From: Hymenobacter plasmatis
GTDB taxonomy: Bacteria > Bacteroidota > Bacteroidia > Cytophagales > Hymenobacteraceae
DNA length: 64,000 nt
NCBI RefSeq assembly: GCF_020711255.1
Contig: NZ_JAJFAW010000026.1
Coordinates: forward strand, 1-64,000
Direction of reading: 5' to 3'
This document shows, one piece after another, positions 1-64,000 of the stretch. How positions within the stretch are numbered: the first letter of the stretch is position 1; every line of letters begins with the position of its first letter. Below the pieces are notes generated by a model, which saw only the letters and a program-made list of their open reading frames with translations, had not been told where the DNA came from and made no database searches. The translations under genes were made by a program, and so were the position numbers.

Positions 1-70
1 GCCGTGGAGTACTTGTCCCATAAGTGCGTGCGAAATTCCAGCCCGGAAAATACACCATCACTCTTTGGGA

Positions 71-964
71 CTATACAGCTAGCGACTGTTGCACTATCAG
101 TTCATCGCCGGGCAGGCCGGGCGCAGCCAGCAGCACCAAAAAATCGGGCCCGCCGGCCTGCTGGGCTGCCCCAATAGCGGCGGTGCCACCCTGGCTGTGG
201 CCTAGCAGTCCCACGTGGTTTTTGACGATGCCCGGTTGGGCCCGGAGCCACGCCAGCGCAGCTTGGGCATCGGTGGTATAGTCGGCGCTGGTGGTGCCGG
301 CCAGCGTGCCACCCGACTGCCCCACGCCGCGGTCGTCGAAGCGCAGCACGGCGATGCCGTGGCGGGTGAGGTAGTCGGCCAGCACGGCAAAGGGCTGGTG
401 GCCCAGGATGGTTTCGTTGCGGTCTTCGGGGCCCGAGCCGGTGAGTAGCACCACGGCCGGAAACGGGCCCATGTCGGCGGGCACGGTGTAGGTACCGGCC
501 AGCGTCACGTTGGCCTTTTCGTTTTTAAACGTGACCTCGGCCGATTGGTAAGGGAAGGGCGGCAGGGGCGTTTGGGGCCGGCGCGCGGTCGGTTTGGCCG
601 CGCCGGTAGTGCGCGTGAGTGTGAGAGGGAAAGCCCGCAGGCCTTGCTTCCATTCCCCGGTCAGCTGCTGGCCATCGGCCGAGCGGCGGCCCGCAAATTG
701 GGCTGCCGGCTGGGCCAGGCGCAGGTACACGCTGTCGCCGGGCGCTGTGAACTGCAGGGCCAGGCCTTGCGCGTGTTGGGCTGGAATGTCGAGCGTGGCC
801 GTGCGCGCGCCGCCGGCAGGGTCGGCGAGGTGCATCATGAAATCGATGGGCCCAACGGCCCCGGCCCAATCGCCGGTAAGGCTGGCAGGAGCGGTTTGGG
901 CCTTAGCACCGATGACGGTGCAGCCCAGTAATGCGGCCAGGAATGCGCGAGTAAATGTTTGCAT
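71..964 (-). CDS. Secreted alpha/beta hydrolase, C-terminally truncated
   Basis: The product is 297 residues long and starts with a signal peptide (cleavage likely after GAKAQ, near residue 23). A beta-rich N-terminal domain (about 25-115) precedes an alpha/beta-hydrolase core with LLTGSGPEDRN, RFDDRGVGQSGG and the nucleophile elbow GHSQGG (Ser257). Related secreted hydrolases of this type are usually about 430-460 residues and carry the catalytic Asp and His after this point. Here the frame stops soon after PGLPGDELIVQQ, so both are missing. The coding sequence therefore looks interrupted near position 75-85, where the flanking DNA no longer resembles the family. A frameshift or an inserted element is possible. 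Substrate is unknown; an esterase or peptidase role is inferred from the fold only. Confidence 0.8.
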   Translation of the reverse strand: MQTFTRAFLAALLGCTVIGAKAQTAPASLTGDWAGAVGPIDFMMHLADPAGGARTATLDIPAQHAQGLALQFTAPGDSVYLRLAQPAAQFAGRRSADGQQLTGEWKQGLRAFPLTLTRTTGAAKPTARRPQTPLPPFPYQSAEVTFKNEKANVTLAGTYTVPADMGPFPAVVLLTGSGPEDRNETILGHQPFAVLADYLTRHGIAVLRFDDRGVGQSGGTLAGTTSADYTTDAQAALAWLRAQPGIVKNHVGLLGHSQGGTAAIGAAQQAGGPDFLVLLAAPGLPGDELIVQQSLAV

Positions 965-1097
965 GAGAAATAGGCAGAAGTGAATAATTGCGTAATGTTA
1001 CGAAGATAATTAGACAACCTTCTAATTAAATGAATCCATCGTTGAAACATGGCAGCGGCAGCCAATGAGTAGTCACTATTAAGTATTGAGCCAGAAG

Positions 1098-2096
1098 TTA
1101 AAAGCTGACTGCAAACGCAGCTTTCTGGTGGTGTGGTGGAATCTGCTCAGCCGCGTAAAGGGCATTGGTAATGCAATCGGCGGCGCTGTAATTCGTGTAA
1201 ATAAATACCGGCTTGCTATTGTAGGAAGCAAGCGTACTTGAGCCATTGCTTGGCTTTTCGGCCGAAAACAAAAAGGTCTTTTTACCTGCTTTATCCACAA
1301 ATGGCACCGGGATATGTGGATTAGTAGCAAAAGCGAACCGGCATACTTCCAGGAGAATATCCTTCCAGGTAGCAATGGGCTGAATAGTGCCATCGGCCAG
1401 CCGCAGCTGCTTGGGCTTCTGGCCGGGCTGCAAAGCCAGCAGATGCACTTGAGCTAAATCGGTGAAGCCAGCGGATGGCAAATGCGGCTGCGTGCGCTTG
1501 AGCGAGGCCGTGGCTTTGGGAGCTTTAGGCTTCTTGCCATTTGCTAAGGGCAGCTCAACATTATTTACGAGCGACGGTACGGCGGGAGCAGCTGGCACCG
1601 AGATACCATGGCCAGCCTGCGTAGCATCCAGCCACTGGATGAGCCGGAGGGCCGCTTCCACCAAATCGGTGTGCCGAAAGTCAATGGTCTCAATGGGGTG
1701 GAAGGTGGAATGAGCCGGCGAGTAGCAGTGCCAGTTCAGGCCATCGGTGATGAAGAAATTCTTGGGCTTGAGCGAAAACGCGTAGCCTATCACGGCGCCC
1801 ACGTGGCCGAGCTTGTCGAGGCTTTCGCCCAGCTTTTTGGCCTCCACTACCGACCGGATGTTGCCGTGGGCATCTTTTAGCACATAGTCGAGCGACTGTT
1901 TATTGGCCACCATGCGCTCGGGTTCCACCATCCGCACGTTGGTCGTGTCCCAGCCCAACGCCCGCAGAATCGGGTTAATCAGGGCCGCTCGGGTGGCGGC
2001 TTCATTGTTCTGAAAAAGGGCGGCATTGGCGGCGGCATGGGCTTGCACCTGCTGAATAACTTGGTAGATAGCCGCGAGCGGACTTGCAGAGGGCAT
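1098..2096 (-). CDS. HsdR N-terminal-like nuclease domain protein (orphan)
   Basis: This 332-residue protein resembles the N-terminal nuclease domain of type I restriction enzyme R subunits. The early segment NEAATRAALINPILRALGWD is followed by LDYVL (Asp70) and VVEAKK (Glu85, Lys87), which matches a PD-(D/E)XK active site with its upstream acidic helix (Glu32). No helicase motor follows, and no hsdM or hsdS lies nearby. The C-terminal third has no motif that I recognise. I chose the ATG at 2096 because the extra upstream residues do not look like a conserved N-terminus. Such stand-alone proteins are common in Bacteroidota, and their role is not established. Nuclease activity is an inference. 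Confidence 0.75.
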   Translation of the reverse strand: MPSASPLAAIYQVIQQVQAHAAANAALFQNNEAATRAALINPILRALGWDTTNVRMVEPERMVANKQSLDYVLKDAHGNIRSVVEAKKLGESLDKLGHVGAVIGYAFSLKPKNFFITDGLNWHCYSPAHSTFHPIETIDFRHTDLVEAALRLIQWLDATQAGHGISVPAAPAVPSLVNNVELPLANGKKPKAPKATASLKRTQPHLPSAGFTDLAQVHLLALQPGQKPKQLRLADGTIQPIATWKDILLEVCRFAFATNPHIPVPFVDKAGKKTFLFSAEKPSNGSSTLASYNSKPVFIYTNYSAADCITNALYAAEQIPPHHQKAAFAVSF

Positions 2097-2193
2097 GAGT
2101 GGCTGAATAAGGGAAATGTGGCGTAATGTTAGGCAAAGCACCGCAGTATCGGGGTATTGCCGGGCTACCATGCCGCGGCTTTAGCCCCAGCCG

Positions 2194-2201
2194 TACCTTC
2201 G
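2194..2201 (+). promoter_or_regulatory. Possible -7 box before uvrA
   Basis: TACCTTCG lies 69 bases before the uvrA start and resembles the Bacteroidota -7 element TAnnTTTG with one change. No clear TTG -33 box is seen at the usual spacing. Similar boxes lie 65 and 68 bases before uxaC and the symporter gene. Confidence 0.3.
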
Positions 2202-2262
2202 CAGTCCCAAGCAACTGCATCCGGCCGAAACCTTCCGGCCCCTTCTAGCTGTTGATTCGTTT

Positions 2263-5103
2263 ATGCCCAAAAAAGACTCGTTGCAAGTTTCGGCCCCTGC
2301 CGACAATGCCATTGATAACCTCGACCCGCGCGAATTCATCCTCATCAAGAATGCCCGGGTTCACAACCTCAAAAACCTCAGTGTAGCCCTGCCGCGCAAC
2401 CAGTTTATCGTCATCACGGGCCTGAGCGGCTCGGGCAAGTCGAGCCTGGCGTTTGATACGCTCTATGCTGAAGGCCAGCGCATGTACGTGGAAAGCCTGA
2501 GCAGCTACGCCCGCCAGTTTTTGGGCCGTATGGACAAGCCCGACGTGGACTACATCCGCGGCATTTCGCCGGCCATTGCCATCGAGCAGAAGGTCAGCAT
2601 CAAGAACAACCGCTCGACGGTGGGCACCAGCACCGAGATTTACGATTACCTCAAGCTGCTGTTTGCGCGGGTGGGCCGCACGTTTTCGCCCGTGAGCGGC
2701 GAGCAAGTGCGCAAAGACAACGTGGCCGACGTGGTCGATTTTCTGGCTGCCCAGCCCGACGGCACCAAGGCCATGATTCTGGCCCCGCTCTACCGCGCCG
2801 ACAAAACCCGGCCCATGAGCAAGGAGCTGGATTTGCTGCTGCAAAAAGGCTACAGCCGCGTGGTGGTGAACGGCGTGACCTCGCAGATTGAGGACCTGAT
2901 AGGCGAGGGCCAGCCCGAAGTAAAAGGCGACGTCTACATTATGATAGACCGCGCCGTGCTCCGGCCCAACGACGAAGACCTGCTCTTCCGCCTCTCCGAC
3001 TCGGTGCAAACCGCCTTTTTTGAGGGCCATGGCACCTGCCTGCTGCGCCTGAACGAAGACGAGACCCGCACCTTCTCCGACAAGTTTGAGCTGGATGACA
3101 TCGTGTTTGAGGAGCCCAGCGTCAACTTCTTCTCCTTCAACAACCCCTACGGCGCCTGCCAGACCTGCGAAGGCTTCGGCTCGGTGCTGGGCATCGACGA
3201 GGACCTCGTGATTCCGGACAAGAGCATGACCGTGTACGAGGGCGCCATCGCGCCCTGGCGCACCGAAAAGCAGGGCGAATGGCTCAAGCCGCTGCTGAAA
3301 AATGGCATCCGCTTCGATTTCCCCATTCACCGCCCCTACAGCGAGCTCAGCCACGCCGAGCAGCGCCTGCTCTGGACCGGCAACAAGTACTTCGACGGCC
3401 TCGACAAGTACTTTAAGTGGGTGAGCGAGCAGACCCACAAAATCCAGTACCGCGTGCTGCAAAGCCGCTACCGCGGCCGCACCACCTGCCCCGACTGCCG
3501 CGGCACCCGCCTGCGCAAAGACGCCCAATACGTGCGCATCGATGGCCGCAGCATCGCCGACATCGTGCTGCTGCCCATCTCCGACGCGCTGAATTTCTTC
3601 CAGAACATGAGCCTGAGCGAGCACGACGCCAAAGTAGCCGAGCGACTCGTGACGGAAATCACCAACCGCCTGGGCTACCTCAATCGCGTAGGCCTGGGCT
3701 ACCTCACCCTGAACCGCTTGAGCAACACGCTCAGCGGCGGCGAGAGTCAGCGTATTTCGCTCGCTACTTCTCTTGGTTCTGCGCTGGTGGGCTCCATGTA
3801 CGTGCTCGACGAGCCCAGCATTGGCCTGCACCCCAAGGATGCCGAGCAACTCATCGGCGTGCTGCGCTCCCTGCAGCAGCTCGGCAACACCGTGGTAGTG
3901 GTGGAGCACGAAGAGAAGATGATGGAGGCCGCCGACCAGATTATCGACATCGGCCCCGAAGCCGGCAGCGGCGGCGGCAACCTGATGTTTCAGGGCACCA
4001 TGGCGCAGCTGCTGCAGGACACCGAAACCTACACGGGCAAATACCTGAGCGGGAAAATGGAAGTGCCCATGCCCCGGGTGCGCCGCCCCTGGCGCAACGC
4101 CCTGGAGCTAACCGGCGCCCGCGAAAACAATCTCAAAAACGTGAGCGTGAAGATTCCGCTTGGTGTGATGACGGTGGTGACGGGTGTCTCGGGCTCGGGC
4201 AAGTCCACGCTCATCAAGCGCATCCTGGCCCCGGCCCTGATGAAAATGCTGGGCGGTGGCGCTGGCGAAAGCACCGGCAAGTTCGACCGCCTCACCGGCG
4301 TGAACGGGCAGGTATCGCACGTCGAGTTCGTGGACCAGAACCCCATCGGCAAGTCGTCACGCTCCAACCCCGTTACTTATGTGAAGGCCTACGATGCCAT
4401 CCGGACGCTGTTTTCGGAGCAGCCGCTGGCCAAGGCGCGCGGCCTCAAGCCCTCGCACTTCTCCTTCAACATCGACGGTGGCCGCTGCGAGGTGTGCCAG
4501 GGCGAAGGTCAGGTGAAGATTGAGATGCAGTTTATGGCCGATATCTACCTGACCTGCGAAGGCTGCGGCGGCCGCAAGTTCAAGCAAGATATTCTGGACA
4601 TCAAATTCCAGGACAAAGGCATCGACGAAGTGTTGGAACTGACGGTGACTGATGCCGTGCAGTTCTTCAAAGGCCAGCCCAAAGTAGCCGAGCGTCTCAA
4701 GCCACTCGAAGACGTGGGCCTGGGCTACATCCGCCTGGGGCAGTCGGCCAATACGCTTTCGGGCGGCGAGGCCCAGCGCGTGAAGCTGGCCTCATTCCTG
4801 ACCAAAGGCGCTACGCTGCAGCAGGATAAGATTCTGTTCATCTTCGACGAGCCCAGCACTGGCCTGCACTTTCACGACATCAGCAAGCTGCTCACGGCCC
4901 TGAACGCGCTGGTGGAGCAGGGCAACTCGGTGCTCATCATCGAGCACAACGTGGACATCATCAAGTGTGCCGACTGGCTCATCGACCTTGGGCCGGAAGG
5001 CGGCCTCAACGGTGGCCATTTGCTCTTCGAAGGCACGCCCGAAGAAATGGTGAAATTGAAGGATACCAACCACACAGCGCGGTTTTTGGCGGAGAAAGTG
5101 TAA
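2263..5103 (+). CDS. uvrA: Excinuclease ABC subunit A
   Basis: UvrA is the damage-recognition ATPase of nucleotide excision repair; it loads UvrB onto lesions. The length of 946 residues is typical. There are two ABC modules: the first has Walker A GLSGSGKSS near residue 52, and the second has GVSGSGKST near 643. Each has an LSGGE-type signature (TLSGGESQRISLA and TLSGGEAQRVKLASFL). Zinc-binding cysteines appear as CQTCEGFG (about 299), CPDCRGTRL (about 409), CEVCQGEG (about 742) and CEGCGG (about 765). The gene stands alone between a minus-strand nuclease-like gene and a TspO-like gene. UvrB and UvrC are not in the window. The start at 2263 gives MPKKDSLQVS, a plausible short extension. Confidence 0.98.
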   Translation: MPKKDSLQVSAPADNAIDNLDPREFILIKNARVHNLKNLSVALPRNQFIVITGLSGSGKSSLAFDTLYAEGQRMYVESLSSYARQFLGRMDKPDVDYIRGISPAIAIEQKVSIKNNRSTVGTSTEIYDYLKLLFARVGRTFSPVSGEQVRKDNVADVVDFLAAQPDGTKAMILAPLYRADKTRPMSKELDLLLQKGYSRVVVNGVTSQIEDLIGEGQPEVKGDVYIMIDRAVLRPNDEDLLFRLSDSVQTAFFEGHGTCLLRLNEDETRTFSDKFELDDIVFEEPSVNFFSFNNPYGACQTCEGFGSVLGIDEDLVIPDKSMTVYEGAIAPWRTEKQGEWLKPLLKNGIRFDFPIHRPYSELSHAEQRLLWTGNKYFDGLDKYFKWVSEQTHKIQYRVLQSRYRGRTTCPDCRGTRLRKDAQYVRIDGRSIADIVLLPISDALNFFQNMSLSEHDAKVAERLVTEITNRLGYLNRVGLGYLTLNRLSNTLSGGESQRISLATSLGSALVGSMYVLDEPSIGLHPKDAEQLIGVLRSLQQLGNTVVVVEHEEKMMEAADQIIDIGPEAGSGGGNLMFQGTMAQLLQDTETYTGKYLSGKMEVPMPRVRRPWRNALELTGARENNLKNVSVKIPLGVMTVVTGVSGSGKSTLIKRILAPALMKMLGGGAGESTGKFDRLTGVNGQVSHVEFVDQNPIGKSSRSNPVTYVKAYDAIRTLFSEQPLAKARGLKPSHFSFNIDGGRCEVCQGEGQVKIEMQFMADIYLTCEGCGGRKFKQDILDIKFQDKGIDEVLELTVTDAVQFFKGQPKVAERLKPLEDVGLGYIRLGQSANTLSGGEAQRVKLASFLTKGATLQQDKILFIFDEPSTGLHFHDISKLLTALNALVEQGNSVLIIEHNVDIIKCADWLIDLGPEGGLNGGHLLFEGTPEEMVKLKDTNHTARFLAEKV

Positions 5104-5162
5104 CGTTACAGCCCGAAACCGCCGTAGCTGCCTGCCGTAGTGCAGCAGACCGAGTTAGAAGA

Positions 5163-5210
5163 GCTGCCAGTTGAGCTGCTTATCAGGCGATAAGCAGCTC
5201 AACTGGCAGC
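5163..5210. repeat. Perfect 22-bp inverted repeat after uvrA
   Basis: Arms 5163-5184 and 5189-5210 are exact reverse complements around a 4-base loop (AGGC). The stem contains TTGAGCTG and CAGCTCAA. No T-run follows, so it is not a classical intrinsic terminator, although it may act in 3' end formation for uvrA. Confidence 0.8.
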
Positions 5211-5261
5211 TAATCCAACTGCCCGGACTCCTACGTAGGTTTCGTGCTTTACTTCCCAGCC

Positions 5262-6152
5262 ATGCTCGCACCTTCGCCGGCCCCAGATAATTACGCTGTC
5301 CCCAACCGCACTTTCCTGGGAAGGCTGTGGCGGTGGCTGACGGCGTTGGCCATTTTTGGCAACATCTTTCTCAACTACTATTCGAATACCCACCCCTTTG
5401 CCGGGCAAACCATGGGCATGGTGTCGGCCAGGTACCCCACTTTGCTTACGCCGGCGGGTTATGCCTTCAGCATCTGGGGCTTGATATTTCTGGGGTTGGC
5501 GGTGTATGCCGTTTGGCAGCTGCTGCCAGCTCAAGGGCAGTTGTCGCTGCCTGATGCTCTAGCCAAGCCGCTCACGCTGGCCAATGTGGCTACCGGCGCC
5601 TGGGTTGTGCTGTTTGCCTACGAGCAGATTATCCCCAGCGTGGGGGTGATGCTGCTCATTCTCCTTTCCTTGATTGTAGCGTACGGCCGCACCCGGCGGC
5701 GCATCTTTGCCGGGGCCGCTCCGGCCTGGATTGGGGTGCCTTTTTCGCTCTACTTGGGCTGGATTTCGGTGGCCTCGGTTATAAACATCACCATTGGGCT
5801 GCGGGAATTCGGCTGGCAGGCCGCCGAGGGCCTCTCGGTCACGATGACGCTGGGGCTGCTGCTTGTGATTGTGGCTTTGGGGTTAATAATCAGCCGGGTA
5901 TTTCGGGATATGGTGTTTCCTTTGGTACTGGCGTGGGCCCTGGTGGCCATTTGGGTGGTGCGCTTGCGCGAAATCCCCGAGTTGGGCTGGGCGGCGCTGG
6001 CCGGGGCCGTGGCGGTCACGGTGCTGGGCATTGTATTGTCGCGCCGCGGCGGCCGCAAAACCCCCTGGCAGCTGCGCGACGAAGCCGTAGCGGCCGTCGA
6101 AGCAGAAATTGCGGCCGCTCGGGCCGCCAGGGAAATGCGCACGGGCGAATAG
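5262..6152 (+). CDS. TspO/MBR-like tryptophan-rich membrane protein
   Basis: This integral membrane protein of 296 residues has about nine hydrophobic segments. The N-terminal half carries the pattern TPAGYAFSIWGLIF followed by hydrophobic, Trp-containing helices, which is typical of Bacteroidota proteins annotated as tryptophan-rich sensory or TspO-related. These are longer than the canonical five-helix TspO of about 160 residues. The C-terminus is a charged Ala/Glu/Arg tail (EAVAAVEAEIAAARAAREM). I placed the start at the ATG at 5262; a GTG at 5244 in the same frame would add six residues. The ligand is unknown; TspO relatives bind tetrapyrroles, and whether this one does cannot be told from sequence. 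Confidence 0.75.
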   Translation: MLAPSPAPDNYAVPNRTFLGRLWRWLTALAIFGNIFLNYYSNTHPFAGQTMGMVSARYPTLLTPAGYAFSIWGLIFLGLAVYAVWQLLPAQGQLSLPDALAKPLTLANVATGAWVVLFAYEQIIPSVGVMLLILLSLIVAYGRTRRRIFAGAAPAWIGVPFSLYLGWISVASVINITIGLREFGWQAAEGLSVTMTLGLLLVIVALGLIISRVFRDMVFPLVLAWALVAIWVVRLREIPELGWAALAGAVAVTVLGIVLSRRGGRKTPWQLRDEAVAAVEAEIAAARAAREMRTGE

Positions 6153-6206
6153 TGCGGCGTTGCCATGGCGAATAATCAGCTATAGTAGTGGCGAAGCAGG
6201 CGCTGT

Positions 6207-6214
6207 TAGCTTTG
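6207..6214 (+). promoter_or_regulatory. Likely -7 box of tpiA promoter
   Basis: TAGCTTTG matches the Bacteroidota -7 consensus TAnnTTTG exactly and lies 37 bases before the tpiA start codon. No convincing -33 TTG is seen at the right distance. Confidence 0.4.
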
Positions 6215-6250
6215 TGCGATTGAACTTCACGCTTATCGCACCTTCAGCTT

Positions 6251-7018
6251 ATGCGCAAAAACCTCGTTGCCGGCAATTGGAAAATGAACCTGACTTACCC
6301 CGAGGGCCTGGCCCTGGTAAGTGAAATCACCAATTTGGCCGGCTCGGCTGCTGCCGGCGCCAATGCCCCCGAAATCGTTATCTGTCCGCCGTTTCCGCTG
6401 CTGCACGGCGTGGGGCAGGCCCTGCCGCAGAGCGGCAAGTTTCACCTCGGCGCTCAGAACTGCCACCAGAAAGAAAGCGGGGCCTTTACCGGCGAGGTTT
6501 CAGCCAAGATGCTGGCCTCGGTGGGCTGCGAATACGTGATTCTGGGCCACTCGGAGCGCCGCCAGTACTTCCGCGAAGATGACGAGCTGCTGAGTCAGAA
6601 GCTGAAAGCGGCCCTGGTTGCCGGCCTGAAGCCGATTTTCTGCGTGGGCGAGTCGCTCGACACGCGTGAGGCCGACGAGACCTTTGACTATATCGGTAAG
6701 CAGCTCACCGACGGGCTATTCCACCTCAGCAATGAGGAGTTTGACAAGGTAACCGTGGCCTACGAACCCATCTGGGCCATTGGAACGGGTCGCACCGCTA
6801 CCAGCGCGCAGGCGCAGGAAGTGCACGCCTTCATCCGCGAGCGCATTGCCCGCGCCTACGATGCCAAAGCTGCGCTCGATACCACCATTCTCTACGGTGG
6901 CTCGGCTAATGCGCAGAACGCGCGGGAGCTTTTTTCGCAGCCCGATGTTGACGGCGGACTGATTGGCGGGGCTTCGCTGAAAGCAGCGGACTTTACGGCC
7001 ATCATCCAGTCGTTTTAA
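6251..7018 (+). CDS. tpiA: Triosephosphate isomerase
   Basis: TpiA interconverts dihydroxyacetone phosphate and glyceraldehyde 3-phosphate in the cytoplasm. The 255 residues match the family length. The N-terminus is MRKNLVAGNWKMN with the substrate-binding Asn and Lys. The electrophilic His is in VILGHSERR, and the catalytic Glu is in VAYEPIWAIGTG. The phosphate-gripping loop 6 is AIGTGRTATSAQ, and the C-terminal phosphate site is YGGSANAQN...GLIGGASL. The gene is followed after 81 bases by a small secreted protein in the same direction. It would process the glyceraldehyde 3-phosphate made by the pectin pathway further along, though its position here is probably just housekeeping. Confidence 0.98.
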   Translation: MRKNLVAGNWKMNLTYPEGLALVSEITNLAGSAAAGANAPEIVICPPFPLLHGVGQALPQSGKFHLGAQNCHQKESGAFTGEVSAKMLASVGCEYVILGHSERRQYFREDDELLSQKLKAALVAGLKPIFCVGESLDTREADETFDYIGKQLTDGLFHLSNEEFDKVTVAYEPIWAIGTGRTATSAQAQEVHAFIRERIARAYDAKAALDTTILYGGSANAQNARELFSQPDVDGGLIGGASLKAADFTAIIQSF

Positions 7019-7099
7019 CCCAGGCCTGGCACCGTTGTTGGAAGGCCGTTAGGCACGTAGTACCCGCGTAATTCTGCGCGGAAATCTCTCGCTTCAGCT

Positions 7100-7483
7100 A
7101 TGTTCTTTTCCTTTCTGCTCACGGCTTTATTAGCAACGGCTCCGGCTCAACCCCGGTTGAGCCCTGCGGCGGTAGTTGTCCGCACCCACGCGGCTGGCCC
7201 GCTGGAGCCGTGCAAAATCTACGGTTCCGTGTACCTCGAAACCGACCCGAGCCGCCGCAACTACTGCCTGGGCACGGTGTATGTGGAGCCCGAAGAGGCC
7301 TTTGCCGACCTCATCGTGTTCAAGGAAGCCAACAAGCTGTTTGCCGACAAAGCCGGCCTGTGGGCCGATGCTCCGGCCCGCGACTTCGCCGACTACGTCC
7401 TGTTTGTGACCACCGACCGGTCGCGGGCCGACTTCTCTATTCACTACACCAAAGTGCGCTCGTTTGCTGGCTGCAAGCAATAA
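7100..7483 (+). CDS. DUF6150-like small secreted protein
   Basis: The 127-residue product has an N-terminal signal peptide (FFSFLLTALLATAPAQ). The mature part carries KIYGSVYLE, YVEPEEAFADLIVFKE and ADFSIHYTKV, ending in AGCKQ. This spacing of small-residue and acidic motifs fits the DUF6150 family, which has no known function. Two cysteines near the start (Cys36 and Cys54) and one near the end could form a disulfide outside the cytoplasm. An intrinsic terminator follows at 7523. Function is unknown. Confidence 0.75.
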   Translation: MFFSFLLTALLATAPAQPRLSPAAVVVRTHAAGPLEPCKIYGSVYLETDPSRRNYCLGTVYVEPEEAFADLIVFKEANKLFADKAGLWADAPARDFADYVLFVTTDRSRADFSIHYTKVRSFAGCKQ

Positions 7484-7522
7484 TAAATAGCTGCTGCGTT
7501 GCCGTCGTTTCTTACCGAACTT

Positions 7523-7553
7523 GCCACCCCGCCCGGGGTGGCATTTTTGTTTT
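7523..7553 (+). terminator. Intrinsic terminator after the DUF6150-like gene
   Basis: GCCACCCC pairs with GGGGTGGC around a GCCC loop and is followed by ATTTTTGTTTT. The T-run supports Rho-independent termination. The next gene starts 26 bases past the stem, so the ABC genes may have a promoter of their own or be attenuated here. Confidence 0.75.
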
Positions 7554-7567
7554 CTGAACCAATACAA

Positions 7568-8329
7568 ATGGAGTTAACGCTACAAAACCTCACCAAATCG
7601 TTTGGCCCCAAAACCGTGCTGCGCGACGTGAGCCTGACGGCCCATACCGGCTATTGCGTGGGCGTGCTGGGCCGTAATGGCGCCGGCAAGAGCACGCTGT
7701 TTAATCTGCTCACTAATGCGCTGCTGCCCAGCAAGGGCGCGATAGTGCTGGACGGCGAGCCGCTGGGCGAAACCTTCCCCGTGGCGGCCAAGCGCCGCAT
7801 GGGCGCCCTCGTCAACCAAGGGTATCTGGTGGAGCAGCTCACCGCCGAGGAGTACCTGCAGTTTGTGGCGCGCATCTACGGGCTGCCCGCCGCCCAGGCC
7901 CACATCGACAGCCTGCTGGCCCACTTGCTGGAAGAGTACGACAGCGTGCGCACCAAGCGGCTGAGCTCGTTTTCGACCGGCATGAAGCAGCGCGTGGCCA
8001 TTGCCTCCTGCCTGCTGCACCGCCCGGAGCTGCTGATTCTGGACGAGCCCTTCAACGGCCTCGACGTGTTTGCGGCCGAGCGCGTGCTCTCGCTGCTCAA
8101 CAGCTACCGGCCGCAAGCCCTCACGTTTGTGTCGTCGCACAACCTAGCCCATATCGAAAAAGTAGCCACGCACCTGCTCGTCATCGACGACAGCGAAGTG
8201 AAATACTGGGGCTCTATGGAAGACTTCCTGCAGGGCCAGCGCGCCTTCCTCGGCGATGCCCTGCTGCAGCTCATCCACCCCGCCGCCCAAACTGCCCAGG
8301 ACCTGACATGGCTGACCACCCAACGCTAA
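7568..8329 (+). CDS. ABC transporter ATP-binding protein
   Basis: This is an ABC ATPase of 253 residues. Walker A is GRNGAGKSTLFN (about 36-47), the signature is SSFSTGMKQRVAIA, and Walker B is LLILDEPFNGLD. The switch His is in FVSSHNLAHI. It resembles single-domain exporters and the ATPases of ABC-2 type systems. I chose the ATG at 7568 (MELTLQNLTKSFG), because residues encoded upstream run through the preceding terminator. Its stop overlaps the start of the next membrane protein gene by 22 bases, which indicates translational coupling. The substrate cannot be told. Confidence 0.92.
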   Translation: MELTLQNLTKSFGPKTVLRDVSLTAHTGYCVGVLGRNGAGKSTLFNLLTNALLPSKGAIVLDGEPLGETFPVAAKRRMGALVNQGYLVEQLTAEEYLQFVARIYGLPAAQAHIDSLLAHLLEEYDSVRTKRLSSFSTGMKQRVAIASCLLHRPELLILDEPFNGLDVFAAERVLSLLNSYRPQALTFVSSHNLAHIEKVATHLLVIDDSEVKYWGSMEDFLQGQRAFLGDALLQLIHPAAQTAQDLTWLTTQR

Positions 8330-9705
8330 GCCCCCGGCTGGGACACTTTTTGCCCTACTTGCTGCTCCGCCGGCTGCGAGCCGTGGCCTGGCCCGACAGT
8401 GGCGGGGAGCGGGCCGTGTTTCTCCTGATTTTGGTGCTCACGGTGCTTTATGGCGCCGGCTTTGGCCTGTTGCTGAACAGCAGTACCAGGAGCGATAAGG
8501 TAGCCGACCTGCTTCCTGCGCTCCTGATTGGCTTCAATGCCATGCTGCTGGTCTCGGCGCTGCTGATAGATTTTGTGCCCACGCTGCGCCCCGTGGTACG
8601 GGCGGTGCCGGAGCACTTCCCGGTGTCGGCCCGGCTCAATGTGGTGACGGCCTTTTTGCTGGACTTTATCACCCTGCGCCGCCTAACCATCGTGGCGGGT
8701 CTGCTCACGGCGCTGGCGGTGGCCCCGCGCCACGCCCAGGTGCCGGGCTTCGGCTTGCTGCTGGTGCTGGGCGCGGCCACGCTCAGCTTCAACTTCCGCT
8801 TGCTGGTGGCGCTGCGGCGGTGGCGGCACCCGCTGCTGGGGCTGCACGCGGCCAGCCTGCTGCTGATGTGCTGGTGGCTGAGCCAGCCGCAGGGGCCCCA
8901 CCACGCGGCGCTGGGCGTGGGCATGGCGCTGCTGCCCTGGGTGCTGTGGGCAGCGCAGCTGTATTGGCTGGGGCCGTACTTCAGTGCGCGCTACCTGCCG
9001 GCCGAAGCGGGCACGGCGTCGGCCCCCAGCCAGGTACTGGCGCACCTCTCCCCGGAGTGGAAAGTATACGCCCGCAAAGCCTGGCTGCCACTGCTCATGG
9101 GGCTGGTATTCAAAGTGCTGATGGTGGGGGTAGGGGGCTACATGTTGGGCAAAGAAGGCAGAGGCCCGCATATTGGCTTTTTCTCGGTCTTCTTCATGGC
9201 CTTTCAGCCCGCCATCGGCTTTACCTATGTCAACAACAACCTGTTTGGCTTCCTGAGCCCGCTCGTGGGCAACGAATTGCAGCGCCTGGGACTTACCCGG
9301 CGCATCCTTTTGCTCTATGCGCGGCTGGTGGGGCCAGTGGTGTTAGTCGATTGCCTGCTATCGGCCGCCCTGCTGCTGGGCCTGTTTCCGGCCATGCGCT
9401 GGCAGCTGCTGGGGCTGCTGCCGCTGGCTGCCGTGGCGTTTACCAGCGTGGGGCTGTGGGGCAGCCTGTACCAGGCCAAGCCGGTGGTAAAGGCTGTAGA
9501 CTTTGCCAACATGCGCAACAACACGTCTACGCTCATGAGCTTCTGCACCATTGCGTTTGCTATGTTCTTGTATTTCGTGCCGTGGTGGTGGCTGCGCATT
9601 CTGGTGGCCGCGCTGGTGGGGGCCTCGGCATGGTGGCCGATACGGGCTGTGCTGCATAACGACGGCCGCCTGCGGCGGCGCCTGTGGGGCAGCATCGGCT
9701 TGTAA
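8308..9705 (+). CDS. ABC-2 type membrane permease partner
   Basis: This 465-residue protein is strongly hydrophobic with roughly ten to twelve predicted membrane segments and very high Leu/Ala/Trp content. It has no soluble domain of note. The 22-base overlap with the upstream ATPase gene makes it the likely membrane half of the same transporter. No signature motif lets me assign a transport class or cargo. The codon for its first Met lies inside the end of the ATPase frame, so translation is probably coupled. The role as a permease is inferred from hydropathy and context. Confidence 0.8.
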   Translation: MADHPTLSPRLGHFLPYLLLRRLRAVAWPDSGGERAVFLLILVLTVLYGAGFGLLLNSSTRSDKVADLLPALLIGFNAMLLVSALLIDFVPTLRPVVRAVPEHFPVSARLNVVTAFLLDFITLRRLTIVAGLLTALAVAPRHAQVPGFGLLLVLGAATLSFNFRLLVALRRWRHPLLGLHAASLLLMCWWLSQPQGPHHAALGVGMALLPWVLWAAQLYWLGPYFSARYLPAEAGTASAPSQVLAHLSPEWKVYARKAWLPLLMGLVFKVLMVGVGGYMLGKEGRGPHIGFFSVFFMAFQPAIGFTYVNNNLFGFLSPLVGNELQRLGLTRRILLLYARLVGPVVLVDCLLSAALLLGLFPAMRWQLLGLLPLAAVAFTSVGLWGSLYQAKPVVKAVDFANMRNNTSTLMSFCTIAFAMFLYFVPWWWLRILVAALVGASAWWPIRAVLHNDGRLRRRLWGSIGL

Positions 9706-9758
9706 TAAGCGGCCGCTACGGCGTCGGTTTTTCCTGCGACCTTTGCGGCACTAATAGC

Positions 9759-9810
9759 AACGAGGCAAGCTGCGGAAATCAACAATTTCCGTCTGCACTG
9801 CTGCCTCGTT
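9759..9810 (+). promoter_or_regulatory. Structured leader (stem-loop) before prmA
   Basis: An outer 9-bp stem (AACGAGGCA 9759-9767 with TGCCTCGTT 9802-9810) encloses a perfect 7-bp inner stem (CGGAAAT 9773-9779 with ATTTCCG 9785-9791) and a 5-base loop. The structure ends 5 bases before an ATG at 9815 and 22 bases before the ATG at 9833. A possible -7 box, ACCTTTG, lies near 9730. No T-run follows. It may affect translation of prmA. Confidence 0.5.
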
Positions 9811-9832
9811 CGTCATGCGTTATTCCCAATCG

Positions 9833-10663
9833 ATGGATTTTATTGAACTGACCGTTGAAGCCCCGCGCGAGCTGGCCGACATTTTGGTGGCCGAGCTGGC
9901 CGAAGTAGGCTTCGACACCTTTGAAGACAACGACGCCGGCTTCTGTGCCTACACCACCGAAGAGGCTTTCAACCCCGATGCGGTGGAGGAAATCATGGCC
10001 CGCTACTCGGGCATTGGCGACCTGAACCATTCGCACCGCGTCATTACCCGCCAAAACTGGAACGCCGAGTGGGAGAAGAACTTCCAGCCGCTGATTATCG
10101 CCGAGCGCGTGTCGGTGCGGGCCCCGTTTCACCCCAAGCCCGACAACGTGGACTATGACATCGTCATCATGCCGCGCATGTCCTTCGGCACGGGCCACCA
10201 CGAAACCACGGCCCTGATGATAGAAAACCAGCTCGACGTCGACCACAAGGGCCTGCGCGTGCTGGACATGGGCACCGGCACCGGCATCCTGGCCATTATG
10301 GCCGAAATGCTGGGCGCCCGCCACGTCCTGGCCGTCGACACCGAGCCCTGGACGGTGGAAAACGCCCGCGACAACGCCGCCGAAAACCAGTGCCGCACCA
10401 TCGAGTGCCGCCTGGGCGGCGTGGAAACCCTGGCTAGCGAAGCACACTTTGACCTCATTCTGGCCAATATCAACCGCAACGTGCTGCTCGAAGACATGCA
10501 CGAGTATGCCCGCCTGCTGCCCAGCGGCCGCCCCATCCTATTCAGCGGTTTCTACGAAGAAGACCTGCCCAAAATCCAGGATGAGGCGGCTAAGCACGGC
10601 CTCCGCTACCAGCGCCACCGCACGCTGCGCAGCTGGGTGTCAGCCATTTTTGAGAAGGAGTAG
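9833..10663 (+). CDS. prmA: Ribosomal protein L11 methyltransferase
   Basis: PrmA trimethylates ribosomal protein L11 using S-adenosylmethionine. The 276-residue product has an N-terminal substrate-recognition part (MDFIELTVEAP...) and a Rossmann methyltransferase domain with motif I VLDMGTGTGILAI, the acidic ribose-binding residue in VLAVDTEPW, and motif IV LILANINRNVL. The preceding segment MSFGTGHHETT is characteristic of PrmA. I prefer the ATG at 9833, since PrmA proteins usually begin with M(D/E)-(Y/F)-(I/L)-E. An in-frame ATG at 9815 would add six residues and lies directly after a stem-loop. A palindromic repeat follows the gene. Confidence 0.95.
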   Translation: MDFIELTVEAPRELADILVAELAEVGFDTFEDNDAGFCAYTTEEAFNPDAVEEIMARYSGIGDLNHSHRVITRQNWNAEWEKNFQPLIIAERVSVRAPFHPKPDNVDYDIVIMPRMSFGTGHHETTALMIENQLDVDHKGLRVLDMGTGTGILAIMAEMLGARHVLAVDTEPWTVENARDNAAENQCRTIECRLGGVETLASEAHFDLILANINRNVLLEDMHEYARLLPSGRPILFSGFYEEDLPKIQDEAAKHGLRYQRHRTLRSWVSAIFEKE

Positions 10664-10707
10664 GGGCAAACCTCGCCTGGGTATTGAAACCACAAGAGTA
10701 TCTCAAT

Positions 10708-10840
10708 CGCCTGTCATGCAGAGCGCAGCGAAGCATCTTATCAGGTTCGAACGAATCGTTCGCACCTGATAAGATGCTTCGCTGCGCTCTGCATGACAGG
10801 CGTATGTGGTAAAGATGCTTTGCTGCGCCCTGCATGACGT
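10708..10840. repeat. Palindromic intergenic repeat copy 1, plus half copy
   Basis: Arms 10708-10746 and 10764-10802 are 39-base exact reverse complements. The arms carry GTCATGCAGAGCGCAGCG and AAGCATCTTATCAGG, and the short loop is itself nearly palindromic. A further degraded right arm follows at 10812-10840. It lies between the convergent prmA and LacI-family genes and could fold into a very stable hairpin. Confidence 0.9.
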
Positions 10841-10890
10841 CCTGCCTTTTAGCTCAATTCTAGCTAAATACCCAATCGCATAGACTGCCG

Positions 10891-11922
10891 CTACGAAACC
10901 AGCTTGGGCAGTGCCCGCGACGACTCGCGAACCACCAGCGTGGTGGGCAGCTTCATGGTGCTGGGCCCGGTGCTCTTATGCTTGCGCTCGATTTGCTCGA
11001 TGAGGCGCTCGGCGGCGAGCTGGCCGATTTCCTGGGCTGGCTGGGTCACGGTGCTCAGGGGCGGGTTGAGCAGGTGGGCCGATTGGGAATTGGTGAAGCT
11101 GAGCAGCCCAACCTGGCCGGGAATGTCGACGCCGCGCTCGCGCAGGGCCGCGAGGCAGCCCAGGGCCAGCCGGTCGCTGGCCGTGAAAAACGCATCGGGC
11201 GGGGGCGAAAGGGCCAGCAGCTCATCCACGAGCGGGCCGGCCTCGTCGGGGCCGAAGGTGCCGTAGCGCACCAGGTTTTCGTCGAAGGGCACGCCGTATT
11301 GCTCCAGGGCGGCGCGGTAGCCAGCCAGCCGCTCCTGCGTGATGCTCAGGTAGGGCGGAATGGTGAGGTGGGCAATGCGGCGCCGGCCGGTTTGGAGCAG
11401 GTGCGAGGTAGCGGCGTAGGCCCCGCCGAAGTTGTCGGCTACCACCTGCGTCACAGCTAGTTCGGCGGCCACGCGGTCGAACAGCACCAGCGGCATGCCC
11501 TGGTCAATCAGCGCCTGCAGGTGCGACACGTTGGAGGTTTCGCTGGACAGCGAGAGCAGCAGCCCGTCGACGCGACGCGATACGGCCTGCTGAATATTGG
11601 CCAGTTCGCGCTCGTACGACTCGTGCGTCTGGAAGATGATGACGTGGTAGCCGCGATTGTAGGCAATGGCCTCGATGCCGTTGATGGCCTGCGAAAAGAA
11701 GTTGTTCGCAATCTGGGGCACAATCACGGCCAGGGCCTTACTGCTGTTGCCCTTCAAACTCAGGGCAATGGGATTGGGCCGGTAGTTGAGCCGCTCGGCG
11801 TATTCCATCACCAGCCGCTTGGTTTCGGGGCTGATTTCGTAACTGTCGCGCAACGCCCGCGACACTGTCGAGGTCGACAGGTTCAGGGCGTGCGCAATAT
11901 CCTTGATGGTGACGGGGTCCAA
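10891..11922 (-). CDS. LacI/GalR-family transcriptional regulator
   Basis: This 343-residue regulator has an N-terminal helix-turn-helix (VTIKDIAHALNLSTSTVSRA) and the hinge helix pattern YRPNPIALSLKG. A periplasmic-binding-protein-like sensor domain runs from about residue 60 (LAVIVPQIANNFF, VDGLLLSLS, PLVLFDR, GRRRIAHLT, DAFFTASDRLALG). It faces away from, and sits at the head of, the pectin locus. LacI-type operator-like sites occur before four pectin transcription units, and a perfect palindrome with a CpG centre (12009-12026) lies 95 bases before its own start. I infer that it controls pectin or galacturonate genes and itself. The inducer is unknown; a pathway intermediate such as 2-keto-3-deoxygluconate is a reasonable guess. 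Confidence 0.93.
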   Translation of the reverse strand: MDPVTIKDIAHALNLSTSTVSRALRDSYEISPETKRLVMEYAERLNYRPNPIALSLKGNSSKALAVIVPQIANNFFSQAINGIEAIAYNRGYHVIIFQTHESYERELANIQQAVSRRVDGLLLSLSSETSNVSHLQALIDQGMPLVLFDRVAAELAVTQVVADNFGGAYAATSHLLQTGRRRIAHLTIPPYLSITQERLAGYRAALEQYGVPFDENLVRYGTFGPDEAGPLVDELLALSPPPDAFFTASDRLALGCLAALRERGVDIPGQVGLLSFTNSQSAHLLNPPLSTVTQPAQEIGQLAAERLIEQIERKHKSTGPSTMKLPTTLVVRESSRALPKLVS

Positions 11923-12260
11923 GCGCTTTGACTAAGAAAGGAGAATAAATAGCCGCAGCCGGCTCAACTAAATTACTGGATTACGGGCTCGAATGGTTCC
12001 GAAGCAGCAGCCCAACCGGTTGGGCTACTGGCAGCAGCGGCGGCCGCTGCAGGAAATCTTTCGGAGCTTAATCCATTACAAGAGTAGCTAATTCTGGCTA
12101 AATAGAAACGGCCCTAGCGTTTCCGACGGTCCGCACGCGACCGAAACAGCTCAAGTCCCCAGAGGCATGGCGCGCGGGGTTCATGGTGTCACCATCTTTG
12201 TGCAGTAATCTTACGGTTGGGCTAAGTATTAAAGCCAACTGTTTTCGACAGCCTGCAAAG
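11923..12260. other. Divergent intergenic region (338 bases)
   Basis: This region separates the LacI-family gene from the TonB-plug protein gene. Apart from the palindrome at 12009-12026 it contains GAGTAGCTAATTCTGG (12085-12100), similar to the sequence after 10850. CATCTTTG near 12190 is a weak -7 box candidate for the rightward gene. I see no open reading frame or RNA gene. Confidence 0.4.
12009..12026. promoter_or_regulatory. Perfect palindrome, possible LacI-family operator
   Basis: AGCCCAACCGGTTGGGCT is a perfect 18-base palindrome with the central CpG expected of LacI/GalR sites. It matches six of the eight fixed positions in GnAAnCGnTTnC. The centre is 95 bases before the LacI-family start codon, suggesting autoregulation. 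It differs from the CGGNAACGRTTGCG sites, so another factor is possible. Confidence 0.35.
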
Positions 12261-14771
12261 ATGAAATTAGTGCGCGTGCAAAAAGGAATGCTGGCGGCCC
12301 TGCTGGCCGTTGGATTGGTGCTCACCGCCTTTCGCCAGCGGCCCGCCGAGGAAGGCCTGATGGAGCGCATCGCGCGCCAGGTGGGCGAGTTCTACGCGGC
12401 GGCCCGGGGCGAAAAAGCCTACCTCCACCTCGACCGCCCGGTGTACGGCACCGGCGAAACCATCTGGTTCAGCGCCTACGTCGTCGACGCCTCGCGGCAC
12501 CAGCTCGATTCCCTCAACCAGGTGCTGCACGTCGACCTGGTTTCGCCCGAGCACAAGGTGGTGGCCCGCCGCACCCTGCTGCTGCAAGGCGGCCGCGCCA
12601 GCGGCGACCTCGACATTGCCGATTCGCTGGCCGCCGGCACCTACGTGCTGCGCGCCTACACCAACTGGATGCGCAACGCCGGCGATAATTTCGTGTACAG
12701 CCGCCGCCTGAGCATCTGGCCCGCCTCGCCCATTGGCCCCCAGGAACCCAGCGCCGAAACCACTGCGGCCCGCAAACCCAAAGGCGGCAGCGCGGCCGCC
12801 GGCAAACCCGACGTGCAGTTTTTCGCCGAAGGCGGCTACCTCGTGGAGGGCTTGCCGGGCGTGGTGGCCTGCAAAGCCACCGATGCCAGCGGCCGGGGCA
12901 TTGCCGTGCGCGGCCAGATTCTAACCGCGCAAAACACCGTGGTGACCACCTATAGCAGCCGCCACGCGGGCATGGGCCGCTTTGCCCTGGTGCCCGCCGC
13001 CGGCCAGCGCTACCACGCCCGTATCACGCTGCCCGACGGCAGTACCGCCGACTATCCTTTGCCCGTGCCGCAGCCCAGCGGCTACACCCTGCACGTGGTA
13101 GAAAACGCCCAGGAATTTCTGGTAGAAGCCCGTTACCGGGGCGCTGCCGGGGCGCCCGCGCCTGGCCCTGTGCACCTGCTCACGCAAGTGCGGGGCGTGG
13201 TGGCCTACCCGGCGGCGCGCCCGCTGGTGGGCGATGCGCCGGCCGTGTGGCGCATGCCGAAGAAAAATTACCCCAATGGCATTGTACACTTCACCTTGTT
13301 TGATGCCCAGGGCACGCCGCGCTGCGAGCGGCTGGCCTTTGTGCTAAACGGCCCGGCCGCGCTGAAGGTCACCATCACGCCTGACCAGCCCACCTACGGG
13401 GCCCACGCGCCGGTGCAGCTCACCGTGCGCGTAGCCGATGCCGCGGGCCTGCCGGTGCAAGCCAACTTGTCGGTGGCCGTGAGCGACGCCGGGCTGAGCG
13501 CCCTCGACCCCAACGCCGAAACCATTGCCTCGAATCTGCTGCTGACTTCTGACCTGGTGGGCTACGTCGACACCCCCGGCTATTACTTCCGGGAGCAGTC
13601 GGCCGCCACGGCCCAGGCCCTCGACGACCTGCTGCTGACGCAGGGCTGGCGGCGGTTTGTGTGGAAGGAGGTGCTGGCCGGTAAGCCCGCGCCCGTCGTC
13701 TTTTTACCCGAGCAAAACATCTCCCTCACCGGGCAGGTGGTGAGCGCGCAGGGCAACCGCCCCATTGCCAACAGCCAGCTCACCTTCCTGCAAATGAAGC
13801 CGGCCAAAAACGTGGCCACGGCCACCACCGACGCTGAGGGCCGCTTCACGTTCTCGGCGTTCACGCTGCGCGATACGGCCGTGATTACCCTGCAGGCGCG
13901 GCGCTCGCAGGGTGGTTCCAACGTCCTCATCCGGCCCGATGCCGGCCCGGTGCCGAGCACGCAGCCTTTGCCTGCGCTGCCGTCGTTGGCTACAGCGCCA
14001 GCCGGCGTGGCCGCCTTTGTGCGCCGCAGCCGCCAGGCCCAGGCCGCCGACCTGGACCTGCACCCCGAGAAGGCCGTGCGCAACATCAACCTGGGCAACG
14101 TATCGGTGACGGCCAAGCGGGAAACCGTGCCGCGCGATGACCCGCGCCGTTTATATGGAGCCACTGGGGGCACGGTGATTGATTTCGCCAACATGCCGGA
14201 AGCGAAGTCGGGTATGTCGGTGCTGCAGCTGCTGCAGGGGCGCGTGGCCGGCCTCACCATCAGCGGCAACCCGCCGAACATGACGGCGCAAATCCGGGGG
14301 GCGGGCACGCCGCTGTTTATTCTGGATGGTCAGCGGGTCGATATCGACTTTATCAGTTCGCTGCAGTCTTCCGATATCGAATCGGTGGAAGTCTTCAAGG
14401 GAGTGGAAGCGGCCATCTTCGGCGGCAGCGGCGGAGCCATTGCCATCTACACCAAGCGCGCCAACCCCAAGTACAAGGGCGCTGATTTGGCCCCGTCTCC
14501 CGGCATTGCGACCGTGAAGGTGCCGGGCTTCTACCAGGCCCGCGAGTTTTACCAGCCCCGCTACAACGCCCTGCTCACCAACCCGCCCGCCGACCCGCGC
14601 ACCAGCACCCTGTACTGGAACCCCACCGTGCGAACCAATGCGCGCGGCGAGGCCGAGCTGCACTTCTTCACCGCCGATGGCAGCGGCACTTTCCAGGCCG
14701 TGGCCGAGGGCCTCAGCCTGGGCGGGCTGCCGGCGCAAGGCACGGGCACCGTGGTGGTTCGGGGGAAGTAG
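12261..14771 (+). CDS. MG2-like / TonB-plug domain protein without a barrel
   Basis: The 836-residue exported protein begins with a signal anchor (GMLAALLAVGLVLTAF). It has macroglobulin MG2-like sequence near residue 50 (AYLHLDRPVYGTGETIWFSA), further beta-sandwich repeats, and a carboxypeptidase-regulatory-like segment. It ends with a TonB-receptor plug (QLLQGRVAGLTISG, PLFILDGQ, DIESVEVFKGVEAAIFG, GAIAIYTKR). No outer-membrane barrel follows the plug. Such proteins are common in Bacteroidota and have no established function. The ATG at 12261 is chosen because it directly precedes the signal sequence. It is divergent from the LacI-family gene and may belong to the locus, but its link to pectin is inference only. 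Confidence 0.85.
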   Translation: MKLVRVQKGMLAALLAVGLVLTAFRQRPAEEGLMERIARQVGEFYAAARGEKAYLHLDRPVYGTGETIWFSAYVVDASRHQLDSLNQVLHVDLVSPEHKVVARRTLLLQGGRASGDLDIADSLAAGTYVLRAYTNWMRNAGDNFVYSRRLSIWPASPIGPQEPSAETTAARKPKGGSAAAGKPDVQFFAEGGYLVEGLPGVVACKATDASGRGIAVRGQILTAQNTVVTTYSSRHAGMGRFALVPAAGQRYHARITLPDGSTADYPLPVPQPSGYTLHVVENAQEFLVEARYRGAAGAPAPGPVHLLTQVRGVVAYPAARPLVGDAPAVWRMPKKNYPNGIVHFTLFDAQGTPRCERLAFVLNGPAALKVTITPDQPTYGAHAPVQLTVRVADAAGLPVQANLSVAVSDAGLSALDPNAETIASNLLLTSDLVGYVDTPGYYFREQSAATAQALDDLLLTQGWRRFVWKEVLAGKPAPVVFLPEQNISLTGQVVSAQGNRPIANSQLTFLQMKPAKNVATATTDAEGRFTFSAFTLRDTAVITLQARRSQGGSNVLIRPDAGPVPSTQPLPALPSLATAPAGVAAFVRRSRQAQAADLDLHPEKAVRNINLGNVSVTAKRETVPRDDPRRLYGATGGTVIDFANMPEAKSGMSVLQLLQGRVAGLTISGNPPNMTAQIRGAGTPLFILDGQRVDIDFISSLQSSDIESVEVFKGVEAAIFGGSGGAIAIYTKRANPKYKGADLAPSPGIATVKVPGFYQAREFYQPRYNALLTNPPADPRTSTLYWNPTVRTNARGEAELHFFTADGSGTFQAVAEGLSLGGLPAQGTGTVVVRGK

Positions 14772-14844
14772 GCTGAGGAGCCTTAGGTTGAGCTAGCTTG
14801 CGTAAAAGGCCAGGAGGTTGAGCTGCCGGTGGCGCAGATGAGAA

Positions 14845-14870
14845 CGTTCCCGGCAACGATTGCGCAAAAA
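14845..14870 (+). promoter_or_regulatory. LacI-type operator candidate A (before CE12-GH28 gene)
   Basis: The block contains CGGCAACGATTGCG and agrees with candidate B (26886-26911) at 25 of 26 bases. Read on the minus strand it gives GCAATCGTTGCC, which matches seven of eight fixed positions of the LacI/GalR pattern GnAAnCGnTTnC. The CpG centre is 139 bases before the start codon at 14997. Confidence 0.55.
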
Positions 14871-14996
14871 AAAGCGCCTCTCTGCCTCGCAGGAAGGGCC
14901 TATCGGCTCAGAGTTGGCCTAATATTGTTAGGGCGATACTGCCTTCACTCCCTTGGGCTCACTCGCCGGGGCGGGTGCAACCTTTCCTTTCGTGCG

Positions 14997-17360
14997 ATGA
15001 AATCAACTTTGGTATTACTGCTGGCCGGGCTGGCGGCTTTCCTCATGCTGGCCTTTGGGCCGGCGGCCGAGCCGAAAACGCAGATTTTCCTGGTGGGCGA
15101 CTCCACCATGGCCGACAAGGCCGACCTCACTAAGCCCGAGCGCGGCTGGGGCATGGAGTTCGGCCAGTTTTTCGACGGCAGCGTGGTTATCCGCAACACT
15201 GCCATGAACGGGCGCAGCACCAAGAGCTTCCTGCGCGAAGGCCGTTGGGCCAAGGTACTCGAAGGCCTCAAGCCCGGCGACTGGGTGTTTATCCAGTTTG
15301 GTCACAACGACGAGAAAGTGGAGGACAGCACCCGCTCGGCCCCGGCCCAGACGCTGTACCGTCAGCTCCTCACCAAGTTTGTGCAGGAAGCCAAGCAGAA
15401 AGGCGCTAACCCCGTGCTGCTCACGCCCGTGGGCCGCCGCTTCTTCGATGAGGCCGGCAAGCGCAAAGACGACCACGGCGAATACCCCGGTGTGGTGCGC
15501 GAGGTGGCCAAGGCCCAGAAAGTGCCGCTGATTGACTTGCACGAAAAAAGCTGGGCCATGTACTCGCAGCTGGGCGAGCAGGGGTCGCGGCCGCTATTCT
15601 GGTCGTACCTCAACGGCTACTATCAGCCCAACCCGGTGCCGCCCGCCAAGAACGACAACACCCACTTTTCGGAGTACGGCGCCACCCGCGTAGCTCAACT
15701 CGTGGCCCAGAGCGTGAAGGAGCAGAACCTGGCCCTGGCCAGCCACCTGAGCCGCGCGCCCTTCGATGGCAAGTACCTGTTTGACCTGCCCGTGGTGCTG
15801 GAGCCGATGTTCAAAAAGGACACCTTCAACATTGCCAAATACGGTGCCGTGGCCGACGGCCAGACCCTAAACACCGAAGCCTTTCGCAAAGCCGTTGATG
15901 CGTGCGCGGTAAACGGCGGCACGGTGCTGGTGCCCCGCGGCCTGTGGCTCACCGGCCCCATTGTGCTGAAAAATAACGTGAACCTGCACCTAGCCACCGG
16001 CGCCTTGGTGCAGTTCACGGCCGACCGCAGCCAGTACCCGCTGATTAAAACCACCTGGGAAGGGGAGGAGGCCATTCGCAGCCAAGCCCCCATTTCGGGC
16101 GTGGACTTGACCAACATTGCCATCACCGGCAACGGCATCTTTGATGGAGCCGGCGACGCGTGGCGCCCGGTGAAGAAAAACAAGCTCAACGAGACGCAGT
16201 GGCAGAAGCTGGTGGCCTCGGGCGGCGTGCTCTCCGACAAGAAGGACTACTGGTACCCATCGGCCGGCTCGATGAAGGGCAACCTGCTGGCTACGGCCGG
16301 CACGCCCCGCAAGAGCCTCGACCCGAAGGACTTCGACGACATTCGCGACTTTCTGCGGCCCAACATGCTGAGCCTGACGCGCTGCAAGCAGATTCTGCTG
16401 GAGGGCTTCACCATCCAGAATTCCCCAGCCTGGACCATTCACCCGCTGCTGTGCGAAAACATCACGCTGCGCAACGTGACGGCCAAAAACCCCTGGTACG
16501 GCCAAAATACCGACGCGCTGGACCTGGAATCTTGCCGGACAGGCGTGGTGGAAGGCTGCACGTTTGACGTGGGCGACGACGGCATCTGCATCAAGAGCGG
16601 CCGCGACGAGCAGGGCCGCAAGCGCGGCGTGCCCACCGAAAACTTCATCGTGCGCGATACCAAAGTGTACCACGCCCACGGCGGCTTCGTGATTGGCTCC
16701 GAAATGTCGGGCGGTGCCCGCAACCTGTACGTGTACAACTGCACTTTCATGGGCACCGACGTGGGCCTGCGCTTCAAGACGGCCCGCGGCCGCGGCGGCG
16801 TGGTCGAGAACATCTTCGTCGACGGCGTGGACATGACCGACATTGCCGGCGAGGCCATTCTGTTCGACATGTACTACGCCGCCAAGGACCCCGTGCCGCT
16901 GGCCGGCGAAAGCACCGCGCCCCCCGTGATAGCCGCGCAGCCGCTGAACGAGGGCACGCCCCAGTTCAAGGGCTTCCGTATCCGCAACGTGACGTGCAAA
17001 GGCGCCACGACCGGCATTCTGGTGCGCGGCCTGCCGGAAATGAGCATCAAGGACATCAGCATTGAAAACGCGGTGCTGGAAAGCAAAAAAGGCCTGGTGT
17101 GCCAGGAAGCCGAGAACATCCGCCTGAAAAACGTGACCCTGCTCTCGACCGAAACCGCACCTGTGATGGAAGTTCAAAACAGCCACAACATCGCGCTGGA
17201 CGGCATCCACTACACCAAAGGCGCCGAGTTGCTGATGCGCGTGACCGGCGACCGCAGCAAAGACATCCGCTTGACCAATACCAACACCAAGCTGGCGAAA
17301 AAAGACGTGGAACTGGGCCAGAAAGTGGCAAAGAAAGCCGTGGTTTTTGCCAAGCGTTAG
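14997..17360 (+). CDS. Rhamnogalacturonan acetylesterase-polygalacturonase fusion (CE12-GH28)
   Basis: This secreted protein of 787 residues joins two pectin enzymes. After the signal peptide, residues about 28-265 form an SGNH esterase of the CE12 type, with GDSTM (Ser37), FGHNDE (Asn104) and DNTHF (Asp220, His223). From about 275 (DTFNIAKYGAVADG) to the end is a GH28 right-handed beta-helix. It carries NTDALDLES, VGDDGICIKSG (about 524-534), HGGFVIGSEMSGG (about 561) and LRFKTARGRGG. CE12 removes acetyl groups from rhamnogalacturonan and GH28 hydrolyses galacturonan backbones, so the fusion would deacetylate and cut in one protein. I chose ATG 14997 because the signal peptide begins there. 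Operator candidate A lies upstream. The substrate could be homo- or rhamnogalacturonan. Confidence 0.93.
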   Translation: MKSTLVLLLAGLAAFLMLAFGPAAEPKTQIFLVGDSTMADKADLTKPERGWGMEFGQFFDGSVVIRNTAMNGRSTKSFLREGRWAKVLEGLKPGDWVFIQFGHNDEKVEDSTRSAPAQTLYRQLLTKFVQEAKQKGANPVLLTPVGRRFFDEAGKRKDDHGEYPGVVREVAKAQKVPLIDLHEKSWAMYSQLGEQGSRPLFWSYLNGYYQPNPVPPAKNDNTHFSEYGATRVAQLVAQSVKEQNLALASHLSRAPFDGKYLFDLPVVLEPMFKKDTFNIAKYGAVADGQTLNTEAFRKAVDACAVNGGTVLVPRGLWLTGPIVLKNNVNLHLATGALVQFTADRSQYPLIKTTWEGEEAIRSQAPISGVDLTNIAITGNGIFDGAGDAWRPVKKNKLNETQWQKLVASGGVLSDKKDYWYPSAGSMKGNLLATAGTPRKSLDPKDFDDIRDFLRPNMLSLTRCKQILLEGFTIQNSPAWTIHPLLCENITLRNVTAKNPWYGQNTDALDLESCRTGVVEGCTFDVGDDGICIKSGRDEQGRKRGVPTENFIVRDTKVYHAHGGFVIGSEMSGGARNLYVYNCTFMGTDVGLRFKTARGRGGVVENIFVDGVDMTDIAGEAILFDMYYAAKDPVPLAGESTAPPVIAAQPLNEGTPQFKGFRIRNVTCKGATTGILVRGLPEMSIKDISIENAVLESKKGLVCQEAENIRLKNVTLLSTETAPVMEVQNSHNIALDGIHYTKGAELLMRVTGDRSKDIRLTNTNTKLAKKDVELGQKVAKKAVVFAKR

Positions 17361-17391
17361 GCACCGCCTTGGGCTAATTTTTTAAATAAAG

Positions 17392-17544
17392 AACGTCATG
17401 CTGGGCCGCCTGTCATGCTGACGAAGGAACCATCTTATCACGCCTGAGTCGTTCAGCGGCGATATGATGCTTCCTTCGTCAGCATGACAGACGATTGAGC
17501 TAGCACTGAGACTGAGCTAAAGATGCTCTGCTCCGCATGACGTT
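17392..17544. repeat. Palindromic intergenic repeat copy 2 (nested)
   Basis: Inner 20-base arms CTGTCATGCTGACGAAGGAA (17410-17429) and their exact reverse complement (17471-17490) lie inside an outer pair AACGTCATGC / GCATGACGTT (17392-17401 and 17535-17544). The outer right arm includes a degraded AGATGCTCTGCTCCGCATGACG. This looks like one element inserted into another. TTGAGCTA occurs at 17495. Confidence 0.85.
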
Positions 17545-17560
17545 ATGTTACCCTTCCTTT

Positions 17561-19492
17561 ATGAAAAACAACCTCCGTCTCCTGATGTCGCTGCTGGGCC
17601 TTTCGCTGCTGAGTGAAACTGCCTCGGCGCAGACGGCGAAACCCGCCGCGTACTCGCAGCGCATGGCCGACGCCTTCATCAGCTGGCACCCGGATTCCAT
17701 CGTCATCGGCAAAAACAAAACCGCCCGCTGGGACTACGAGCAAGGCCTGATGATGCGCGCCCTGGAGCGCGTGTGGCAGCGCACCGGCAACGCGAAGTAC
17801 TTCACCTATATTCAGAAAGACCTCGACCAGTTTGTGCAGAAGGATGGCACCATCCGCACCTACAAACCCGATGATTTCAACCTCGACAATCTGACCACGG
17901 GCCACGCCCTGCTGCTGCTCAGCCAGGTATCGGGCCCCAACCAGGAGCGCTACCAGAAAGCGGCCCAACTGCTGCGCAAGCAGATAGAAGGCCAGCCGCG
18001 CACTAAGGAAGGCGGCTTCTGGCACAAGAAAATCTACACCAACCAGATGTGGCTTGACGGCTTGTACATGGCCGAGCCGTTCTACGCCGAGTACAGCAAG
18101 GTTTTCAACCAGCCAGCTGGTTTCGATGACGTAGCCAAGCAGTTTGCGCTGATTGAGAAGAACCTGGTGGACCCCAAAACCGGTCTGCTCTACCACGGCT
18201 ACGACGAGAGCCGCGAGCAGCAGTGGGCCAACAAAACCACCGGCCAGTCGCCCAATTTCTGGGACCGCGGCATTGGCTGGTACAGCATGGCGCTGGTCGA
18301 CGTGCTCGACTACTTCCCGCAGAACCACCCGCAGCGCCCCGCCCTCATCAAGGCCCTAAAGCGCCTGGCCCCGGTACTGGCAAAGTACCAGGACCCCAAA
18401 ACCGGCACCTGGAGCCTGGTAATGGCCCAGGAAGGCCGCAAGGGCAACTACGCCGAGGCCTCGGGCAGCAGCATGTTTGTGTACGCGCTGGCCAAAGGCG
18501 TGCGCATGGGCTACCTCGATAAAAGCTTCGCCCAGGTGGCCCGGAAGGGCTACGACGGCCTGCTCAAGTCATTTGTGGCCACCGAGCCCGGCGGCGCGCT
18601 GGCTTTCAATGGCACAGTGAGCGTGGGTGGCCTGGGCGGCAAGCCCTACCGCGACGGCTCCTACGACTACTACCTGAGCGAGCCGCTGCGCAAGAACGAC
18701 CTGAAGGGCGTCGGCCCGTTCATCCTGGCCAGTACGGAGATGGAGATTGCCGCCGAAAACGGCATTGGGCAGAACAAAACCGTGGGGCTGGATTACTTCT
18801 TCAACCACGAGATGCGCAAAAACAGCATCACCGGCGAGCCGGAGCAGTGGCACTACACCTGGGAGGAGCGCACGCACGGCGGCTTCTGGCTGTGGGGCAA
18901 CCAGTTCCGAGAGCTGGGCGCCAAGACCGTGGCCATCCCCGCCGCGCCCACTGCGGCCAGCCTCAAGAACCTGAGCGTCTACATCATTGTGGACCCCGAC
19001 ACGCGTAAGGAAAGCCCCCAGCCCAACTACATCCAGCCCGCCGACAGCAAGGCCGTGACCGACTGGGTGAAGGCCGGCGGCACGCTGGTGCTCTTCGCCA
19101 ACGACACGGCCAACTGCGAAATCAAGCACTTCAACGAGCTGGCAAAAAACTTTGGCGTGCAGTTCACCGACCAAAGCGTGAACATGGTGCAGGGCAGCCA
19201 GTTTGAGCAGGGCAAAGTGGAGCTGAGCTCCGGCAAAGCGGTGTTCAAAAACGCCGCGACGGCTTACATCAAGGAGCTGTCGGTGCTGGCGGTGCAGGCG
19301 CCGGGCCAGCCGCTGGTCACCAACAACGGCAAGGTCATCATGGCCACCGCCAAGTTGGGCAAGGGCCGGGTCTTCGTCCTCGGCGACCCGTGGCTGTATA
19401 ACGAGTACGTGGACGGCCGCAAGATTCCGGCTACGTTCGAGAACTTCCAGGCCGGCAAAGACCTGGCCACCTGGCTGCTGAGCAACAAGTAG
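17561..19492 (+). CDS. GH105 unsaturated rhamnogalacturonyl hydrolase with C-terminal DUF4350-like domain
   Basis: The 643-residue secreted protein has a signal peptide ending TASAQ. Residues about 30-385 are a GH105 (YteR/YesR-like) alpha/alpha-barrel, with FNLDNLTTGHALLLL, QMWLDGLYMAEPFYAEY, NFWDRGIGWYSMALVDVL and YAEASGSSMFVYAL. This family removes the unsaturated uronic acid that pectate or rhamnogalacturonan lyases leave on oligosaccharides. The last 160 residues (SVYIIVDPDT ... DWVKAGGTLVLFANDTANCE ... GKGRVFVLGDPW) look like a DUF4350/GATase-like domain of unknown role. ATG 17561 is chosen at the signal peptide. The gene follows the CE12-GH28 fusion, separated by a palindromic repeat. 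Confidence 0.92.
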   Translation: MKNNLRLLMSLLGLSLLSETASAQTAKPAAYSQRMADAFISWHPDSIVIGKNKTARWDYEQGLMMRALERVWQRTGNAKYFTYIQKDLDQFVQKDGTIRTYKPDDFNLDNLTTGHALLLLSQVSGPNQERYQKAAQLLRKQIEGQPRTKEGGFWHKKIYTNQMWLDGLYMAEPFYAEYSKVFNQPAGFDDVAKQFALIEKNLVDPKTGLLYHGYDESREQQWANKTTGQSPNFWDRGIGWYSMALVDVLDYFPQNHPQRPALIKALKRLAPVLAKYQDPKTGTWSLVMAQEGRKGNYAEASGSSMFVYALAKGVRMGYLDKSFAQVARKGYDGLLKSFVATEPGGALAFNGTVSVGGLGGKPYRDGSYDYYLSEPLRKNDLKGVGPFILASTEMEIAAENGIGQNKTVGLDYFFNHEMRKNSITGEPEQWHYTWEERTHGGFWLWGNQFRELGAKTVAIPAAPTAASLKNLSVYIIVDPDTRKESPQPNYIQPADSKAVTDWVKAGGTLVLFANDTANCEIKHFNELAKNFGVQFTDQSVNMVQGSQFEQGKVELSSGKAVFKNAATAYIKELSVLAVQAPGQPLVTNNGKVIMATAKLGKGRVFVLGDPWLYNEYVDGRKIPATFENFQAGKDLATWLLSNK

Positions 19493-19503
19493 TCGCGGCG
19501 GGG

Positions 19504-19549
19504 CCGGCAGGGCGGTGACGGTAAGTTGAGCTGGCTTTGGCCCTGCCGG
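19504..19549. terminator. Hairpin between GH105 and S9 peptidase genes
   Basis: CCGGCAGGGC (19504-19513) pairs exactly with GCCCTGCCGG (19540-19549). The 26-base loop contains TTGAGCTG. There is no T-run, so its role as a terminator is uncertain. Confidence 0.35.
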
Positions 19550-19626
19550 TATGGCAAAACCGGGAGGCGAGGCGTAGCTTAGCGGCTCAACGATGCCCCG
19601 GCCTCGGGTGCTACTTCTTCGCTGTT

Positions 19627-21672
19627 ATGACCAAATATTTAATGCTGGCTTCCCTAGCCTTGCCGCTGGCGGGGCACGCCCAAACCACTCCCACGCCGCG
19701 GGCCCTGCGCCTGAGCGACCTGGCTCAACTCCGCGATGTGGCCGACCCGCAGCTTTCGCCCGACGGGGCCTGGGCGGCCTACACCGTGACGCGGGCCGAC
19801 ACGGCCGCCGACAAGCGCAACGCCGACGTGTGGATGGCCCGCACCGACGGCTCGCAGAACCTGCGCATCACCACCGACCCCAAAAGCGAAACCAAGCCCC
19901 GCTTCAGCCCCGACGGCAAGTACCTGAGCTTCCTTTCGAGCCGCGGCGAAGACGACGCCGGCGATGCCCAGCTCTGGCTGCTGAACCGCGCCGGCGGCGA
20001 AGCCGAAAAAGTGACCAAGCTGCGCGGCAGCGTGTCGGACTACGTATGGGCACCCGATGGCAAGCGCATTGCCATGATTATCCGCGATGCCGACCCGGAC
20101 TCGCTGTCGGCTGCCCAAAAAACCAAGAAGAAAACCGCGCCGCCCATCGTCATCGACCGGTTTCAGTTCAAGCAGGACGTCGACGGCTACCTCAACAAGC
20201 AGCGCCAGCACCTCTACGTGTTCGACGTGGCCACGCGCAAGCTCGTGAACCTCACGCCCGGCGTGTACGACGAGCACATGCCTGCCTGGAGCCCCGATGG
20301 CAAGCAGCTGGTATTCTCCAGCAAGCGCGGGCCCGACCCCGACCGCCACGACAATTACGACCTCTTCCTCATTGATGCCACGGCCGGCGCCACCGCCCGC
20401 CCGCTCACCACCAACGAAGTACCGGACAGCGCGCCCAACTACGGCAGCCGCCCCGCCTGGAGCCCCGACGGCAAGAGCATTGCCTTCGTGCAGGGCGGCC
20501 CCAAGGAGCAGCTGGTGTATGCCCTGCACCAGCTAATGGTGGTACCTGTAAGCGGCGGCACCCCGCGCGCTCTCACCGCCGGCCTCGACCGCAACACCAC
20601 CAAGCCCCAGTGGTCGCCCGACGGCAAGAGCATCTACTTCCTGCTCGAAGACGACCGCGCCGTGTCGCTGGCCCGCGTGCCCGCCGCCGGTGGCAAAATC
20701 GAAAAAGTCCTCACCGGCGCCCGCGAGGTGGGCGACTACGCCCTGGCCCGCAACGGCCAGCTGGCGGTGCTCACCGGCCAGGCCCAGCAGCCCAACGAGG
20801 TGTTTGCACTGGGCAAAAAGGCCGCCCTGCGCCCGCTTTCCAAGCAGAACGACGAGTGGCTGCGCGGCCTCACGCTGGGCGACGTGACGCCCATTCAGGC
20901 CAAGAGCAAGGACGGCACGCTGGTGAGCGGCTTCCTAATCAAGCCGGTGGGCTACCAGGCGGGGCGCAAATACCCCACGCTGCTGCGCATTCACGGCGGG
21001 CCGGTGTCGCAGTTTGGCTACGGCTTTTCGTTTGAGTGGCAGTACTTCGCGGCAAATGGCTACGCCGTGGTGGTGGCCAACCCGCGCGGCAGCTCGGGCC
21101 GCGGCCTCGACTACAGCAAGGCCATCTACGCCGACTGGGGCAACAAAGACACCGACGACGTGCTGGCCGTGGTAGACTACGCCGTGGCCCAGGGCCTGGC
21201 CGACCCAGACCGCCTGGGCGTGGGCGGCTGGAGCTACGGCGGCATCATGACCGACCAGGTCATTGCCCGCGACCAGCGCTTTAAGGCGGCGGTGAGCGGC
21301 GCCAGCATCGGCAACGTGCTGGCCGGCTACGGCACCGACCAGTACATCCGCGACTACGAAACCGAGCTGGGCACGCCCTGGAAGAACACCGACGTGTACC
21401 TGCGCGTGTCGTACCCCTTCTTCCACGCCGACCAGATTCACACGCCCACGCTCTTTCTCTGCGGCGAAAAGGATTTCAACGTGCCCCTGCTCAACACCGA
21501 GCAGATGTACCAAGCCCTGAAAAGCCTGAATGTGCCCACGCAGCTCGTTATCTACCCCGGCCAGTTTCACGGCATCAGCACGCCCAGCTACGTGAAGGAC
21601 CGCTACGCCCGCTATCTGAGCTGGTACAACAAGTACCTCATGCCGAAAGCAGGCGCCTCCAGCGGCCAATAA
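19627..21672 (+). CDS. S9 family peptidase (prolyl oligopeptidase/acylaminoacyl peptidase type)
   Basis: The 681-residue protein has a signal peptide ending AGHAQ. It has an N-terminal beta-propeller with repeated SPDG blades (QLSPDGAWAAYTV, FSPDGKYLSFL, WSPDGKQLVFSS, WSPDGKSIAFV). The C-terminal alpha/beta hydrolase starts near residue 440. The catalytic Ser is in GGWSYGGIMT, Asp in CGEKDFNVP and His in PGQFHGIS. Family members cleave short peptides or acylated amino acids, and this one is likely periplasmic. It sits inside the pectin locus, but no family knowledge links it to pectin, so co-localisation may be coincidental. The ATG at 19627 is chosen at the signal peptide. Confidence 0.93.
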   Translation: MTKYLMLASLALPLAGHAQTTPTPRALRLSDLAQLRDVADPQLSPDGAWAAYTVTRADTAADKRNADVWMARTDGSQNLRITTDPKSETKPRFSPDGKYLSFLSSRGEDDAGDAQLWLLNRAGGEAEKVTKLRGSVSDYVWAPDGKRIAMIIRDADPDSLSAAQKTKKKTAPPIVIDRFQFKQDVDGYLNKQRQHLYVFDVATRKLVNLTPGVYDEHMPAWSPDGKQLVFSSKRGPDPDRHDNYDLFLIDATAGATARPLTTNEVPDSAPNYGSRPAWSPDGKSIAFVQGGPKEQLVYALHQLMVVPVSGGTPRALTAGLDRNTTKPQWSPDGKSIYFLLEDDRAVSLARVPAAGGKIEKVLTGAREVGDYALARNGQLAVLTGQAQQPNEVFALGKKAALRPLSKQNDEWLRGLTLGDVTPIQAKSKDGTLVSGFLIKPVGYQAGRKYPTLLRIHGGPVSQFGYGFSFEWQYFAANGYAVVVANPRGSSGRGLDYSKAIYADWGNKDTDDVLAVVDYAVAQGLADPDRLGVGGWSYGGIMTDQVIARDQRFKAAVSGASIGNVLAGYGTDQYIRDYETELGTPWKNTDVYLRVSYPFFHADQIHTPTLFLCGEKDFNVPLLNTEQMYQALKSLNVPTQLVIYPGQFHGISTPSYVKDRYARYLSWYNKYLMPKAGASSGQ

Positions 21673-21845
21673 GCTCGCCCGGCAGCTCAAATTCAATCTA
21701 TATATTCGAATGAAAAACAGTTGGTTATGCCCCATGGGTGAAGCCTGGCCAGTTGTTTTATTAGCGCCGCTGCGCTCAAGTAGCTGAGGGACAAACCAAC
21801 CTGATGAAGGCCGCCGCAAAGCCAGCGTGAGCGCCTGGCGGAAAC

Positions 21846-21872
21846 CGTTGCACAAACGATTATGTGCGAAAA
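21846..21872 (+). promoter_or_regulatory. LacI-type operator candidate C (before symporter gene)
   Basis: CGTTGCACAAACGATT shares CGTT and AACGATT with candidates A and B but has one base less between them. ACAAACGATTAT, centred on CpG 21857-21858, matches six of eight fixed positions of the LacI/GalR pattern. The centre is 134 bases before the symporter start, the same distance as at the other sites. Confidence 0.4.
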
Positions 21873-21923
21873 TCTAGTTTTTTCTTTCAGAAGCGGTTTT
21901 TTTAGCGGAACATTACTTTCCCT

Positions 21924-21931
21924 TAGCTTCG
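21924..21931 (+). promoter_or_regulatory. Possible -7 box before symporter gene
   Basis: TAGCTTCG resembles TAnnTTTG and lies 68 bases before the start codon at 21992. There is no clear -33 element. Confidence 0.3.
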
Positions 21932-21991
21932 CTAGCACTATGCCACGCTGCAAACGTGGCGGGCGTAGCCTTCCAACACCAACTACACTCA

Positions 21992-23674
21992 ATGAACAAG
22001 CTCTCCACGATTGATTACATCGTTTTCTTCGTCTACTTCATCATTGTATCCGGCTATGGCATCTGGATTTACCGGCGCAAGACCGGCCACGATGGTACCC
22101 TGGAGGGCGATTCCAAAGACTACTTCCTCGCCGAAGGCTCCCTGACGTGGTGGGCCATCGGCTCCTCCCTCATCGCCTCTAACATCTCGGCCGAGCAGTT
22201 TGTGGGCATGTCGGGTTCGGGTTTCAAAATGGGCCTGGCCATTGCCACCTATGAATGGATGGCAGCCATCACGCTGGTGGTCGTGGCCACGTTCTTCATC
22301 CCGGTGTATCTGAAGAATCACATCTTCACGATGCCCCAGTTCCTGAACCAGCGCTACAACAGCACCGTGGCCATGATTATGGCCATTTTCTGGCTGGCGC
22401 TCTACATCGTGGTCAACCTGACCTCGATTCTCTACCTCGGCGCCATCGCCATTAGCAGCATCGCCGGCCTCAATCTCGACTTCTGCCTGTACGCACTGGC
22501 CGCGTTTGCCGTGCTTATCACGCTAGGGGGCATGAAGGTGATTGGCTTCACCGACGTAATCCAGGTGTTCTTCCTGATTCTGGGCGGCCTGGCCACCACC
22601 TACCTGGCCCTGAACCTCGTGGCCGAGCACAGCGGCCAGACTGGCGTGCTCAACGGCTTCCACCTGATGACGCAGCAAGCCGGCGACCACTTCCAGATGA
22701 TATTTAAGAAGGACAACCCCAACTTCATCGACCTGCCCGGCCTGACCGTGCTGCTCGGCGGCATGTGGATTGTGAACCTGAACTACTGGGGCTGCAACCA
22801 ATACATCACCCAGCGCGCCCTCGGCGCCGACCTGCCCACGGCCCGCGCCGGCATCCTGTTCGCCGCTTTCCTCAAGCTGCTCATGCCCGTGATTGTGGTG
22901 CTGCCCGGCATTGCCGCCTACGTGCTGTACAAGTCCGACGTGTTCAGCACGGAGATGATGCAGAACGGCGAGCTCAACCCCGACCGTGCTTACCCGGTGC
23001 TGCTCAACATCCTGCCCGTGGGCCTCAAGGGGCTTTCCTTCGCCGCGCTCACGGCCGCCGTGGTAGCCTCGCTGGCCGGCAAAGCCAACAGCATTGCCAC
23101 CATCTTCACCCTCGACGTCTACAAAAAAGTCATCAACCCCGAGGCTTCGGAAAAGAAACTGGTGCACGTGGGCAAAGCTGCCGTTATCGTGGCCATGATT
23201 TTGGGCGTGCTCATCGCGCCGCACCTGGGCATCGATAAGAAAGGCGGTTTCCAGTACATTCAGGAATACACGGGTTTCGTGTCGCCGGGCATTTTTGCTA
23301 TGTTCATCCTGGGCTTCTTCTGGAAGAAGACCACCTCGTCGGCGGCGCTGTTTGCCACCATCGGCGGCTTCCTGCTGTCGGTGCTGTTCAAGTTCCTGCC
23401 CAATTTCGCCGACCTCTCCTTCCTGGCGCCCTTCGGGTTTGCGGTGAAGAACGCCGACGGCGTTTACGAAATCCCGTTCCTCGACCGGATGGGCTTTGTG
23501 TTCGTCATCTGCATCGTGGCCATGGTGCTCATCAGCTTGTTTGAAACCAGCCGCGGCGTAAAAACCAATGGCCTGGAAGTAGACCGGAGCATGTTCAAAA
23601 CCACCCGCGGCTTTGCCATCGGCTCCATTGCCATCTTGGTTATTCTCACCACGCTCTACACCATTTACTGGTAA
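21992..23674 (+). CDS. Sodium/solute symporter (SSS family, SGLT-like)
   Basis: This inner-membrane transporter of 560 residues has about 13-14 membrane helices. Sodium-symporter features include WWAIGSSLIASNISAEQF and GMSGSGFKMGLAIATYEW near the N-terminus, and NYWGCNQYITQRAL in the middle. The family moves sugars, uronates or other small solutes with Na+. A LacI-type site and its place in the pectin locus suggest that it imports galacturonate or a pectin-derived sugar, but the substrate is inferred. I chose ATG 21992 (MNKLSTIDYIVFF). A palindromic repeat follows the gene. Confidence 0.92.
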   Translation: MNKLSTIDYIVFFVYFIIVSGYGIWIYRRKTGHDGTLEGDSKDYFLAEGSLTWWAIGSSLIASNISAEQFVGMSGSGFKMGLAIATYEWMAAITLVVVATFFIPVYLKNHIFTMPQFLNQRYNSTVAMIMAIFWLALYIVVNLTSILYLGAIAISSIAGLNLDFCLYALAAFAVLITLGGMKVIGFTDVIQVFFLILGGLATTYLALNLVAEHSGQTGVLNGFHLMTQQAGDHFQMIFKKDNPNFIDLPGLTVLLGGMWIVNLNYWGCNQYITQRALGADLPTARAGILFAAFLKLLMPVIVVLPGIAAYVLYKSDVFSTEMMQNGELNPDRAYPVLLNILPVGLKGLSFAALTAAVVASLAGKANSIATIFTLDVYKKVINPEASEKKLVHVGKAAVIVAMILGVLIAPHLGIDKKGGFQYIQEYTGFVSPGIFAMFILGFFWKKTTSSAALFATIGGFLLSVLFKFLPNFADLSFLAPFGFAVKNADGVYEIPFLDRMGFVFVICIVAMVLISLFETSRGVKTNGLEVDRSMFKTTRGFAIGSIAILVILTTLYTIYW

Positions 23675-23698
23675 GCTTTCAAGCAAAGCTCAATAGGC

Positions 23699-23800
23699 CG
23701 TCATGCTGAGCGCAGCCGAAGCATCTCGCGTGCAATAGTAAACTCAATCAATAAGATTAGTTACAGCACGCGAGATGCTTCGGCTGCGCTCAGCATGACG
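23699..23800. repeat. Palindromic intergenic repeat copy 3
   Basis: Arms 23699-23733 and 23766-23800 are 35-base exact reverse complements. They begin CGTCATGCTGAGCGCAGCCG and continue through AAGCATCTCGCGTGC. The 32-base loop is AT-rich. Confidence 0.95.
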
Positions 23801-23840
23801 TTCTGCTTTATGTCAACCCGCCTTTTTACCCTTATTTGCT

Positions 23841-24695
23841 ATGAAACTCCTTCGTTACGGCCCTCCCGGCCAGGAAAAGCCGGGCATTATACAGGGCACC
23901 CAGCGCTACGACGTATCTGCGTTTGGCGAAGACTACAACGAAGCCTTTTTTGAGCACGATGGCCTGCAGCGGTTAGCTCAATTTGTGCAGGCCAACGCCG
24001 GCCAGCTGCCCCTGGTGGCCGATACCGAGCGCCTGGGCCCGCCCGTAGCCCGGCCTTCCAAAATCGTGTGCATCGGCCTGAACTACTCCGACCACGCCCG
24101 CGAGGTAGGCGCCACGCCCCCCGCCGAGCCAGTGCTGTTTCTGAAGTCCACTACCGCGCTGGTCGGGCCTTTCGATGACATCATCATCCCCCGAAACTCG
24201 GTGAAAACTGACTGGGAAGTGGAGCTGGCCGTGGTCATAGGCAAGCGCGCTTCCTATGTGGAGGAAGCCGATGCGGCCGGCTACATCGCCGGGTACACGT
24301 TGCACAACGACGTATCGGAGCGCGAGTTTCAGATGGAGCGCAGCGGCACCTGGGACAAGGGCAAGGGCTGCGATACCTTCGCGCCGGTGGGCCCCTTCCT
24401 GGCCACGCCCGACGAAATGGGCGACGTGGACAACCTGCGCCTCTGGCTCATGCTGAACGGGACCATGGTGCAGGACGGCACCACGGCCAACCTGATTTTC
24501 AACATTCCCTTCCTTATTGCCTACGTCAGCCAATTCATGACCCTGCTGCCCGGCGACATCATCTCGACGGGCACGCCGGCGGGGGTGGGCCTGGGCTTTA
24601 AGCCGCCGGTGTACCTCCAGCCTGGCGATGTAGTGGAGCTGGGCATCGACCACCTGGGCACGTCGCGCCAGGTGCTCAAGGCCTACGCGGGCTAG
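23841..24695 (+). CDS. Fumarylacetoacetate hydrolase (FAH) family protein
   Basis: The 284-residue cytoplasmic protein belongs to the FAH superfamily. It has VCIGLNYSDHAREVG, the metal-binding acidic residues in KTDWEVELAVVIGK, GYTLHNDVSEREFQ, KGCDTFAPVGPF, and the C-terminal STGTPAGVG. Members cleave or hydrolyse 2,4-diketo or related acids. In sugar-acid pathways, relatives act as 2,4-diketo-3-deoxy-fuconate/rhamnonate hydrolases. Its position between a symporter and GH43 in a pectin locus fits a role on a sugar acid from rhamnogalacturonan side chains, but no dedicated partner dehydrogenase is next to it. The exact reaction cannot be assigned. Confidence 0.9.
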   Translation: MKLLRYGPPGQEKPGIIQGTQRYDVSAFGEDYNEAFFEHDGLQRLAQFVQANAGQLPLVADTERLGPPVARPSKIVCIGLNYSDHAREVGATPPAEPVLFLKSTTALVGPFDDIIIPRNSVKTDWEVELAVVIGKRASYVEEADAAGYIAGYTLHNDVSEREFQMERSGTWDKGKGCDTFAPVGPFLATPDEMGDVDNLRLWLMLNGTMVQDGTTANLIFNIPFLIAYVSQFMTLLPGDIISTGTPAGVGLGFKPPVYLQPGDVVELGIDHLGTSRQVLKAYAG

Positions 24696-24715
24696 TCGCT
24701 CAGCTTCTGCCTCTT

Positions 24716-24792
24716 GTCATGCAGAGCGTAGCGAAGCATGACAGACGGTTTGCAACGAAGCAGTAGAGATGCTTCGCTGCGCTCAGCATGAC
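24716..24792. repeat. Palindromic intergenic repeat copy 4 (shorter)
   Basis: Imperfect 24-base arms GTCATGCAGAGCGTAGCG... (24716-24739) and ...CGCTGCGCTCAGCATGAC (24769-24792) enclose a 29-base loop. The spacer GAAGCATGACAGACGG suggests a collapsed or truncated copy. It ends 34 bases before the GH43 start. Confidence 0.8.
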
Positions 24793-24825
24793 GTTCTTTT
24801 TTGGGTAGACTCTAAGCAGCAAGCG

Positions 24826-26481
24826 ATGGCGGCACAGCTAAAGCGGATAGTTCGAAGCGTTGTAATTCTGAGTATCGGCTTGAGCCTGCAGGCTCAAGCC
24901 CAGGCCACGCTTTCCCAGGTTTGGGTGCCCGACCTGGGCAACGGCACCTACAAAAACCCGGTGCTGTACGCCGACTATTCGGACCCGGACGTAGTGCGGG
25001 TCGGCACCGATTACTATCTCACGTCGTCGAGCTTCAACAGCGTGCCGGGCCTGCAAATCCTGCATTCCAAAGACCTGGTGAACTGGACCATTATCGGGGC
25101 CGCGTTTCAGGAACAGCTGCCGGTAGCCGAGTTCCGGCTGCCCCAGCACGGCAACGGCGTGTGGGCGCCGGCCATCCGCTACCACAACAAGCAGTTTTAC
25201 CTCTACTACCCGGACCCCGACCGCGGCATTTACGTGACGCGCGCCACCAACCCCGCTGGCCCCTGGGAGCGCCCCAAGCTGATAAAGGAAGCTAAAGGCT
25301 GGATAGACCCCTGCCCACTGTGGGACGAAGATGGCAGCGCCTACCTTGTGCACGCCTTCGCCGGCAGCCGGGCCGGGTTCAAGTCCATTCTGGCCGTATC
25401 GCGCCTGAGCGCCGATGGCCTGCAGGTCACGGGCGACGACGTGCTGGTTTTCGATGGGCACGCCAAGCACCCCACTATCGAAGGGCCCAAGTTTTACAAG
25501 CGCCACGGCTACTACTACATTTTCGCGCCCGGCGGCGGCGTGCCCACCGGGTGGCAAACCGTCCTGCGGTCCAAGAGCGTATTCGGCCCCTACGAAGACC
25601 GGATTGTGATGGACCAAGGCAAAACCACCGTCAACGGCCCGCACCAGGGCGCGTGGGTCGATACGCCCGACGGCAAGGAGGACTGGTTTCTGCATTTCCA
25701 GGACCAGGGCCCCTACGGCCGGGTGGTGCACCTGCAGCCCATGGCCTGGAAAAATGACTGGCCTGTTATCGGCGAAGACCCGGATGGCGACGGCAAGGGC
25801 CAGCCCGTGCTCACGTACCGCAAGCCTCGCGTGCCCGGCCCAGCGCAGCCCCTGGCCACCCCGGCCACTTCCGACGAGTTCAGCGGCCCCGCGCTGGGCC
25901 TGCAGTGGCAGTGGCACGCTAACCCGCAGTTGGGCTGGGCCTTCCCCAACGGGCCCCAGGGCTACCTGCGCCTCTACGCCGTGCCGCTGCCCACCGACTT
26001 CAAAAACTACTGGCAAGCACCCAACCTGCTGCTGCAAAAGCTGCCGGCCGAGCGCTTCACGGCCACCACCAAGCTCACCTTCACGCCCCGGTTCGATGGG
26101 GAAAAAGTTGGGCTGATAATGATGGGGCTCGACTACGCCTACCTCTCCGTCACGAGTCACAACGGGCAGTGGCGCATCGCCCAAACCACCTGCCACGACG
26201 CCGACAAGCTCACCCTCGAAACTGGGGCCGCGCCGCTCATGATTGCCGCTCCGGCTTCCGGCACCATCTACCTGCGGGTGCAGGTGAGCCCCGGTGCCAA
26301 GTGCCGCTTCAGCTACAGCCGCGATGGCAAGCTGTTCGAAACAGTTGGGCCTGATTTCCAGGCTCGCGAAGGCAAGTGGATTGGAGCCAAAGTGGGCATG
26401 TTCTGCAGTCGCATCGGCAAAACCAACGACGCCGGCAACGTCGATTTGGACTGGTGGCGCATCACTGAGAATGGGCAATAG
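24826..26481 (+). CDS. Glycoside hydrolase family 43 with C-terminal beta-sandwich domain
   Basis: The 551-residue secreted enzyme has a signal peptide ending LQAQAQA. The five-bladed beta-propeller (about 40-340) carries the GH43 residues: base Asp in ADYSDPDVVRVG, the pKa-modulating Asp in WIDPCPLWDEDG, and acid Glu in IEGPKFYKRHG. The last 200 residues, from TPATSDEFSGPALG, form a concanavalin-like beta-xylosidase C-terminal domain. GH43 enzymes of this shape are beta-xylosidases or alpha-arabinofuranosidases. Here removal of arabinose or xylose side chains from pectin is likely. The ATG at 24826 is used; an upstream frame opens inside the repeat element. Confidence 0.92.
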   Translation: MAAQLKRIVRSVVILSIGLSLQAQAQATLSQVWVPDLGNGTYKNPVLYADYSDPDVVRVGTDYYLTSSSFNSVPGLQILHSKDLVNWTIIGAAFQEQLPVAEFRLPQHGNGVWAPAIRYHNKQFYLYYPDPDRGIYVTRATNPAGPWERPKLIKEAKGWIDPCPLWDEDGSAYLVHAFAGSRAGFKSILAVSRLSADGLQVTGDDVLVFDGHAKHPTIEGPKFYKRHGYYYIFAPGGGVPTGWQTVLRSKSVFGPYEDRIVMDQGKTTVNGPHQGAWVDTPDGKEDWFLHFQDQGPYGRVVHLQPMAWKNDWPVIGEDPDGDGKGQPVLTYRKPRVPGPAQPLATPATSDEFSGPALGLQWQWHANPQLGWAFPNGPQGYLRLYAVPLPTDFKNYWQAPNLLLQKLPAERFTATTKLTFTPRFDGEKVGLIMMGLDYAYLSVTSHNGQWRIAQTTCHDADKLTLETGAAPLMIAAPASGTIYLRVQVSPGAKCRFSYSRDGKLFETVGPDFQAREGKWIGAKVGMFCSRIGKTNDAGNVDLDWWRITENGQ

Positions 26482-26503
26482 GCGGTAAGCCATCTGCTCC
26501 ATC

Positions 26504-26665
26504 TGTCATGCTGACGAACATTTGTCATGCAGAACGCAGCGAAGTATCTCTACCGCGCAACCCGCGCTATCTGTCATGCTGACGAAGGAAGCATCTTATC
26601 ACCGTTGAACGAGTCGTGCTAACCTGATAAGATGCTTCCTTCGTCAGCATGACATATAGCGCGGG
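26504..26665. repeat. Palindromic intergenic repeat copy 5 with flanking fragments
   Basis: The core arms GTCATGCTGACGAAGG... (26573-26601) and their exact 29-base reverse complement (26625-26653) are flanked by a further matched pair, CCCGCGCTAT / ATAGCGCGGG (26561-26570 and 26656-26665). Two left-arm fragments (GTCATGCTGACGAAC and GTCATGCAGAACGCAGCG) precede it, suggesting successive insertions. Confidence 0.85.
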
Positions 26666-26724
26666 TGCTCTAAGACGAAAGCAGAATTGTAAAATAATTG
26701 GGCAGATTATGAAATAAGATATTG

Positions 26725-26760
26725 TTCAGGTTAATATTGAAAATTCAATCCAAGCCTGAA
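26725..26760. other. AT-rich nested dyad
   Basis: ATTGAA-AA-TTCAAT (26736-26749) lies inside TTCAGG / CCTGAA (26725-26730 and 26755-26760). The sequence sits 270-305 bases before kduD and 130 bases before operator candidate B. It could be a protein-binding site; nothing ties it to a known factor. Confidence 0.3.
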
Positions 26761-26885
26761 TTATTAATAAAGTACAATAAGTGTTGAAAAAACCGATTGC
26801 GCGGCGGCTTAGAGCCATTTGGCCTAAATTGAGCTAGTTAAGCCCACTAATTCCACCGGTGAGAGCGTTAATGCAGGTATGGCAT

Positions 26886-26911
26886 CGTTCCCGGTAACGA
26901 TTGCGCAAAAA
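26886..26911 (+). promoter_or_regulatory. LacI-type operator candidate B (before kduD operon)
   Basis: It contains TCGTTCCCGGTAACGA, which matches its own reverse complement at 14 of 16 bases, directly followed by TTGCGCAAAA. It is identical to candidate A at 25 of 26 bases although the two are 12 kb apart. The CGGTAACGATTGCG core has its CpG 132 bases before the kduD start. Confidence 0.6.
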
Positions 26912-27030
26912 TATATTATCCAACTCTTGCTTTCGGGGTCTGGTGCATCAAACCTTTAAGAAGCAAAACCGGCCGCAGCCGAACCGCGAGCTTGGTTTAA
27001 ACTTCTTCTTGTCTCCGCATCGTCCCTTTT

Positions 27031-27801
27031 ATGACTGCATTTTCTTCTGCTTTTAGTTTAGCCGGCAAGCGCGCCCTCGTGACGGGTTGCGACCGGGGTA
27101 TCGGTCAAGCCATTGCCTTGGGTCTGGCCGAAGCTGGCGCCGACATCATCGGCGTATCGGTGCACATGCCCCAGGGCGGCGAAACGGAGCAGGCCGTGAA
27201 GGCGTTGGGCCGGGAGTACCGCGGCTACCAGGCCGACTTCGGCAATCTGGAGCAGCTCAACGGCTTCATCAAGGAGGTGCAGGCTGATTACCCCACGATT
27301 GACATCCTGTTCAACAACGCCGGCATCATCCGCCGCGCGCCGGCCGCCGAGCATTCCGACGAGGACTGGGACGCCGTGCTCACCATCAACCTCGATGCCC
27401 CGTTCCGGCTGGCTCGCGCCATTGGCGGGCAAATGCTGAAGCAGGGGAGTGGCAAAATCATTTTCACCGCCTCCTTGCTCACCTTCCAGGGCGGCATCAA
27501 CGTGCCCAGCTACGCGGCCAGCAAAGGCGGCGTGGGCAGCCTGGTGAAGGCGCTGGCCAATGAATGGGCCGGCCGAGGCATCAACGTGAATGCCATTGCC
27601 CCCGGCTACGTGGCCACCGACAACACCGCCGCCCTGCGCCAGGACGAGGAGCGCAGCGCCGCTATCCTGTCCCGCATCCCGGCCGGCCGCTGGGCCTTGC
27701 CCCAGGACTACCAGGGCCCGGCCGTGTTCCTGGCCTCGGCCGCCAGCGACTACGTGCACGGCACCATCCTCACCGTCGACGGCGGCTGGATGGGACGGTA
27801 A
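27031..27801 (+). CDS. kduD: 2-dehydro-3-deoxy-D-gluconate 5-dehydrogenase
   Basis: KduD reduces 2,5-diketo-3-deoxygluconate to 2-keto-3-deoxygluconate with NAD(P)H. The 256-residue protein is a classical short-chain dehydrogenase. The cofactor motif is TGCDRGIGQAIALG, the structural motif is NNAGIIRRAPAAE, catalytic Ser is in IIFTASLLTFQGG, and the YxxxK motif is in YAASKGG. The phrase FNNAGIIRR and the end TVDGGWMGR are typical of KduD. It is the first gene of a long rightward run (kduD, kduI, susC, susD, kdgF, CE8-PL10, uxaB) with small gaps, and an operator candidate lies upstream. Confidence 0.95.
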   Translation: MTAFSSAFSLAGKRALVTGCDRGIGQAIALGLAEAGADIIGVSVHMPQGGETEQAVKALGREYRGYQADFGNLEQLNGFIKEVQADYPTIDILFNNAGIIRRAPAAEHSDEDWDAVLTINLDAPFRLARAIGGQMLKQGSGKIIFTASLLTFQGGINVPSYAASKGGVGSLVKALANEWAGRGINVNAIAPGYVATDNTAALRQDEERSAAILSRIPAGRWALPQDYQGPAVFLASAASDYVHGTILTVDGGWMGR

Positions 27802-27814
27802 GAGTTATGAGTTC

Positions 27815-27895
27815 AGAGTTATGAATTGGGAGTTTTACTCACTGGTCATCAACTCATCTGAACGACTTATAACTCATCATTCATAACTCATAATT
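27815..27895. repeat. Direct and inverted copies of an ATAACTC-type repeat
   Basis: AGAGTTATGAATT on the left is mirrored by ATTCATAACTC on the right, with additional GAGTTATGAGTT and AACTCATAATT copies. The 100-base gap between kduD and kduI could therefore form a weak AT-rich hairpin. Confidence 0.5.
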
Positions 27896-27901
27896 ACCTT
27901 A

Positions 27902-28732
27902 ATGACCCAACGCTTCGCCATCGGTCCACGTGAGACGGCCACCCTTAATACAAGTGGTATCCGCGAGCATTTCCTGATTGAAAACCTGTTTGTGGCCGGC
28001 GAAATCCAGCTCACCTACACGCACTACGACCGCATGATAGTGGGCGGGGCCCAGCCCAATGGTAAAGCCTTGTCGTTGCCGTGCCCGGAGTCATTAAAGG
28101 CCGGCTACTTTCTGGAGCGCCGCGAGCTGGGCGTGCTCAACGTGGGCGGCCCGGGCCAGGTACGCGTGGGCAACGACACCTACGAGCTGGGCAACCAGGA
28201 CTGCCTCTACGTGGGCATGGGCGCGGCCGACGTGCGCTTCTCGAGCCACGACGCCACCAATCCGGCGAAGTACTACCTGCTCTCGGCCCCGGCCCACCAC
28301 GCCCACCCCACCACGCTGCGCACGCAGGCCCAGGCCACACCCGTGGAAATGGGCGCCACCGAGACGGCCAACCGCCGCACCATCTACAAGTACATCTACG
28401 CCGAAGGCATCCAGAGCTGCCAGCTGGTGATGGGCCTGACGCAGCTGCAGCCCGGCTCGGTGTGGAACACCATGCCCAGCCACACGCACGACCGGCGCAT
28501 GGAGGCCTACCTCTACTTCAATCTGCCCGAAGGCCAGCGCGTGCTGCACCTGCTGGGCGAGCCCACCGAAACGCGCCCCTTGTGGGTGAGCAACGAGCAG
28601 GCCATCCTTTCGCCGCCGTGGTCCATTCACACCGGCTGCGGCACCGCGGCCTACGCCTTCATCTGGGGCATGGCCGGCGAAAACCGCGAATACACCGACA
28701 TGGACGCTGTGCCCCTCGACGCACTGCGCTAA
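27902..28732 (+). CDS. kduI: 5-dehydro-4-deoxy-D-glucuronate isomerase
   Basis: KduI isomerises 5-keto-4-deoxyuronate to 2,5-diketo-3-deoxygluconate, one step before KduD. The 276 residues match the usual 278. It is a cupin-fold protein, with the metal-binding residues in MPSHTHDRRMEAYLYF and the later His in SPPWSIHTGCGT. The N-terminal part IREHFLIENLFVAGEIQLTY and the segment DRMIVGGA are family hallmarks. It sits between kduD and the SusC-like gene, only 42 bases before the latter, so they are probably transcribed together. Confidence 0.97.
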   Translation: MTQRFAIGPRETATLNTSGIREHFLIENLFVAGEIQLTYTHYDRMIVGGAQPNGKALSLPCPESLKAGYFLERRELGVLNVGGPGQVRVGNDTYELGNQDCLYVGMGAADVRFSSHDATNPAKYYLLSAPAHHAHPTTLRTQAQATPVEMGATETANRRTIYKYIYAEGIQSCQLVMGLTQLQPGSVWNTMPSHTHDRRMEAYLYFNLPEGQRVLHLLGEPTETRPLWVSNEQAILSPPWSIHTGCGTAAYAFIWGMAGENREYTDMDAVPLDALR

Positions 28733-28774
28733 GCTGAATTTAAAAAAACTCCCACCCAAATTTTTCCTGCACTC

Positions 28775-31700
28775 ATGAAAAAACATTTTCTCCTGCTCTG
28801 GCTGCTGCTCTTTGGGAGCATCGGACTGGCGATGGCCCAAAGCCGCCAGATTCAGGGCGTCGTAAAGTCTGCCGAGGGTGAGCCCCTGCCCGGCGTGACG
28901 GTGCTGGTAGAAGGCACCACTAATGGGTCTTCCACCGGAGGCGACGGTGCTTACAGCATCACGCTGCCCGCCGCTAGTGCGGCTACGGCCAAGCTGCGTT
29001 TCAGCTACGTGGGCTTTACCTCGAAAGAAGTGACGGTGGGCGACCAGTCGACCATCAACGTGACCCTGGCTTCCGACAGCAAGCAGCTGGAAGACGTGGT
29101 TGTGATTGGCTACCAGCAGGTGCAGCGCCGCGACGTAACCGGCTCGGTATCGTCGGTGGGAGCGCAGCAAATCAAAGACATCCCGGTGAACTCGGCCGCT
29201 GAGGCCCTGACGGGCCGCCTGGCCGGTGTGCAGCTCACCTCGGCCGAAGGCACCCCCGGCAACAACAACGTGCAGGTGCGCGTCCGCGGTGGTGGTTCCA
29301 TCACGCAGGACAACTCGCCGCTGTACGTGGTCGACGGTATCCAGATTGAAAACGCCCTGAGCGTTATCGCTCCGCAGGACATTGCCTCGGTCGACGTACT
29401 AAAGGACGCCTCCTCGACGGCCATCTACGGTGCCCGCGGTGCCAACGGCGTGGTTATCATCACCACCAAGAGTGGGAAAGAAGGCCGCACTTCGGTGAGC
29501 TACAACGGTTTTGCAGGCTTCCGCCGGCTTTCCAAAAAGCTGGACGTAATGGGCCCGGCCGACTACCTCAACTGGGAATACGAGCGCGCCTTGCTCACGG
29601 GTACGGGCGCCGGCGTATCGGGCGGCACCAGCACCTTCAAGGCGCTGTTTGGCTCCACCAACTTTGCCAGCGATACCCTGAACCGCATCCGCAAAGCTCC
29701 TTTCCAGGACTGGCAGGACCAGGTTTTCGGCCGCGATGCTTTCCAGCAAACGCACAACGTATCAGTGAATGGCGGCAACAAAGCCACCACGTATGCGCTG
29801 AGCCTGACCAGCAACAAAGAAGACGGTATCCAGCTGGGCTCGAGCTACGAGCGCAAGCTGGTAAACTTCCGCCTCGATACCAAAGCCACCGACCGCCTGC
29901 GCCTGGGCGTGAACGTGCGTTTCAATGACCAGCGCAACAATGGCGCCGGCACCGGTGCGGCCCTGGGTAACTCCTCTACGGGCCAGACGGTGAACACCGG
30001 CTCGAGCGTGACGTCGCGCCTGCGCAACACCGTGCAGTATCAGCCCTTCATTACCCCTGCGCTCAACGGCAGTGCCGGTATTGACCCCACCACCACCTTC
30101 GACCCCGACTTCTTTGCGAACTCGACCCTGATTAACCCGGTGCTGGCCAACAACAACGAGTACCGTGCCGACAAGCGCCGCACCTTCAACATGGGCGGCA
30201 CCGCAGCGTTCGACATCGCCAAAAACCTGACTTTCCGCTCGACGGGTGGTTTCGACATTACTTACGCCGACTTGGGTACGTTCAACGGCCTCTACTCGCC
30301 CACCATCCGGCAGGCAGCAGGCGGCTACCAGAACTTGCCTTTCGCCACCATTGCTACCGGTACTACTACCACCATCAACAACTCGAACGTGTTGGACTAC
30401 ACGTTCAAGAAAGAGGCCCACACGCTGAATGTGCTGCTGGGCGAGGAAACCTACCAGCAGCGCACCACCACGGCCTTCACGCAGGTGAACTTCCTGCCGG
30501 CCGACATCACGGCCGAGCGCGCTTTGGCCAACCTCAACCAGGCCGTGCTGCCGGTGGGCACCGTGTCGCAGCCCGTGCTGCCCCAGACCGGCGTGCCGGT
30601 TGACTACCGCCTGCTCTCCGGCTTTGGCCGCCTGAACTACTCTTACGAAGACAAGTACCTGCTTACCGTATCTAGCCGCCTCGATGGCTCGTCGAAGTTC
30701 AAGCCCGGCCACCGCGCCCGGGTGTTCCCCGGCGTATCGGCCGCGTGGCGCATATCCAAGGAAGACTTCTTCCAACTGCCCGCCATCTCGGACCTGAAAC
30801 TCCGCTTGAGCTACGGCCAAGCTGGCAACAACCGCATTGCCGACTTCCTCGGCGACCAGCTGTTCCAGGCCGGCAACGTGTCGTACGTGCTCAACCACGT
30901 GACCACGCCGGCCACCTCGGCCACCAACTTGGCTAACCCCGACCTGCAGTGGGAAGTGACCACGACCCGCAACGCCGGCATTGACCTGGCCCTGTTCAAC
31001 AACCGGGTGCAGTTTACCGCCGATGCGTACTACAACACCACCAACGACCTGCTGGTGAACGTGCCCATCCCCGGCTTCACGGGCTATACCTCGCAGCTGC
31101 AAAACGTGGGCTCAACTTCCAACCGCGGCCTGGAGCTGCAGCTGAGCGGCACCGTTATTCAGACCCCGGATTTCACCTGGTCGGCCACGGCCAACGCCGC
31201 GCTCAACCGCGGACGCATTGAGTCGCTGGGCAGCGGCGCGCAGGAAATCCAGAGCATTCAGTCGGGTTGGGCTGGTTCGGCCCTGTCGGGCGCTGATTAT
31301 GTGGCCCGCGTGGGCTCGCCGGTCGGCCAGATGTTTGGTTTCATCACCGACGGCTTTTACACCGCCGACGACTTCGAGACTTATAACTACGCCACCCGCA
31401 CGGGCGTGCTGAAGAAGACCGTAGCCAGCGACGCCAGCGTAACCGGCACGGCCATCTCGCTGGGTAGCATCAAGCTGAAGGACACCAACGGCGACGGCAC
31501 CGTGACCGACGCCGACAAAACGGTAATCGGCAACGCCAACCCCAAGCTCACCGGTGGCCTGAACCAGCAGTTTACCTACAAGGGATTCGACGCCAGCGTG
31601 TTCCTCAACTTCGTGTTGGGCAACGATATCTACAACGCCAACAAGATTGAATTCACCACCAGCACGGCCAACACGTCTTACGCCAACCTGCTGAGCGTGA

Positions 31701-32086
31701 TGAACAACCGGGTGAAAAACATCGACGAGAACGGCGTGCTCATTGCCGACGCCGCCACCTTCAACCGGGTGAACGCCAACGCTTCCATCTGGTCGCCGGT
31801 GCGGGGCAACTACTTCCTGCACTCTTACGCCGTGGAAGATGGCTCGTTCTTGCGCGTCAACAACATCACGTTGGGCTACTCGCTGCCCAAGGCACTGATT
31901 AGCAAAGGCAAGCTGAACCAGCTGCGCTTCTACGTGACGCTCAACAACCTGTACACCTTCACCAAGTACACGGGCTACGACCCGGAGGTGAACACCCGCC
32001 GGGGCACGCCCCTGACGCCGGGCGTCGACTACGCCGCATACCCCCGCAGCCGCGCCTTCCTGTTCGGCGTGAACATCGGCTTGTAA
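28775..32086 (+). CDS. SusC/RagA-type TonB-linked outer-membrane receptor
   Basis: This 1103-residue protein is the outer-membrane import channel of the locus. After the signal peptide (ending LAMAQ) there is a carboxypeptidase-regulatory-like domain (QIQGVVKSAEGEPLPGVTVL). A TonB-dependent plug follows from about residue 110 (EDVVVIGYQQVQRRDVTGS, AEALTGRLAGVQL, PLYVVDGIQIE, VDVLKDASSTAIYGARGANG). The remaining 850 residues form a 22-stranded beta-barrel ending RAFLFGVNIGL. It works with the SusD-like lipoprotein that follows. The flanking pectin genes suggest oligogalacturonides or rhamnogalacturonan fragments as cargo; this is inferred. Confidence 0.97.
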   Translation: MKKHFLLLWLLLFGSIGLAMAQSRQIQGVVKSAEGEPLPGVTVLVEGTTNGSSTGGDGAYSITLPAASAATAKLRFSYVGFTSKEVTVGDQSTINVTLASDSKQLEDVVVIGYQQVQRRDVTGSVSSVGAQQIKDIPVNSAAEALTGRLAGVQLTSAEGTPGNNNVQVRVRGGGSITQDNSPLYVVDGIQIENALSVIAPQDIASVDVLKDASSTAIYGARGANGVVIITTKSGKEGRTSVSYNGFAGFRRLSKKLDVMGPADYLNWEYERALLTGTGAGVSGGTSTFKALFGSTNFASDTLNRIRKAPFQDWQDQVFGRDAFQQTHNVSVNGGNKATTYALSLTSNKEDGIQLGSSYERKLVNFRLDTKATDRLRLGVNVRFNDQRNNGAGTGAALGNSSTGQTVNTGSSVTSRLRNTVQYQPFITPALNGSAGIDPTTTFDPDFFANSTLINPVLANNNEYRADKRRTFNMGGTAAFDIAKNLTFRSTGGFDITYADLGTFNGLYSPTIRQAAGGYQNLPFATIATGTTTTINNSNVLDYTFKKEAHTLNVLLGEETYQQRTTTAFTQVNFLPADITAERALANLNQAVLPVGTVSQPVLPQTGVPVDYRLLSGFGRLNYSYEDKYLLTVSSRLDGSSKFKPGHRARVFPGVSAAWRISKEDFFQLPAISDLKLRLSYGQAGNNRIADFLGDQLFQAGNVSYVLNHVTTPATSATNLANPDLQWEVTTTRNAGIDLALFNNRVQFTADAYYNTTNDLLVNVPIPGFTGYTSQLQNVGSTSNRGLELQLSGTVIQTPDFTWSATANAALNRGRIESLGSGAQEIQSIQSGWAGSALSGADYVARVGSPVGQMFGFITDGFYTADDFETYNYATRTGVLKKTVASDASVTGTAISLGSIKLKDTNGDGTVTDADKTVIGNANPKLTGGLNQQFTYKGFDASVFLNFVLGNDIYNANKIEFTTSTANTSYANLLSVMNNRVKNIDENGVLIADAATFNRVNANASIWSPVRGNYFLHSYAVEDGSFLRVNNITLGYSLPKALISKGKLNQLRFYVTLNNLYTFTKYTGYDPEVNTRRGTPLTPGVDYAAYPRSRAFLFGVNIGL

Positions 32087-32126
32087 TCTCCCATTCCCAC
32101 CCGCATTTGCGCTAGCATTCAATATC

Positions 32127-33974
32127 ATGAAATCTTTCATTTCAACTTACCGGGCGGCCACTACAGTGCTGCTGCTGGCCGGCATCGCCGGGCTGGCCAC
32201 GTCCTGCAAGGATTACCTCGATGTGGAGCCCCTGACCTTGACCACCACGGCGGCCACGTTCAGCACGGTGAGCGGCGCCACCAGCGCCGTGCTCGGTGCC
32301 TACGACCCGCTCTCGGGCGACAACACCTATGGCACCCGCCTGAGCATGTACTTCCCCTACGACACCGACGAGATGATTAGCTCGTCGGGCACGTTCGACA
32401 CGGGCCGCCGCGGCATTGCGCGCTACAAGGCCTTTGCCAACAACACCGAAGTAATCAACCCCTGGAACAACCTGTACCAGGGCGTGGAGCGGGCCAACAT
32501 CTGCATCGAGAACATCCCGCAGATGGAGCTGTACACCAAAGGCACCAGCGCCGATACCGCGGCTTTGCACCGCCTCTACGGTGAAGCCCTGACCCTGCGC
32601 GCGCAGTACTACTATGAGCTGATTCGCAACTGGGGCGATGTGCCCGCGCAGTTCACTCCGTCCAAGTCGGGCCAGGACTTCAACCTGCCCAACGCCGACC
32701 GCAACGTAACCCTGACCAAGCTGATTGACGACCTATACCAGGCCGAGAAGCTGGTGCCGTACCGCTCGGCTGCCGGCCTCGTGAACGAGCGCATCACCAA
32801 AGGCGCCGTGAAAGCCCTGCGGGCGCGCCTGGCGCTGCAGCGCGGCGGCTACTCGCTGCACGGCACCACCATGACCCGCGCCAGCGACTACCTCGACTAC
32901 TACAAGATTGCCCGCCAGGAATGCCTGGACTTGATGAGCAAGCGCACCGAGCACACCCTCAACCCCAGCTTCTCGGACCTGTGGCGTGGTGTGAACGAGC
33001 AGCGCCACGACGTGGCCAACGAAATCCTGTTTGAAGTGGGCATGACTGGCTCAACTGCCACTGGCGACTCCAAGTTGGGCTACTACAACGGCCCGCGCCT
33101 GAACGCCTCGACCATCTATGGCTCGACGCAGGGCGCCGTAACCGTGGTGCCGACCTATTTCTACGCCTTCGACTCGACCGACGTGCGCCGCGACATCACG
33201 GTGGCTCCTTACCAGATTCCGTCCAACAATAACCAAGCGGGCGTGGCCCTGAATACCATTTATGACGGCAAATTCCGCCGCGACTGGCACATTCCCCCGC
33301 TGCCCGGCACCAACAACTACCTGGGCTACAACTGGCCCATCATCCGCTTCGCCGACGTGCTGCTGATGTACGCCGAAGCCGACAACGAGCTGAACGGACC
33401 CACCACGGCCGCCGTAGCCGCCCTGAAAGAAGTGCGCACCCGGGGCTTTGGCGGCAACGCTACCCGCGCGGCTGTGGGCCTGAACACCAGCACCAAAGCC
33501 GACCTCTTCAACGCCATTGTGAACGAGCGCCTGCTGGAGTTTGGCTCCGAAGGCATCCGCAAGTATGACCTGCTGCGCTGGAACCTGCTGGGCCAAAAGC
33601 TGGCCGATACCAAAGCCAGCCTGAACCTGATGCGCACCGGCGCGGCCCCCTACCAGAATGTGCCCCTCTACCAGTATTACAAGGTGGTGAACGGCATGGT
33701 GCAGTGGACCCGCTCGTTCTACAAGCCCTCGCCGACTAACACCACGGCCCCCAGCGGCACCACCCGGGTCAACTGGCGCCAGTCGATTGACGCCACCTAC
33801 GTGGCCAACCTCCAGCCCAACGGCACCAGTGTAACGCTGGGCACAACCACCGTTACCAGCATCGGCAGCGGCTTGGCTGCTGAATTTGTGGCGGGCCAGG
33901 GCCGTGAGCTACTGCCCATCCCACAGACCACGCTGGACACCGACCCGGCCCTGAAGCAAAACTCCGGCTACTAG
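32127..33974 (+). CDS. SusD/RagB-type outer-membrane lipoprotein
   Basis: The 615-residue surface lipoprotein pairs with the SusC-like channel and binds glycans before import. A lipoprotein signal peptide ends GLATSC (Cys27 is the lipidation site), followed by the usual SusD opening KDYLDVEPL. Helical TPR-like parts include NNLYQGVERANICIENI and LYGEALTLRAQYYYELIRNWGDVP. The C-terminal RagB part contains WPIIRFADVLLMYAEADNE and FGSEGIRKYDLLRWNLL. It lies 40 bases after the SusC-like gene. The glycan is inferred from the neighbours to be pectic. Confidence 0.97.
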   Translation: MKSFISTYRAATTVLLLAGIAGLATSCKDYLDVEPLTLTTTAATFSTVSGATSAVLGAYDPLSGDNTYGTRLSMYFPYDTDEMISSSGTFDTGRRGIARYKAFANNTEVINPWNNLYQGVERANICIENIPQMELYTKGTSADTAALHRLYGEALTLRAQYYYELIRNWGDVPAQFTPSKSGQDFNLPNADRNVTLTKLIDDLYQAEKLVPYRSAAGLVNERITKGAVKALRARLALQRGGYSLHGTTMTRASDYLDYYKIARQECLDLMSKRTEHTLNPSFSDLWRGVNEQRHDVANEILFEVGMTGSTATGDSKLGYYNGPRLNASTIYGSTQGAVTVVPTYFYAFDSTDVRRDITVAPYQIPSNNNQAGVALNTIYDGKFRRDWHIPPLPGTNNYLGYNWPIIRFADVLLMYAEADNELNGPTTAAVAALKEVRTRGFGGNATRAAVGLNTSTKADLFNAIVNERLLEFGSEGIRKYDLLRWNLLGQKLADTKASLNLMRTGAAPYQNVPLYQYYKVVNGMVQWTRSFYKPSPTNTTAPSGTTRVNWRQSIDATYVANLQPNGTSVTLGTTTVTSIGSGLAAEFVAGQGRELLPIPQTTLDTDPALKQNSGY

Positions 33975-34004
33975 CCAATCCCGATTTCCGCCTTCTGACT
34001 TGCT

Positions 34005-34355
34005 ATGGCTGCGCTCCTCACCCCCGAATCTCCCTTGTTTAGCCGTGCCCACACGCGCACCTGGGAGACCGTGGGCGAGGGCGTACGCCGGCAGGTGCTG
34101 ACCCACGACCCCGGCACTATGCTGGTGAAAGTGGCCTTCGACCGCGGCGGCATCGGCAGCCGGCACCAGCACGTGCACACCCAAATGACCTACGTGGAAA
34201 GCGGGGTGTTCACGGTGAGCATCGGCGACGAGAAACGGGTGCTCCAGGCAGGCGACTCCTTTTACGTCCCTTCCGAGGCATGGCACGGGGTAGAGTGCAT
34301 CGAAGCCGGCGTGCTGCTCGATGTGTTCAGCCCGGCCCGAACCGAGTTTTTGTAA
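34005..34355 (+). CDS. kdgF: Cupin protein, likely KdgF (unsaturated galacturonate linearisation)
   Basis: This small cupin of 116 residues has the metal site RHQHVHTQMTYVESG (His and Gln) and the second cupin motif AGDSFYVPSEAWHGVE. KdgF turns the cyclic 4,5-unsaturated galacturonate released from pectin into the linear ketonised form that KduI uses. The length, the fold and its place between SusD and a pectate lyase gene in a kdu operon all support KdgF, although small cupins are hard to distinguish by motif alone. It is 30 bases after susD and 40 bases before the next gene. Confidence 0.8.
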   Translation: MAALLTPESPLFSRAHTRTWETVGEGVRRQVLTHDPGTMLVKVAFDRGGIGSRHQHVHTQMTYVESGVFTVSIGDEKRVLQAGDSFYVPSEAWHGVECIEAGVLLDVFSPARTEFL

Positions 34356-34395
34356 TCCAGACTAGCTGGGCTTTTGTCCTGAATCCTTATACATC

Positions 34396-36450
34396 ATGAA
34401 AATGCTGCGACTACTGTTCCTGCTGGCGGGATTGGGCAAGGTGGGCCTCGGAACGACCCTCGCCCAGCAGGTGACGGTGGCGCCGGATGGCTCGGGGAAT
34501 TTCCGGACCATCCAGGCAGCGGTCAACAGCCTGCCCAACGAGGCCAGCCAGCTGCGTACGGTGTTCATTAAAAACGGCACCTACCGCGAGAAGGTGTTTG
34601 TGGACGGCAAGGCCAACATCGTATTCAAAGGCCAGAGCGAAAAGGGCGTGGTGCTCACTTATGCCCAGGCCCGCGATGCCTGGCGCTGCGACCCCGCCGG
34701 CGGCCCCGACGACTGGGGTGTGGCCACGCTGAACCTGCGCAACAGTCCCGACATCACGCTGGAGAACCTCACGGTTATCAATTCCTACGGCTTCGATGCC
34801 AAGGGCGACGTGGTGCTGGACTGCCCCGCTGAGCCCAGTGGCAAGAAAACCGTCAGCAAAACCGGCCACCAGATGGCCCTGCGCACCATGCCCGGCGCCA
34901 CCCGCATTACGGTAAAGCATTGCACTTTCCGGGCCCTGGGCGGCGACACGGTGAGCCCCTGGGACACCGAGGCCGGCCTGTATTACTTCAAGGACTGCAC
35001 CATGGAAGGCGGCGTGGATTTCTACTGCCCCCGCGGGTGGGCCTACGCCGAAAACTGCCGCTTTATCTGCCACAACCCCAATGCGGCCATCTGGCACGAC
35101 GGCTCGGGCAACCGCGACTCGAAAACGGTACTGAAAAACTGCCGCTTCACCGGCGACGACAACTTCAAGCTCGGCCGCTTCCACCGCGAGGCGCAGTTCT
35201 ACCTCATCGGCTGCAAGTTTGCCAAGAACATGGCCGACGCTGACATCTATTGGGCTGAATCGGGCCCGGGTGCCAAGCAGTGGGGCCGGCGGGTGTACTA
35301 CTACGACTGCCACCGCAAGGGCGGCGATTATGCCTGGATGAAAAACAACCTGGCCACCGCCGAAAATGCCCCCAGCCCCCGCGCCATCAACGCGAACTGG
35401 ACCTTCGGCGGCCGCTGGAACGTGGACCCCCGCAAGCCCGCGCTGCCCGCCCCGGCATCGGCGGCGGTCGATACCATTGCTGAGAAAATGCTGGTCTTCC
35501 AGCGCAGCGTGGGCGGCTGGCCCAAGGCGGTGGGGGAGGTGAAGGTGAACTACGACCACAAGCTGACTGCCGCCCAGCGTGCGGCCACGCTGGCCGATAA
35601 AAACCGCACCGACGCCACCATCGACAACAACGCGACGACCCGCGAAATCACCTACCTGGTGGAGGCCTTCCGCCGCACCAACAACCCGGCCTACCGCCAG
35701 GCCGCCGAAAACGGCATCCGCTTCCTGCTGAAAATGCAGTACCCCAACGGCGGCTTCCCCCAGTACTACCCCGATTTCAGCAACTACCGCCACCAGATAA
35801 CCTACAACGACGACGCCATGGTGCGGGCTCTGACGGTGCTGCGCAACGTGGCCCAGCAGAAAGACCAGTTCGCCATTGTGGACCCCGGCCTGGTGGCTCA
35901 AGCCAAAGAAGCCGTGGACCGCGGCGTCAGCTGTATCCTCAAAACGCAGTACGTACAGAACGGCAAGCTCACGGCCTGGTGCGCCCAGCACGACGAGAAA
36001 ACCCTGCTGCCAGCCAAAGCCCGCGCCTTCGAGCTAGCCTCGCTGAGCGGCGACGAAACCGTGGGCATCGTGCGCTTCCTGATGGGAGTAGACAAGCCTT
36101 CTGAGGCCGTGAAAACCGCCATCGAAAGCGCCGTGGCCTGGCTGAATGCTGTGAAAATGGAAGGCTTCGCCATGAAGGAAATTGATGCTCCCAAGGAGCC
36201 GCGCGGCAAAGACCGGGTCATCGTGCCCGAAGCCGGCTCCACGCTGTGGGCGCGGTTTTATGAGCTGAACACCAACCGCCCCATTTACGTGGGCCGCGAC
36301 AGCCAAGTGCACTACCACTTGACCGAAATCGAAAACGAGCGCCGCGCCGGCTACCTCTACGCCGGTACCTGGCCCGCCAAGCTGCTCGAAAAAGAATACC
36401 CCGCCTGGCAAAAGCGCGTGAACACCGCACCGGGCGAAGCAAAAAAATAA
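34396..36450 (+). CDS. Pectin methylesterase-pectate lyase fusion (CE8-PL10)
   Basis: The 684-residue secreted protein has a signal peptide ending TTLAQ. Residues about 25-340 are a CE8 beta-helix: VTVAPDGSGNFRTIQ, Gln in GHQMALR (about 157), Asp in LGGDTVSPWD, the catalytic Asp in GGVDFYCPRG (about 208), and Arg in LGRFHREA. From about 360 (MLVFQRSVGGWPK) it continues as a PL10 pectate lyase, with TIDNNATTREITYL, QYPNGGFPQYYPD, ITYNDDAMV and AEIENERRAGY-like end (EIENERRAGYLYAG). CE8 removes methyl esters and PL10 cleaves the resulting polygalacturonate by beta-elimination, so the domains act in order. At the usual GlnAsp pair (Q-D) the sequence reads GlyAsp, a possible subfamily difference. 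Confidence 0.93.
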   Translation: MKMLRLLFLLAGLGKVGLGTTLAQQVTVAPDGSGNFRTIQAAVNSLPNEASQLRTVFIKNGTYREKVFVDGKANIVFKGQSEKGVVLTYAQARDAWRCDPAGGPDDWGVATLNLRNSPDITLENLTVINSYGFDAKGDVVLDCPAEPSGKKTVSKTGHQMALRTMPGATRITVKHCTFRALGGDTVSPWDTEAGLYYFKDCTMEGGVDFYCPRGWAYAENCRFICHNPNAAIWHDGSGNRDSKTVLKNCRFTGDDNFKLGRFHREAQFYLIGCKFAKNMADADIYWAESGPGAKQWGRRVYYYDCHRKGGDYAWMKNNLATAENAPSPRAINANWTFGGRWNVDPRKPALPAPASAAVDTIAEKMLVFQRSVGGWPKAVGEVKVNYDHKLTAAQRAATLADKNRTDATIDNNATTREITYLVEAFRRTNNPAYRQAAENGIRFLLKMQYPNGGFPQYYPDFSNYRHQITYNDDAMVRALTVLRNVAQQKDQFAIVDPGLVAQAKEAVDRGVSCILKTQYVQNGKLTAWCAQHDEKTLLPAKARAFELASLSGDETVGIVRFLMGVDKPSEAVKTAIESAVAWLNAVKMEGFAMKEIDAPKEPRGKDRVIVPEAGSTLWARFYELNTNRPIYVGRDSQVHYHLTEIENERRAGYLYAGTWPAKLLEKEYPAWQKRVNTAPGEAKK

Positions 36451-36470
36451 ACGGCTACATCTATCCTTCC

Positions 36471-38006
36471 ATGACGATTCTAACCAAAGAGCTGGTCCGG
36501 ACTGCCCCCAGCGCGGCCCTGCCCGTAGCCTGGCCCACCGCCGAAATGCTGGCGCTGCCCGAAAAGGTGCTTCAATTTGGCACTGGCGTGCTGCTGCGCG
36601 GCCTGCCCGATTTCATGATTGACGAGGCCAACCGCCAGGGCGTGTTCAACGGCCGCATTGTGGTGGTGAAAAGCACCGACGGCGGCGACGCCACGGCCTT
36701 TGACCGCCAAAACGGTCTGTACACGGTGTGCGTGCGCGGCGTTGACGACGGCAAGCCCGTTGAAGACAACGTGGTGTGCGCCAGCATCAGCCGGGTGCTG
36801 TCGGCCAAAAGCCAGTGGGCTGAAATCTTGGAATTTGCAGCCAGCCCCGACTTGCAGGTGGTGATTTCCAACACCACCGAAGTCGGCATCCAGCTCGTGA
36901 ACGAGGACATTCACCTCACGCCGCCGCAGTCTTTTCCTGGCAAGCTGCTGGCCGTGCTCTATTCGCGCTTTGTGGCATTCAAGGGCGATACCAGCTGCGG
37001 GCTCGTGATTGTGCCCACTGAGCTGATACCCGACAACGGCCGCAAACTCGAAGCCATTGTGCTGGAGCTGGCCCACCGCAACGACCTAGGCAGCGAGTTC
37101 ATCGACTGGCTCGAATCGGCCAACAGCTTCTGCAATACCCTGGTCGACCGCATTGTGCCGGGCCTGCCCGACCCTGCTACCTATCAGCAGCTGCAAGCCG
37201 ACCTGGGCTACCAGGACGCACTGCTGACCGTGGCCGAAGCGTATTCGCTCTGGGCCATTGAAGGCGACGAGCGGGTGCGCGAGGTGCTCTCGTTTCACAG
37301 CGCTGCGAAGGGCGTGGTCATCCGGCCCGACATCACATTGTTTCGGGAGCTGAAGCTGCGCTTGCTCAACGGTACGCACACGCTCAGCTATGGGTTAGCG
37401 CACCTAATAGGCTGCACCACCGTGCGCGAAGCCCTCGAAAATGAGTGCCTGGCCCGCTTCATTCATAACCTGATGCTGGCCGATTTGCTGCCCGGCATAC
37501 CGTACCAAGTAGACGAAAAAGTAGGCCAGCGCTTCGGCATGCAGGTGCTCGACCGCTTCCGCAATCCCTATCTGGAGCACCGCTGGCTGGCCATAGCCAT
37601 GCAGGGCACTATGAAGATGCAGATGCGCAACATCCCCACGCTGCTGCACTACTACCAGCAGCACCGGGCCGTGCCGCACTACATGGCGCTGGGCTTTGCA
37701 GCCTACCTACTGTTCATGCGCAACACGGCTTCGGCGCCCGGGGTAGGGCAGGGCGAAGCCAACGGCGAACCCTACACCATCCAGGACGACCGCGCCGGCT
37801 ACTTTGCCGACCTTTGGGCTCGCCTGTCGCCAGCCGAGCTCACCACCACCGTGCTGCGCAACACTGCCCTCTGGGGCACCGACCTGACCCGCCTGCCCGG
37901 CTTCGCCGAATGGGTAAGCCAATATTTAGCTCAACTGCTGGAGGAAGGTGCCGCAGCCACGTTGGCAGCGTTCTTTACCAAGAAAGCAGCGGCCGTAAAC
38001 TCGTAA
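36471..38006 (+). CDS. uxaB: Tagaturonate reductase
   Basis: UxaB reduces D-tagaturonate to D-altronate with NADH in the galacturonate branch. The 511-residue protein has the fold of the mannitol dehydrogenase family. Cofactor-binding sequence appears at the N-terminus (KVLQFGTGVLLRGLPDFMID, GRIVVVKSTDGGD). Characteristic segments include VISNTTEVGIQL, FPGKLLAVLYSRF and LRLLNGTHTLSYGLAHLIG with the catalytic Lys/Asn region nearby. It ends the run that began with kduD, 20 bases after the CE8-PL10 gene. UxaA follows after a palindromic repeat. An alternative such as mannonate or fructuronate reductase (UxuB) is less likely next to uxaA and uxaC. Confidence 0.93.
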   Translation: MTILTKELVRTAPSAALPVAWPTAEMLALPEKVLQFGTGVLLRGLPDFMIDEANRQGVFNGRIVVVKSTDGGDATAFDRQNGLYTVCVRGVDDGKPVEDNVVCASISRVLSAKSQWAEILEFAASPDLQVVISNTTEVGIQLVNEDIHLTPPQSFPGKLLAVLYSRFVAFKGDTSCGLVIVPTELIPDNGRKLEAIVLELAHRNDLGSEFIDWLESANSFCNTLVDRIVPGLPDPATYQQLQADLGYQDALLTVAEAYSLWAIEGDERVREVLSFHSAAKGVVIRPDITLFRELKLRLLNGTHTLSYGLAHLIGCTTVREALENECLARFIHNLMLADLLPGIPYQVDEKVGQRFGMQVLDRFRNPYLEHRWLAIAMQGTMKMQMRNIPTLLHYYQQHRAVPHYMALGFAAYLLFMRNTASAPGVGQGEANGEPYTIQDDRAGYFADLWARLSPAELTTTVLRNTALWGTDLTRLPGFAEWVSQYLAQLLEEGAAATLAAFFTKKAAAVNS

Positions 38007-38017
38007 GCTCAACGTCT

Positions 38018-38098
38018 GTCCTACTGACGCAGGAAGCATCTTATCGCTGCTGAACGAATTGAGCTAACGTGAGAAGATGCTTCCTGCGTCAGCATGAC
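38018..38098. repeat. Palindromic intergenic repeat copy 6
   Basis: Left arm 38018-38045 (CTACTGACGCAGGAAGCATC...) pairs imperfectly with right arm 38071-38098 (...GATGCTTCCTGCGTCAGC ATGAC). The loop carries TTGAGCTA at 38059. Confidence 0.85.
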
Positions 38099-38166
38099 AA
38101 GAGGCGCGAACGAGATGCCTCGAGCAACTCAAGAGACGTACTACAAATCTATAATTATCCTTCCCC

Positions 38167-39819
38167 GTGAAGCACCAAGTAGCCCGTATTCACCCCGCCG
38201 ACAACGTGCTGGTCGCCCTCGTAGACCTGCCCATCGGCACCGAAGTGCCGTGGGAAAATGGGTTCGTGACCGTCACCGAAGCCATTCCGGCCAAACACAA
38301 GCTCGCGCCCCTGGGCCTTAGCCCCGGCCAGCCCGTGACCATGTACGGCGTGCTCGTGGGCACCGCCCGCGAGGCCATCCGCCCCGGCGGCCGCCTCACC
38401 ACGGCCAACATTCAGCACGCCACCAACAGCTACGACGAGCACGCCCAGCAGCGCGCCGCGTGGCAGGCGCCCGACGTGAGTGCCTGGCAAAACCGCACCT
38501 TCCAGGGCTTCCACCGCGCCGACGGCCGCGTGGGCACCGCCAACTACTGGCTGGTAATCCCGCTGGTGTTCTGCGAAAACCGCAACATCCAGGTGCTGCA
38601 AGATGCCCTGATTACCGACTTGGGCTACGGCCGTCGCAAGAGCTACCAGCCTGAAACCCGCAAGCTCCTGAGCTTGATGCAGGCCGGCAAGTCCATCGAA
38701 GAAATCCTGAGCGCTGACTTGGAAGCCGCCGAAGACACGGCCCGCAGCCAGCGCCCCTTCCCGAACGTGGACGGCATCCGCTTTCTCTCGCACGAGGGCG
38801 GCTGCGGCGGCATCCGCCAGGATGCCCAGACGCTGTGCGGCCTGCTGGCCGGCTACATCACGCACCCCAACGTGGCTGGCGCCACTGTCCTCAGCCTGGG
38901 CTGCCAGAACGCGCAGGCCACCATGCTGCAGGACGAAATCGCGAAGCGCGACCCGCACTTCAGCAAGCCGCTTTACATCCTAGACCAGCAGAAGCTGGGC
39001 ACCGAGGAGAACCTTATCAGCACGGCCCTGCGGCAGACGTTTGCGGGCCTGATGATTGCCAACCAGGTCCACCGCGAGCCGGCGCCGCTGTCCAAGCTCA
39101 ATATTGGGCTGGAGTGCGGCGGCTCCGATGGCTTCTCGGGCATCTCGGCCAATCCGGCCTTAGGCCATGTGTCCGACATGCTGGTGGCCTTGGGTGGCTC
39201 GGTTATCCTGGCCGAATTCCCGGAGCTGTGCGGCGTGGAGCAGGAACTCGTAGACCGCAGCGTGGACCAACCCACCGCCGAACGATTCAGCAGCCTCATG
39301 AAGGCGTACGGCGACAGCGCCGTGGCCGTGGGCTCGGGCTTCGACATGAACCCTTCGCCAGGCAACATCCGCGATGGCCTGATTACGGACGCCATGAAAT
39401 CGGCCGGCGCGGCCCGCAAAGGCGGCTCTTCGCCCGTGGTGGCCGTGCTCGACTACCCCGAACTGGTAACCAAGCCGGGCCTAAATCTGCTCTGCACCCC
39501 CGGCAACGACGTGGAATCGACCACGGCCGAAGTGGGCTCGGGCGCCAACATTGTGCTCTTTACCACCGGCCTGGGCACGCCCACCGGCAACCCCATTGCC
39601 CCGGTGGTAAAAATCGCCAGCAACACGGCCCTAGCCAAGCGCATGCCCGATATCATCGACGTGAACACCGGAACGGTGATTGACGGCGAAGAAACCATCG
39701 AGCAGGCCGGCGAGCGCATTCTCGACTACGTCATCCGGGTGGCCAGCGGCGAGGAAGTGGCCGCCGTGCGCCACGACCAAACCGACTTCATTCCGTGGAA
39801 GCGCGGGGTGTCGCTCTAA
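38167..39819 (+). CDS. uxaA: Altronate dehydratase
   Basis: UxaA dehydrates D-altronate to 2-keto-3-deoxygluconate. The 550-residue protein has an N-terminal SAF domain (NVLVALVDLPIGTEVPWEN) and a long C-terminal catalytic domain. The latter carries GFHRADGRVGTANYW, SHEGGCGGIRQD, LGCQNAQATMLQ, GLECGGSDGFSGISANPALG and STTAEVGSGANIVLFTTGLG. Conserved cysteines suggest an Fe-dependent site, as known for the family. Translation appears to begin at a GTG (38167); no in-frame ATG fits. The length matches the fused form typical of Bacteroidota. Confidence 0.95.
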   Translation: MKHQVARIHPADNVLVALVDLPIGTEVPWENGFVTVTEAIPAKHKLAPLGLSPGQPVTMYGVLVGTAREAIRPGGRLTTANIQHATNSYDEHAQQRAAWQAPDVSAWQNRTFQGFHRADGRVGTANYWLVIPLVFCENRNIQVLQDALITDLGYGRRKSYQPETRKLLSLMQAGKSIEEILSADLEAAEDTARSQRPFPNVDGIRFLSHEGGCGGIRQDAQTLCGLLAGYITHPNVAGATVLSLGCQNAQATMLQDEIAKRDPHFSKPLYILDQQKLGTEENLISTALRQTFAGLMIANQVHREPAPLSKLNIGLECGGSDGFSGISANPALGHVSDMLVALGGSVILAEFPELCGVEQELVDRSVDQPTAERFSSLMKAYGDSAVAVGSGFDMNPSPGNIRDGLITDAMKSAGAARKGGSSPVVAVLDYPELVTKPGLNLLCTPGNDVESTTAEVGSGANIVLFTTGLGTPTGNPIAPVVKIASNTALAKRMPDIIDVNTGTVIDGEETIEQAGERILDYVIRVASGEEVAAVRHDQTDFIPWKRGVSL

Positions 39820-39837
39820 TATTAGAACAACATCAGA

Positions 39838-39939
39838 AGAACGTCATGCTGAGCTTGTCGAAGCATCTCGCCAGTGGGAGTAATCCAATCGCTGCAACGA
39901 TGCGGGCGAGATGCTTCGACAAGCTCAGCATGACGTTCT
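39838..39939. repeat. Palindromic intergenic repeat copy 7
   Basis: Arms 39838-39872 and 39905-39939 are 35-base exact reverse complements. They carry GTCATGCTGAGCTTGTCG and AAGCATCTCGCC. This is the GAGCTTGTCG variant of the family and lies just before operator candidate D. Confidence 0.95.
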
Positions 39940-39966
39940 GATAGATTGCCCGCCAGGCAAATTATT

Positions 39967-39984
39967 TACGCAACCGTTTCCGCT
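39967..39984 (-). promoter_or_regulatory. LacI-type operator candidate D (before uxaC)
   Basis: TACGCAACCGTTTCCGCT on the plus strand fits GnAAnCGnTTnC at all eight fixed positions and also resembles the PurR-type consensus. Its reverse complement CGGAAACGGTTGCG matches the CGGNAACGRTTGCG core of A and B. The CpG centre is 127 bases before the uxaC start. Confidence 0.6.
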
Positions 39985-40037
39985 AATAAATAGCAAAATC
40001 AGGAGCGTACATGAAGGTGGGTCCCCAAGTCGGGCTC

Positions 40038-40045
40038 TACCTTCG
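40038..40045 (+). promoter_or_regulatory. Possible -7 box before uxaC
   Basis: TACCTTCG lies 65 bases before the uxaC ATG at 40103 and 62 bases after the centre of operator candidate D. It is identical to the candidate before uvrA. Confidence 0.35.
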
Positions 40046-40102
40046 GCTCCCTGGAAAATACTAGCACCTATCAGGGCGCCGCTCCTGTATTCTTAGTTGA
40101 TT

Positions 40103-41545
40103 ATGAAGCCTTTCCTCAACGACGACTTCCTGCTTCAGACGGCCACGGCCGGCACGCTCTACCACGAGTACGCGAAGCAGATGCCCATTATCGATTACCA
40201 CAACCACCTGCTGCCCGACCAGATTGCCGAGGACAAGCAGTTTGAGAACATCACCCAAATCTGGCTGTACGGCGACCACTATAAGTGGCGCGCCATGCGG
40301 GCCAACGGCATTCCCGAGCGTTACATCACCGGCGATGCCTCGGACTGGGAGAAGTTTGAGAAGTGGGCTGAAACCGTGCCCTACACCCTGCGCAACCCGC
40401 TTTACCACTGGACGCACCTGGAGCTGCAGCGCTACTTCGGCATCACGGAGCTGCTGAACAAGGACAGCGCCCGCCGCATCTACGACGAATGCAGCGCCAA
40501 GCTGCAAACGCCCGAGTACTCGGTGCGCGGCCTGCTGCGCAAGATGCACGTGGAAACCCTCTGCACCACCGACGACCCGGCCGATAACCTGGAGCACCAC
40601 GAGGCCCTCGCCGCCTCGGGCTTCGAAGTGCGCGTGCTGCCCACCTTCCGGGCCGACAAGGCCATGGCCGTGGACGATGCCGCCAGCTACAACGCCTACC
40701 TCGACCGCCTGGGCCCCGTGGCCGCGGTTGACATCCGCACCTTCGCCGATTTGGAAACGGCCCTGCGCCGCCGGCACGACTTCTTCGCCAGCGTGGGCTG
40801 CCGCTTGTCGGACCACGGCCTCGAGCAGATTTATGCCGCCGACTACACCGCGGCGGAAGTCGATGCCATATTTAGCAAAATCCGCGGCGGCAGCGGGCTG
40901 ACGCCAGCTGAAAACAACCAGTTTAAATCGGCCATGCTGGTGCTGCTGGCCGAAATGGACTGGGAGAAAGGCTGGACGCAACAGTACCACTTGGGCGCGC
41001 TGCGCAACAACAACTCGCGCATGCTCCGCGAACTAGGCCCCGACACGGGCTGGGATTCCATCGGCGACTTCCCGCAGGGCCGCGCCCTCTCCACGTTCCT
41101 GGACCGCCTCGACGGGCAGAATAAGCTGGCCAAGACCATTATCTACAACCTGAACCCGGCCGACAATGATTTGATTGCCACGATGATTGGCAACTTCAAC
41201 GACGGCTCGGTGGCGGGCAAGATGCAGTTCGGCTCCGGCTGGTGGTTCCTCGACCAGAAGGACGGCATGGAAAAACAGCTCAACTCGCTCTCGAACATGG
41301 GCCTGCTGCCCCGTTTCGTGGGCATGCTCACCGATTCGCGCAGCTTCCTCTCGTACCCGCGCCACGAATATTTCCGCCGCGTGCTCTGCAACTTGCTCGG
41401 CAACGACGTGGAAAACGGCGAGCTACCAGCTGATATGGAATTGCTGGGCCGCACCGTGCAAAACATTTGCTACGGCAACGCCAAGGAGTACTTTGGCTTC
41501 GGCGAAGTAGCTCAAGCGGCGCCGGTAGCTGCCACTGCTCAGTAA
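40103..41545 (+). CDS. uxaC: Glucuronate/galacturonate isomerase
   Basis: UxaC converts D-galacturonate to D-tagaturonate (and glucuronate to fructuronate), the entry step of the isomerase pathway. The 480-residue protein is an amidohydrolase-like barrel. Metal-binding His residues lie in IDYHNHLLPDQIAED. Other family marks are VETLCTTDDPADNLEHH, FRADKAM and GWWFLDQKDGMEKQL. I chose ATG 40103; a TTG two codons earlier is a weaker option. The gene follows operator candidate D and starts the run uxaC, kdgK, eda, exuT. The following gap holds another palindromic repeat. Confidence 0.97.
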   Translation: MKPFLNDDFLLQTATAGTLYHEYAKQMPIIDYHNHLLPDQIAEDKQFENITQIWLYGDHYKWRAMRANGIPERYITGDASDWEKFEKWAETVPYTLRNPLYHWTHLELQRYFGITELLNKDSARRIYDECSAKLQTPEYSVRGLLRKMHVETLCTTDDPADNLEHHEALAASGFEVRVLPTFRADKAMAVDDAASYNAYLDRLGPVAAVDIRTFADLETALRRRHDFFASVGCRLSDHGLEQIYAADYTAAEVDAIFSKIRGGSGLTPAENNQFKSAMLVLLAEMDWEKGWTQQYHLGALRNNNSRMLRELGPDTGWDSIGDFPQGRALSTFLDRLDGQNKLAKTIIYNLNPADNDLIATMIGNFNDGSVAGKMQFGSGWWFLDQKDGMEKQLNSLSNMGLLPRFVGMLTDSRSFLSYPRHEYFRRVLCNLLGNDVENGELPADMELLGRTVQNICYGNAKEYFGFGEVAQAAPVAATAQ

Positions 41546-41551
41546 GTAAAC

Positions 41552-41645
41552 GTCATGCTGAGCGCAGCCGAAGCATCTCGCGTGCAGCAGTAATCCAGCT
41601 AGCTCAACGAAGCAAGCGAGATGCTTCGACTGCGCTCAGCATGAC
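41552..41645. repeat. Palindromic intergenic repeat copy 8
   Basis: Arms 41552-41581 (GTCATGCTGAGCGCAGCCG...) and 41616-41645 pair over 30 bases with one mismatch. The loop contains AGCTAGCTCAACG. Confidence 0.93.
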
Positions 41646-41687
41646 TGTTCTTTCAATCAGGTTCTCAATCCCCCAACTACCCATTAA

Positions 41688-42698
41688 ATGAAGCAAGTTG
41701 TCACGTTCGGCGAAATCATGATGCGGCTCGCGCCGCCGCTGAATTACCGGTTCGCCCAAACTCCCAGCCTGGAAATCACTTACGGCGGCGGCGACGCCAA
41801 CGTGGGCGCTTCGCTGGCGGGGTTGGGCGTGCCCGCCGCGCACGTTACTTGCTTTCCGGCCAACGACCTGGGCCAGGCGGCCGCCCAGCACTTCCGCGCC
41901 CTGGGCGTGAACATGGACGCTACCGTATTCAACGGTGACCGGCTGGGGCTGTATTTCCTGGAAGTAGGAGCGGGGATGCGCCCGAGCAAGGTGGTCTACG
42001 ACCGCGCTAACTCGGCTTTTGCCCACCTCGATGCCGCGGCTTTCAACTGGGATGAAATTCTGAAAGACGCCGGCTGGCTGCACTGGACGGGCATCACGCC
42101 CGCCATCTCGGCCAGCACGGCCGAGGCCACGCGCCAGGCCATTGCCGCCGCGCGGCGCCTGGGCATCACCGTCTCGGCCGATGTAAACTACCGCCGCAAC
42201 CTGTGGCAGTACGGCCAAACGGCTCAATCCGTGATGACGGAACTGGTGGAAGGCTGCGACGTGGTGGTGTGCTCCGAAAACGACGCCGAGGACTTGTTCG
42301 GCATCCAGCCGCTGCTCGGTACCGACAACAAGTTTGTGTCGGTAGCCCAGCAGGTGATGGCGCGCTTCCCGCAAATCAAGCAGGTCATCACCACCCGCCG
42401 CAACACCCACAGCGCGTCGCACAATGGCCTGAAGGGCCTGTTTTACGACGGCAAGCAGTTCCTCGAAACCCTCACCTACGACATCAACCCCATCGTGGAC
42501 CGCATTGGAGGGGGCGATGCCTTCATGGCAGGTTTCATCTACGGTTCCTTGGCTTACAACAACCCGCAGCAGGCCCTCACCTTTGCCGTGGCTGCGTCGG
42601 CGCTCAAGCACACCATTCACGGCGACATTAACTTAGTGACGGTGGCCGAAGTGGAAGAAATCATGAAAGGCAACACCAGCGGCCGCTTGCTGCGCTAA
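41688..42698 (+). CDS. kdgK: 2-keto-3-deoxygluconate kinase
   Basis: KdgK phosphorylates 2-keto-3-deoxygluconate to its 6-phosphate. The 336-residue protein is a PfkB/ribokinase-fold sugar kinase. The N-terminal sugar-binding motif is ITYGGGDANVGASLAGLG; the C-terminal ATP/anion-hole motif is DRIGGGDAFMAGFIYG with the catalytic Asp. The segment WLHWTGITPAIS and VSADVNYRRNLW are typical of KdgK. It is followed after 16 bases by the aldolase gene that uses its product, so they form a functional pair. Both branches of pectin catabolism meet here. Confidence 0.95.
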   Translation: MKQVVTFGEIMMRLAPPLNYRFAQTPSLEITYGGGDANVGASLAGLGVPAAHVTCFPANDLGQAAAQHFRALGVNMDATVFNGDRLGLYFLEVGAGMRPSKVVYDRANSAFAHLDAAAFNWDEILKDAGWLHWTGITPAISASTAEATRQAIAAARRLGITVSADVNYRRNLWQYGQTAQSVMTELVEGCDVVVCSENDAEDLFGIQPLLGTDNKFVSVAQQVMARFPQIKQVITTRRNTHSASHNGLKGLFYDGKQFLETLTYDINPIVDRIGGGDAFMAGFIYGSLAYNNPQQALTFAVAASALKHTIHGDINLVTVAEVEEIMKGNTSGRLLR

Positions 42699-42714
42699 AG
42701 CTCACTTACAGATA

Positions 42715-43374
42715 ATGGCTCAACTGACTGCCTCCGCCGATACATTAGCAACATTGTTGCGCTACCCCGTGGTGCCCGTTTTCTACCACGCCGACGCGGC
42801 GTATGCCCAGCGCATGCTGCAGGCCTGCTACGCCGGCGGCATTCGGGTGTTTGAATTCACCAACCGCGGCGGCAACGCCCTCGAGGTGTTTGCGCAGCTC
42901 CAGGCCTACGCCCAGGAAAACTGCCCCGATATGGTGCTGGGCATCGGCACGCTGTTCACGGCCGAGCAGGCCGAGCAGTTCATCGCGGCCGGTGCGGCCT
43001 TTGTGGTGCAGCCCTGCGCCACGGCCGAAGTAGCTGAAGTGTGCCGCGCCCACAACATTCCGTGGCTGCCCGGCGCCCTCACGCCCACCGAAATTTATCA
43101 GGCCAGCCAGATGGGGGCGGCAGTCGTCAAAATCTTCCCCGGCAACATCGTGGGGCCTGATTATGTGAAAGCCCTGCGCGGCCCCATTCCCCACATCAAG
43201 CTCATGGTGACGGGCGGCGTGGAGCCTACCCGCGAGAGCGTCAGCGCCTGGTTTGGGGCGGGCGTGAATGCCGTGGGCATGGGCTCGCAGCTGTTCAAAA
43301 ATGCCGATGATACCGACGCGCTTTCCGCCAGCATTGGCGAGCTGATGCAGTTTGTCGAAACGCTGAAAAAATAG
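42715..43374 (+). CDS. eda: 2-keto-3-deoxy-6-phosphogluconate aldolase
   Basis: Eda splits KDPG into pyruvate and glyceraldehyde 3-phosphate. The 219-residue cytoplasmic TIM-barrel protein shows FEFTNRGGNALEVF, LGIGTLFTAEQAEQFI, the Schiff-base Lys in AAVVKIFPGNIVGPDYV, and LMVTGGVEPTRES. The fit is to the bifunctional KDPG/KHG aldolase family. It follows kdgK by 16 bases. The next gene, an MFS transporter, starts 72 bases downstream. Confidence 0.95.
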   Translation: MAQLTASADTLATLLRYPVVPVFYHADAAYAQRMLQACYAGGIRVFEFTNRGGNALEVFAQLQAYAQENCPDMVLGIGTLFTAEQAEQFIAAGAAFVVQPCATAEVAEVCRAHNIPWLPGALTPTEIYQASQMGAAVVKIFPGNIVGPDYVKALRGPIPHIKLMVTGGVEPTRESVSAWFGAGVNAVGMGSQLFKNADDTDALSASIGELMQFVETLKK

Positions 43375-43446
43375 TTGCCGACGGCGCGCGTGGCGCGCCC
43401 TTGTTTATTTTCCGAGTATTGCCCTGGTTTCAAATTCCCGAACTCG

Positions 43447-44829
43447 ATGAATCCTACTTCCGCTCAAGCGCCGCCCGGCTCCCCGCTGGCCTCCGCCAAT
43501 GCCGTCATGGGCAAATTCCGCTGGACCATCTGTGCCCTGGTGTTTTTTGCGACCACCATCAACTACCTCGACCGGGCCGTTATCTCGCTGCTGAAGCCGT
43601 ACCTGGAAACCGAGTTTCACTGGAACTCGGGCGACTACGCCAACATTGAAATTGCCTTCAAGCTGGCCTACGCGGTGGGCATGGTAGGCGCCGGCCGTAT
43701 CATCGACAAGCTGGGTACGAAATTGGGCTATGCCCTCTCAACGGCTCTGTGGAGCGTAGCCGCCATGGGCCATGCGCTGGTTAGCAGCACGTTTGGCTTT
43801 GGCATAGCGCGCGGCTTTTTGGGCATCACGGAGGCCGGTAACTTTCCGGCCGCCATCAAAACCACGGCCGAGTGGTTTCCGCAACGGGAGCGGGCCTTGG
43901 CTACCGGCATTTTCAACTCGGGCTCCAACGTGGGCGCCATCGTGGCGCCGCTCACCGTGCCGCTGATTGCCGAAACCATCGGCTGGAAATGGGCCTTCAT
44001 CATTACGGGCGCACTGGGCTTTATCTGGCTGGTGCTGTGGATGTATTTCTACGAAACGCCCGCCAAGCACGCCCGCCTCACTAAGGCCGAGTTTGACTTC
44101 ATCAACGCCGACATTCCGGTGGGCCTGCCAGCCGAAGGGGTGACCGAAGAAAAGCCCAAGGCCTCGTGGGGCAAGCTGCTTACCTTCCGGCAAACTTGGG
44201 CCTTCGTGATTGGCAAGTTTATCACCGACCCCATCTGGTGGTTCTACCTGTTCTGGTTGCCCGATTTTCTGGGCAAGCAATACAACCTCAAGGGCACGGC
44301 CATTGCCCTGCCGGTAGCGGCGGTGTACATTTTGTCGAGCATCGGCAGCGTGGGCGGCGGCTATCTACCGCTGGGCTTCATTCGGCGCGGCATGCCGGCG
44401 TTTCAGGCCCGCAAAACGTCGATGCTCCTCATTGCGTGCTGCGTGTTCCCCATTGTGTTTGCGCAATGGCTGGGGCATTTGAACATGTGGCTGGCCGTGC
44501 TCGTCATTGGCATTGCCGCGGCGGCGCACCAGGCCTGGAGCGCCAACATTTTCACCACCGTATCCGACATGTTTCCGAAGCGGGCCGTGGGCTCGGTTAC
44601 GGGCATTGGCGGCATGGCGGGCGGCCTGGGCGGCATTGCCCTCACGGCCCTGGTGCAGAAGCGCATGTTTGTGCACTACGAAAGCATCGGGCAGATTGAC
44701 AAGGCCTACTACATCATGTTCTTCATCTGCGGCGCTGCTTATCTGGTGGCCTGGGTTCTGATGTTTACCCTGGTGCCGCGCATGGAGCCCATTACCCTCG
44801 ACGAAGAACCCAACCAACCCGCAGCCTAG
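43447..44829 (+). CDS. exuT: MFS hexuronate transporter
   Basis: This inner-membrane protein of 460 residues has 12 predicted helices. It resembles ExuT-type members of the anion:cation symporter family. Marks include TINYLDRAVISLL near the first helix, GMVGAGRIIDKLGTKLGYAL, EAGNFPAAIKTTAEWFP, NSGSNVGAIVAPL and PIWWFYLFWLPDFLGKQYN. Family members import galacturonate or glucuronate, which fits directly with uxaC, kdgK and eda upstream. ATG 43447 (MNPTSAQAPPG) is chosen since the upstream sequence is non-conserved. The stop codon overlaps an upstream GTG of the next frame, but that gene's likely ATG is 14 bases on. Confidence 0.92.
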   Translation: MNPTSAQAPPGSPLASANAVMGKFRWTICALVFFATTINYLDRAVISLLKPYLETEFHWNSGDYANIEIAFKLAYAVGMVGAGRIIDKLGTKLGYALSTALWSVAAMGHALVSSTFGFGIARGFLGITEAGNFPAAIKTTAEWFPQRERALATGIFNSGSNVGAIVAPLTVPLIAETIGWKWAFIITGALGFIWLVLWMYFYETPAKHARLTKAEFDFINADIPVGLPAEGVTEEKPKASWGKLLTFRQTWAFVIGKFITDPIWWFYLFWLPDFLGKQYNLKGTAIALPVAAVYILSSIGSVGGGYLPLGFIRRGMPAFQARKTSMLLIACCVFPIVFAQWLGHLNMWLAVLVIGIAAAAHQAWSANIFTTVSDMFPKRAVGSVTGIGGMAGGLGGIALTALVQKRMFVHYESIGQIDKAYYIMFFICGAAYLVAWVLMFTLVPRMEPITLDEEPNQPAA

Positions 44830-44843
44830 TGCTGTCTCCCTCC

Positions 44844-45323
44844 ATGAAAAAAGTGATAACTCTGGCCCTGTTGTTTATGCTCGGCCTGACCGCCGTATTC
44901 CAGGCCAGCGGCAGCCAGCCCGCCACCAGCAAGAACGACAAAGCCGCTAAAGAAGTGGAGGCCCTGGAGCGGCAGCGCTTTGAGGCCCAGGTGAAAAAGG
45001 ACTACGCCTTTCTGGAAAAAGCCTTTGCCGACGACCTGATTTACACCCACTCCAACGGCAAGCAGAACAACAAAACGGAGTATCTGCAGAGCATTCGCGA
45101 CGGCAAAAGCGTGTACGATAAAATTGAAGTGGAAAACCTCAACGTGCGCGCCTACAATGACGGCAAAACGGCGGTGGTCAATGGCCAAATCATCATCTAC
45201 CAGCCCAACAAGCCCGATGGCACGCCCAACGTGGCCCACCTCAAGTACGTGGTGGTGCAGGTGAAGGACAAGCACAAAGGCTGGCAGGTGGTGCTGTGGC
45301 AATCGCAGAAACAGGCTTCTTAG
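44844..45323 (+). CDS. Secreted NTF2-like (DUF4440/SnoaL-type) protein
   Basis: The 159-residue protein has a signal peptide (VITLALLFMLGLTAVFQASG). The mature part has an NTF2-like alpha+beta fold, with EVEALERQRFEAQVKKDYAF, ADDLIYTHSNGKQNNKTEYLQ and HLKYVVVQVKDKHKGWQVVLWQSQ. DUF4440/SnoaL-like proteins can be small enzymes or binding domains, and the class gives no function. It follows the hexuronate transporter with a 14-base gap, so co-transcription is likely. A role in uronate handling is possible but unsupported by any motif. Confidence 0.82.
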   Translation: MKKVITLALLFMLGLTAVFQASGSQPATSKNDKAAKEVEALERQRFEAQVKKDYAFLEKAFADDLIYTHSNGKQNNKTEYLQSIRDGKSVYDKIEVENLNVRAYNDGKTAVVNGQIIIYQPNKPDGTPNVAHLKYVVVQVKDKHKGWQVVLWQSQKQAS

Positions 45324-45346
45324 GCCCATACCGGCCGGGAAGTACT

Positions 45347-45525
45347 CTCATGCAGAGCGCAGCGAAGCATCTCGCGTGCTCAAGTAATTCAATCAATCGT
45401 CTGTCATGCTGAGCAGCGCGAAGCATCTTATCAAGTCAGAACAAATCGTTCAGCGGCGATAAGATGCTTCCTGCGTCAGCATGACAAATGGCGCGGGCGA
45501 GATGCGTCGCTGCGCTCTGAATGAC
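45347..45525. repeat. Palindromic intergenic repeat copy 9 (one copy inserted in another)
   Basis: An inner palindrome (GTCATGCTGAGCAGCGCG... 45403-45432 with 45458-45485) sits inside an outer one. The outer arms are TCATGCAGAGCGCAGCG... (45349-45375) and ...CGCTGCGCTCTGAATGA (45492-45524). The nesting is plain evidence that these elements can insert into each other, or arise by stepwise duplication. Confidence 0.88.
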
Positions 45526-45582
45526 CGCCTGACTACTGGTTTGCCTTATCATACTTAGCTCCGCTCTATCCAAATCCCACCC

Positions 45583-46590
45583 ATGTCTCAGACCACTGAA
45601 AACACGCTGGCTACGCCGGTAGGCATCACGCTGGAGCGCTATATCATGCGCAAGCAATCGGAGTTTGCCTATGCCACGGGCGAGTTGTCGCAGCTGCTGC
45701 GCGACATTGCCTTGGCCGGCAAAATCGTGAACCGGGAGGTGAACCGGGCGGGCCTTTCCCGCATTACGGGGGCCATGGGCGAGGTAAACGTGCAGGGCGA
45801 AAACCAGCAAAAGCTCGATGTGGAAGCCAACATCCGCTTTGTGCGCGCCCTCACCAACGGCGGCGAAGCCTGCGCCGTGCTGTCGGAAGAGGACGAGGAC
45901 ATTATCCAGACTGGCAATGTGAACGGCAAGTACGTGGTGGCCATCGACCCGCTCGACGGCTCCTCGAACATCGACGTGAACGTGAGCATCGGCACCATTT
46001 TCGGCATTTATCGCCGTGTGTCGCGCATTGGGGGGCCGGCTCGTAAAGAGGACTTCCTGCAGGGCGGCCGCGCGCAGATAGCGGCGGGCTACGTCCTGTA
46101 TGGCTCCAGCACCATGCTGGTGTACACCACCGGGCACGGCGTGGCGGGCTTCACGTACGAAAACTCGCTGGGCGAATTCTTTCTCTCGCACCCCGATATC
46201 AAAATCCCCCGTCAGGGCCCGGTGTTTTCCTGTAACGAAGGCAACTGGTTTGATTACCCGGAGTTCGTGCGCACCTTCCTCACTACCTGCAAGGAGCGCC
46301 GGCTCACGGCCCGCTACGTGGGCTCGCTGGTGGCCGACTACCACCGCAACCTCTTCACGGGCGGTATCTACCTCTACCCGCCCACTGTGGACAAGCCCGG
46401 CGGCAAGCTGCGCCTGCTCTACGAGTGCTACCCGCTGGCTTTCCTCATCGAGCAGGCTGGTGGCGTAGCCGTGACCGGGGCCGATTTAGTGCTAGACGTG
46501 CACCCGACTTCCGACCTGCACCAGCGTGCCCCTCTCTTCGTGGGCTCTGCCGATTTGGTGGAGGAGCTGCGCTGCAAAGCGACGAAATAA
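45583..46590 (+). CDS. fbp: Fructose-1,6-bisphosphatase class 1
   Basis: Fbp hydrolyses fructose 1,6-bisphosphate to fructose 6-phosphate, the committed step of gluconeogenesis. The 335-residue protein contains the metal-binding signatures [10 protein letters not shown] and the class 1 motif [22 protein letters not shown]- and substrate-site segments include [23 protein letters not shown] and [20 protein letters not shown]. Growth on uronates yields pyruvate and triose phosphate, so gluconeogenesis would be needed, and its place after the uronate genes makes sense. It follows a double palindromic repeat and lies 10 bases before an esterase gene. Confidence 0.97.
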
Positions 46591-46600
46591 GGCCACTCTC

Positions 46601-48586
46601 ATGCGTGCCAAGGCCCTTTTGCTTGCTCTGGTGGTCCTAGCCACGGGCTATTCGGCGCACGCCCAGCAGCCCAGTTCAACCGTGCTGGACTGGAAAGCCC
46701 CTGCCACGCTGAGCACCTACCTGCTGCAGCAAATGCACGCCCAGTATGCACCGCGCGCCGCCGAGCTGGACCGGGCCGCACAGTCGGCAGCGGGAGCGGC
46801 GGCCTACCGCGACAGCGTGCGAGCGCGCTTCCGGCGGGTGCTGGGGCCGCTGCCGGCGCGCACGCCGCTCCGGGCCCAGGTCATCGGCAAGCTAACGCGC
46901 GACCAGTACCGCATCGAGAAAATTATCTACGAAAGCACCCCGCACCACCACGTTACGGCCAACCTCTACGTGCCCTCGGGCAAAGGCAAGAAGCCCGGCG
47001 TGCTGCTGTTCTGTGGGCACGAGCAGGAATCGAAAGCGACAGTATCGTACCAAAAAACGGCCATTCTTTTCGCGCAGCACGGGTTTGTGGTGCTGGTGAT
47101 TGACCCCATTTCGCAGGGCGAGCGTATGCAGCTCACCGACGCGGCCGGCAAGCCCCTGGCCCGGGGCGGTACCACCGAACACACGCTGCTGAATGCCGAC
47201 GCCGCTCTGGTGGGTGAAACCGTGCCCGCCGAGCAGTTCTGGGACAACGAGCGGGGCCTCGATTATTTGCTCACCCGCGCCGAGGTAGATACCGCCCGCC
47301 TGGGCTGCCTGGGAAACTCCGGCGGCGCCACCCAAACCGCCTACTTCATGGCCCTGGAGAAGCGGATGAAAGTGGCAGCGCTGTGCAGCTACGTGGCCAG
47401 CGGCGAGCGCAACCTGGAGCTCACTGGCCCGGCTGATGGCTGCGTGCAACTGCCCGGCGCTGGTCGCGTGCGGCTCGACCTGGCCGACTGGCCCATTATG
47501 TTTGCCCCGAAACCCCTGCTGGTGCTGGCCGGCCGCTACGATTTTGTGGACTACACCCAAATCGAGGCTGCCACGGCCGAAACCCGGCGCGTGTACGCCG
47601 CCATGGGCCACCCCAATCAGCTCAACTTATTCACCTACGATGATGGGCACGGCATTTCTCAGCCCAAGCGGGAGGCTGCGGTGGCCTGGTTCCGGCGGTG
47701 GTTTTATGGCGATGCCAGCCCAATTCGGGAAGGCGCCCTGGCAACATTGTCTGAGAAAGAGCTGCGCTGCACGGCCACCGGCCAAGTCAATACTGCTTTC
47801 CCCAACGAAGTGACCCTGGCCGCCGCACATTTAGCTGCCGCGCAGAAGCTGGCCCCAGCCCGTGCCGCCGTTGCGCCAGAAGCCATAGGAGAACTAGTGC
47901 GCCGGGAGATGAACATTTCCTTCACCGCGAATGGCCGGGCATTGTCCATGGCGCTGCTCGACACCGTGCGCCGCAACGGCCTCGTGTTGCAAAAGCTGAT
48001 TCTGCGCCGCGAAGGCGAACCGCCGCTGCCCGCCCTGCTAGCCATGCCGCCCGCCTCGGCGCACCCTACCCGGGTGCTCATCTGGCTGCCTGATGCGGGC
48101 AAAGCCGCTATTCTGGACAGCGCGGCCCAGGTACAGGCCTACCTGCGCCAGGGCACGGCCGTGCTGCTGGCCGACTTGCGCGGCCTGGGCGAAACCACCG
48201 ACCCTGCTGCTTTCAACGACCCCAAATACTACAACCGCGAGTACCGAAACGCCCTGCTGGCCCTGCACATAGGCCGCCCGCTGCTGGCTCAACGCGTGGA
48301 AGACCTGAACTCAATCCAAACTTTCGTGCGCAACCAAGCGCAGCTGTATGGCCTGCCCATGGAAATAAGGGCCAGCGGTCGGGCCGTGGGGCCCGCCCTG
48401 CATGCCGCGGTTATTTGGCCCACTTTCGTCCGAGTCGTGGTAGAACAACCGCCCCGGTCATATCAGCAACTACTAGCCCAACCCAGGGCCAAGGATGTGT
48501 ATTCGGAAGTACTGCCGGGAGTATTGCTACGCTATGATTTGCCGGATTTGCAGCGGGCGTTGGGCAACCGGCTGGTGCTGCCATAG
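46601..48586 (+). CDS. Secreted tandem alpha/beta-hydrolase, acetylxylan esterase-like
   Basis: The 661-residue protein has a signal peptide ending GYSAHAQ. Its first half (about 75-375) is an alpha/beta hydrolase of the acetylxylan-esterase/dienelactone type. It has GVLLFCGHEQESKA, VVLVIDPISQGER, nucleophile in LGCLGNSGGATQT, an Asp candidate in VLAGRYDFVDY and His in YDDGHGISQPKRE. The second half repeats hydrolase-like elements (RVLIWLPDAGK, TAVLLADLRGLGET) but shows no nucleophile elbow. Such proteins are often found with polysaccharide loci, where they may remove acetyl or other esters; substrate unknown. The ATG at 46601 is 10 bases after fbp. Confidence 0.85.
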   Translation: MRAKALLLALVVLATGYSAHAQQPSSTVLDWKAPATLSTYLLQQMHAQYAPRAAELDRAAQSAAGAAAYRDSVRARFRRVLGPLPARTPLRAQVIGKLTRDQYRIEKIIYESTPHHHVTANLYVPSGKGKKPGVLLFCGHEQESKATVSYQKTAILFAQHGFVVLVIDPISQGERMQLTDAAGKPLARGGTTEHTLLNADAALVGETVPAEQFWDNERGLDYLLTRAEVDTARLGCLGNSGGATQTAYFMALEKRMKVAALCSYVASGERNLELTGPADGCVQLPGAGRVRLDLADWPIMFAPKPLLVLAGRYDFVDYTQIEAATAETRRVYAAMGHPNQLNLFTYDDGHGISQPKREAAVAWFRRWFYGDASPIREGALATLSEKELRCTATGQVNTAFPNEVTLAAAHLAAAQKLAPARAAVAPEAIGELVRREMNISFTANGRALSMALLDTVRRNGLVLQKLILRREGEPPLPALLAMPPASAHPTRVLIWLPDAGKAAILDSAAQVQAYLRQGTAVLLADLRGLGETTDPAAFNDPKYYNREYRNALLALHIGRPLLAQRVEDLNSIQTFVRNQAQLYGLPMEIRASGRAVGPALHAAVIWPTFVRVVVEQPPRSYQQLLAQPRAKDVYSEVLPGVLLRYDLPDLQRALGNRLVLP

Positions 48587-48672
48587 CGCCACGCCTGCAG
48601 TTGCTTGGTGTCGGTGGTCACGCCCTATTCTTCGGCATCGAAAGCAGCTCACTGAGATTAAAGCGAAGCCGC

Positions 48673-49197
48673 TTAGAAGTTAAAGCGCAGTTGCTCTCCA
48701 CGCCAGGTGCTTGGGGTGCCGGTAGAAGCGGCTAGTAGGCGCTGGCGCTCCCGCTCGTGCGCCCCATGTTTCTGAAGCCAGGCCAAAGCGGGTTCTTCGT
48801 CCTTAAACCAGCCTACGCGGGCGGCCCAGGTAGGCCACTCGCTCACGGGCTCTTGACCCAGCTTGGGCAAGTCCTGCCACAGCGAAGGCGCCACCAGCAG
48901 GGCAATACACGGGGGGTGCCCCAACTGGGCCCGCACCCGGGGAAAATAATCTTCCTCCAGCCACTCATGTAGCTCAGGCGGCTGGGCGTTTGAGCTTTCT
49001 CGCCCATCCAGCAGCCAGTAGCGGCAGCGCCGACGCATAGCGGTTGCCAGCAGCACTTCGCAGGTTTTGGTGACTTCCTCGGCGCTTAGGGCCCGCTTGA
49101 GGCGGCCGCGTAGCAGCGAAGAGCCGGTTCGGCACGTTACTGGGCAGAAAGTGAGGCTCGGTAGAGGAGCATCTGGCAAGTGACTGAGCTGAGGCAT
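48673..49197 (-). CDS. Hypothetical protein, possible STAS-like fold
   Basis: This product of 174 residues has no signal peptide. It contains GRLKRALSAEEVTKTCEVLL, CRYWLLDGRE, LHEWLEEDYFPRVRAQLG and PPCIALLVAPSLW, with WFKDEEPALAWLQKH near the C-terminus. The order of an exposed Asp after a hydrophobic strand, then a helix, then a second strand, recalls small STAS/SpoIIAA-like proteins seen in Hymenobacter and its relatives. I cannot name the family. ATG 49197 is used; a TTG at 49221 in frame would run through the adjacent inverted repeat. The gene is alone on this strand. Confidence 0.65.
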   Translation of the reverse strand: MPQLSHLPDAPLPSLTFCPVTCRTGSSLLRGRLKRALSAEEVTKTCEVLLATAMRRRCRYWLLDGRESSNAQPPELHEWLEEDYFPRVRAQLGHPPCIALLVAPSLWQDLPKLGQEPVSEWPTWAARVGWFKDEEPALAWLQKHGAHERERQRLLAASTGTPSTWRGEQLRFNF

Positions 49198-49541
49198 AGG
49201 GTGAGATTGTAATCTCACCAAAGGAACAATATTTATATGATATATGCAAAATATTGTAATAGCTTGATAGTCCGTACTATTCTTACAGTAAACACCCTTG
49301 CCTTAGGCTAGCCAGTAGCCAGAAAAGCTCGCACCATCGCCGTAATCAGGTGGTTAATAGCTTCTCGCTGCTCGACTGTCGCTGTAGGTTAGCTCAATTT
49401 TTAAGCTAGATGGCATTTGCCGAACAGATAACGCGCGTTGCCCAACCCATGCCCCATACAGCTACAGGAGCCGGGGTGGGTTGGGCAATATGAAGCGCGA
49501 TTGAAGAGTACAGTTAGAGTATTCCAACTGCCCTCGACAGG
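49198..49541. other. Intergenic region with inverted repeat (344 bases)
   Basis: It is AT-rich near 49220-49290. It contains the inverted repeat at 49200-49219, a TAGCTCAA octamer (49390) and an imperfect GC-rich hairpin (TTGCCCAACCCA ... TGGGTTGGGCAA, about 49439-49488). The hairpin is a possible 3' signal for the oxidoreductase gene on the minus strand. No gene is recognised. Confidence 0.4.
49200..49219. promoter_or_regulatory. Perfect inverted repeat before the 48673-49197 gene
   Basis: GGTGAGATT-GT-AATCTCACC has 9-base perfect arms with a 2-base spacer and ends directly at the start codon of the minus-strand gene. A dimeric regulator or a translation-blocking hairpin could act here. Confidence 0.4.
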
Positions 49542-50582
49542 CTATGCTTCCGGCCCAAAATCCGGGGCACTTTCCAATAGCTCGTTTTGCCAGAGCAGCT
49601 GGTCTTCGCGGATGGGGTAGGGGGCACCATTACGAATGGTTTGGAACACGGCTTCAAACAGGTTCATGTAGTCGCCAGGAGCGGCGGGGTCCGGAGTGGT
49701 AGTGAGGCTGCCGTCGGGGGCAGCCAGGGTGAGGCGGCCTTCCTGACCGTGCTTCTCGTGCCCATAGTCGGGCGCCAGGGGCGACGTGCCTTGGAGCAAT
49801 TGGGCTTCCTGAGGGTCGGTGCGGCCTTTTTGGTAGCTGCCCAGGGTGCCGTGCAGGATGTAGGCGGGGCCGGGGTCGGCGATGAGCAGGCCGGAAGTCA
49901 GCCACACGTTCAGGTTGTGTGGGAAGCGCAGGTGCAGCGTAAAGAAGTCATCGACGCGGCTGCCGGCCCGGTACCGGCCCACCGTCTTGTGGCTGCCGAG
50001 CGGCTGCCCAAACAAGCTGATGGCCTGGTCGATGAGGTGCGGGCCCAGGTCGTAGAGCAGGCCGCTGCCGGGCAGCGGCTCTTCCTTGAACTTCTTGGTG
50101 TGCAGGGCCGGCTTGTAGCGGTCGAAGCGAAAGTGCACTTCGATGAGCTGGCCCAACTGCCCGCTTTCGACCACGCGACGCACGGCGCCAAAGTCGCTGT
50201 CCCAGCGGCGGTTTTGGTAAGCCAGGAGGTGGCGGCCCATTTCCCGGGCTAGCGCCACCAGCGCCTGAAGTTGAGCTACGGAGGTGGCCACGGGCTTTTC
50301 CAGTAGCACGTGCTTGCCGGCGCGCAGGGCTTGCTGGGCCAGCTCGAAGTGGGTGTTGCTGGGCGTGTTCACCACCACCAGCTCAATAGTGGGGTCGGCC
50401 AGCACGTCGGCCACGCTCGGGTAGCTGCGGATGCTGGGGTAGTCGAGGTGCATGCGCTTTTCGGTGCGCTCGGCCACGGCCAGCAAGTCAAACCCGGGGT
50501 GGGCGGCCAGAAACGGGGCTTGAAAAAGCTTGCCCGACATGCCGTAGGCCAGCAGGGCGGTGCGAATGGGTGCAGTGGTCAT
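49542..50582 (-). CDS. Gfo/Idh/MocA family oxidoreductase
   Basis: The 346-residue protein has an N-terminal Rossmann domain (RTALLAYGMSGKLFQAPFLAA with a GMSGK variant of the usual Gly motif). The Lys of the catalytic triad is in VLLEKPVATS, followed by a C-terminal beta-sheet domain with SGLLYDLGPHLIDQA containing the conserved Asp and His. These enzymes oxidise or reduce sugars and cyclitols with NAD(P). It is divergent from the giant protein gene, with 409 bases between them. The substrate is unknown; nothing links it to pectin beyond distance. Confidence 0.93.
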   Translation of the reverse strand: MTTAPIRTALLAYGMSGKLFQAPFLAAHPGFDLLAVAERTEKRMHLDYPSIRSYPSVADVLADPTIELVVVNTPSNTHFELAQQALRAGKHVLLEKPVATSVAQLQALVALAREMGRHLLAYQNRRWDSDFGAVRRVVESGQLGQLIEVHFRFDRYKPALHTKKFKEEPLPGSGLLYDLGPHLIDQAISLFGQPLGSHKTVGRYRAGSRVDDFFTLHLRFPHNLNVWLTSGLLIADPGPAYILHGTLGSYQKGRTDPQEAQLLQGTSPLAPDYGHEKHGQEGRLTLAAPDGSLTTTPDPAAPGDYMNLFEAVFQTIRNGAPYPIREDQLLWQNELLESAPDFGPEA

Positions 50583-50991
50583 GCGCCAAAGTAAAGTGGT
50601 TGGGAATCAACGGGGCCTAAATTCTACGCGGCAGGCCAGCTCCGGGAGGGGCCATTTCAGGGCTGGTCAATTTCATGAAAAGTGTAACAATAGCAGGGAG
50701 GCAAAAAGGAGGTTGGCTAGAAAATTGCTGACTGTCAGCAGGTATCAAACTTTAACCCCCGCGGTTGGGGTGTTGCTTTTTAGATTCTGCCTAACTTGTA
50801 CCGATTTTTTAGCACTGCGTGGAGCACTATACTTTGTCACAGGCGTTTGCGTTGAAAAAGCAGCCCGCTGAGTCGTGGCTGCGTCGTTTCATCGATGCGC
50901 GGACGGGGCAGGGGCAGCTATAGCAGCATTTATACCATTGGGAAGGTCCGCGGCTTGCCGAGCGAGCCACAATTACAGACAACGAGACTTT
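50583..50991. other. Divergent intergenic region (409 bases)
   Basis: This region likely holds promoters for both flanking genes. TATACTTTG at 50828 resembles a -7 box for the rightward gene. AACCCC ... GGGGTG followed by CTTTTT (about 50753-50781) looks like a small terminator-type hairpin. GCTGAC-T-GTCAGC is a small dyad near 50729. I see no gene with a sensible start, and no RNA gene. Confidence 0.4.
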
Positions 50992-53900
50992 ATGAAGCAT
51001 TTAGTTCTTCTTACTGCATGGCTGGGTTTGGTACTGGGCGGCTATTCGTCGGCTCAGGCCCAAACCAAAGCGCCGGCTCCGGGTGGGGCGGCGCCGGCCG
51101 CCGCGCCCCGCTACCAGGTGGGCCGGCTCTCGACCGACCCGGCCCAGTACATCATTGATGTGCAGAGCATGATGGCCAGCACCAACAACGCCGCTGCCCG
51201 CGCCATGGGCGCCCGCCTGAGAGAGCTGTGGGGCACCAACCGCCTCACGTCGTCGCAGCAGGCGCGCATCGTGGCCTTGTCGCAGGTGATGCTGGCGAAG
51301 AAGTTTCGGCCCCGGCCGCACTTTGAGCAGCTGTACGCGGCCATCATTGGCGGCGCGAACTCGACCAAGCTCACCGACCAGCAAATGGACCAGTACCTCG
51401 ACGTGCTGGGCCAAACCCTGGAGAAAGAAGCCCCACAGGAAACCGAGAAATTCATCTTCAGCACCAGCCGTTTCTTAAACGGCGGCTACTTCTACCGCTC
51501 CGGCTACAGCTCGCTGCGGGCCGTGGGCGGCACGATTTCGTTTGCGTATTCGCCCATTGCCGCGCCGGTTTCCAACCTGGAATTTGGCGCGTCGGCGCCC
51601 GCGCCCAAAGACGAGCCGCTGCCGGCCGCCAAGAAGCCTGTGGCCGCGGCCAAGACACCAGCAAAAGCGGCTCCCAAGCCCGCTGCTCCCAAGCCCAAGA
51701 AAAAAGCAAGCAGCAGCGGCTGGGATACGGCCGACATGTGGTCGTCGCCCTCGGGTGGCGGCTGGGGCGATTCGGACGACGGCTGGGGTGCGCCTGTGAA
51801 GAAAAAAGCGCCGGCCAAAAAGCCCGTGGCCAAAACGGCTACCAAGGCCAGCCCAACCGCCGCGCCCGTGAAAGCGGCCGCGGCCACCGCAAAGGCCGCG
51901 GACTTTGAGCCGCCTACGGCTTCGTTTACGCCCTCGGCGCTGCCCTACGACGACTACATGGCGCCGCCGGCCCGTGGCGCCGTAATCGTGGTGAAGGATG
52001 CCGACCTGCATATGGGCACGGCCGGCGACTCGGTGGTGCTGAAGAAAGTGAGCGGCACGGCCGTGCCCAACTCCGGCCGGTTTCTGGCCACGGGCGGGCA
52101 GTTTGCCTGGGTCATCAAAGGCAATCCGGTAACGGCCGACCTGGCCGGGTTTGACTTCGACATGAGCAAGCCCGAGTTCACGGTGCAGCCCGTCACCCTC
52201 ACGTATCCGGCCGTGCTGGAGGCCCCCGTGAAAGGCGCGCTCAGCTACAAGAGCGTGCGGCGCAAGCCCGGCGCCACCGACACCGGCTACCCGCGCTTCA
52301 TCTCGCTCACCAACGACGCCCGCATTAAAAACCTGGGCGAGAATATTCAGTACCGGGGCGGCCTGTCGATGGCCGGCGGCAAGGTGCTCAGCGCGGCCCT
52401 CGACGGCTCGCCCTCTAACCTTTTCGTGAGCCTGGGCGGCAAGCCCAAGTTCAAAGCGTCGTCGCGGGCCTACGTGCTGGGCGACTCGGTTATCACGGCC
52501 AATCGGGCGGCGGTGACCATCTACGAAGGCGCCAAAGACTCCGTAACGCACCCCGGCACCCAGCTCAAGTACCTGAAAGGCAAGCAGCAGCTGAAGCTGG
52601 CGCGCGAAGAGGGCCTCTACAAGAACACGCCCTACAGCGACTCCTATCACCAGATGGATATTCGCACCGAGGCGCTGACCTGGAACCTGAACAGCCCCAC
52701 CATCGACTTCGCCGTGCTCTCGGCCAAGAACCAGCAAACGGCCGATTTCGAGAGCAAAGAATTCTTTACCAACAGCCGCTACCAGCAGCTCAAGAGCATC
52801 AACCGGCTGCACCCGCTGCAAATGCTGGTGGGCTACAGCCAGAGCCACGGCAACGCCAAAACGCTGAACGTGTCGACCCTGGCCACCGACCTGCAAACCT
52901 CGGAGCCCAACATGCGCAGCGCCATGGCCGGCCTGGCGCGCGACGGCTATGTGGAGTGGAACCCCCAAACCGGCGACGTGACCATTCTGCCCAAGGGCGC
53001 GCACTACGTGGCGTCGGCCCGCGATAAAAAGGACTACGACCATATCGCCATCAAGTCGCTGTCGGGCTCGGGCCGCAACGCCACCCTCAACCTGAACACC
53101 AACGAGCTGACGGTGCGCGGCGTGGACCGCTTCAACTTCTCCGACGACTCGGCCACGGTGTTTGTGCGGCCGGACAGCGCCATCATTCGCATTCAGAAAA
53201 ACCGCAACATCAACTTCAACGGCACGGTGGTGGCGTCGGCCATGCGCTTCAAAGGCCGCGAGTTTAAGTTCGACTACGACGGGTTTTACGTCGACATGGC
53301 CAAGATTGACTCCATCGTCATTCGCAGCGAGGCCAAAGACGCCAAGGGCAAGCCCACCGGCAAGCACGCCGACTTTGCCCTCACCAACAAAGGCAAGGTC
53401 TCGACCGGCCGCCTCTTCTTGAACGACCCCAAAAACAAGTCGGGCCGCAAGAAGAAGGGCCAGTACCCGGCCTTCGATTCCAAGAGCGGGGCCAACGTGT
53501 ACTTCCGCAAGCAGGACGTGCTGGGCGGCGCCTACGACTCCACGATGGTGTTCGACATCCCGCCGTTTAAGCTCGATTCGCTCAACGGCATCGGCAAGAC
53601 GGCCACCGGCTTCAACGGCACGTTCCGCAGCGGCGGCATTATCCCCGACATTCAGACCAAGCTCACCGTGCAGGAAGACGGCTCGCTGGGCTTCGTGTAC
53701 GACGTGCCCAAGGACGGCTTCCCGCTGTACAAAGGCCGCGGGCGGGTGTTTAACAAGGTGAAGATGAATGGCAAAGGACTGCAGGGCGACGGCACCATCA
53801 CCTACCAGTCGGGCACGTTTACGTCCAACAGCTTCGTGTTTTACCGCGACTCGGTGGTGACGGTGGGCCGGACGGGCGCCATTGCGGCCAAGAAAGCCGA

Positions 53901-56517
53901 GGGCGTGGACATTCCGAAAATGAGTTTGCCCACCGGCTACCTTATGAACTGGAACGTGCGCCGCGACTCCATGTTCCTGACCACGCCGCGCACCGGCGAG
54001 GCCATCCGCATGTACACCGCCGCCGACCAGAAAACCAAAACGGTGACGGCCTACAACTTCAAAGGAACCGCCGTGCTGACGCCTAAAAACGTGGGTGGTG
54101 ACGGCCGCCTCGACGGGCCGCAGTCGTTCATCAAGTCGCCGGCGTTCACGTTCAAAACCGACAGCTACTCGGGGCGCAAGGCCACAGTGAGCATCAAGTC
54201 GGCTGAAGCCAACAAGCCCGCCCTCACGGCCAACGACGTGGCCTTCGACTACAACCTGAGCCGGGGCTTTGCCGACTTCAAGCGCGAAGAAGGTAGCAAG
54301 GCCAGTATCGATTTACCGTACTCGAAGTTTAAAACCACGCTCAGCGGCGGGCACTGGGACTTCAAGAAAAAGCAAGTGGTGCTGCGCGTGGCCGCCAATG
54401 CCGACTCCACCAAGTCGTACTTCTACTCCACCAACCCCGACCAGCAGGGGCTGAAGTTTAAGGCCTCGAGCGGCGTGTACGACCTGGCCAAGTACCGCAT
54501 GCAGGTGGGCGGCGTGCCCTACATCGCCGCCGCCGATGCCTGGATTACCCCGGACTCGGGCAAGGTCAGCATTGGGGCCAATGGCCGCATCCAGCGCTTC
54601 CGCAACGCGGGCGTAGTGCTCGACTCCCTGGATAAATTCCACCACTTGGTGAAAGGCAACGTGGAGGTGCTCTCGAAAGCAGCCTTCACCGGCAATGCCG
54701 AGTACACCATCAAAACTGCCCGCGACTCGGTGGCACTGCGCTTCGGCAACTTCGAGCCCGACCCGGCCGCGATTCTGGCCGGCAAAGGCAGGGCCGCGCG
54801 CAAGAACAAGGACGAATTTGCGGGCGCCGCCACGGTAGGCCCGCCCACTGTGGCCACGGCCGTGGTGAGCCCAGGGAGCAAGTTTCAGCTCACGCCGCGC
54901 ATCGGCTACCGTGGCAACGTGCTGCTCAACTCGCGGCGCCGCGGCTTTGCTTTCGACGGCCAGGTGCAGCTGCAGTTTGGCAAAGACCGCAAGTCGGCCG
55001 AATGGATTGCGATGAAGGACTCCATCGACCCGAAGAATTTCAGCCTCAACCTGAAGGACATCAAGGCCGAGGACGGCTCGCCGCTCGTGACCGGCTTGTT
55101 CATGTCGGACCAGACCAACAAGGTGTACCCGCTGTATGCCGCTACCCTGCCCAACAATACCGATGTGTCCATTCTGAAAGTAGACGGCCAGCTGCGGTAC
55201 GACGACAAAAAGGGCATTTACACCATCTCGCGCAACGACCTGAGCGACGTGAATGCCTACGAAGGCGCCATGCTGGCTTACACCGATGCCACCAACTCGC
55301 TCAGCTTCCGGGGCCCGATGACGTTCATTAACTCGAACAAAAACTACAAGCTGGTGGGCAGTGGCGTGGGCACCGCCAACCCCGACAGCGCCCGCTATTC
55401 GATAGATGCGCTGCTGGGCTTCGACATCGGCATGCCCGAGAAAGCCGTGGCCGCCATGGGCACCGAGCTGGCGCGCGTGACCAAAGGCTCGCCCGAAGCC
55501 CTGGACGGCTCCACCAACGAGCTGTACAAATTGGGCCAGTTTATCGGCAACAAGGGCGTGGAGGAGTACACCATGCGCAAAGGCGCCACCGCCGACCTCA
55601 TGAAGCTCTCGCCCAAGCTCATGCACACCATCATGCTGAGCAAGGTAGACCTCCGCTGGAGCGAGAAGCGGCGCGCCTGGTACTCGGTGGGCAAGCTGGG
55701 ACTGGCCGGCGTGGGCAAGCAGCCGCTCAACGCCCTGATTGACGGCCACGTAGAAATCCGCCGCGAAAACAACACCGACCTGGTGGAAATCTACCTCGAG
55801 CCCGAGCCCCAGACCTGGTACTACTTCAAGTACGCCAACAACCTGCTGCTGGCGAAATCGTCGAGCGAAAACTTCGACGCCGAAGTGGGCGGCAAGGCCA
55901 AGGGCGACTACAACACGGCCACCAGCTACGGCGCCTTCCTCGGCGACTTCACCGACGTGGATGCCTTCCGCTCGCACTTCCAGCGCGACTACTTGGGCAA
56001 GAGCGGCAAGCTGACCGCCCGCCCGGCAGCCCCGGCCCCCAGCACCTTCGACACCTTCGAAGGCAAGAAGGGTAAAAAGAAAAAAGGGCAGGAGGACGCC
56101 TTCGGTACTACCGACCCCAACGCGGCACCCGCGGCCGATGCCGCCCCCGAGCCCACCAAAAAGAAGAAAAAGGCCAAAGCCAACGACCCCTTCGGCGACG
56201 GCGTGATGGAAGATCCCAACGCGCCGGCTGCCACCGCCGAGCCCGCCAACAAGAAGGAAAAGGTGAAGGTGAAAGCCGCCGACACCCCTGCGGCGGCCGA
56301 CGCAACCGAGCCCGACCTCAAAAAGGTGAAGACCAAGACCAAAGCCGCCGACGCTGCTCCCGATGCCGAAGCCGCGCCCGACCCGGCCCAGGACAAGAAA
56401 GAAGCCGCCCGCCTCGCCAAAGAAGCTGAAAAGCAGAAAAAGGAGGAAGAGAAGCGGAAGAAGGAAGAAGAAAAGAAGAAAAAGAAAGCCACCGAGGACC
56501 CCTTCGGCGACTCGTAG
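50992..56517 (+). CDS. Giant exported protein of unknown function
   Basis: This 1841-residue protein has a signal peptide ending YSSAQAQ and low-complexity Ala/Lys/Pro and Gly/Trp segments at about 200-315. A very long beta-rich body (about 320-1660) has repeated short strands such as DSVVLKKVSG, DSVITANRAAVTIYEGAKDS and KGRGRVFNKVKMNGKG. The C-terminal tail (about 1680-1841) is Lys/Ala/Glu-rich and carries DAFGTTDP, NDPFGDG and a terminal EDPFGDS. Residues about 603-673 (LHPLQMLVGYSQ ... TLATDLQTSEPNMRSAMAGL ... GYVEWNPQTGDVTIL) resemble a winged helix. I do not recognise the family. The beta-rich body and signal peptide suggest a periplasmic or surface structural protein. ATG 50992 is chosen at the signal peptide. 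A strong terminator follows. Confidence 0.8.
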   Translation: MKHLVLLTAWLGLVLGGYSSAQAQTKAPAPGGAAPAAAPRYQVGRLSTDPAQYIIDVQSMMASTNNAAARAMGARLRELWGTNRLTSSQQARIVALSQVMLAKKFRPRPHFEQLYAAIIGGANSTKLTDQQMDQYLDVLGQTLEKEAPQETEKFIFSTSRFLNGGYFYRSGYSSLRAVGGTISFAYSPIAAPVSNLEFGASAPAPKDEPLPAAKKPVAAAKTPAKAAPKPAAPKPKKKASSSGWDTADMWSSPSGGGWGDSDDGWGAPVKKKAPAKKPVAKTATKASPTAAPVKAAAATAKAADFEPPTASFTPSALPYDDYMAPPARGAVIVVKDADLHMGTAGDSVVLKKVSGTAVPNSGRFLATGGQFAWVIKGNPVTADLAGFDFDMSKPEFTVQPVTLTYPAVLEAPVKGALSYKSVRRKPGATDTGYPRFISLTNDARIKNLGENIQYRGGLSMAGGKVLSAALDGSPSNLFVSLGGKPKFKASSRAYVLGDSVITANRAAVTIYEGAKDSVTHPGTQLKYLKGKQQLKLAREEGLYKNTPYSDSYHQMDIRTEALTWNLNSPTIDFAVLSAKNQQTADFESKEFFTNSRYQQLKSINRLHPLQMLVGYSQSHGNAKTLNVSTLATDLQTSEPNMRSAMAGLARDGYVEWNPQTGDVTILPKGAHYVASARDKKDYDHIAIKSLSGSGRNATLNLNTNELTVRGVDRFNFSDDSATVFVRPDSAIIRIQKNRNINFNGTVVASAMRFKGREFKFDYDGFYVDMAKIDSIVIRSEAKDAKGKPTGKHADFALTNKGKVSTGRLFLNDPKNKSGRKKKGQYPAFDSKSGANVYFRKQDVLGGAYDSTMVFDIPPFKLDSLNGIGKTATGFNGTFRSGGIIPDIQTKLTVQEDGSLGFVYDVPKDGFPLYKGRGRVFNKVKMNGKGLQGDGTITYQSGTFTSNSFVFYRDSVVTVGRTGAIAAKKAEGVDIPKMSLPTGYLMNWNVRRDSMFLTTPRTGEAIRMYTAADQKTKTVTAYNFKGTAVLTPKNVGGDGRLDGPQSFIKSPAFTFKTDSYSGRKATVSIKSAEANKPALTANDVAFDYNLSRGFADFKREEGSKASIDLPYSKFKTTLSGGHWDFKKKQVVLRVAANADSTKSYFYSTNPDQQGLKFKASSGVYDLAKYRMQVGGVPYIAAADAWITPDSGKVSIGANGRIQRFRNAGVVLDSLDKFHHLVKGNVEVLSKAAFTGNAEYTIKTARDSVALRFGNFEPDPAAILAGKGRAARKNKDEFAGAATVGPPTVATAVVSPGSKFQLTPRIGYRGNVLLNSRRRGFAFDGQVQLQFGKDRKSAEWIAMKDSIDPKNFSLNLKDIKAEDGSPLVTGLFMSDQTNKVYPLYAATLPNNTDVSILKVDGQLRYDDKKGIYTISRNDLSDVNAYEGAMLAYTDATNSLSFRGPMTFINSNKNYKLVGSGVGTANPDSARYSIDALLGFDIGMPEKAVAAMGTELARVTKGSPEALDGSTNELYKLGQFIGNKGVEEYTMRKGATADLMKLSPKLMHTIMLSKVDLRWSEKRRAWYSVGKLGLAGVGKQPLNALIDGHVEIRRENNTDLVEIYLEPEPQTWYYFKYANNLLLAKSSSENFDAEVGGKAKGDYNTATSYGAFLGDFTDVDAFRSHFQRDYLGKSGKLTARPAAPAPSTFDTFEGKKGKKKKGQEDAFGTTDPNAAPAADAAPEPTKKKKKAKANDPFGDGVMEDPNAPAATAEPANKKEKVKVKAADTPAAADATEPDLKKVKTKTKAADAAPDAEAAPDPAQDKKEAARLAKEAEKQKKEEEKRKKEEEKKKKKATEDPFGDS

Positions 56518-56524
56518 CCAACGG

Positions 56525-56564
56525 AAAACTCCCCTCCTCAATCCAGGAGGGGAGTTTTCGTTTT
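56525..56564 (+). terminator. Strong intrinsic terminator after the giant gene
   Basis: AAAACTCCCCTCCT (56525-56538) pairs with AGGAGGGGAGTTTT (56545-56558) around CAATCC and is followed by CGTTTTA. The A-rich left end suggests activity on both strands. Confidence 0.85.
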
Positions 56565-56577
56565 ATACCTTTCCTGC

Positions 56578-57222
56578 ATGAATGTCCTATATATCGCCCT
56601 TGCCCTGCTTGCCGCCTACCTCCTTGGTTCTATCCCAACTGCGCTGTGGGTGGGCCGCCGCTTCTTTGGGCTGGCCGACATCCGCGAGCACGGCTCCGGC
56701 AACGCCGGCGCTACCAATACCTTCCGGGTGCTGGGCCCCAAGGCGGGCTCGGTGGTCCTGCTTATTGATGCGCTGAAAGGCTTTGTGGCCGCCTACTTTT
56801 TGCCGGCGTGGCTGGTAGCCCAGGGAGCCATTCAGCCTGAGCACGAACTGTACTTTAAGCTGGCCTGCGGTGTGCTCGCCATTGTGGGGCACATCTATCC
56901 GGTCTTTGCGCAGTTCCGGGGCGGCAAGGGCGTGGCCACGGTGCTGGGCATGATGCTGGGCGTGGCCCCGGCCACGGTGGGCGTGTGCCTGCTGGTGTTT
57001 CTACTCATGCTGGCCGTGTTCCGCTACGTCTCGCTGGCCAGCATGACGGCGGGCGTGACCTTCGCGCTACTGCAGCTGCTGCCCCAGTTCCGGCCAGCCC
57101 AACCGTTTATGGTGTGGGTAGGCTTCTTGCTGGCCGTGCTCCTCATCTACACCCACCGGGCCAATATCGGCCGCCTGCGCAGCGGGACGGAAAGCCGCGT
57201 GCCGCTATTTGGGCGGAAGTAG
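56578..57222 (+). CDS. plsY: Glycerol-3-phosphate acyltransferase (PlsY)
   Basis: PlsY transfers an acyl group from acyl-phosphate to glycerol 3-phosphate, starting phospholipid synthesis in the inner membrane. The 214-residue protein has about five to seven hydrophobic segments. Family motifs visible are LLGSIPTALWVGRRFFGLADIREHGSGNAGATNTFRVLG-like sequence (read in pieces: GSIPTALWV, REHGSGNAGATN, RVLGPKAG), the Lys-containing GGKGVAT, and YTHRANIGRLRSGTE near the C-terminus. The length is typical. The gene starts 20 bases after the terminator of the giant gene, so it has its own promoter or is read through. The next gene is 80 bases on. Confidence 0.95.
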   Translation: MNVLYIALALLAAYLLGSIPTALWVGRRFFGLADIREHGSGNAGATNTFRVLGPKAGSVVLLIDALKGFVAAYFLPAWLVAQGAIQPEHELYFKLACGVLAIVGHIYPVFAQFRGGKGVATVLGMMLGVAPATVGVCLLVFLLMLAVFRYVSLASMTAGVTFALLQLLPQFRPAQPFMVWVGFLLAVLLIYTHRANIGRLRSGTESRVPLFGRK

Positions 57223-57302
57223 GAGCGGGGGGGCAATATCCTGTGCTCAACCGGCATTTTAGCCCAATTCCTTAGGTAAAGACTTTTGCTGCTGTCTCCT
57301 TT

Positions 57303-57878
57303 ATGCGGTCCCTGTTTCGCTTCCTGATTCTGCTGTTTCTCACGCTGCCCGCTGCTGCTCAGAAATACAATACCCCTCTGGGCACTGCCCCGGCGGGCTT
57401 CCGGTGGCAGGCGCTGCCCGACATCAAAGCGGCCATGCCCTTGCCCGAAGGCTGGTACTACAAGGCCGACGGGCAGAAGGGCGCCACTACCTACTTCCTG
57501 ACCCGCGATGAAATAGGGGAGAGCGGTGAGTTTCAGCCCGGAGCGTCGCTGAACGTAGTGCGCAAGGTGAAAGCCAAAACCGGCCGCCAGGCCGCCGACT
57601 ACGCCGAGTTGCTGATGCTAAGGACCGGGTTTGGCCCGGGGCAGCAGCAGTTGGACAAGACGTCCTCGGTCGACGGCCCGTTCTACAAGCGCGCGGTGCG
57701 CTACCGCGAAGCTCCGCCTGAGGCCGAGCCCCGCGTGGTGTACCAAATGGCCCTGGCCAACGCCAAGACCGACACGCTCTACCTGCTCACCTTCGAAAGC
57801 CCCGAGAAAGACTGGGCTGATGCCTGGAAGCTGGGCGAGGTAATGCTGCGTGAGCTGGTGCTGGATGCGCGCTTGTAA
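57303..57878 (+). CDS. Secreted hypothetical protein
   Basis: The 191-residue product has a signal peptide (RFLILLFLTLPAAAQ). The mature part contains GFRWQALPDIKAAMPLPEGWYY, TYFLTRDEIGE, LNVVRKVKAKTGRQAADY and YLLTFESPEKDWADAWKLGE. These are typical of a small stand-alone beta-sheet domain that is frequently annotated without function in Bacteroidota. Neither a catalytic motif nor cysteine pairs are apparent. It lies between plsY and an M20 peptidase, all rightward, with no evidence of functional linkage. Confidence 0.8.
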   Translation: MRSLFRFLILLFLTLPAAAQKYNTPLGTAPAGFRWQALPDIKAAMPLPEGWYYKADGQKGATTYFLTRDEIGESGEFQPGASLNVVRKVKAKTGRQAADYAELLMLRTGFGPGQQQLDKTSSVDGPFYKRAVRYREAPPEAEPRVVYQMALANAKTDTLYLLTFESPEKDWADAWKLGEVMLRELVLDARL

Positions 57879-58012
57879 CCGAGCCTGCTGAGCAGCCCAA
57901 TAATTGCGAATGGAGCCGCGCCGGAACCCCAAAAGCTGTAGGAGCCGTATCGGCAGCGCCCGCTACTTTTACTCCACCGTTCCCAACCCATCACCATACT
58001 TCCCTGCCTCGC

Positions 58013-59380
58013 ATGGCCAATTACCTTTCCGACAACCAAACGCGCTTCCTCGACGAGCTGATTGACTGGCTCCGCATTCCTTCCGTGTCGGCCGACCCCA
58101 AGTTTCACGGCGACGTGCTGCGGGCTGCCGACTACCTGAAAACGCGCCTGGAAGAAGCCGGCGTGCAGAACGTGGAAATCTGCCCTACGGCCGGCAACCC
58201 CATTGTGTACGGCGACTACATCACCGACCCCACCAAACCCACCGTGCTGGTGTACGGCCACTACGACGTGCAGCCCGCCGACCCCTACGAGCTGTGGACC
58301 TCGCCGCCGTTTGACCCCGTCATCAAAGACGGCAAAATCTACGCCCGCGGCGCCTGCGACGACAAAGGCCAGGTGTACATGCACGTGAAAGCCTTCGAGA
58401 TGATGATGCGCGACGGCCAGGGCGGCGTGCCCTGCAACATCAAGTTCATGTTTGAAGGCGAAGAAGAAATCGGGTCCAACAACCTCGAAATCTTCGTGAA
58501 GGCCAACAAAGCGAAGCTAAAAGCCGACGTCATCCTGATTTCGGATACCGGTATTCTGGCCAACGACGTGCCCAGCATCGAAGTGGGCCTGCGCGGCCTG
58601 AGCTACCACGAAGTAACCGTGACCGGCCCCAACCGCGACCTGCACTCCGGCCTCTACGGCGGCGCCGTGCAAAACCCCATCAACGCCTTGTGCGAGATGA
58701 TTGCCAGCCTGCACGACAAAGATGGCCACATCACCATCCCCGGTTTCTACGACAAGGTAGACGAGCTGAGTGCCGAGGAGCGCGCCGAGATGGCCAAAGC
58801 CCCGTTCTCCGAAGAGGAATTCCAAAAGAGCATCGGCCTGCCCGCCAGCTACGGCGAGAAGGGCTACAGCAGCATGGAGCGCACCAGCATCCGGCCTACG
58901 CTCGACGTGAACGGCATCTGGGGCGGCTACACTGGCGAAGGCGCCAAAACCGTCATCGCCTCGCAGGCCCACGCCAAAATCTCCATGCGCCTGGTGCCCC
59001 ACCAGACCTCGGCCGAAATCACGGAGCTGTTTCAGAAGCACTTCACGAGCATCGCGCCCGTCGGCGTCACGGTCGAAGTGCGCCCGCACCACGGCGGCGA
59101 GCCCGTGGTGACGCCCACCAACTCGGTGGCCTACAAAGCCGCCGCTGATGCCATGGAAACCACCTTCGGCAAGCGTCCGGTGCCCACGCGCGGCGGCGGC
59201 TCCATCCCCATCGTGGCCATGTTCAAGTCGGAGCTGGGTCTTGATACCGTGCTGCTGGGCTTCGGCCTCGACTCCGACGCCATCCACTCGCCCAACGAGC
59301 ATTTCGGCGTCTTCAACTTCCTGAAGGGCATCGAAACTATCCCGCATTTTTACCGCAACTACGCCGCCGCGCAAGCGTAG
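58013..59380 (+). CDS. M20 family dipeptidase
   Basis: The 455-residue cytoplasmic protein is a zinc peptidase of the M20/M28 group (CNDP/PepV-like). Metal and catalytic residues appear in VLVYGHYDVQPADPYELW (His), YARGACDDKGQVYMHVKA (Asp), FEGEEEIGSNNLEI (catalytic and metal Glu), LISDTGI (metal Asp), and IHSPNEHFG near the end (His). A dimerisation domain occupies about 200-360. The family cleaves dipeptides or removes terminal amino acids. A terminator shared with the opposing porin gene follows. Confidence 0.95.
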   Translation: MANYLSDNQTRFLDELIDWLRIPSVSADPKFHGDVLRAADYLKTRLEEAGVQNVEICPTAGNPIVYGDYITDPTKPTVLVYGHYDVQPADPYELWTSPPFDPVIKDGKIYARGACDDKGQVYMHVKAFEMMMRDGQGGVPCNIKFMFEGEEEIGSNNLEIFVKANKAKLKADVILISDTGILANDVPSIEVGLRGLSYHEVTVTGPNRDLHSGLYGGAVQNPINALCEMIASLHDKDGHITIPGFYDKVDELSAEERAEMAKAPFSEEEFQKSIGLPASYGEKGYSSMERTSIRPTLDVNGIWGGYTGEGAKTVIASQAHAKISMRLVPHQTSAEITELFQKHFTSIAPVGVTVEVRPHHGGEPVVTPTNSVAYKAAADAMETTFGKRPVPTRGGGSIPIVAMFKSELGLDTVLLGFGLDSDAIHSPNEHFGVFNFLKGIETIPHFYRNYAAAQA

Positions 59381-59398
59381 CCGGTAGGCACTATTCAA

Positions 59399-59440
59399 CA
59401 AAAAAGCCCGGCTTCCATAGCGAAGGCCGGGCTTTTTTGT
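59399..59440. terminator. Bidirectional intrinsic terminator
   Basis: AAAAAAGCCCGGCTT pairs with AAGGCCGGGCTTTTTT, leaving one bulged base, with A- and T-runs at both sides. It lies between the converging dipeptidase and barrel genes and can serve both. Confidence 0.85.
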
Positions 59441-59455
59441 GAAAGACCAACAAGA

Positions 59456-60070
59456 TTACCGTCCGTTGAAAGAATAGGTCAGGTACAGCTGAAACGCGCT
59501 GTTATGAAGACGGGTCTGATACGTGGTGTTGCCGGTCGTTTCATCCGGCCGGGTATTGGTTAAGGCCCCATTGTAGCGCAGGCCGATGCCGGGGCCGGAC
59601 TTCTTCTGGTAACCCAGGCCCGCTACGTAGCCGAAATCAACGGTATTATATTCCTTACGGTCGAGCGCGGTAGTGGTACTGCCGTGCTGGTCCTGGGCCT
59701 TCAGCAGAAAGCCTACCTGCGGGCCTGCCTCAAAGAAAAGGCCGTCGGCATTTACGTGCAGTAGCACGGGCACATCGATGTAGTGCAGCCGTCGCTTGAT
59801 GTCGTCGCCTAGCAAAGCCGGGTACTTAGCGCCTTTTTGTGAGTACAACACCTCGGGCTGCAATGCCACCATGTTGCTCAGTCCGACATTCGCAAAAACG
59901 CCAGCGTGGAGCCCGTAGGTGCTCGTGTAGCTGTATTTGCCGGCATCAGCGCCCACAAAATTGGTCAGCGACGCGCCGGCTTTCAGGCCCAGCGATATGT
60001 CGCTGCGCTGCGCCTGGGCCGCGCCCGCAAGGCCTGCCAACAGGGCGAGGGTAAAAAAGGTCTTTTTCAT
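59456..60070 (-). CDS. Outer-membrane beta-barrel protein, PorT-like (copy 1)
   Basis: The 204-residue protein has a signal peptide (KKTFFTLALLAGLAGAAQAQ). An eight-stranded-barrel pattern follows: SLGLKAGASLTNFVG, VALQPEVLYSQKGAK, LHYIDVPVLLHVNADGLFFEAGP, GYVAGLGYQ, GIGLRYNGALTN, and final strand FQLYLTYSFNGR ending in an aromatic/Arg. This is the porin-family outer-membrane barrel domain widespread in Bacteroidota. Three further copies follow upstream on the same strand. The ATG at 60070 is used; the upstream in-frame part is not signal-like. Cargo or function is unknown. Confidence 0.92.
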   Translation of the reverse strand: MKKTFFTLALLAGLAGAAQAQRSDISLGLKAGASLTNFVGADAGKYSYTSTYGLHAGVFANVGLSNMVALQPEVLYSQKGAKYPALLGDDIKRRLHYIDVPVLLHVNADGLFFEAGPQVGFLLKAQDQHGSTTTALDRKEYNTVDFGYVAGLGYQKKSGPGIGLRYNGALTNTRPDETTGNTTYQTRLHNSAFQLYLTYSFNGR

Positions 60071-60094
60071 AAGCAGGGTAGTTGAATAGACTCG

Positions 60095-60102
60095 CAAAGC
60101 TA
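60095..60102 (-). promoter_or_regulatory. Likely -7 box for barrel gene 1
   Basis: CAAAGCTA on the plus strand reads TAGCTTTG on the minus strand, an exact TAnnTTTG. It lies 25 bases before the ATG at 60070. The same octamer precedes barrel gene 3. A -33 element is not obvious. Confidence 0.4.
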
Positions 60103-60158
60103 CGCCTGCGCCCGACGCGCTGGCACTCTTACAGCCCAACTTATCCGCGCACTACCCC

Positions 60159-60201
60159 ACGCAAAAGCCCGGTTTCCATGGCGGAAACCGGGCTTTTGCG
60201 T
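60159..60201 (-). terminator. Perfect hairpin terminator after barrel gene 2
   Basis: ACGCAAAAGCCCGGTTTCC (60159-60177) pairs exactly with GGAAACCGGGCTTTTGCGT (60183-60201). The 19-bp stem with an internal A/T run resembles the other GCCCGG terminators of this cluster. Confidence 0.8.
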
Positions 60202-60219
60202 TGGTGAGCTTGGGGTTTC

Positions 60220-60825
60220 TTAGCGGCCGGTGCCGCCGAACGAATACCCAAGGTTGAGCCAGAAAGTGCTGTTTTTCAGCTTGCCATTGCCCAGGCCGTT
60301 GGCGGCGGTGTCCTTGTAGGTGTTGGTGATGCCGCCATCGTAGCGGATGCCAATGGACGGGCCGCTGCTGAGCTGGTAGCCCAGGCCCACCACGTAGTCG
60401 AGCGCCACGGGGCTCACGTCGCTTTTCACGTCGTTGCCGGCCTCGTTTTTGGCGGCCAGCGCGAAGTTGACTTCGGGGCCGGCTTCAAAAAACAAGCCAT
60501 CGGCGTGGTAGCGTGCCAGCAGGGGCACGTTGATGTAGGAAACATCGCGGCTCAGCGCGTCGAGCGACGAGCTGGAGCCTTCGGTGGCATCGTAGTACTG
60601 CAGCGTGTACAGCAGCTCGGGGTGAAACGACACCACCTCGCCCACATACACATCGGCCATCAGGCCGGCCTGGTACGCCGAGTGCGTCTTCGCGTTGTAG
60701 TTGCTGTTTTTGCCCGTGAGGCTGGTGCGGCCGTAGCCTGCCGTGATGCCAATGGAGTTGGTCTGGGCCTGGGCTACGCCGGCCGCGCCAGCCAGCAAGG
60801 CCAGGGTCGTGATGATTTTTTTCAT
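60220..60825 (-). CDS. Outer-membrane beta-barrel protein, PorT-like (copy 2)
   Basis: The 201-residue protein shares the plan of its neighbour: signal peptide KKIITTLALLAGAAGVAQAQ, then SIGITAGYGRTSL, VVSFHPELLYTLQYYD, SYINVPLLARYHADGLFFEAGPEVNFAL, YVVGLGYQLSSGPSIGIRYDGGITN, and last strand TFWLNLGYSFGGTGR. Sequence differences to copy 1 are large apart from the barrel motifs, so the duplication is not recent. It lies 150 bases upstream of copy 1 and is flanked by hairpin terminators on both sides, so each copy appears to be its own transcription unit. Confidence 0.92.
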   Translation of the reverse strand: MKKIITTLALLAGAAGVAQAQTNSIGITAGYGRTSLTGKNSNYNAKTHSAYQAGLMADVYVGEVVSFHPELLYTLQYYDATEGSSSSLDALSRDVSYINVPLLARYHADGLFFEAGPEVNFALAAKNEAGNDVKSDVSPVALDYVVGLGYQLSSGPSIGIRYDGGITNTYKDTAANGLGNGKLKNSTFWLNLGYSFGGTGR

Positions 60826-60945
60826 GCTATAAGAGAATAGGGCTGCTTTGATACGAATGGTCCGGGCTCTTTTCAGAGCCGGGCAGTATACTGATTAGCG
60901 GAATAAATAGTTGGTTTTATACTGTAAAGCCTTGATGATAAGAAA

Positions 60946-60976
60946 GCCCGGCTCTGTTTCAGAGCCGGGCCTTTTA
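60946..60976 (-). terminator. Hairpin terminator after barrel gene 3
   Basis: GCCCGGCTCTG (60946-60956) pairs exactly with CAGAGCCGGGC (60960-60970) around TTT, with a T-run on both sides. A similar but imperfect hairpin lies at about 60866-60890 and may be a decayed copy. Confidence 0.8.
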
Positions 60977-60994
60977 GCAGCAAAAGCGCCGTGA

Positions 60995-61759
60995 CTACAG
61001 GCCCAACGTATAGCCCACCTGCAGCTGGAACACCGAGTTGTGCACCTTCGGGTTGGTAAACTTTGCGCCAAATGCCTGGTAAGGCTTCAGGGCGTCGGCC
61101 GTGCCGTTGCCGTCTTTGTACACCTGCGAAATGTCGCCGGCGTAGCGGATGCCCATGCTCAAGCCATTGGGCAGCTGGTAGCCGAAGCCGGCCACGTAGC
61201 CAAACGCTATGCGGTTGAAGTCGTCGGTGCTGGTGCCCACGGCGAAGGCCGGCATGCTGTCGCCTTGGGGGTTGGTGCGGTTGGGGCCGGCCAGTACCAC
61301 GGTGGCCTTATCGCCGGTGTCGATGGCACTTTTCTGGCCGATGAGAAAGCTGGCCTGGGGGCCCAACTCAAAAAACAAGCCTTCGCCGGAGCTGCCCCCG
61401 GTGTTCACCCGCAGCAGCACCGGCACATCGATGTAGCTCAGGGTTTGGCCTAACGTGCCGGATACGTTGCCGGTGCTGTTGAATACGGTTGCATCGCTGG
61501 AATCCTCGCCGGTGTAGCGCAGCTTCATGCCTTTCTGGGAAAACAGCACCTCCGGCTGCACGGCAATCATATCGGACAAAGCAAAATTGAAGGTGGCTCC
61601 GGCGCTGATGCCGAACCGGGACGTTACGTCCTGTTTGTCGGTGCCCGTGAAGCTGGACATGTTGGCGCCCGCCTTAAGGCCGATTTTCATGCCCGTTTGC
61701 GCCTGTGCGGCGCCAACCATGCCGGCCAGCAGCCCAAGGGAGAGAATTGCTTTTTTCAT
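60995..61759 (-). CDS. Outer-membrane beta-barrel protein, PorT-like (copy 3)
   Basis: The 254-residue protein starts with a signal peptide (KKAILSLGLLAGMVGAAQAQ). Barrel strands are KIGLKAGANMSSFTG, MIAVQPEVLFSQKGMKLRY, LSYIDVPVLLRVNTGG, GLFFELGPQASFLIG, GYVAGFGYQLPNGLSMGIRYAGDISQ and last strand FQLQVGYTLGL. It is longer than copies 1 and 2 owing to extra loop sequence (about 85-105 and 150-180). Like the others it has no cysteine-rich or catalytic motif. The upstream region has a TAGCTTTG box. Confidence 0.92.
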   Translation of the reverse strand: MKKAILSLGLLAGMVGAAQAQTGMKIGLKAGANMSSFTGTDKQDVTSRFGISAGATFNFALSDMIAVQPEVLFSQKGMKLRYTGEDSSDATVFNSTGNVSGTLGQTLSYIDVPVLLRVNTGGSSGEGLFFELGPQASFLIGQKSAIDTGDKATVVLAGPNRTNPQGDSMPAFAVGTSTDDFNRIAFGYVAGFGYQLPNGLSMGIRYAGDISQVYKDGNGTADALKPYQAFGAKFTNPKVHNSVFQLQVGYTLGL

Positions 61760-61794
61760 GAGAAGAGTGTAGAAGTGAGGAGCTTGATTATCGC

Positions 61795-61802
61795 CAAAGC
61801 TA
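61795..61802 (-). promoter_or_regulatory. Likely -7 box for barrel gene 3
   Basis: CAAAGCTA on the plus strand reads TAGCTTTG on the minus strand, 36 bases before the ATG at 61759. It is the same octamer as before barrel gene 1 and tpiA. Confidence 0.4.
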
Positions 61803-61869
61803 TAGAATAATTGCTATCCGATAATACTACTCTTCCCGGCGGCTCCCTCAAATAATTGAGCTAAATACG

Positions 61870-61905
61870 GCAAGGCCCGGCGTTCACGAAGAAGCCGGGC
61901 CTTGC
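61870..61905 (-). terminator. Hairpin terminator after barrel gene 4
   Basis: GCAAGGCCCGGC (61870-61881) pairs exactly with GCCGGGCCTTGC (61894-61905). It is another member of the GCCCGG-stem terminators in this cluster, although without a clear T-run. Confidence 0.65.
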
Positions 61906-61938
61906 GCTAGCTAGGTCTGCAAAATTGTCAAAGCCAGG

Positions 61939-62688
61939 TTATTGGCCAAATGGCAGCAAATAGCCCAGCTGCAGCGTGAACACGTTGTTGAACGCCTTAG
62001 GATTCTGGCTGAGGGTTACGTTTTTGGTATCAAGTAGCGAGTGGAAGCCGCGGGCGTAGCGCAGGTCCAGGCTCAGGCCGCCTTCGGTCATAAAGCCGAT
62101 GCCGGCTACACCCGAAATGTCGAATTGGGTCAGGTCCGACTTGTATTTATCGCCGCGAGCGATGCCAGTGAAGTCCTGGAAGCTGCCGTTATCCTCCACC
62201 TTGTCGTTGGTGCCATTGGAAAACCGGGTAGTGGTTTGCTGCTTGTTGGTCGACCCAAATAAGAAGCTCATTTGAGGCCCCAGCTCGAAAAACAGGCCGC
62301 CTGCGTTGATGCGGGCCAAGATGGGCACGTCCAGATAGTGCAGCACGCGCTGCTGCTTAAACTCAACTGCGGAAACCTCATTGGGCAGGTTGCTGGTCTG
62401 CTTCGAGTTGACTTCGTAACCTTTGCGGTTATACAGGAGCTCGGGTTGCAGGGAGAAAAACCCGTCGCTGCTAATGGGCACGTTGGCGGTGAAACCCGCA
62501 TTGTAGCCCCACTTGTAATTGCCGAGGTCGCTGTTGAAGTTGGGACCGGCAATTTGCGAAACGTTGTCGCCGGAAATGCTGGAGTACGTGGCGCCGATTT
62601 TTGCCCCTAAGCGGAAGTCTTTCGACACTTGTGCCCGGGCCACCGAGATACTCAAAACAGACAGGGCTAGTATTGCAATATTTTTCAT
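61939..62688 (-). CDS. Outer-membrane beta-barrel protein, PorT-like (copy 4)
   Basis: The 249-residue protein starts with KNIAILALSVLSISVARAQ as signal peptide. It then shows RLGAKIGATYSSISGDN, YNAGFTANVPI, FFSLQPELLYNRKGYEV, LHYLDVPILARINAGGLFFELGPQMSFLFG, GVAGIGFMTEGGLSLDLRYARGFHS and final strand FTLQLGYLLPFGQ. It is the most divergent of the four. It lies upstream of the others and divergent from the lipid A deacylase-like gene. Function unknown. Confidence 0.92.
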   Translation of the reverse strand: MKNIAILALSVLSISVARAQVSKDFRLGAKIGATYSSISGDNVSQIAGPNFNSDLGNYKWGYNAGFTANVPISSDGFFSLQPELLYNRKGYEVNSKQTSNLPNEVSAVEFKQQRVLHYLDVPILARINAGGLFFELGPQMSFLFGSTNKQQTTTRFSNGTNDKVEDNGSFQDFTGIARGDKYKSDLTQFDISGVAGIGFMTEGGLSLDLRYARGFHSLLDTKNVTLSQNPKAFNNVFTLQLGYLLPFGQ

Positions 62689-62888
62689 GAGTATAAAGTG
62701 AAAAGGTGAGATAGGATAAATGGCGGGATAGGATAATTTTAGAGCTGCAAAACTTACTCGACGGGCATCGGCTTTATACCGACGTTTCGAGACGCGGGGT
62801 TGCTGAAAATGAAAAATTAATTTTTAGGTAACATGCTGTTATTTCAACTGTTGAGTTGTGATTTTGAGGCTATTATTGAGCTTGTGCG

Positions 62889-64000
62889 ATGAGGGGGGCT
62901 TCCTCATTGCGGCAGCTTTCCAGGGGCTTACTGCTATTGCTGCTGGCGCTGGCCGCCCGCCCCGTGACCGCGCAGGTTGACACCACTACGGCCGAGGTTT
63001 CAGTGCCGATGCCGGCGGTTGCACCCCGGGCGCCGCTGGTGATGGGGGCCTATGCCCAGGGCAGCATCATCCTGGCGCACACCTACGCCATCCGGCACCT
63101 GGTCGCCTCGCACCCCGCGGGGTTTGAACTCAACTTCCAGCGCCAGACCACGGGGAGCGCGCCCTGGCACGGTTGGTACAAGTACCCGAAAGTGGGCCTG
63201 GCCCTCACGTACTATGATTTTCACAACCCCGTGCTCGGCTACGTCTGGTCGGCCAGTCCCTACATCAGCAAGTCGTTTTCGCGGGGCCCCAAGCACGACT
63301 TCAGCTTCCGCCTCGGCGCCGGCCTGGCCTACCTCACCAATCCCTATAACCAGGACACCAACCACAAAAACACCATCGCCAGCTCGGCGCTGAACGCCAC
63401 CCTGCAGTTTCGCTTCGAGTACGACTACGCCCTCACGCCGCACCTGGGCCTGCTGGCCGGCGTGGGGCTAAACCACTACTCCAACGGCGCCACCACCAAG
63501 CCCAATTTTGGCGTGAACCTGCCCTCCGTGGTGCTGGGGCTCAACTACCACGAGCAGCGCCAGGCTCCCCAAGCCAACGCCAATGCGCCCGCGCCGGCCG
63601 AGCTGGGCCACAACTTCTTTAACTTCAGCACCAGCCTGGGCTTCAAGCAGCGCACCGAAGGCGACCGCCACAAATACCTTGTGAACTCGGTGACGGCCGC
63701 CGTGGGGCGGCGCGTGAACCGCAAATCCAACCTACTGGCCGGTGTGGAAGGCTTCTACGACCGCAGCCTGCAAGCCCAGCTGGAAGACACCACCCGCGCT
63801 GGCCTCAAGCAGCCCGATGTGAAAAAAGTGGGCGCCTTTGTGGGCCACGAGCTGCTGTTTGGCCGGCTGGCGTTCGTGTCGCACCTGGGCTTTTATGTGT
63901 ACGCGCCCTACAAGTCGAGCACGGCCTACTACGAGCGGCTGGGCCTGAAATACCACTTCACTAACCTGCTGTTCGGGGCCGTCGACTTGAAGATTCACCG
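62889..64000 (+). CDS. Lipid A deacylase/acyloxyacyl hydrolase (PagL-like), partial
   Basis: The reading frame opens at ATG 62889 and has no stop before the window ends, giving at least 370 residues. There is a signal peptide (GLLLLLLALAARPVTAQ), then a barrel with SIILAHTYAI, PKVGLALTYYDF, GYVWSASPYISKSFSRG and FSFRLGAGLAYL. The sequence GLNHYSNGATTKPNFGVN carries the His-X-Ser-Asn arrangement that forms the PagL active site. PagL removes an acyl chain from lipid A in the outer membrane. The protein is longer than PagL of proteobacteria, as is common in Bacteroidota. The 3' end lies outside the window. Confidence 0.85.
   Translation, partial: MRGASSLRQLSRGLLLLLLALAARPVTAQVDTTTAEVSVPMPAVAPRAPLVMGAYAQGSIILAHTYAIRHLVASHPAGFELNFQRQTTGSAPWHGWYKYPKVGLALTYYDFHNPVLGYVWSASPYISKSFSRGPKHDFSFRLGAGLAYLTNPYNQDTNHKNTIASSALNATLQFRFEYDYALTPHLGLLAGVGLNHYSNGATTKPNFGVNLPSVVLGLNYHEQRQAPQANANAPAPAELGHNFFNFSTSLGFKQRTEGDRHKYLVNSVTAAVGRRVNRKSNLLAGVEGFYDRSLQAQLEDTTRAGLKQPDVKKVGAFVGHELLFGRLAFVSHLGFYVYAPYKSSTAYYERLGLKYHFTNLLFGAVDLKIH

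Follow-up and report, generated by a model that had tools for sequence, protein, structure and literature searches.

The closest described systems include those built on the Lpt fold. LptC, LptA and LptH are small proteins (125–175 residues in the solved chains) that assemble end to end, and the periplasmic domain of LptD continues into an outer-membrane barrel. Bacteroidota also encode an OstA-like protein, OstA_2 (PF13100), with ORFs of about 500–800 aa. The Lpt and TamB folds resemble each other, and the TamB/AsmA-like proteins, TamB2 included, are envelope proteins of very large size (most ORFs between about 1450 and 1900 aa) that are presumed to pass lipid.

Here we analysed a stretch of 64,000 nucleotides from Hymenobacter plasmatis (contig NZ_JAJFAW010000026.1, positions 1 to 64,000; hereafter the window), which also encodes a very large protein with an export-type N-terminus. 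In the predicted models, several units of the LptC/LptA/LptH type follow each other in its single chain. This giant protein is not named in the literature surveyed, which left subscription journals and preprints out of its scope and gives no proof of absence.

Sequence features of the giant gene

The reading frame is open from 50875 (GTG), and the ATG at 50992 gives a product of 1841 aa. It is the largest gene of the window, as a preliminary description of this DNA had it; the runner-up ORF has 1103 aa. It is a real gene, the body of which is under purifying selection (dN/dS over the body of 0.18, 0.22 and 0.34 against three same-genus copies). The following features were recognised in the sequence.

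50992..56517, + strand: giant gene, 1841-aa exported protein (ORF, sequence, near-relative matches, dN/dS)
50992..51063, + strand: signal peptide, residues 1–24, no lipobox, putative cleavage site (sequence)
51589..51945, + strand: Ala/Lys/Pro linker with Trp/Asp/Gly motifs, residues 200–318 (composition, alignment)
53563..53742, + strand: most conserved 60-residue window (A1 and A4), residues 858–917, from the end of module II (conservation)
56089..56514, + strand: Lys/Glu/Ala/Pro-rich tail, residues 1700–1841, last residues DPFGDS (sequence, composition)

The signal peptide proposed earlier is borne out by a short basic start, a hydrophobic core and Ala-Gln-Ala followed by Gln, with no Cys. 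Past residue 30, all 19-residue windows of the protein stay at or below 1.06 (Kyte-Doolittle). A hydrophobic N-terminal core was found in 126/132 sequences (window protein included), a lipobox-like motif in 2/132 and an additional hydrophobic window above 1.6 in 7/132. Ala followed by Gln or Asn occurs after the core in 94/132, which gives the N-terminus the look of a cleavable signal peptide, probably in place of a membrane anchor.

We also found the Ala/Lys/Pro linkers of the preliminary description, these three residues making up 60% of residues 200–318 and 54% of the tail. The linker is absent from 7/11 aligned relatives, and the tail is short or absent in most of the 11. One relative (L051:1814-8317) has 12 DPFTGE motifs in its tail, and in several same-genus copies the C-terminus reads DPFG and then acidic or small residues, possibly a short docking motif. 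Internal sequence repeats are weak (91-residue offset, probability about 50%). For a functional site, residues 858–917 are the foremost candidate.

The statement that the protein belongs to no recognised family held. Searches of Pfam, NCBIfam and PHROGs (hmmscan) and of the PDB, by sequence as well as by profile, gave only sub-threshold or chance-level matches, six divergent relatives gave nothing above chance against Pfam, and the profile and structure searches returned no full-length match to a characterised family. In the Pfam and NCBIfam scans of the window protein, we found no secretion or adhesion family and no type IX secretion C-terminal sorting domain (E ≤ 1). Neither the TamB domain PF04357 (E ≤ 1) nor Pfam OstA was matched by the window protein or by the six divergent relatives. 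The sole sequence hint was a sub-threshold match of residues 617–661 to SgrR_N (winged-helix), which the predicted structure explains.

Predicted fold of the body

Two overlapping AlphaFold2 models, with alignments of 80 sequences each, were used. Model 1 represents residues 22–1210 of a relative encoded in a Flavobacteriales MAG (pLDDT 87.7, pTM 0.57), and the other covers residues 690–1700 of the window protein (pLDDT 83.4, pTM 0.54). Mapped on to the window, the predicted domains are as follows (Z and rmsd from VIA-align).

51139..51483, + strand: predicted N-terminal helical domain, residues 50–164, six helices in model 1 (mapped from model 1)
52315..53217, + strand: predicted OstA-like module I, residues 442–742, split by the winged helix (LptD 9a39, Z 8.5, 169 aligned, rmsd 3.9 Å; 9ia2, Z 6.4, 138 aligned; mapped from model 1)
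52762..53028, + strand: predicted winged-helix domain inside module I, residues 591–679 (OhrR 2pex, Z 8.6, 67 aligned, rmsd 2.2 Å; 2hr3, Z 7.6; sub-threshold SgrR_N)
53107..53682, + strand: predicted OstA-like module II, residues 706–897 (one compact match, LptD 9fz5, Z 9.1, 144 aligned, rmsd 4.1 Å)
53866..54516, + strand: predicted OstA-like module III, residues 959–1175, strongest match (window protein model, LptD Z 11.5, LptA 9.5, LptC 9.3; model 1, LptC 6mit, Z 12.0, 128 residues aligned, rmsd 2.3 Å)
55039..55995, + strand: predicted C-terminal beta domain with helices, residues 1350–1668, no convincing fold match (window protein model, VIA-align)

With the window protein model, the best 16 VIA-align matches were LptD, LptA, LptC and LptH entries (Z 8.8–11.5; LptH 9.0), and the best unrelated one was junctophilin (Z 7.9). 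Fifteen of the 16 are Lpt proteins by title; 4q35, titled only 'membrane protein', we take to be LptD. With model 1, the top eight were Lpt-system entries, where LptC 6mit was followed by a second LptC (Z 10.9), LptA (10.9 and 10.2) and LptH (9.6); the best unrelated match outside the winged helix reached Z 6.2. Foldseek paired model 1 with LptC 4b54 (probability 1.00, TM by target length 0.73) and the window protein model with LptA 2r1a (probability 0.98, TM by target 0.65), the E-values of these single-module matches being poor (0.03–0.35). Its LptD matches had E-values near 1e-5 to 1e-3 with a global TM of at most 0.18. The five lowest Foldseek E-values of model 1 were those of teneurin and DDB1 (3e-7 to 6e-6), with ApoB at 4e-5; these likenesses (probability 0.21–0.66, TM at most 0.12) were treated as length effects. 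As the LptD matches of Foldseek are globally hardly better than these, we relied on VIA-align.

The compact Lpt matches fell on three successive stretches: many on residues 959–1175, one on 706–897 and two, with rmsd below 4 Å, on 442–742. These comparisons support the presence of the jellyroll fold of LptA, LptC and the N-terminal part of LptD (LptD-N) in the predicted models, most clearly in module III. The OstA-type match is strong in that stretch and thinner in the other two, modules I and II depending on few matches. Neither the C-terminal domain nor the N-terminal stretch of the body had a specific fold match in the comparisons run, which covered them scantily. For an outer-membrane barrel at the C-terminus, there were only weak matches to BAM-complex entries (Z 3.5–3.6; residues 661–960 of the window protein model). 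No TamB entry, which would have stood for a beta-taco fold, was among the 50 matches listed for these models, and such absence from a list is no evidence. The winged helix within module I is predicted to be of the MarR type. It goes beyond the preliminary description, as do the helical N-terminal domain and the distribution and gene order given below.

The body is indeed beta-rich, with 58% strand in the relative's model and a strand list from the window protein's own model that agrees. Outside the winged helix, model 1 has 79 body strands, and the window protein model adds 13 more. Arranged as two stacked sheets with a spacing of 4.8 Å, these could extend over ∼22 nm, enough for the periplasm; this figure is arithmetic and no measurement. 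The long strands are two-faced (hydrophobic/polar): the contrast observed over 35 strands was reached in 0/2000 shuffles, with Trp and Tyr scored as hydrophobic, a change from the standard scale. Such strands fit a lined groove, but equally any beta sandwich. A continuous groove is only a conjecture, because all the fold evidence is predicted and pTM is only 0.54–0.57. Two impressions of the preliminary description can thus be refined. For 'extended beta-helical', tandem beta-jellyroll is the better description. 'OstA/LptD-like' agrees with the predicted fold, the VIA-align leaders being Lpt proteins for both models, but the profile comparison with OstA_2 given below was empty.

Among the known proteins, LptC, LptA and LptH share with the giant protein the predicted fold of module III (Z 9.0–12.0) and the two-faced strands. 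It differs from them by the winged helix inside one unit and in that sequence similarity went undetected. The periplasmic domain of LptD is the best match of the window protein model, and also a match for modules I and II; unlike LptD, the giant protein has a C-terminal domain with no convincing barrel match.

Distribution, gene order and co-occurrence with transport genes

The giant protein has one match in its own genome, and the gene is present in 19/19 near-relative genomes (own genome included). In two same-genus genomes (G005 and G010) it is split over several reading frames, by frameshift or assembly error. It was found in 54/60 genomes drawn from the class Bacteroidia and, in a larger and overlapping draw, in 93/109 genomes (66/78 genera). 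A phylum-wide draw with a profile query gave 0/61 genomes of other classes and 5/19 of the own class (own included), a draw in which a few families without the gene are heavily represented. Universal presence in Bacteroidia is ruled out, since several families are without it; a second query agrees, with 0/14 genomes besides the query's own at E ≤ 0.001. In a named genome collection, 461/566 candidate stretches encode a relative. Among the 80 of these 461 that were listed, 78 are under Bacteroidota names (Acetofilamentum checked), one is under Verrucomicrobia (L105) and one under uncultured bacterium (L134). The median ORF length of relatives is 1504 aa. For the alignment, 51 relatives were found, six were left out and then five further same-genus copies; outside the genus, identity is 23–32% over the full alignment and 23–28% over residues 690–1700. 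At one locus (L031; G044:C42:307000-317500) the gene is duplicated in tandem, the copies being 77% identical over 1552 residues.

The gene that follows is:

56578..57222, + strand: plsY, glycerol-3-phosphate acyltransferase, separated from the stop of the giant gene by 60 bp (TIGR00023 over cut-off, synteny)

Counting only loci with room (L012, which ends 336 bp past its match, was left out), we found plsY just downstream and on the same strand in 9/9 same-genus loci, 16/31 loci of other orders and 26/72 database loci. Among the seven loci taken from the remainder of the order plus G044, plsY lies within the distance limit in two (L052 and L053), and dropping that limit adds L051, the locus of the long-tailed relative. 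Upstream, prmA was found in 7/9 same-genus, 19/32 other-order and 53/69 database loci, and tpiA is linked in 34/62 database loci and 0/7 same-genus loci; in the window the upstream neighbour is a divergent Gfo/Idh oxidoreductase. As gene order has been kept although the proteins are only about 25% identical, these counts suggest an old unit tpiA-prmA-[giant]-plsY. The link to plsY, an early gene of phospholipid synthesis, leans towards a phospholipid cargo. However, prmA and tpiA, which are no lipid-transport genes, are linked more often in the database loci, most of which have no plsY beside the giant gene, and the plsY link may thus be inherited order; as these two genes illustrate, neighbours of this kind do not have to share a function. 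No lpt gene (lptB/F/G/C/D) was found among the ten neighbour clusters with a scanned representative, of 23 listed. After plsY, 57303-57878 encodes a 191-aa protein with an export-like N-terminus, for which Pfam and NCBIfam gave no match. Weak PD40 and SPOR matches mark a 2356-aa protein (L084:12410-19477); its relatives stand downstream of the giant gene in 21/80 database loci.

We also compared the giant protein with OstA_2, LptF/G and TamB. OstA_2 shares its genomes and an export-type N-terminus, and is encoded at separate loci. Profile–profile comparison found no similarity to 17 OstA_2 proteins of the same class and, with hhalign, a probability of at most 0.2% against 30 partial TamB proteins of the class; the positive control between two alignments of the giant protein gave 100%. 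The OstA_2 and TamB profiles miss each other too, so that for folds of this kind it is a weak test. We would class the giant protein as Lpt-like by predicted fold, outside OstA_2 and TamB membership.

In 30 genomes (16 carriers of the giant gene and 14 non-carriers), OstA_2 was present in 28, namely 15/16 carriers (the exception being G047) and 13/14 non-carriers, and LptF/G and TamB were each matched in 29/30. The giant protein is therefore an additional protein. Replacement of OstA_2 is ruled out, as both co-occur, and carriers have no extra LptF/G pair: third matches were split ones, and non-carrier G107 has one further partial match. Two TamB genes were counted in 11/16 non-carriers versus 11/93 carriers (Fisher p 4.6e-6, uncorrected for phylogeny, genomes of one lineage being non-independent) and a second TamB in 9/13 non-carrier genera; the window's own genome has the giant gene and a second TamB together. 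This hand count took matches of at least 97 bits among those listed, with two contig-end pieces in G197 as one; three carriers have no TamB match, so that assembly quality may affect it. We take the more frequent second TamB of non-carriers as a lead.

A putative periplasmic lipid conduit

We favour, at about even confidence, a single-chain periplasmic lipid conduit of Lpt fold, the cargo of which is perhaps phospholipid. The protein would be soluble in the periplasm; along its body, OstA-type beta-jellyroll modules would succeed one another in one chain, possibly of sufficient length to reach across this compartment. It would act like an Lpt bridge, an amphiphilic lipid sliding along the greasy jellyroll groove between the inner and outer membranes, with docking at the two ends perhaps by the C-terminal and the helical N-terminal domains. 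A glycerophospholipid would be a more likely cargo than LPS, because in widely separated lineages the gene is often followed by plsY, and the customary LPS bridge gene is there in any case. A protein residing in the periplasm cannot use its winged helix on DNA, and our guess is that, in that event, this domain serves in docking.

The structures that match best in VIA-align belong to the LPS pathway, and one carrier has no OstA_2 match, which would also suit a dedicated LPS bridge, replacing or supplementing LptC, LptA and LptD-N in one chain that hands LPS to LptD. But non-carriers keep OstA_2 and LptF/G about as regularly as carriers do and thus have the machinery without the giant protein, and the plsY linkage leans to phospholipid; we consider such a bridge unlikely. 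The protein might instead be a far-diverged bridge of the AsmA/TamB type, interchangeable with TamB2, that looks Lpt-like through the resemblance of the two folds. Its size and the many strands of its body are in line with this, as is the tendency of a second TamB to occur where the giant gene does not. According to passages of PMC12045153, TamB2/TamL2 are found in 20/30 Bacteroidota species, are dispensable in F. johnsoniae and have no known function. We nevertheless find this origin quite improbable, given the missing Pfam TamB match and the negative hhalign result (weak as that test is), the apparent signal peptide in place of an evident membrane anchor, and the Lpt entries that lead VIA-align.

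The Lys-rich tail and linker of the window protein, and the repeated DPFTGE tail of one relative, could also be those of a structural or surface protein, be it an envelope spacer, a peptidoglycan binder or a secreted adhesin, made of a beta body with basic tails. Since linker and tail are missing or reduced in most of the aligned relatives, they would lie outside the core function, and with no secretion or adhesion family matched and specific Lpt fold matches in hand, we give this reading little credence.

Extending the favoured conduit further, we raise only tentatively, and with considerable doubt, that Bacteroidia may have a third type of lipid bridge across the envelope: a single-chain, tandem Lpt-fold bridge devoted to phospholipid, encoded with an acyltransferase that acts early in phospholipid synthesis, exchangeable with TamB2 in function and gated or docked via its internal winged helix. 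Work on how phospholipids arrive at the outer membrane is still in progress. A widely conserved protein of such length, with no match to a family in the libraries covered, an Lpt-type predicted fold and plsY as a frequent neighbour would be a testable candidate for this role in a major phylum.
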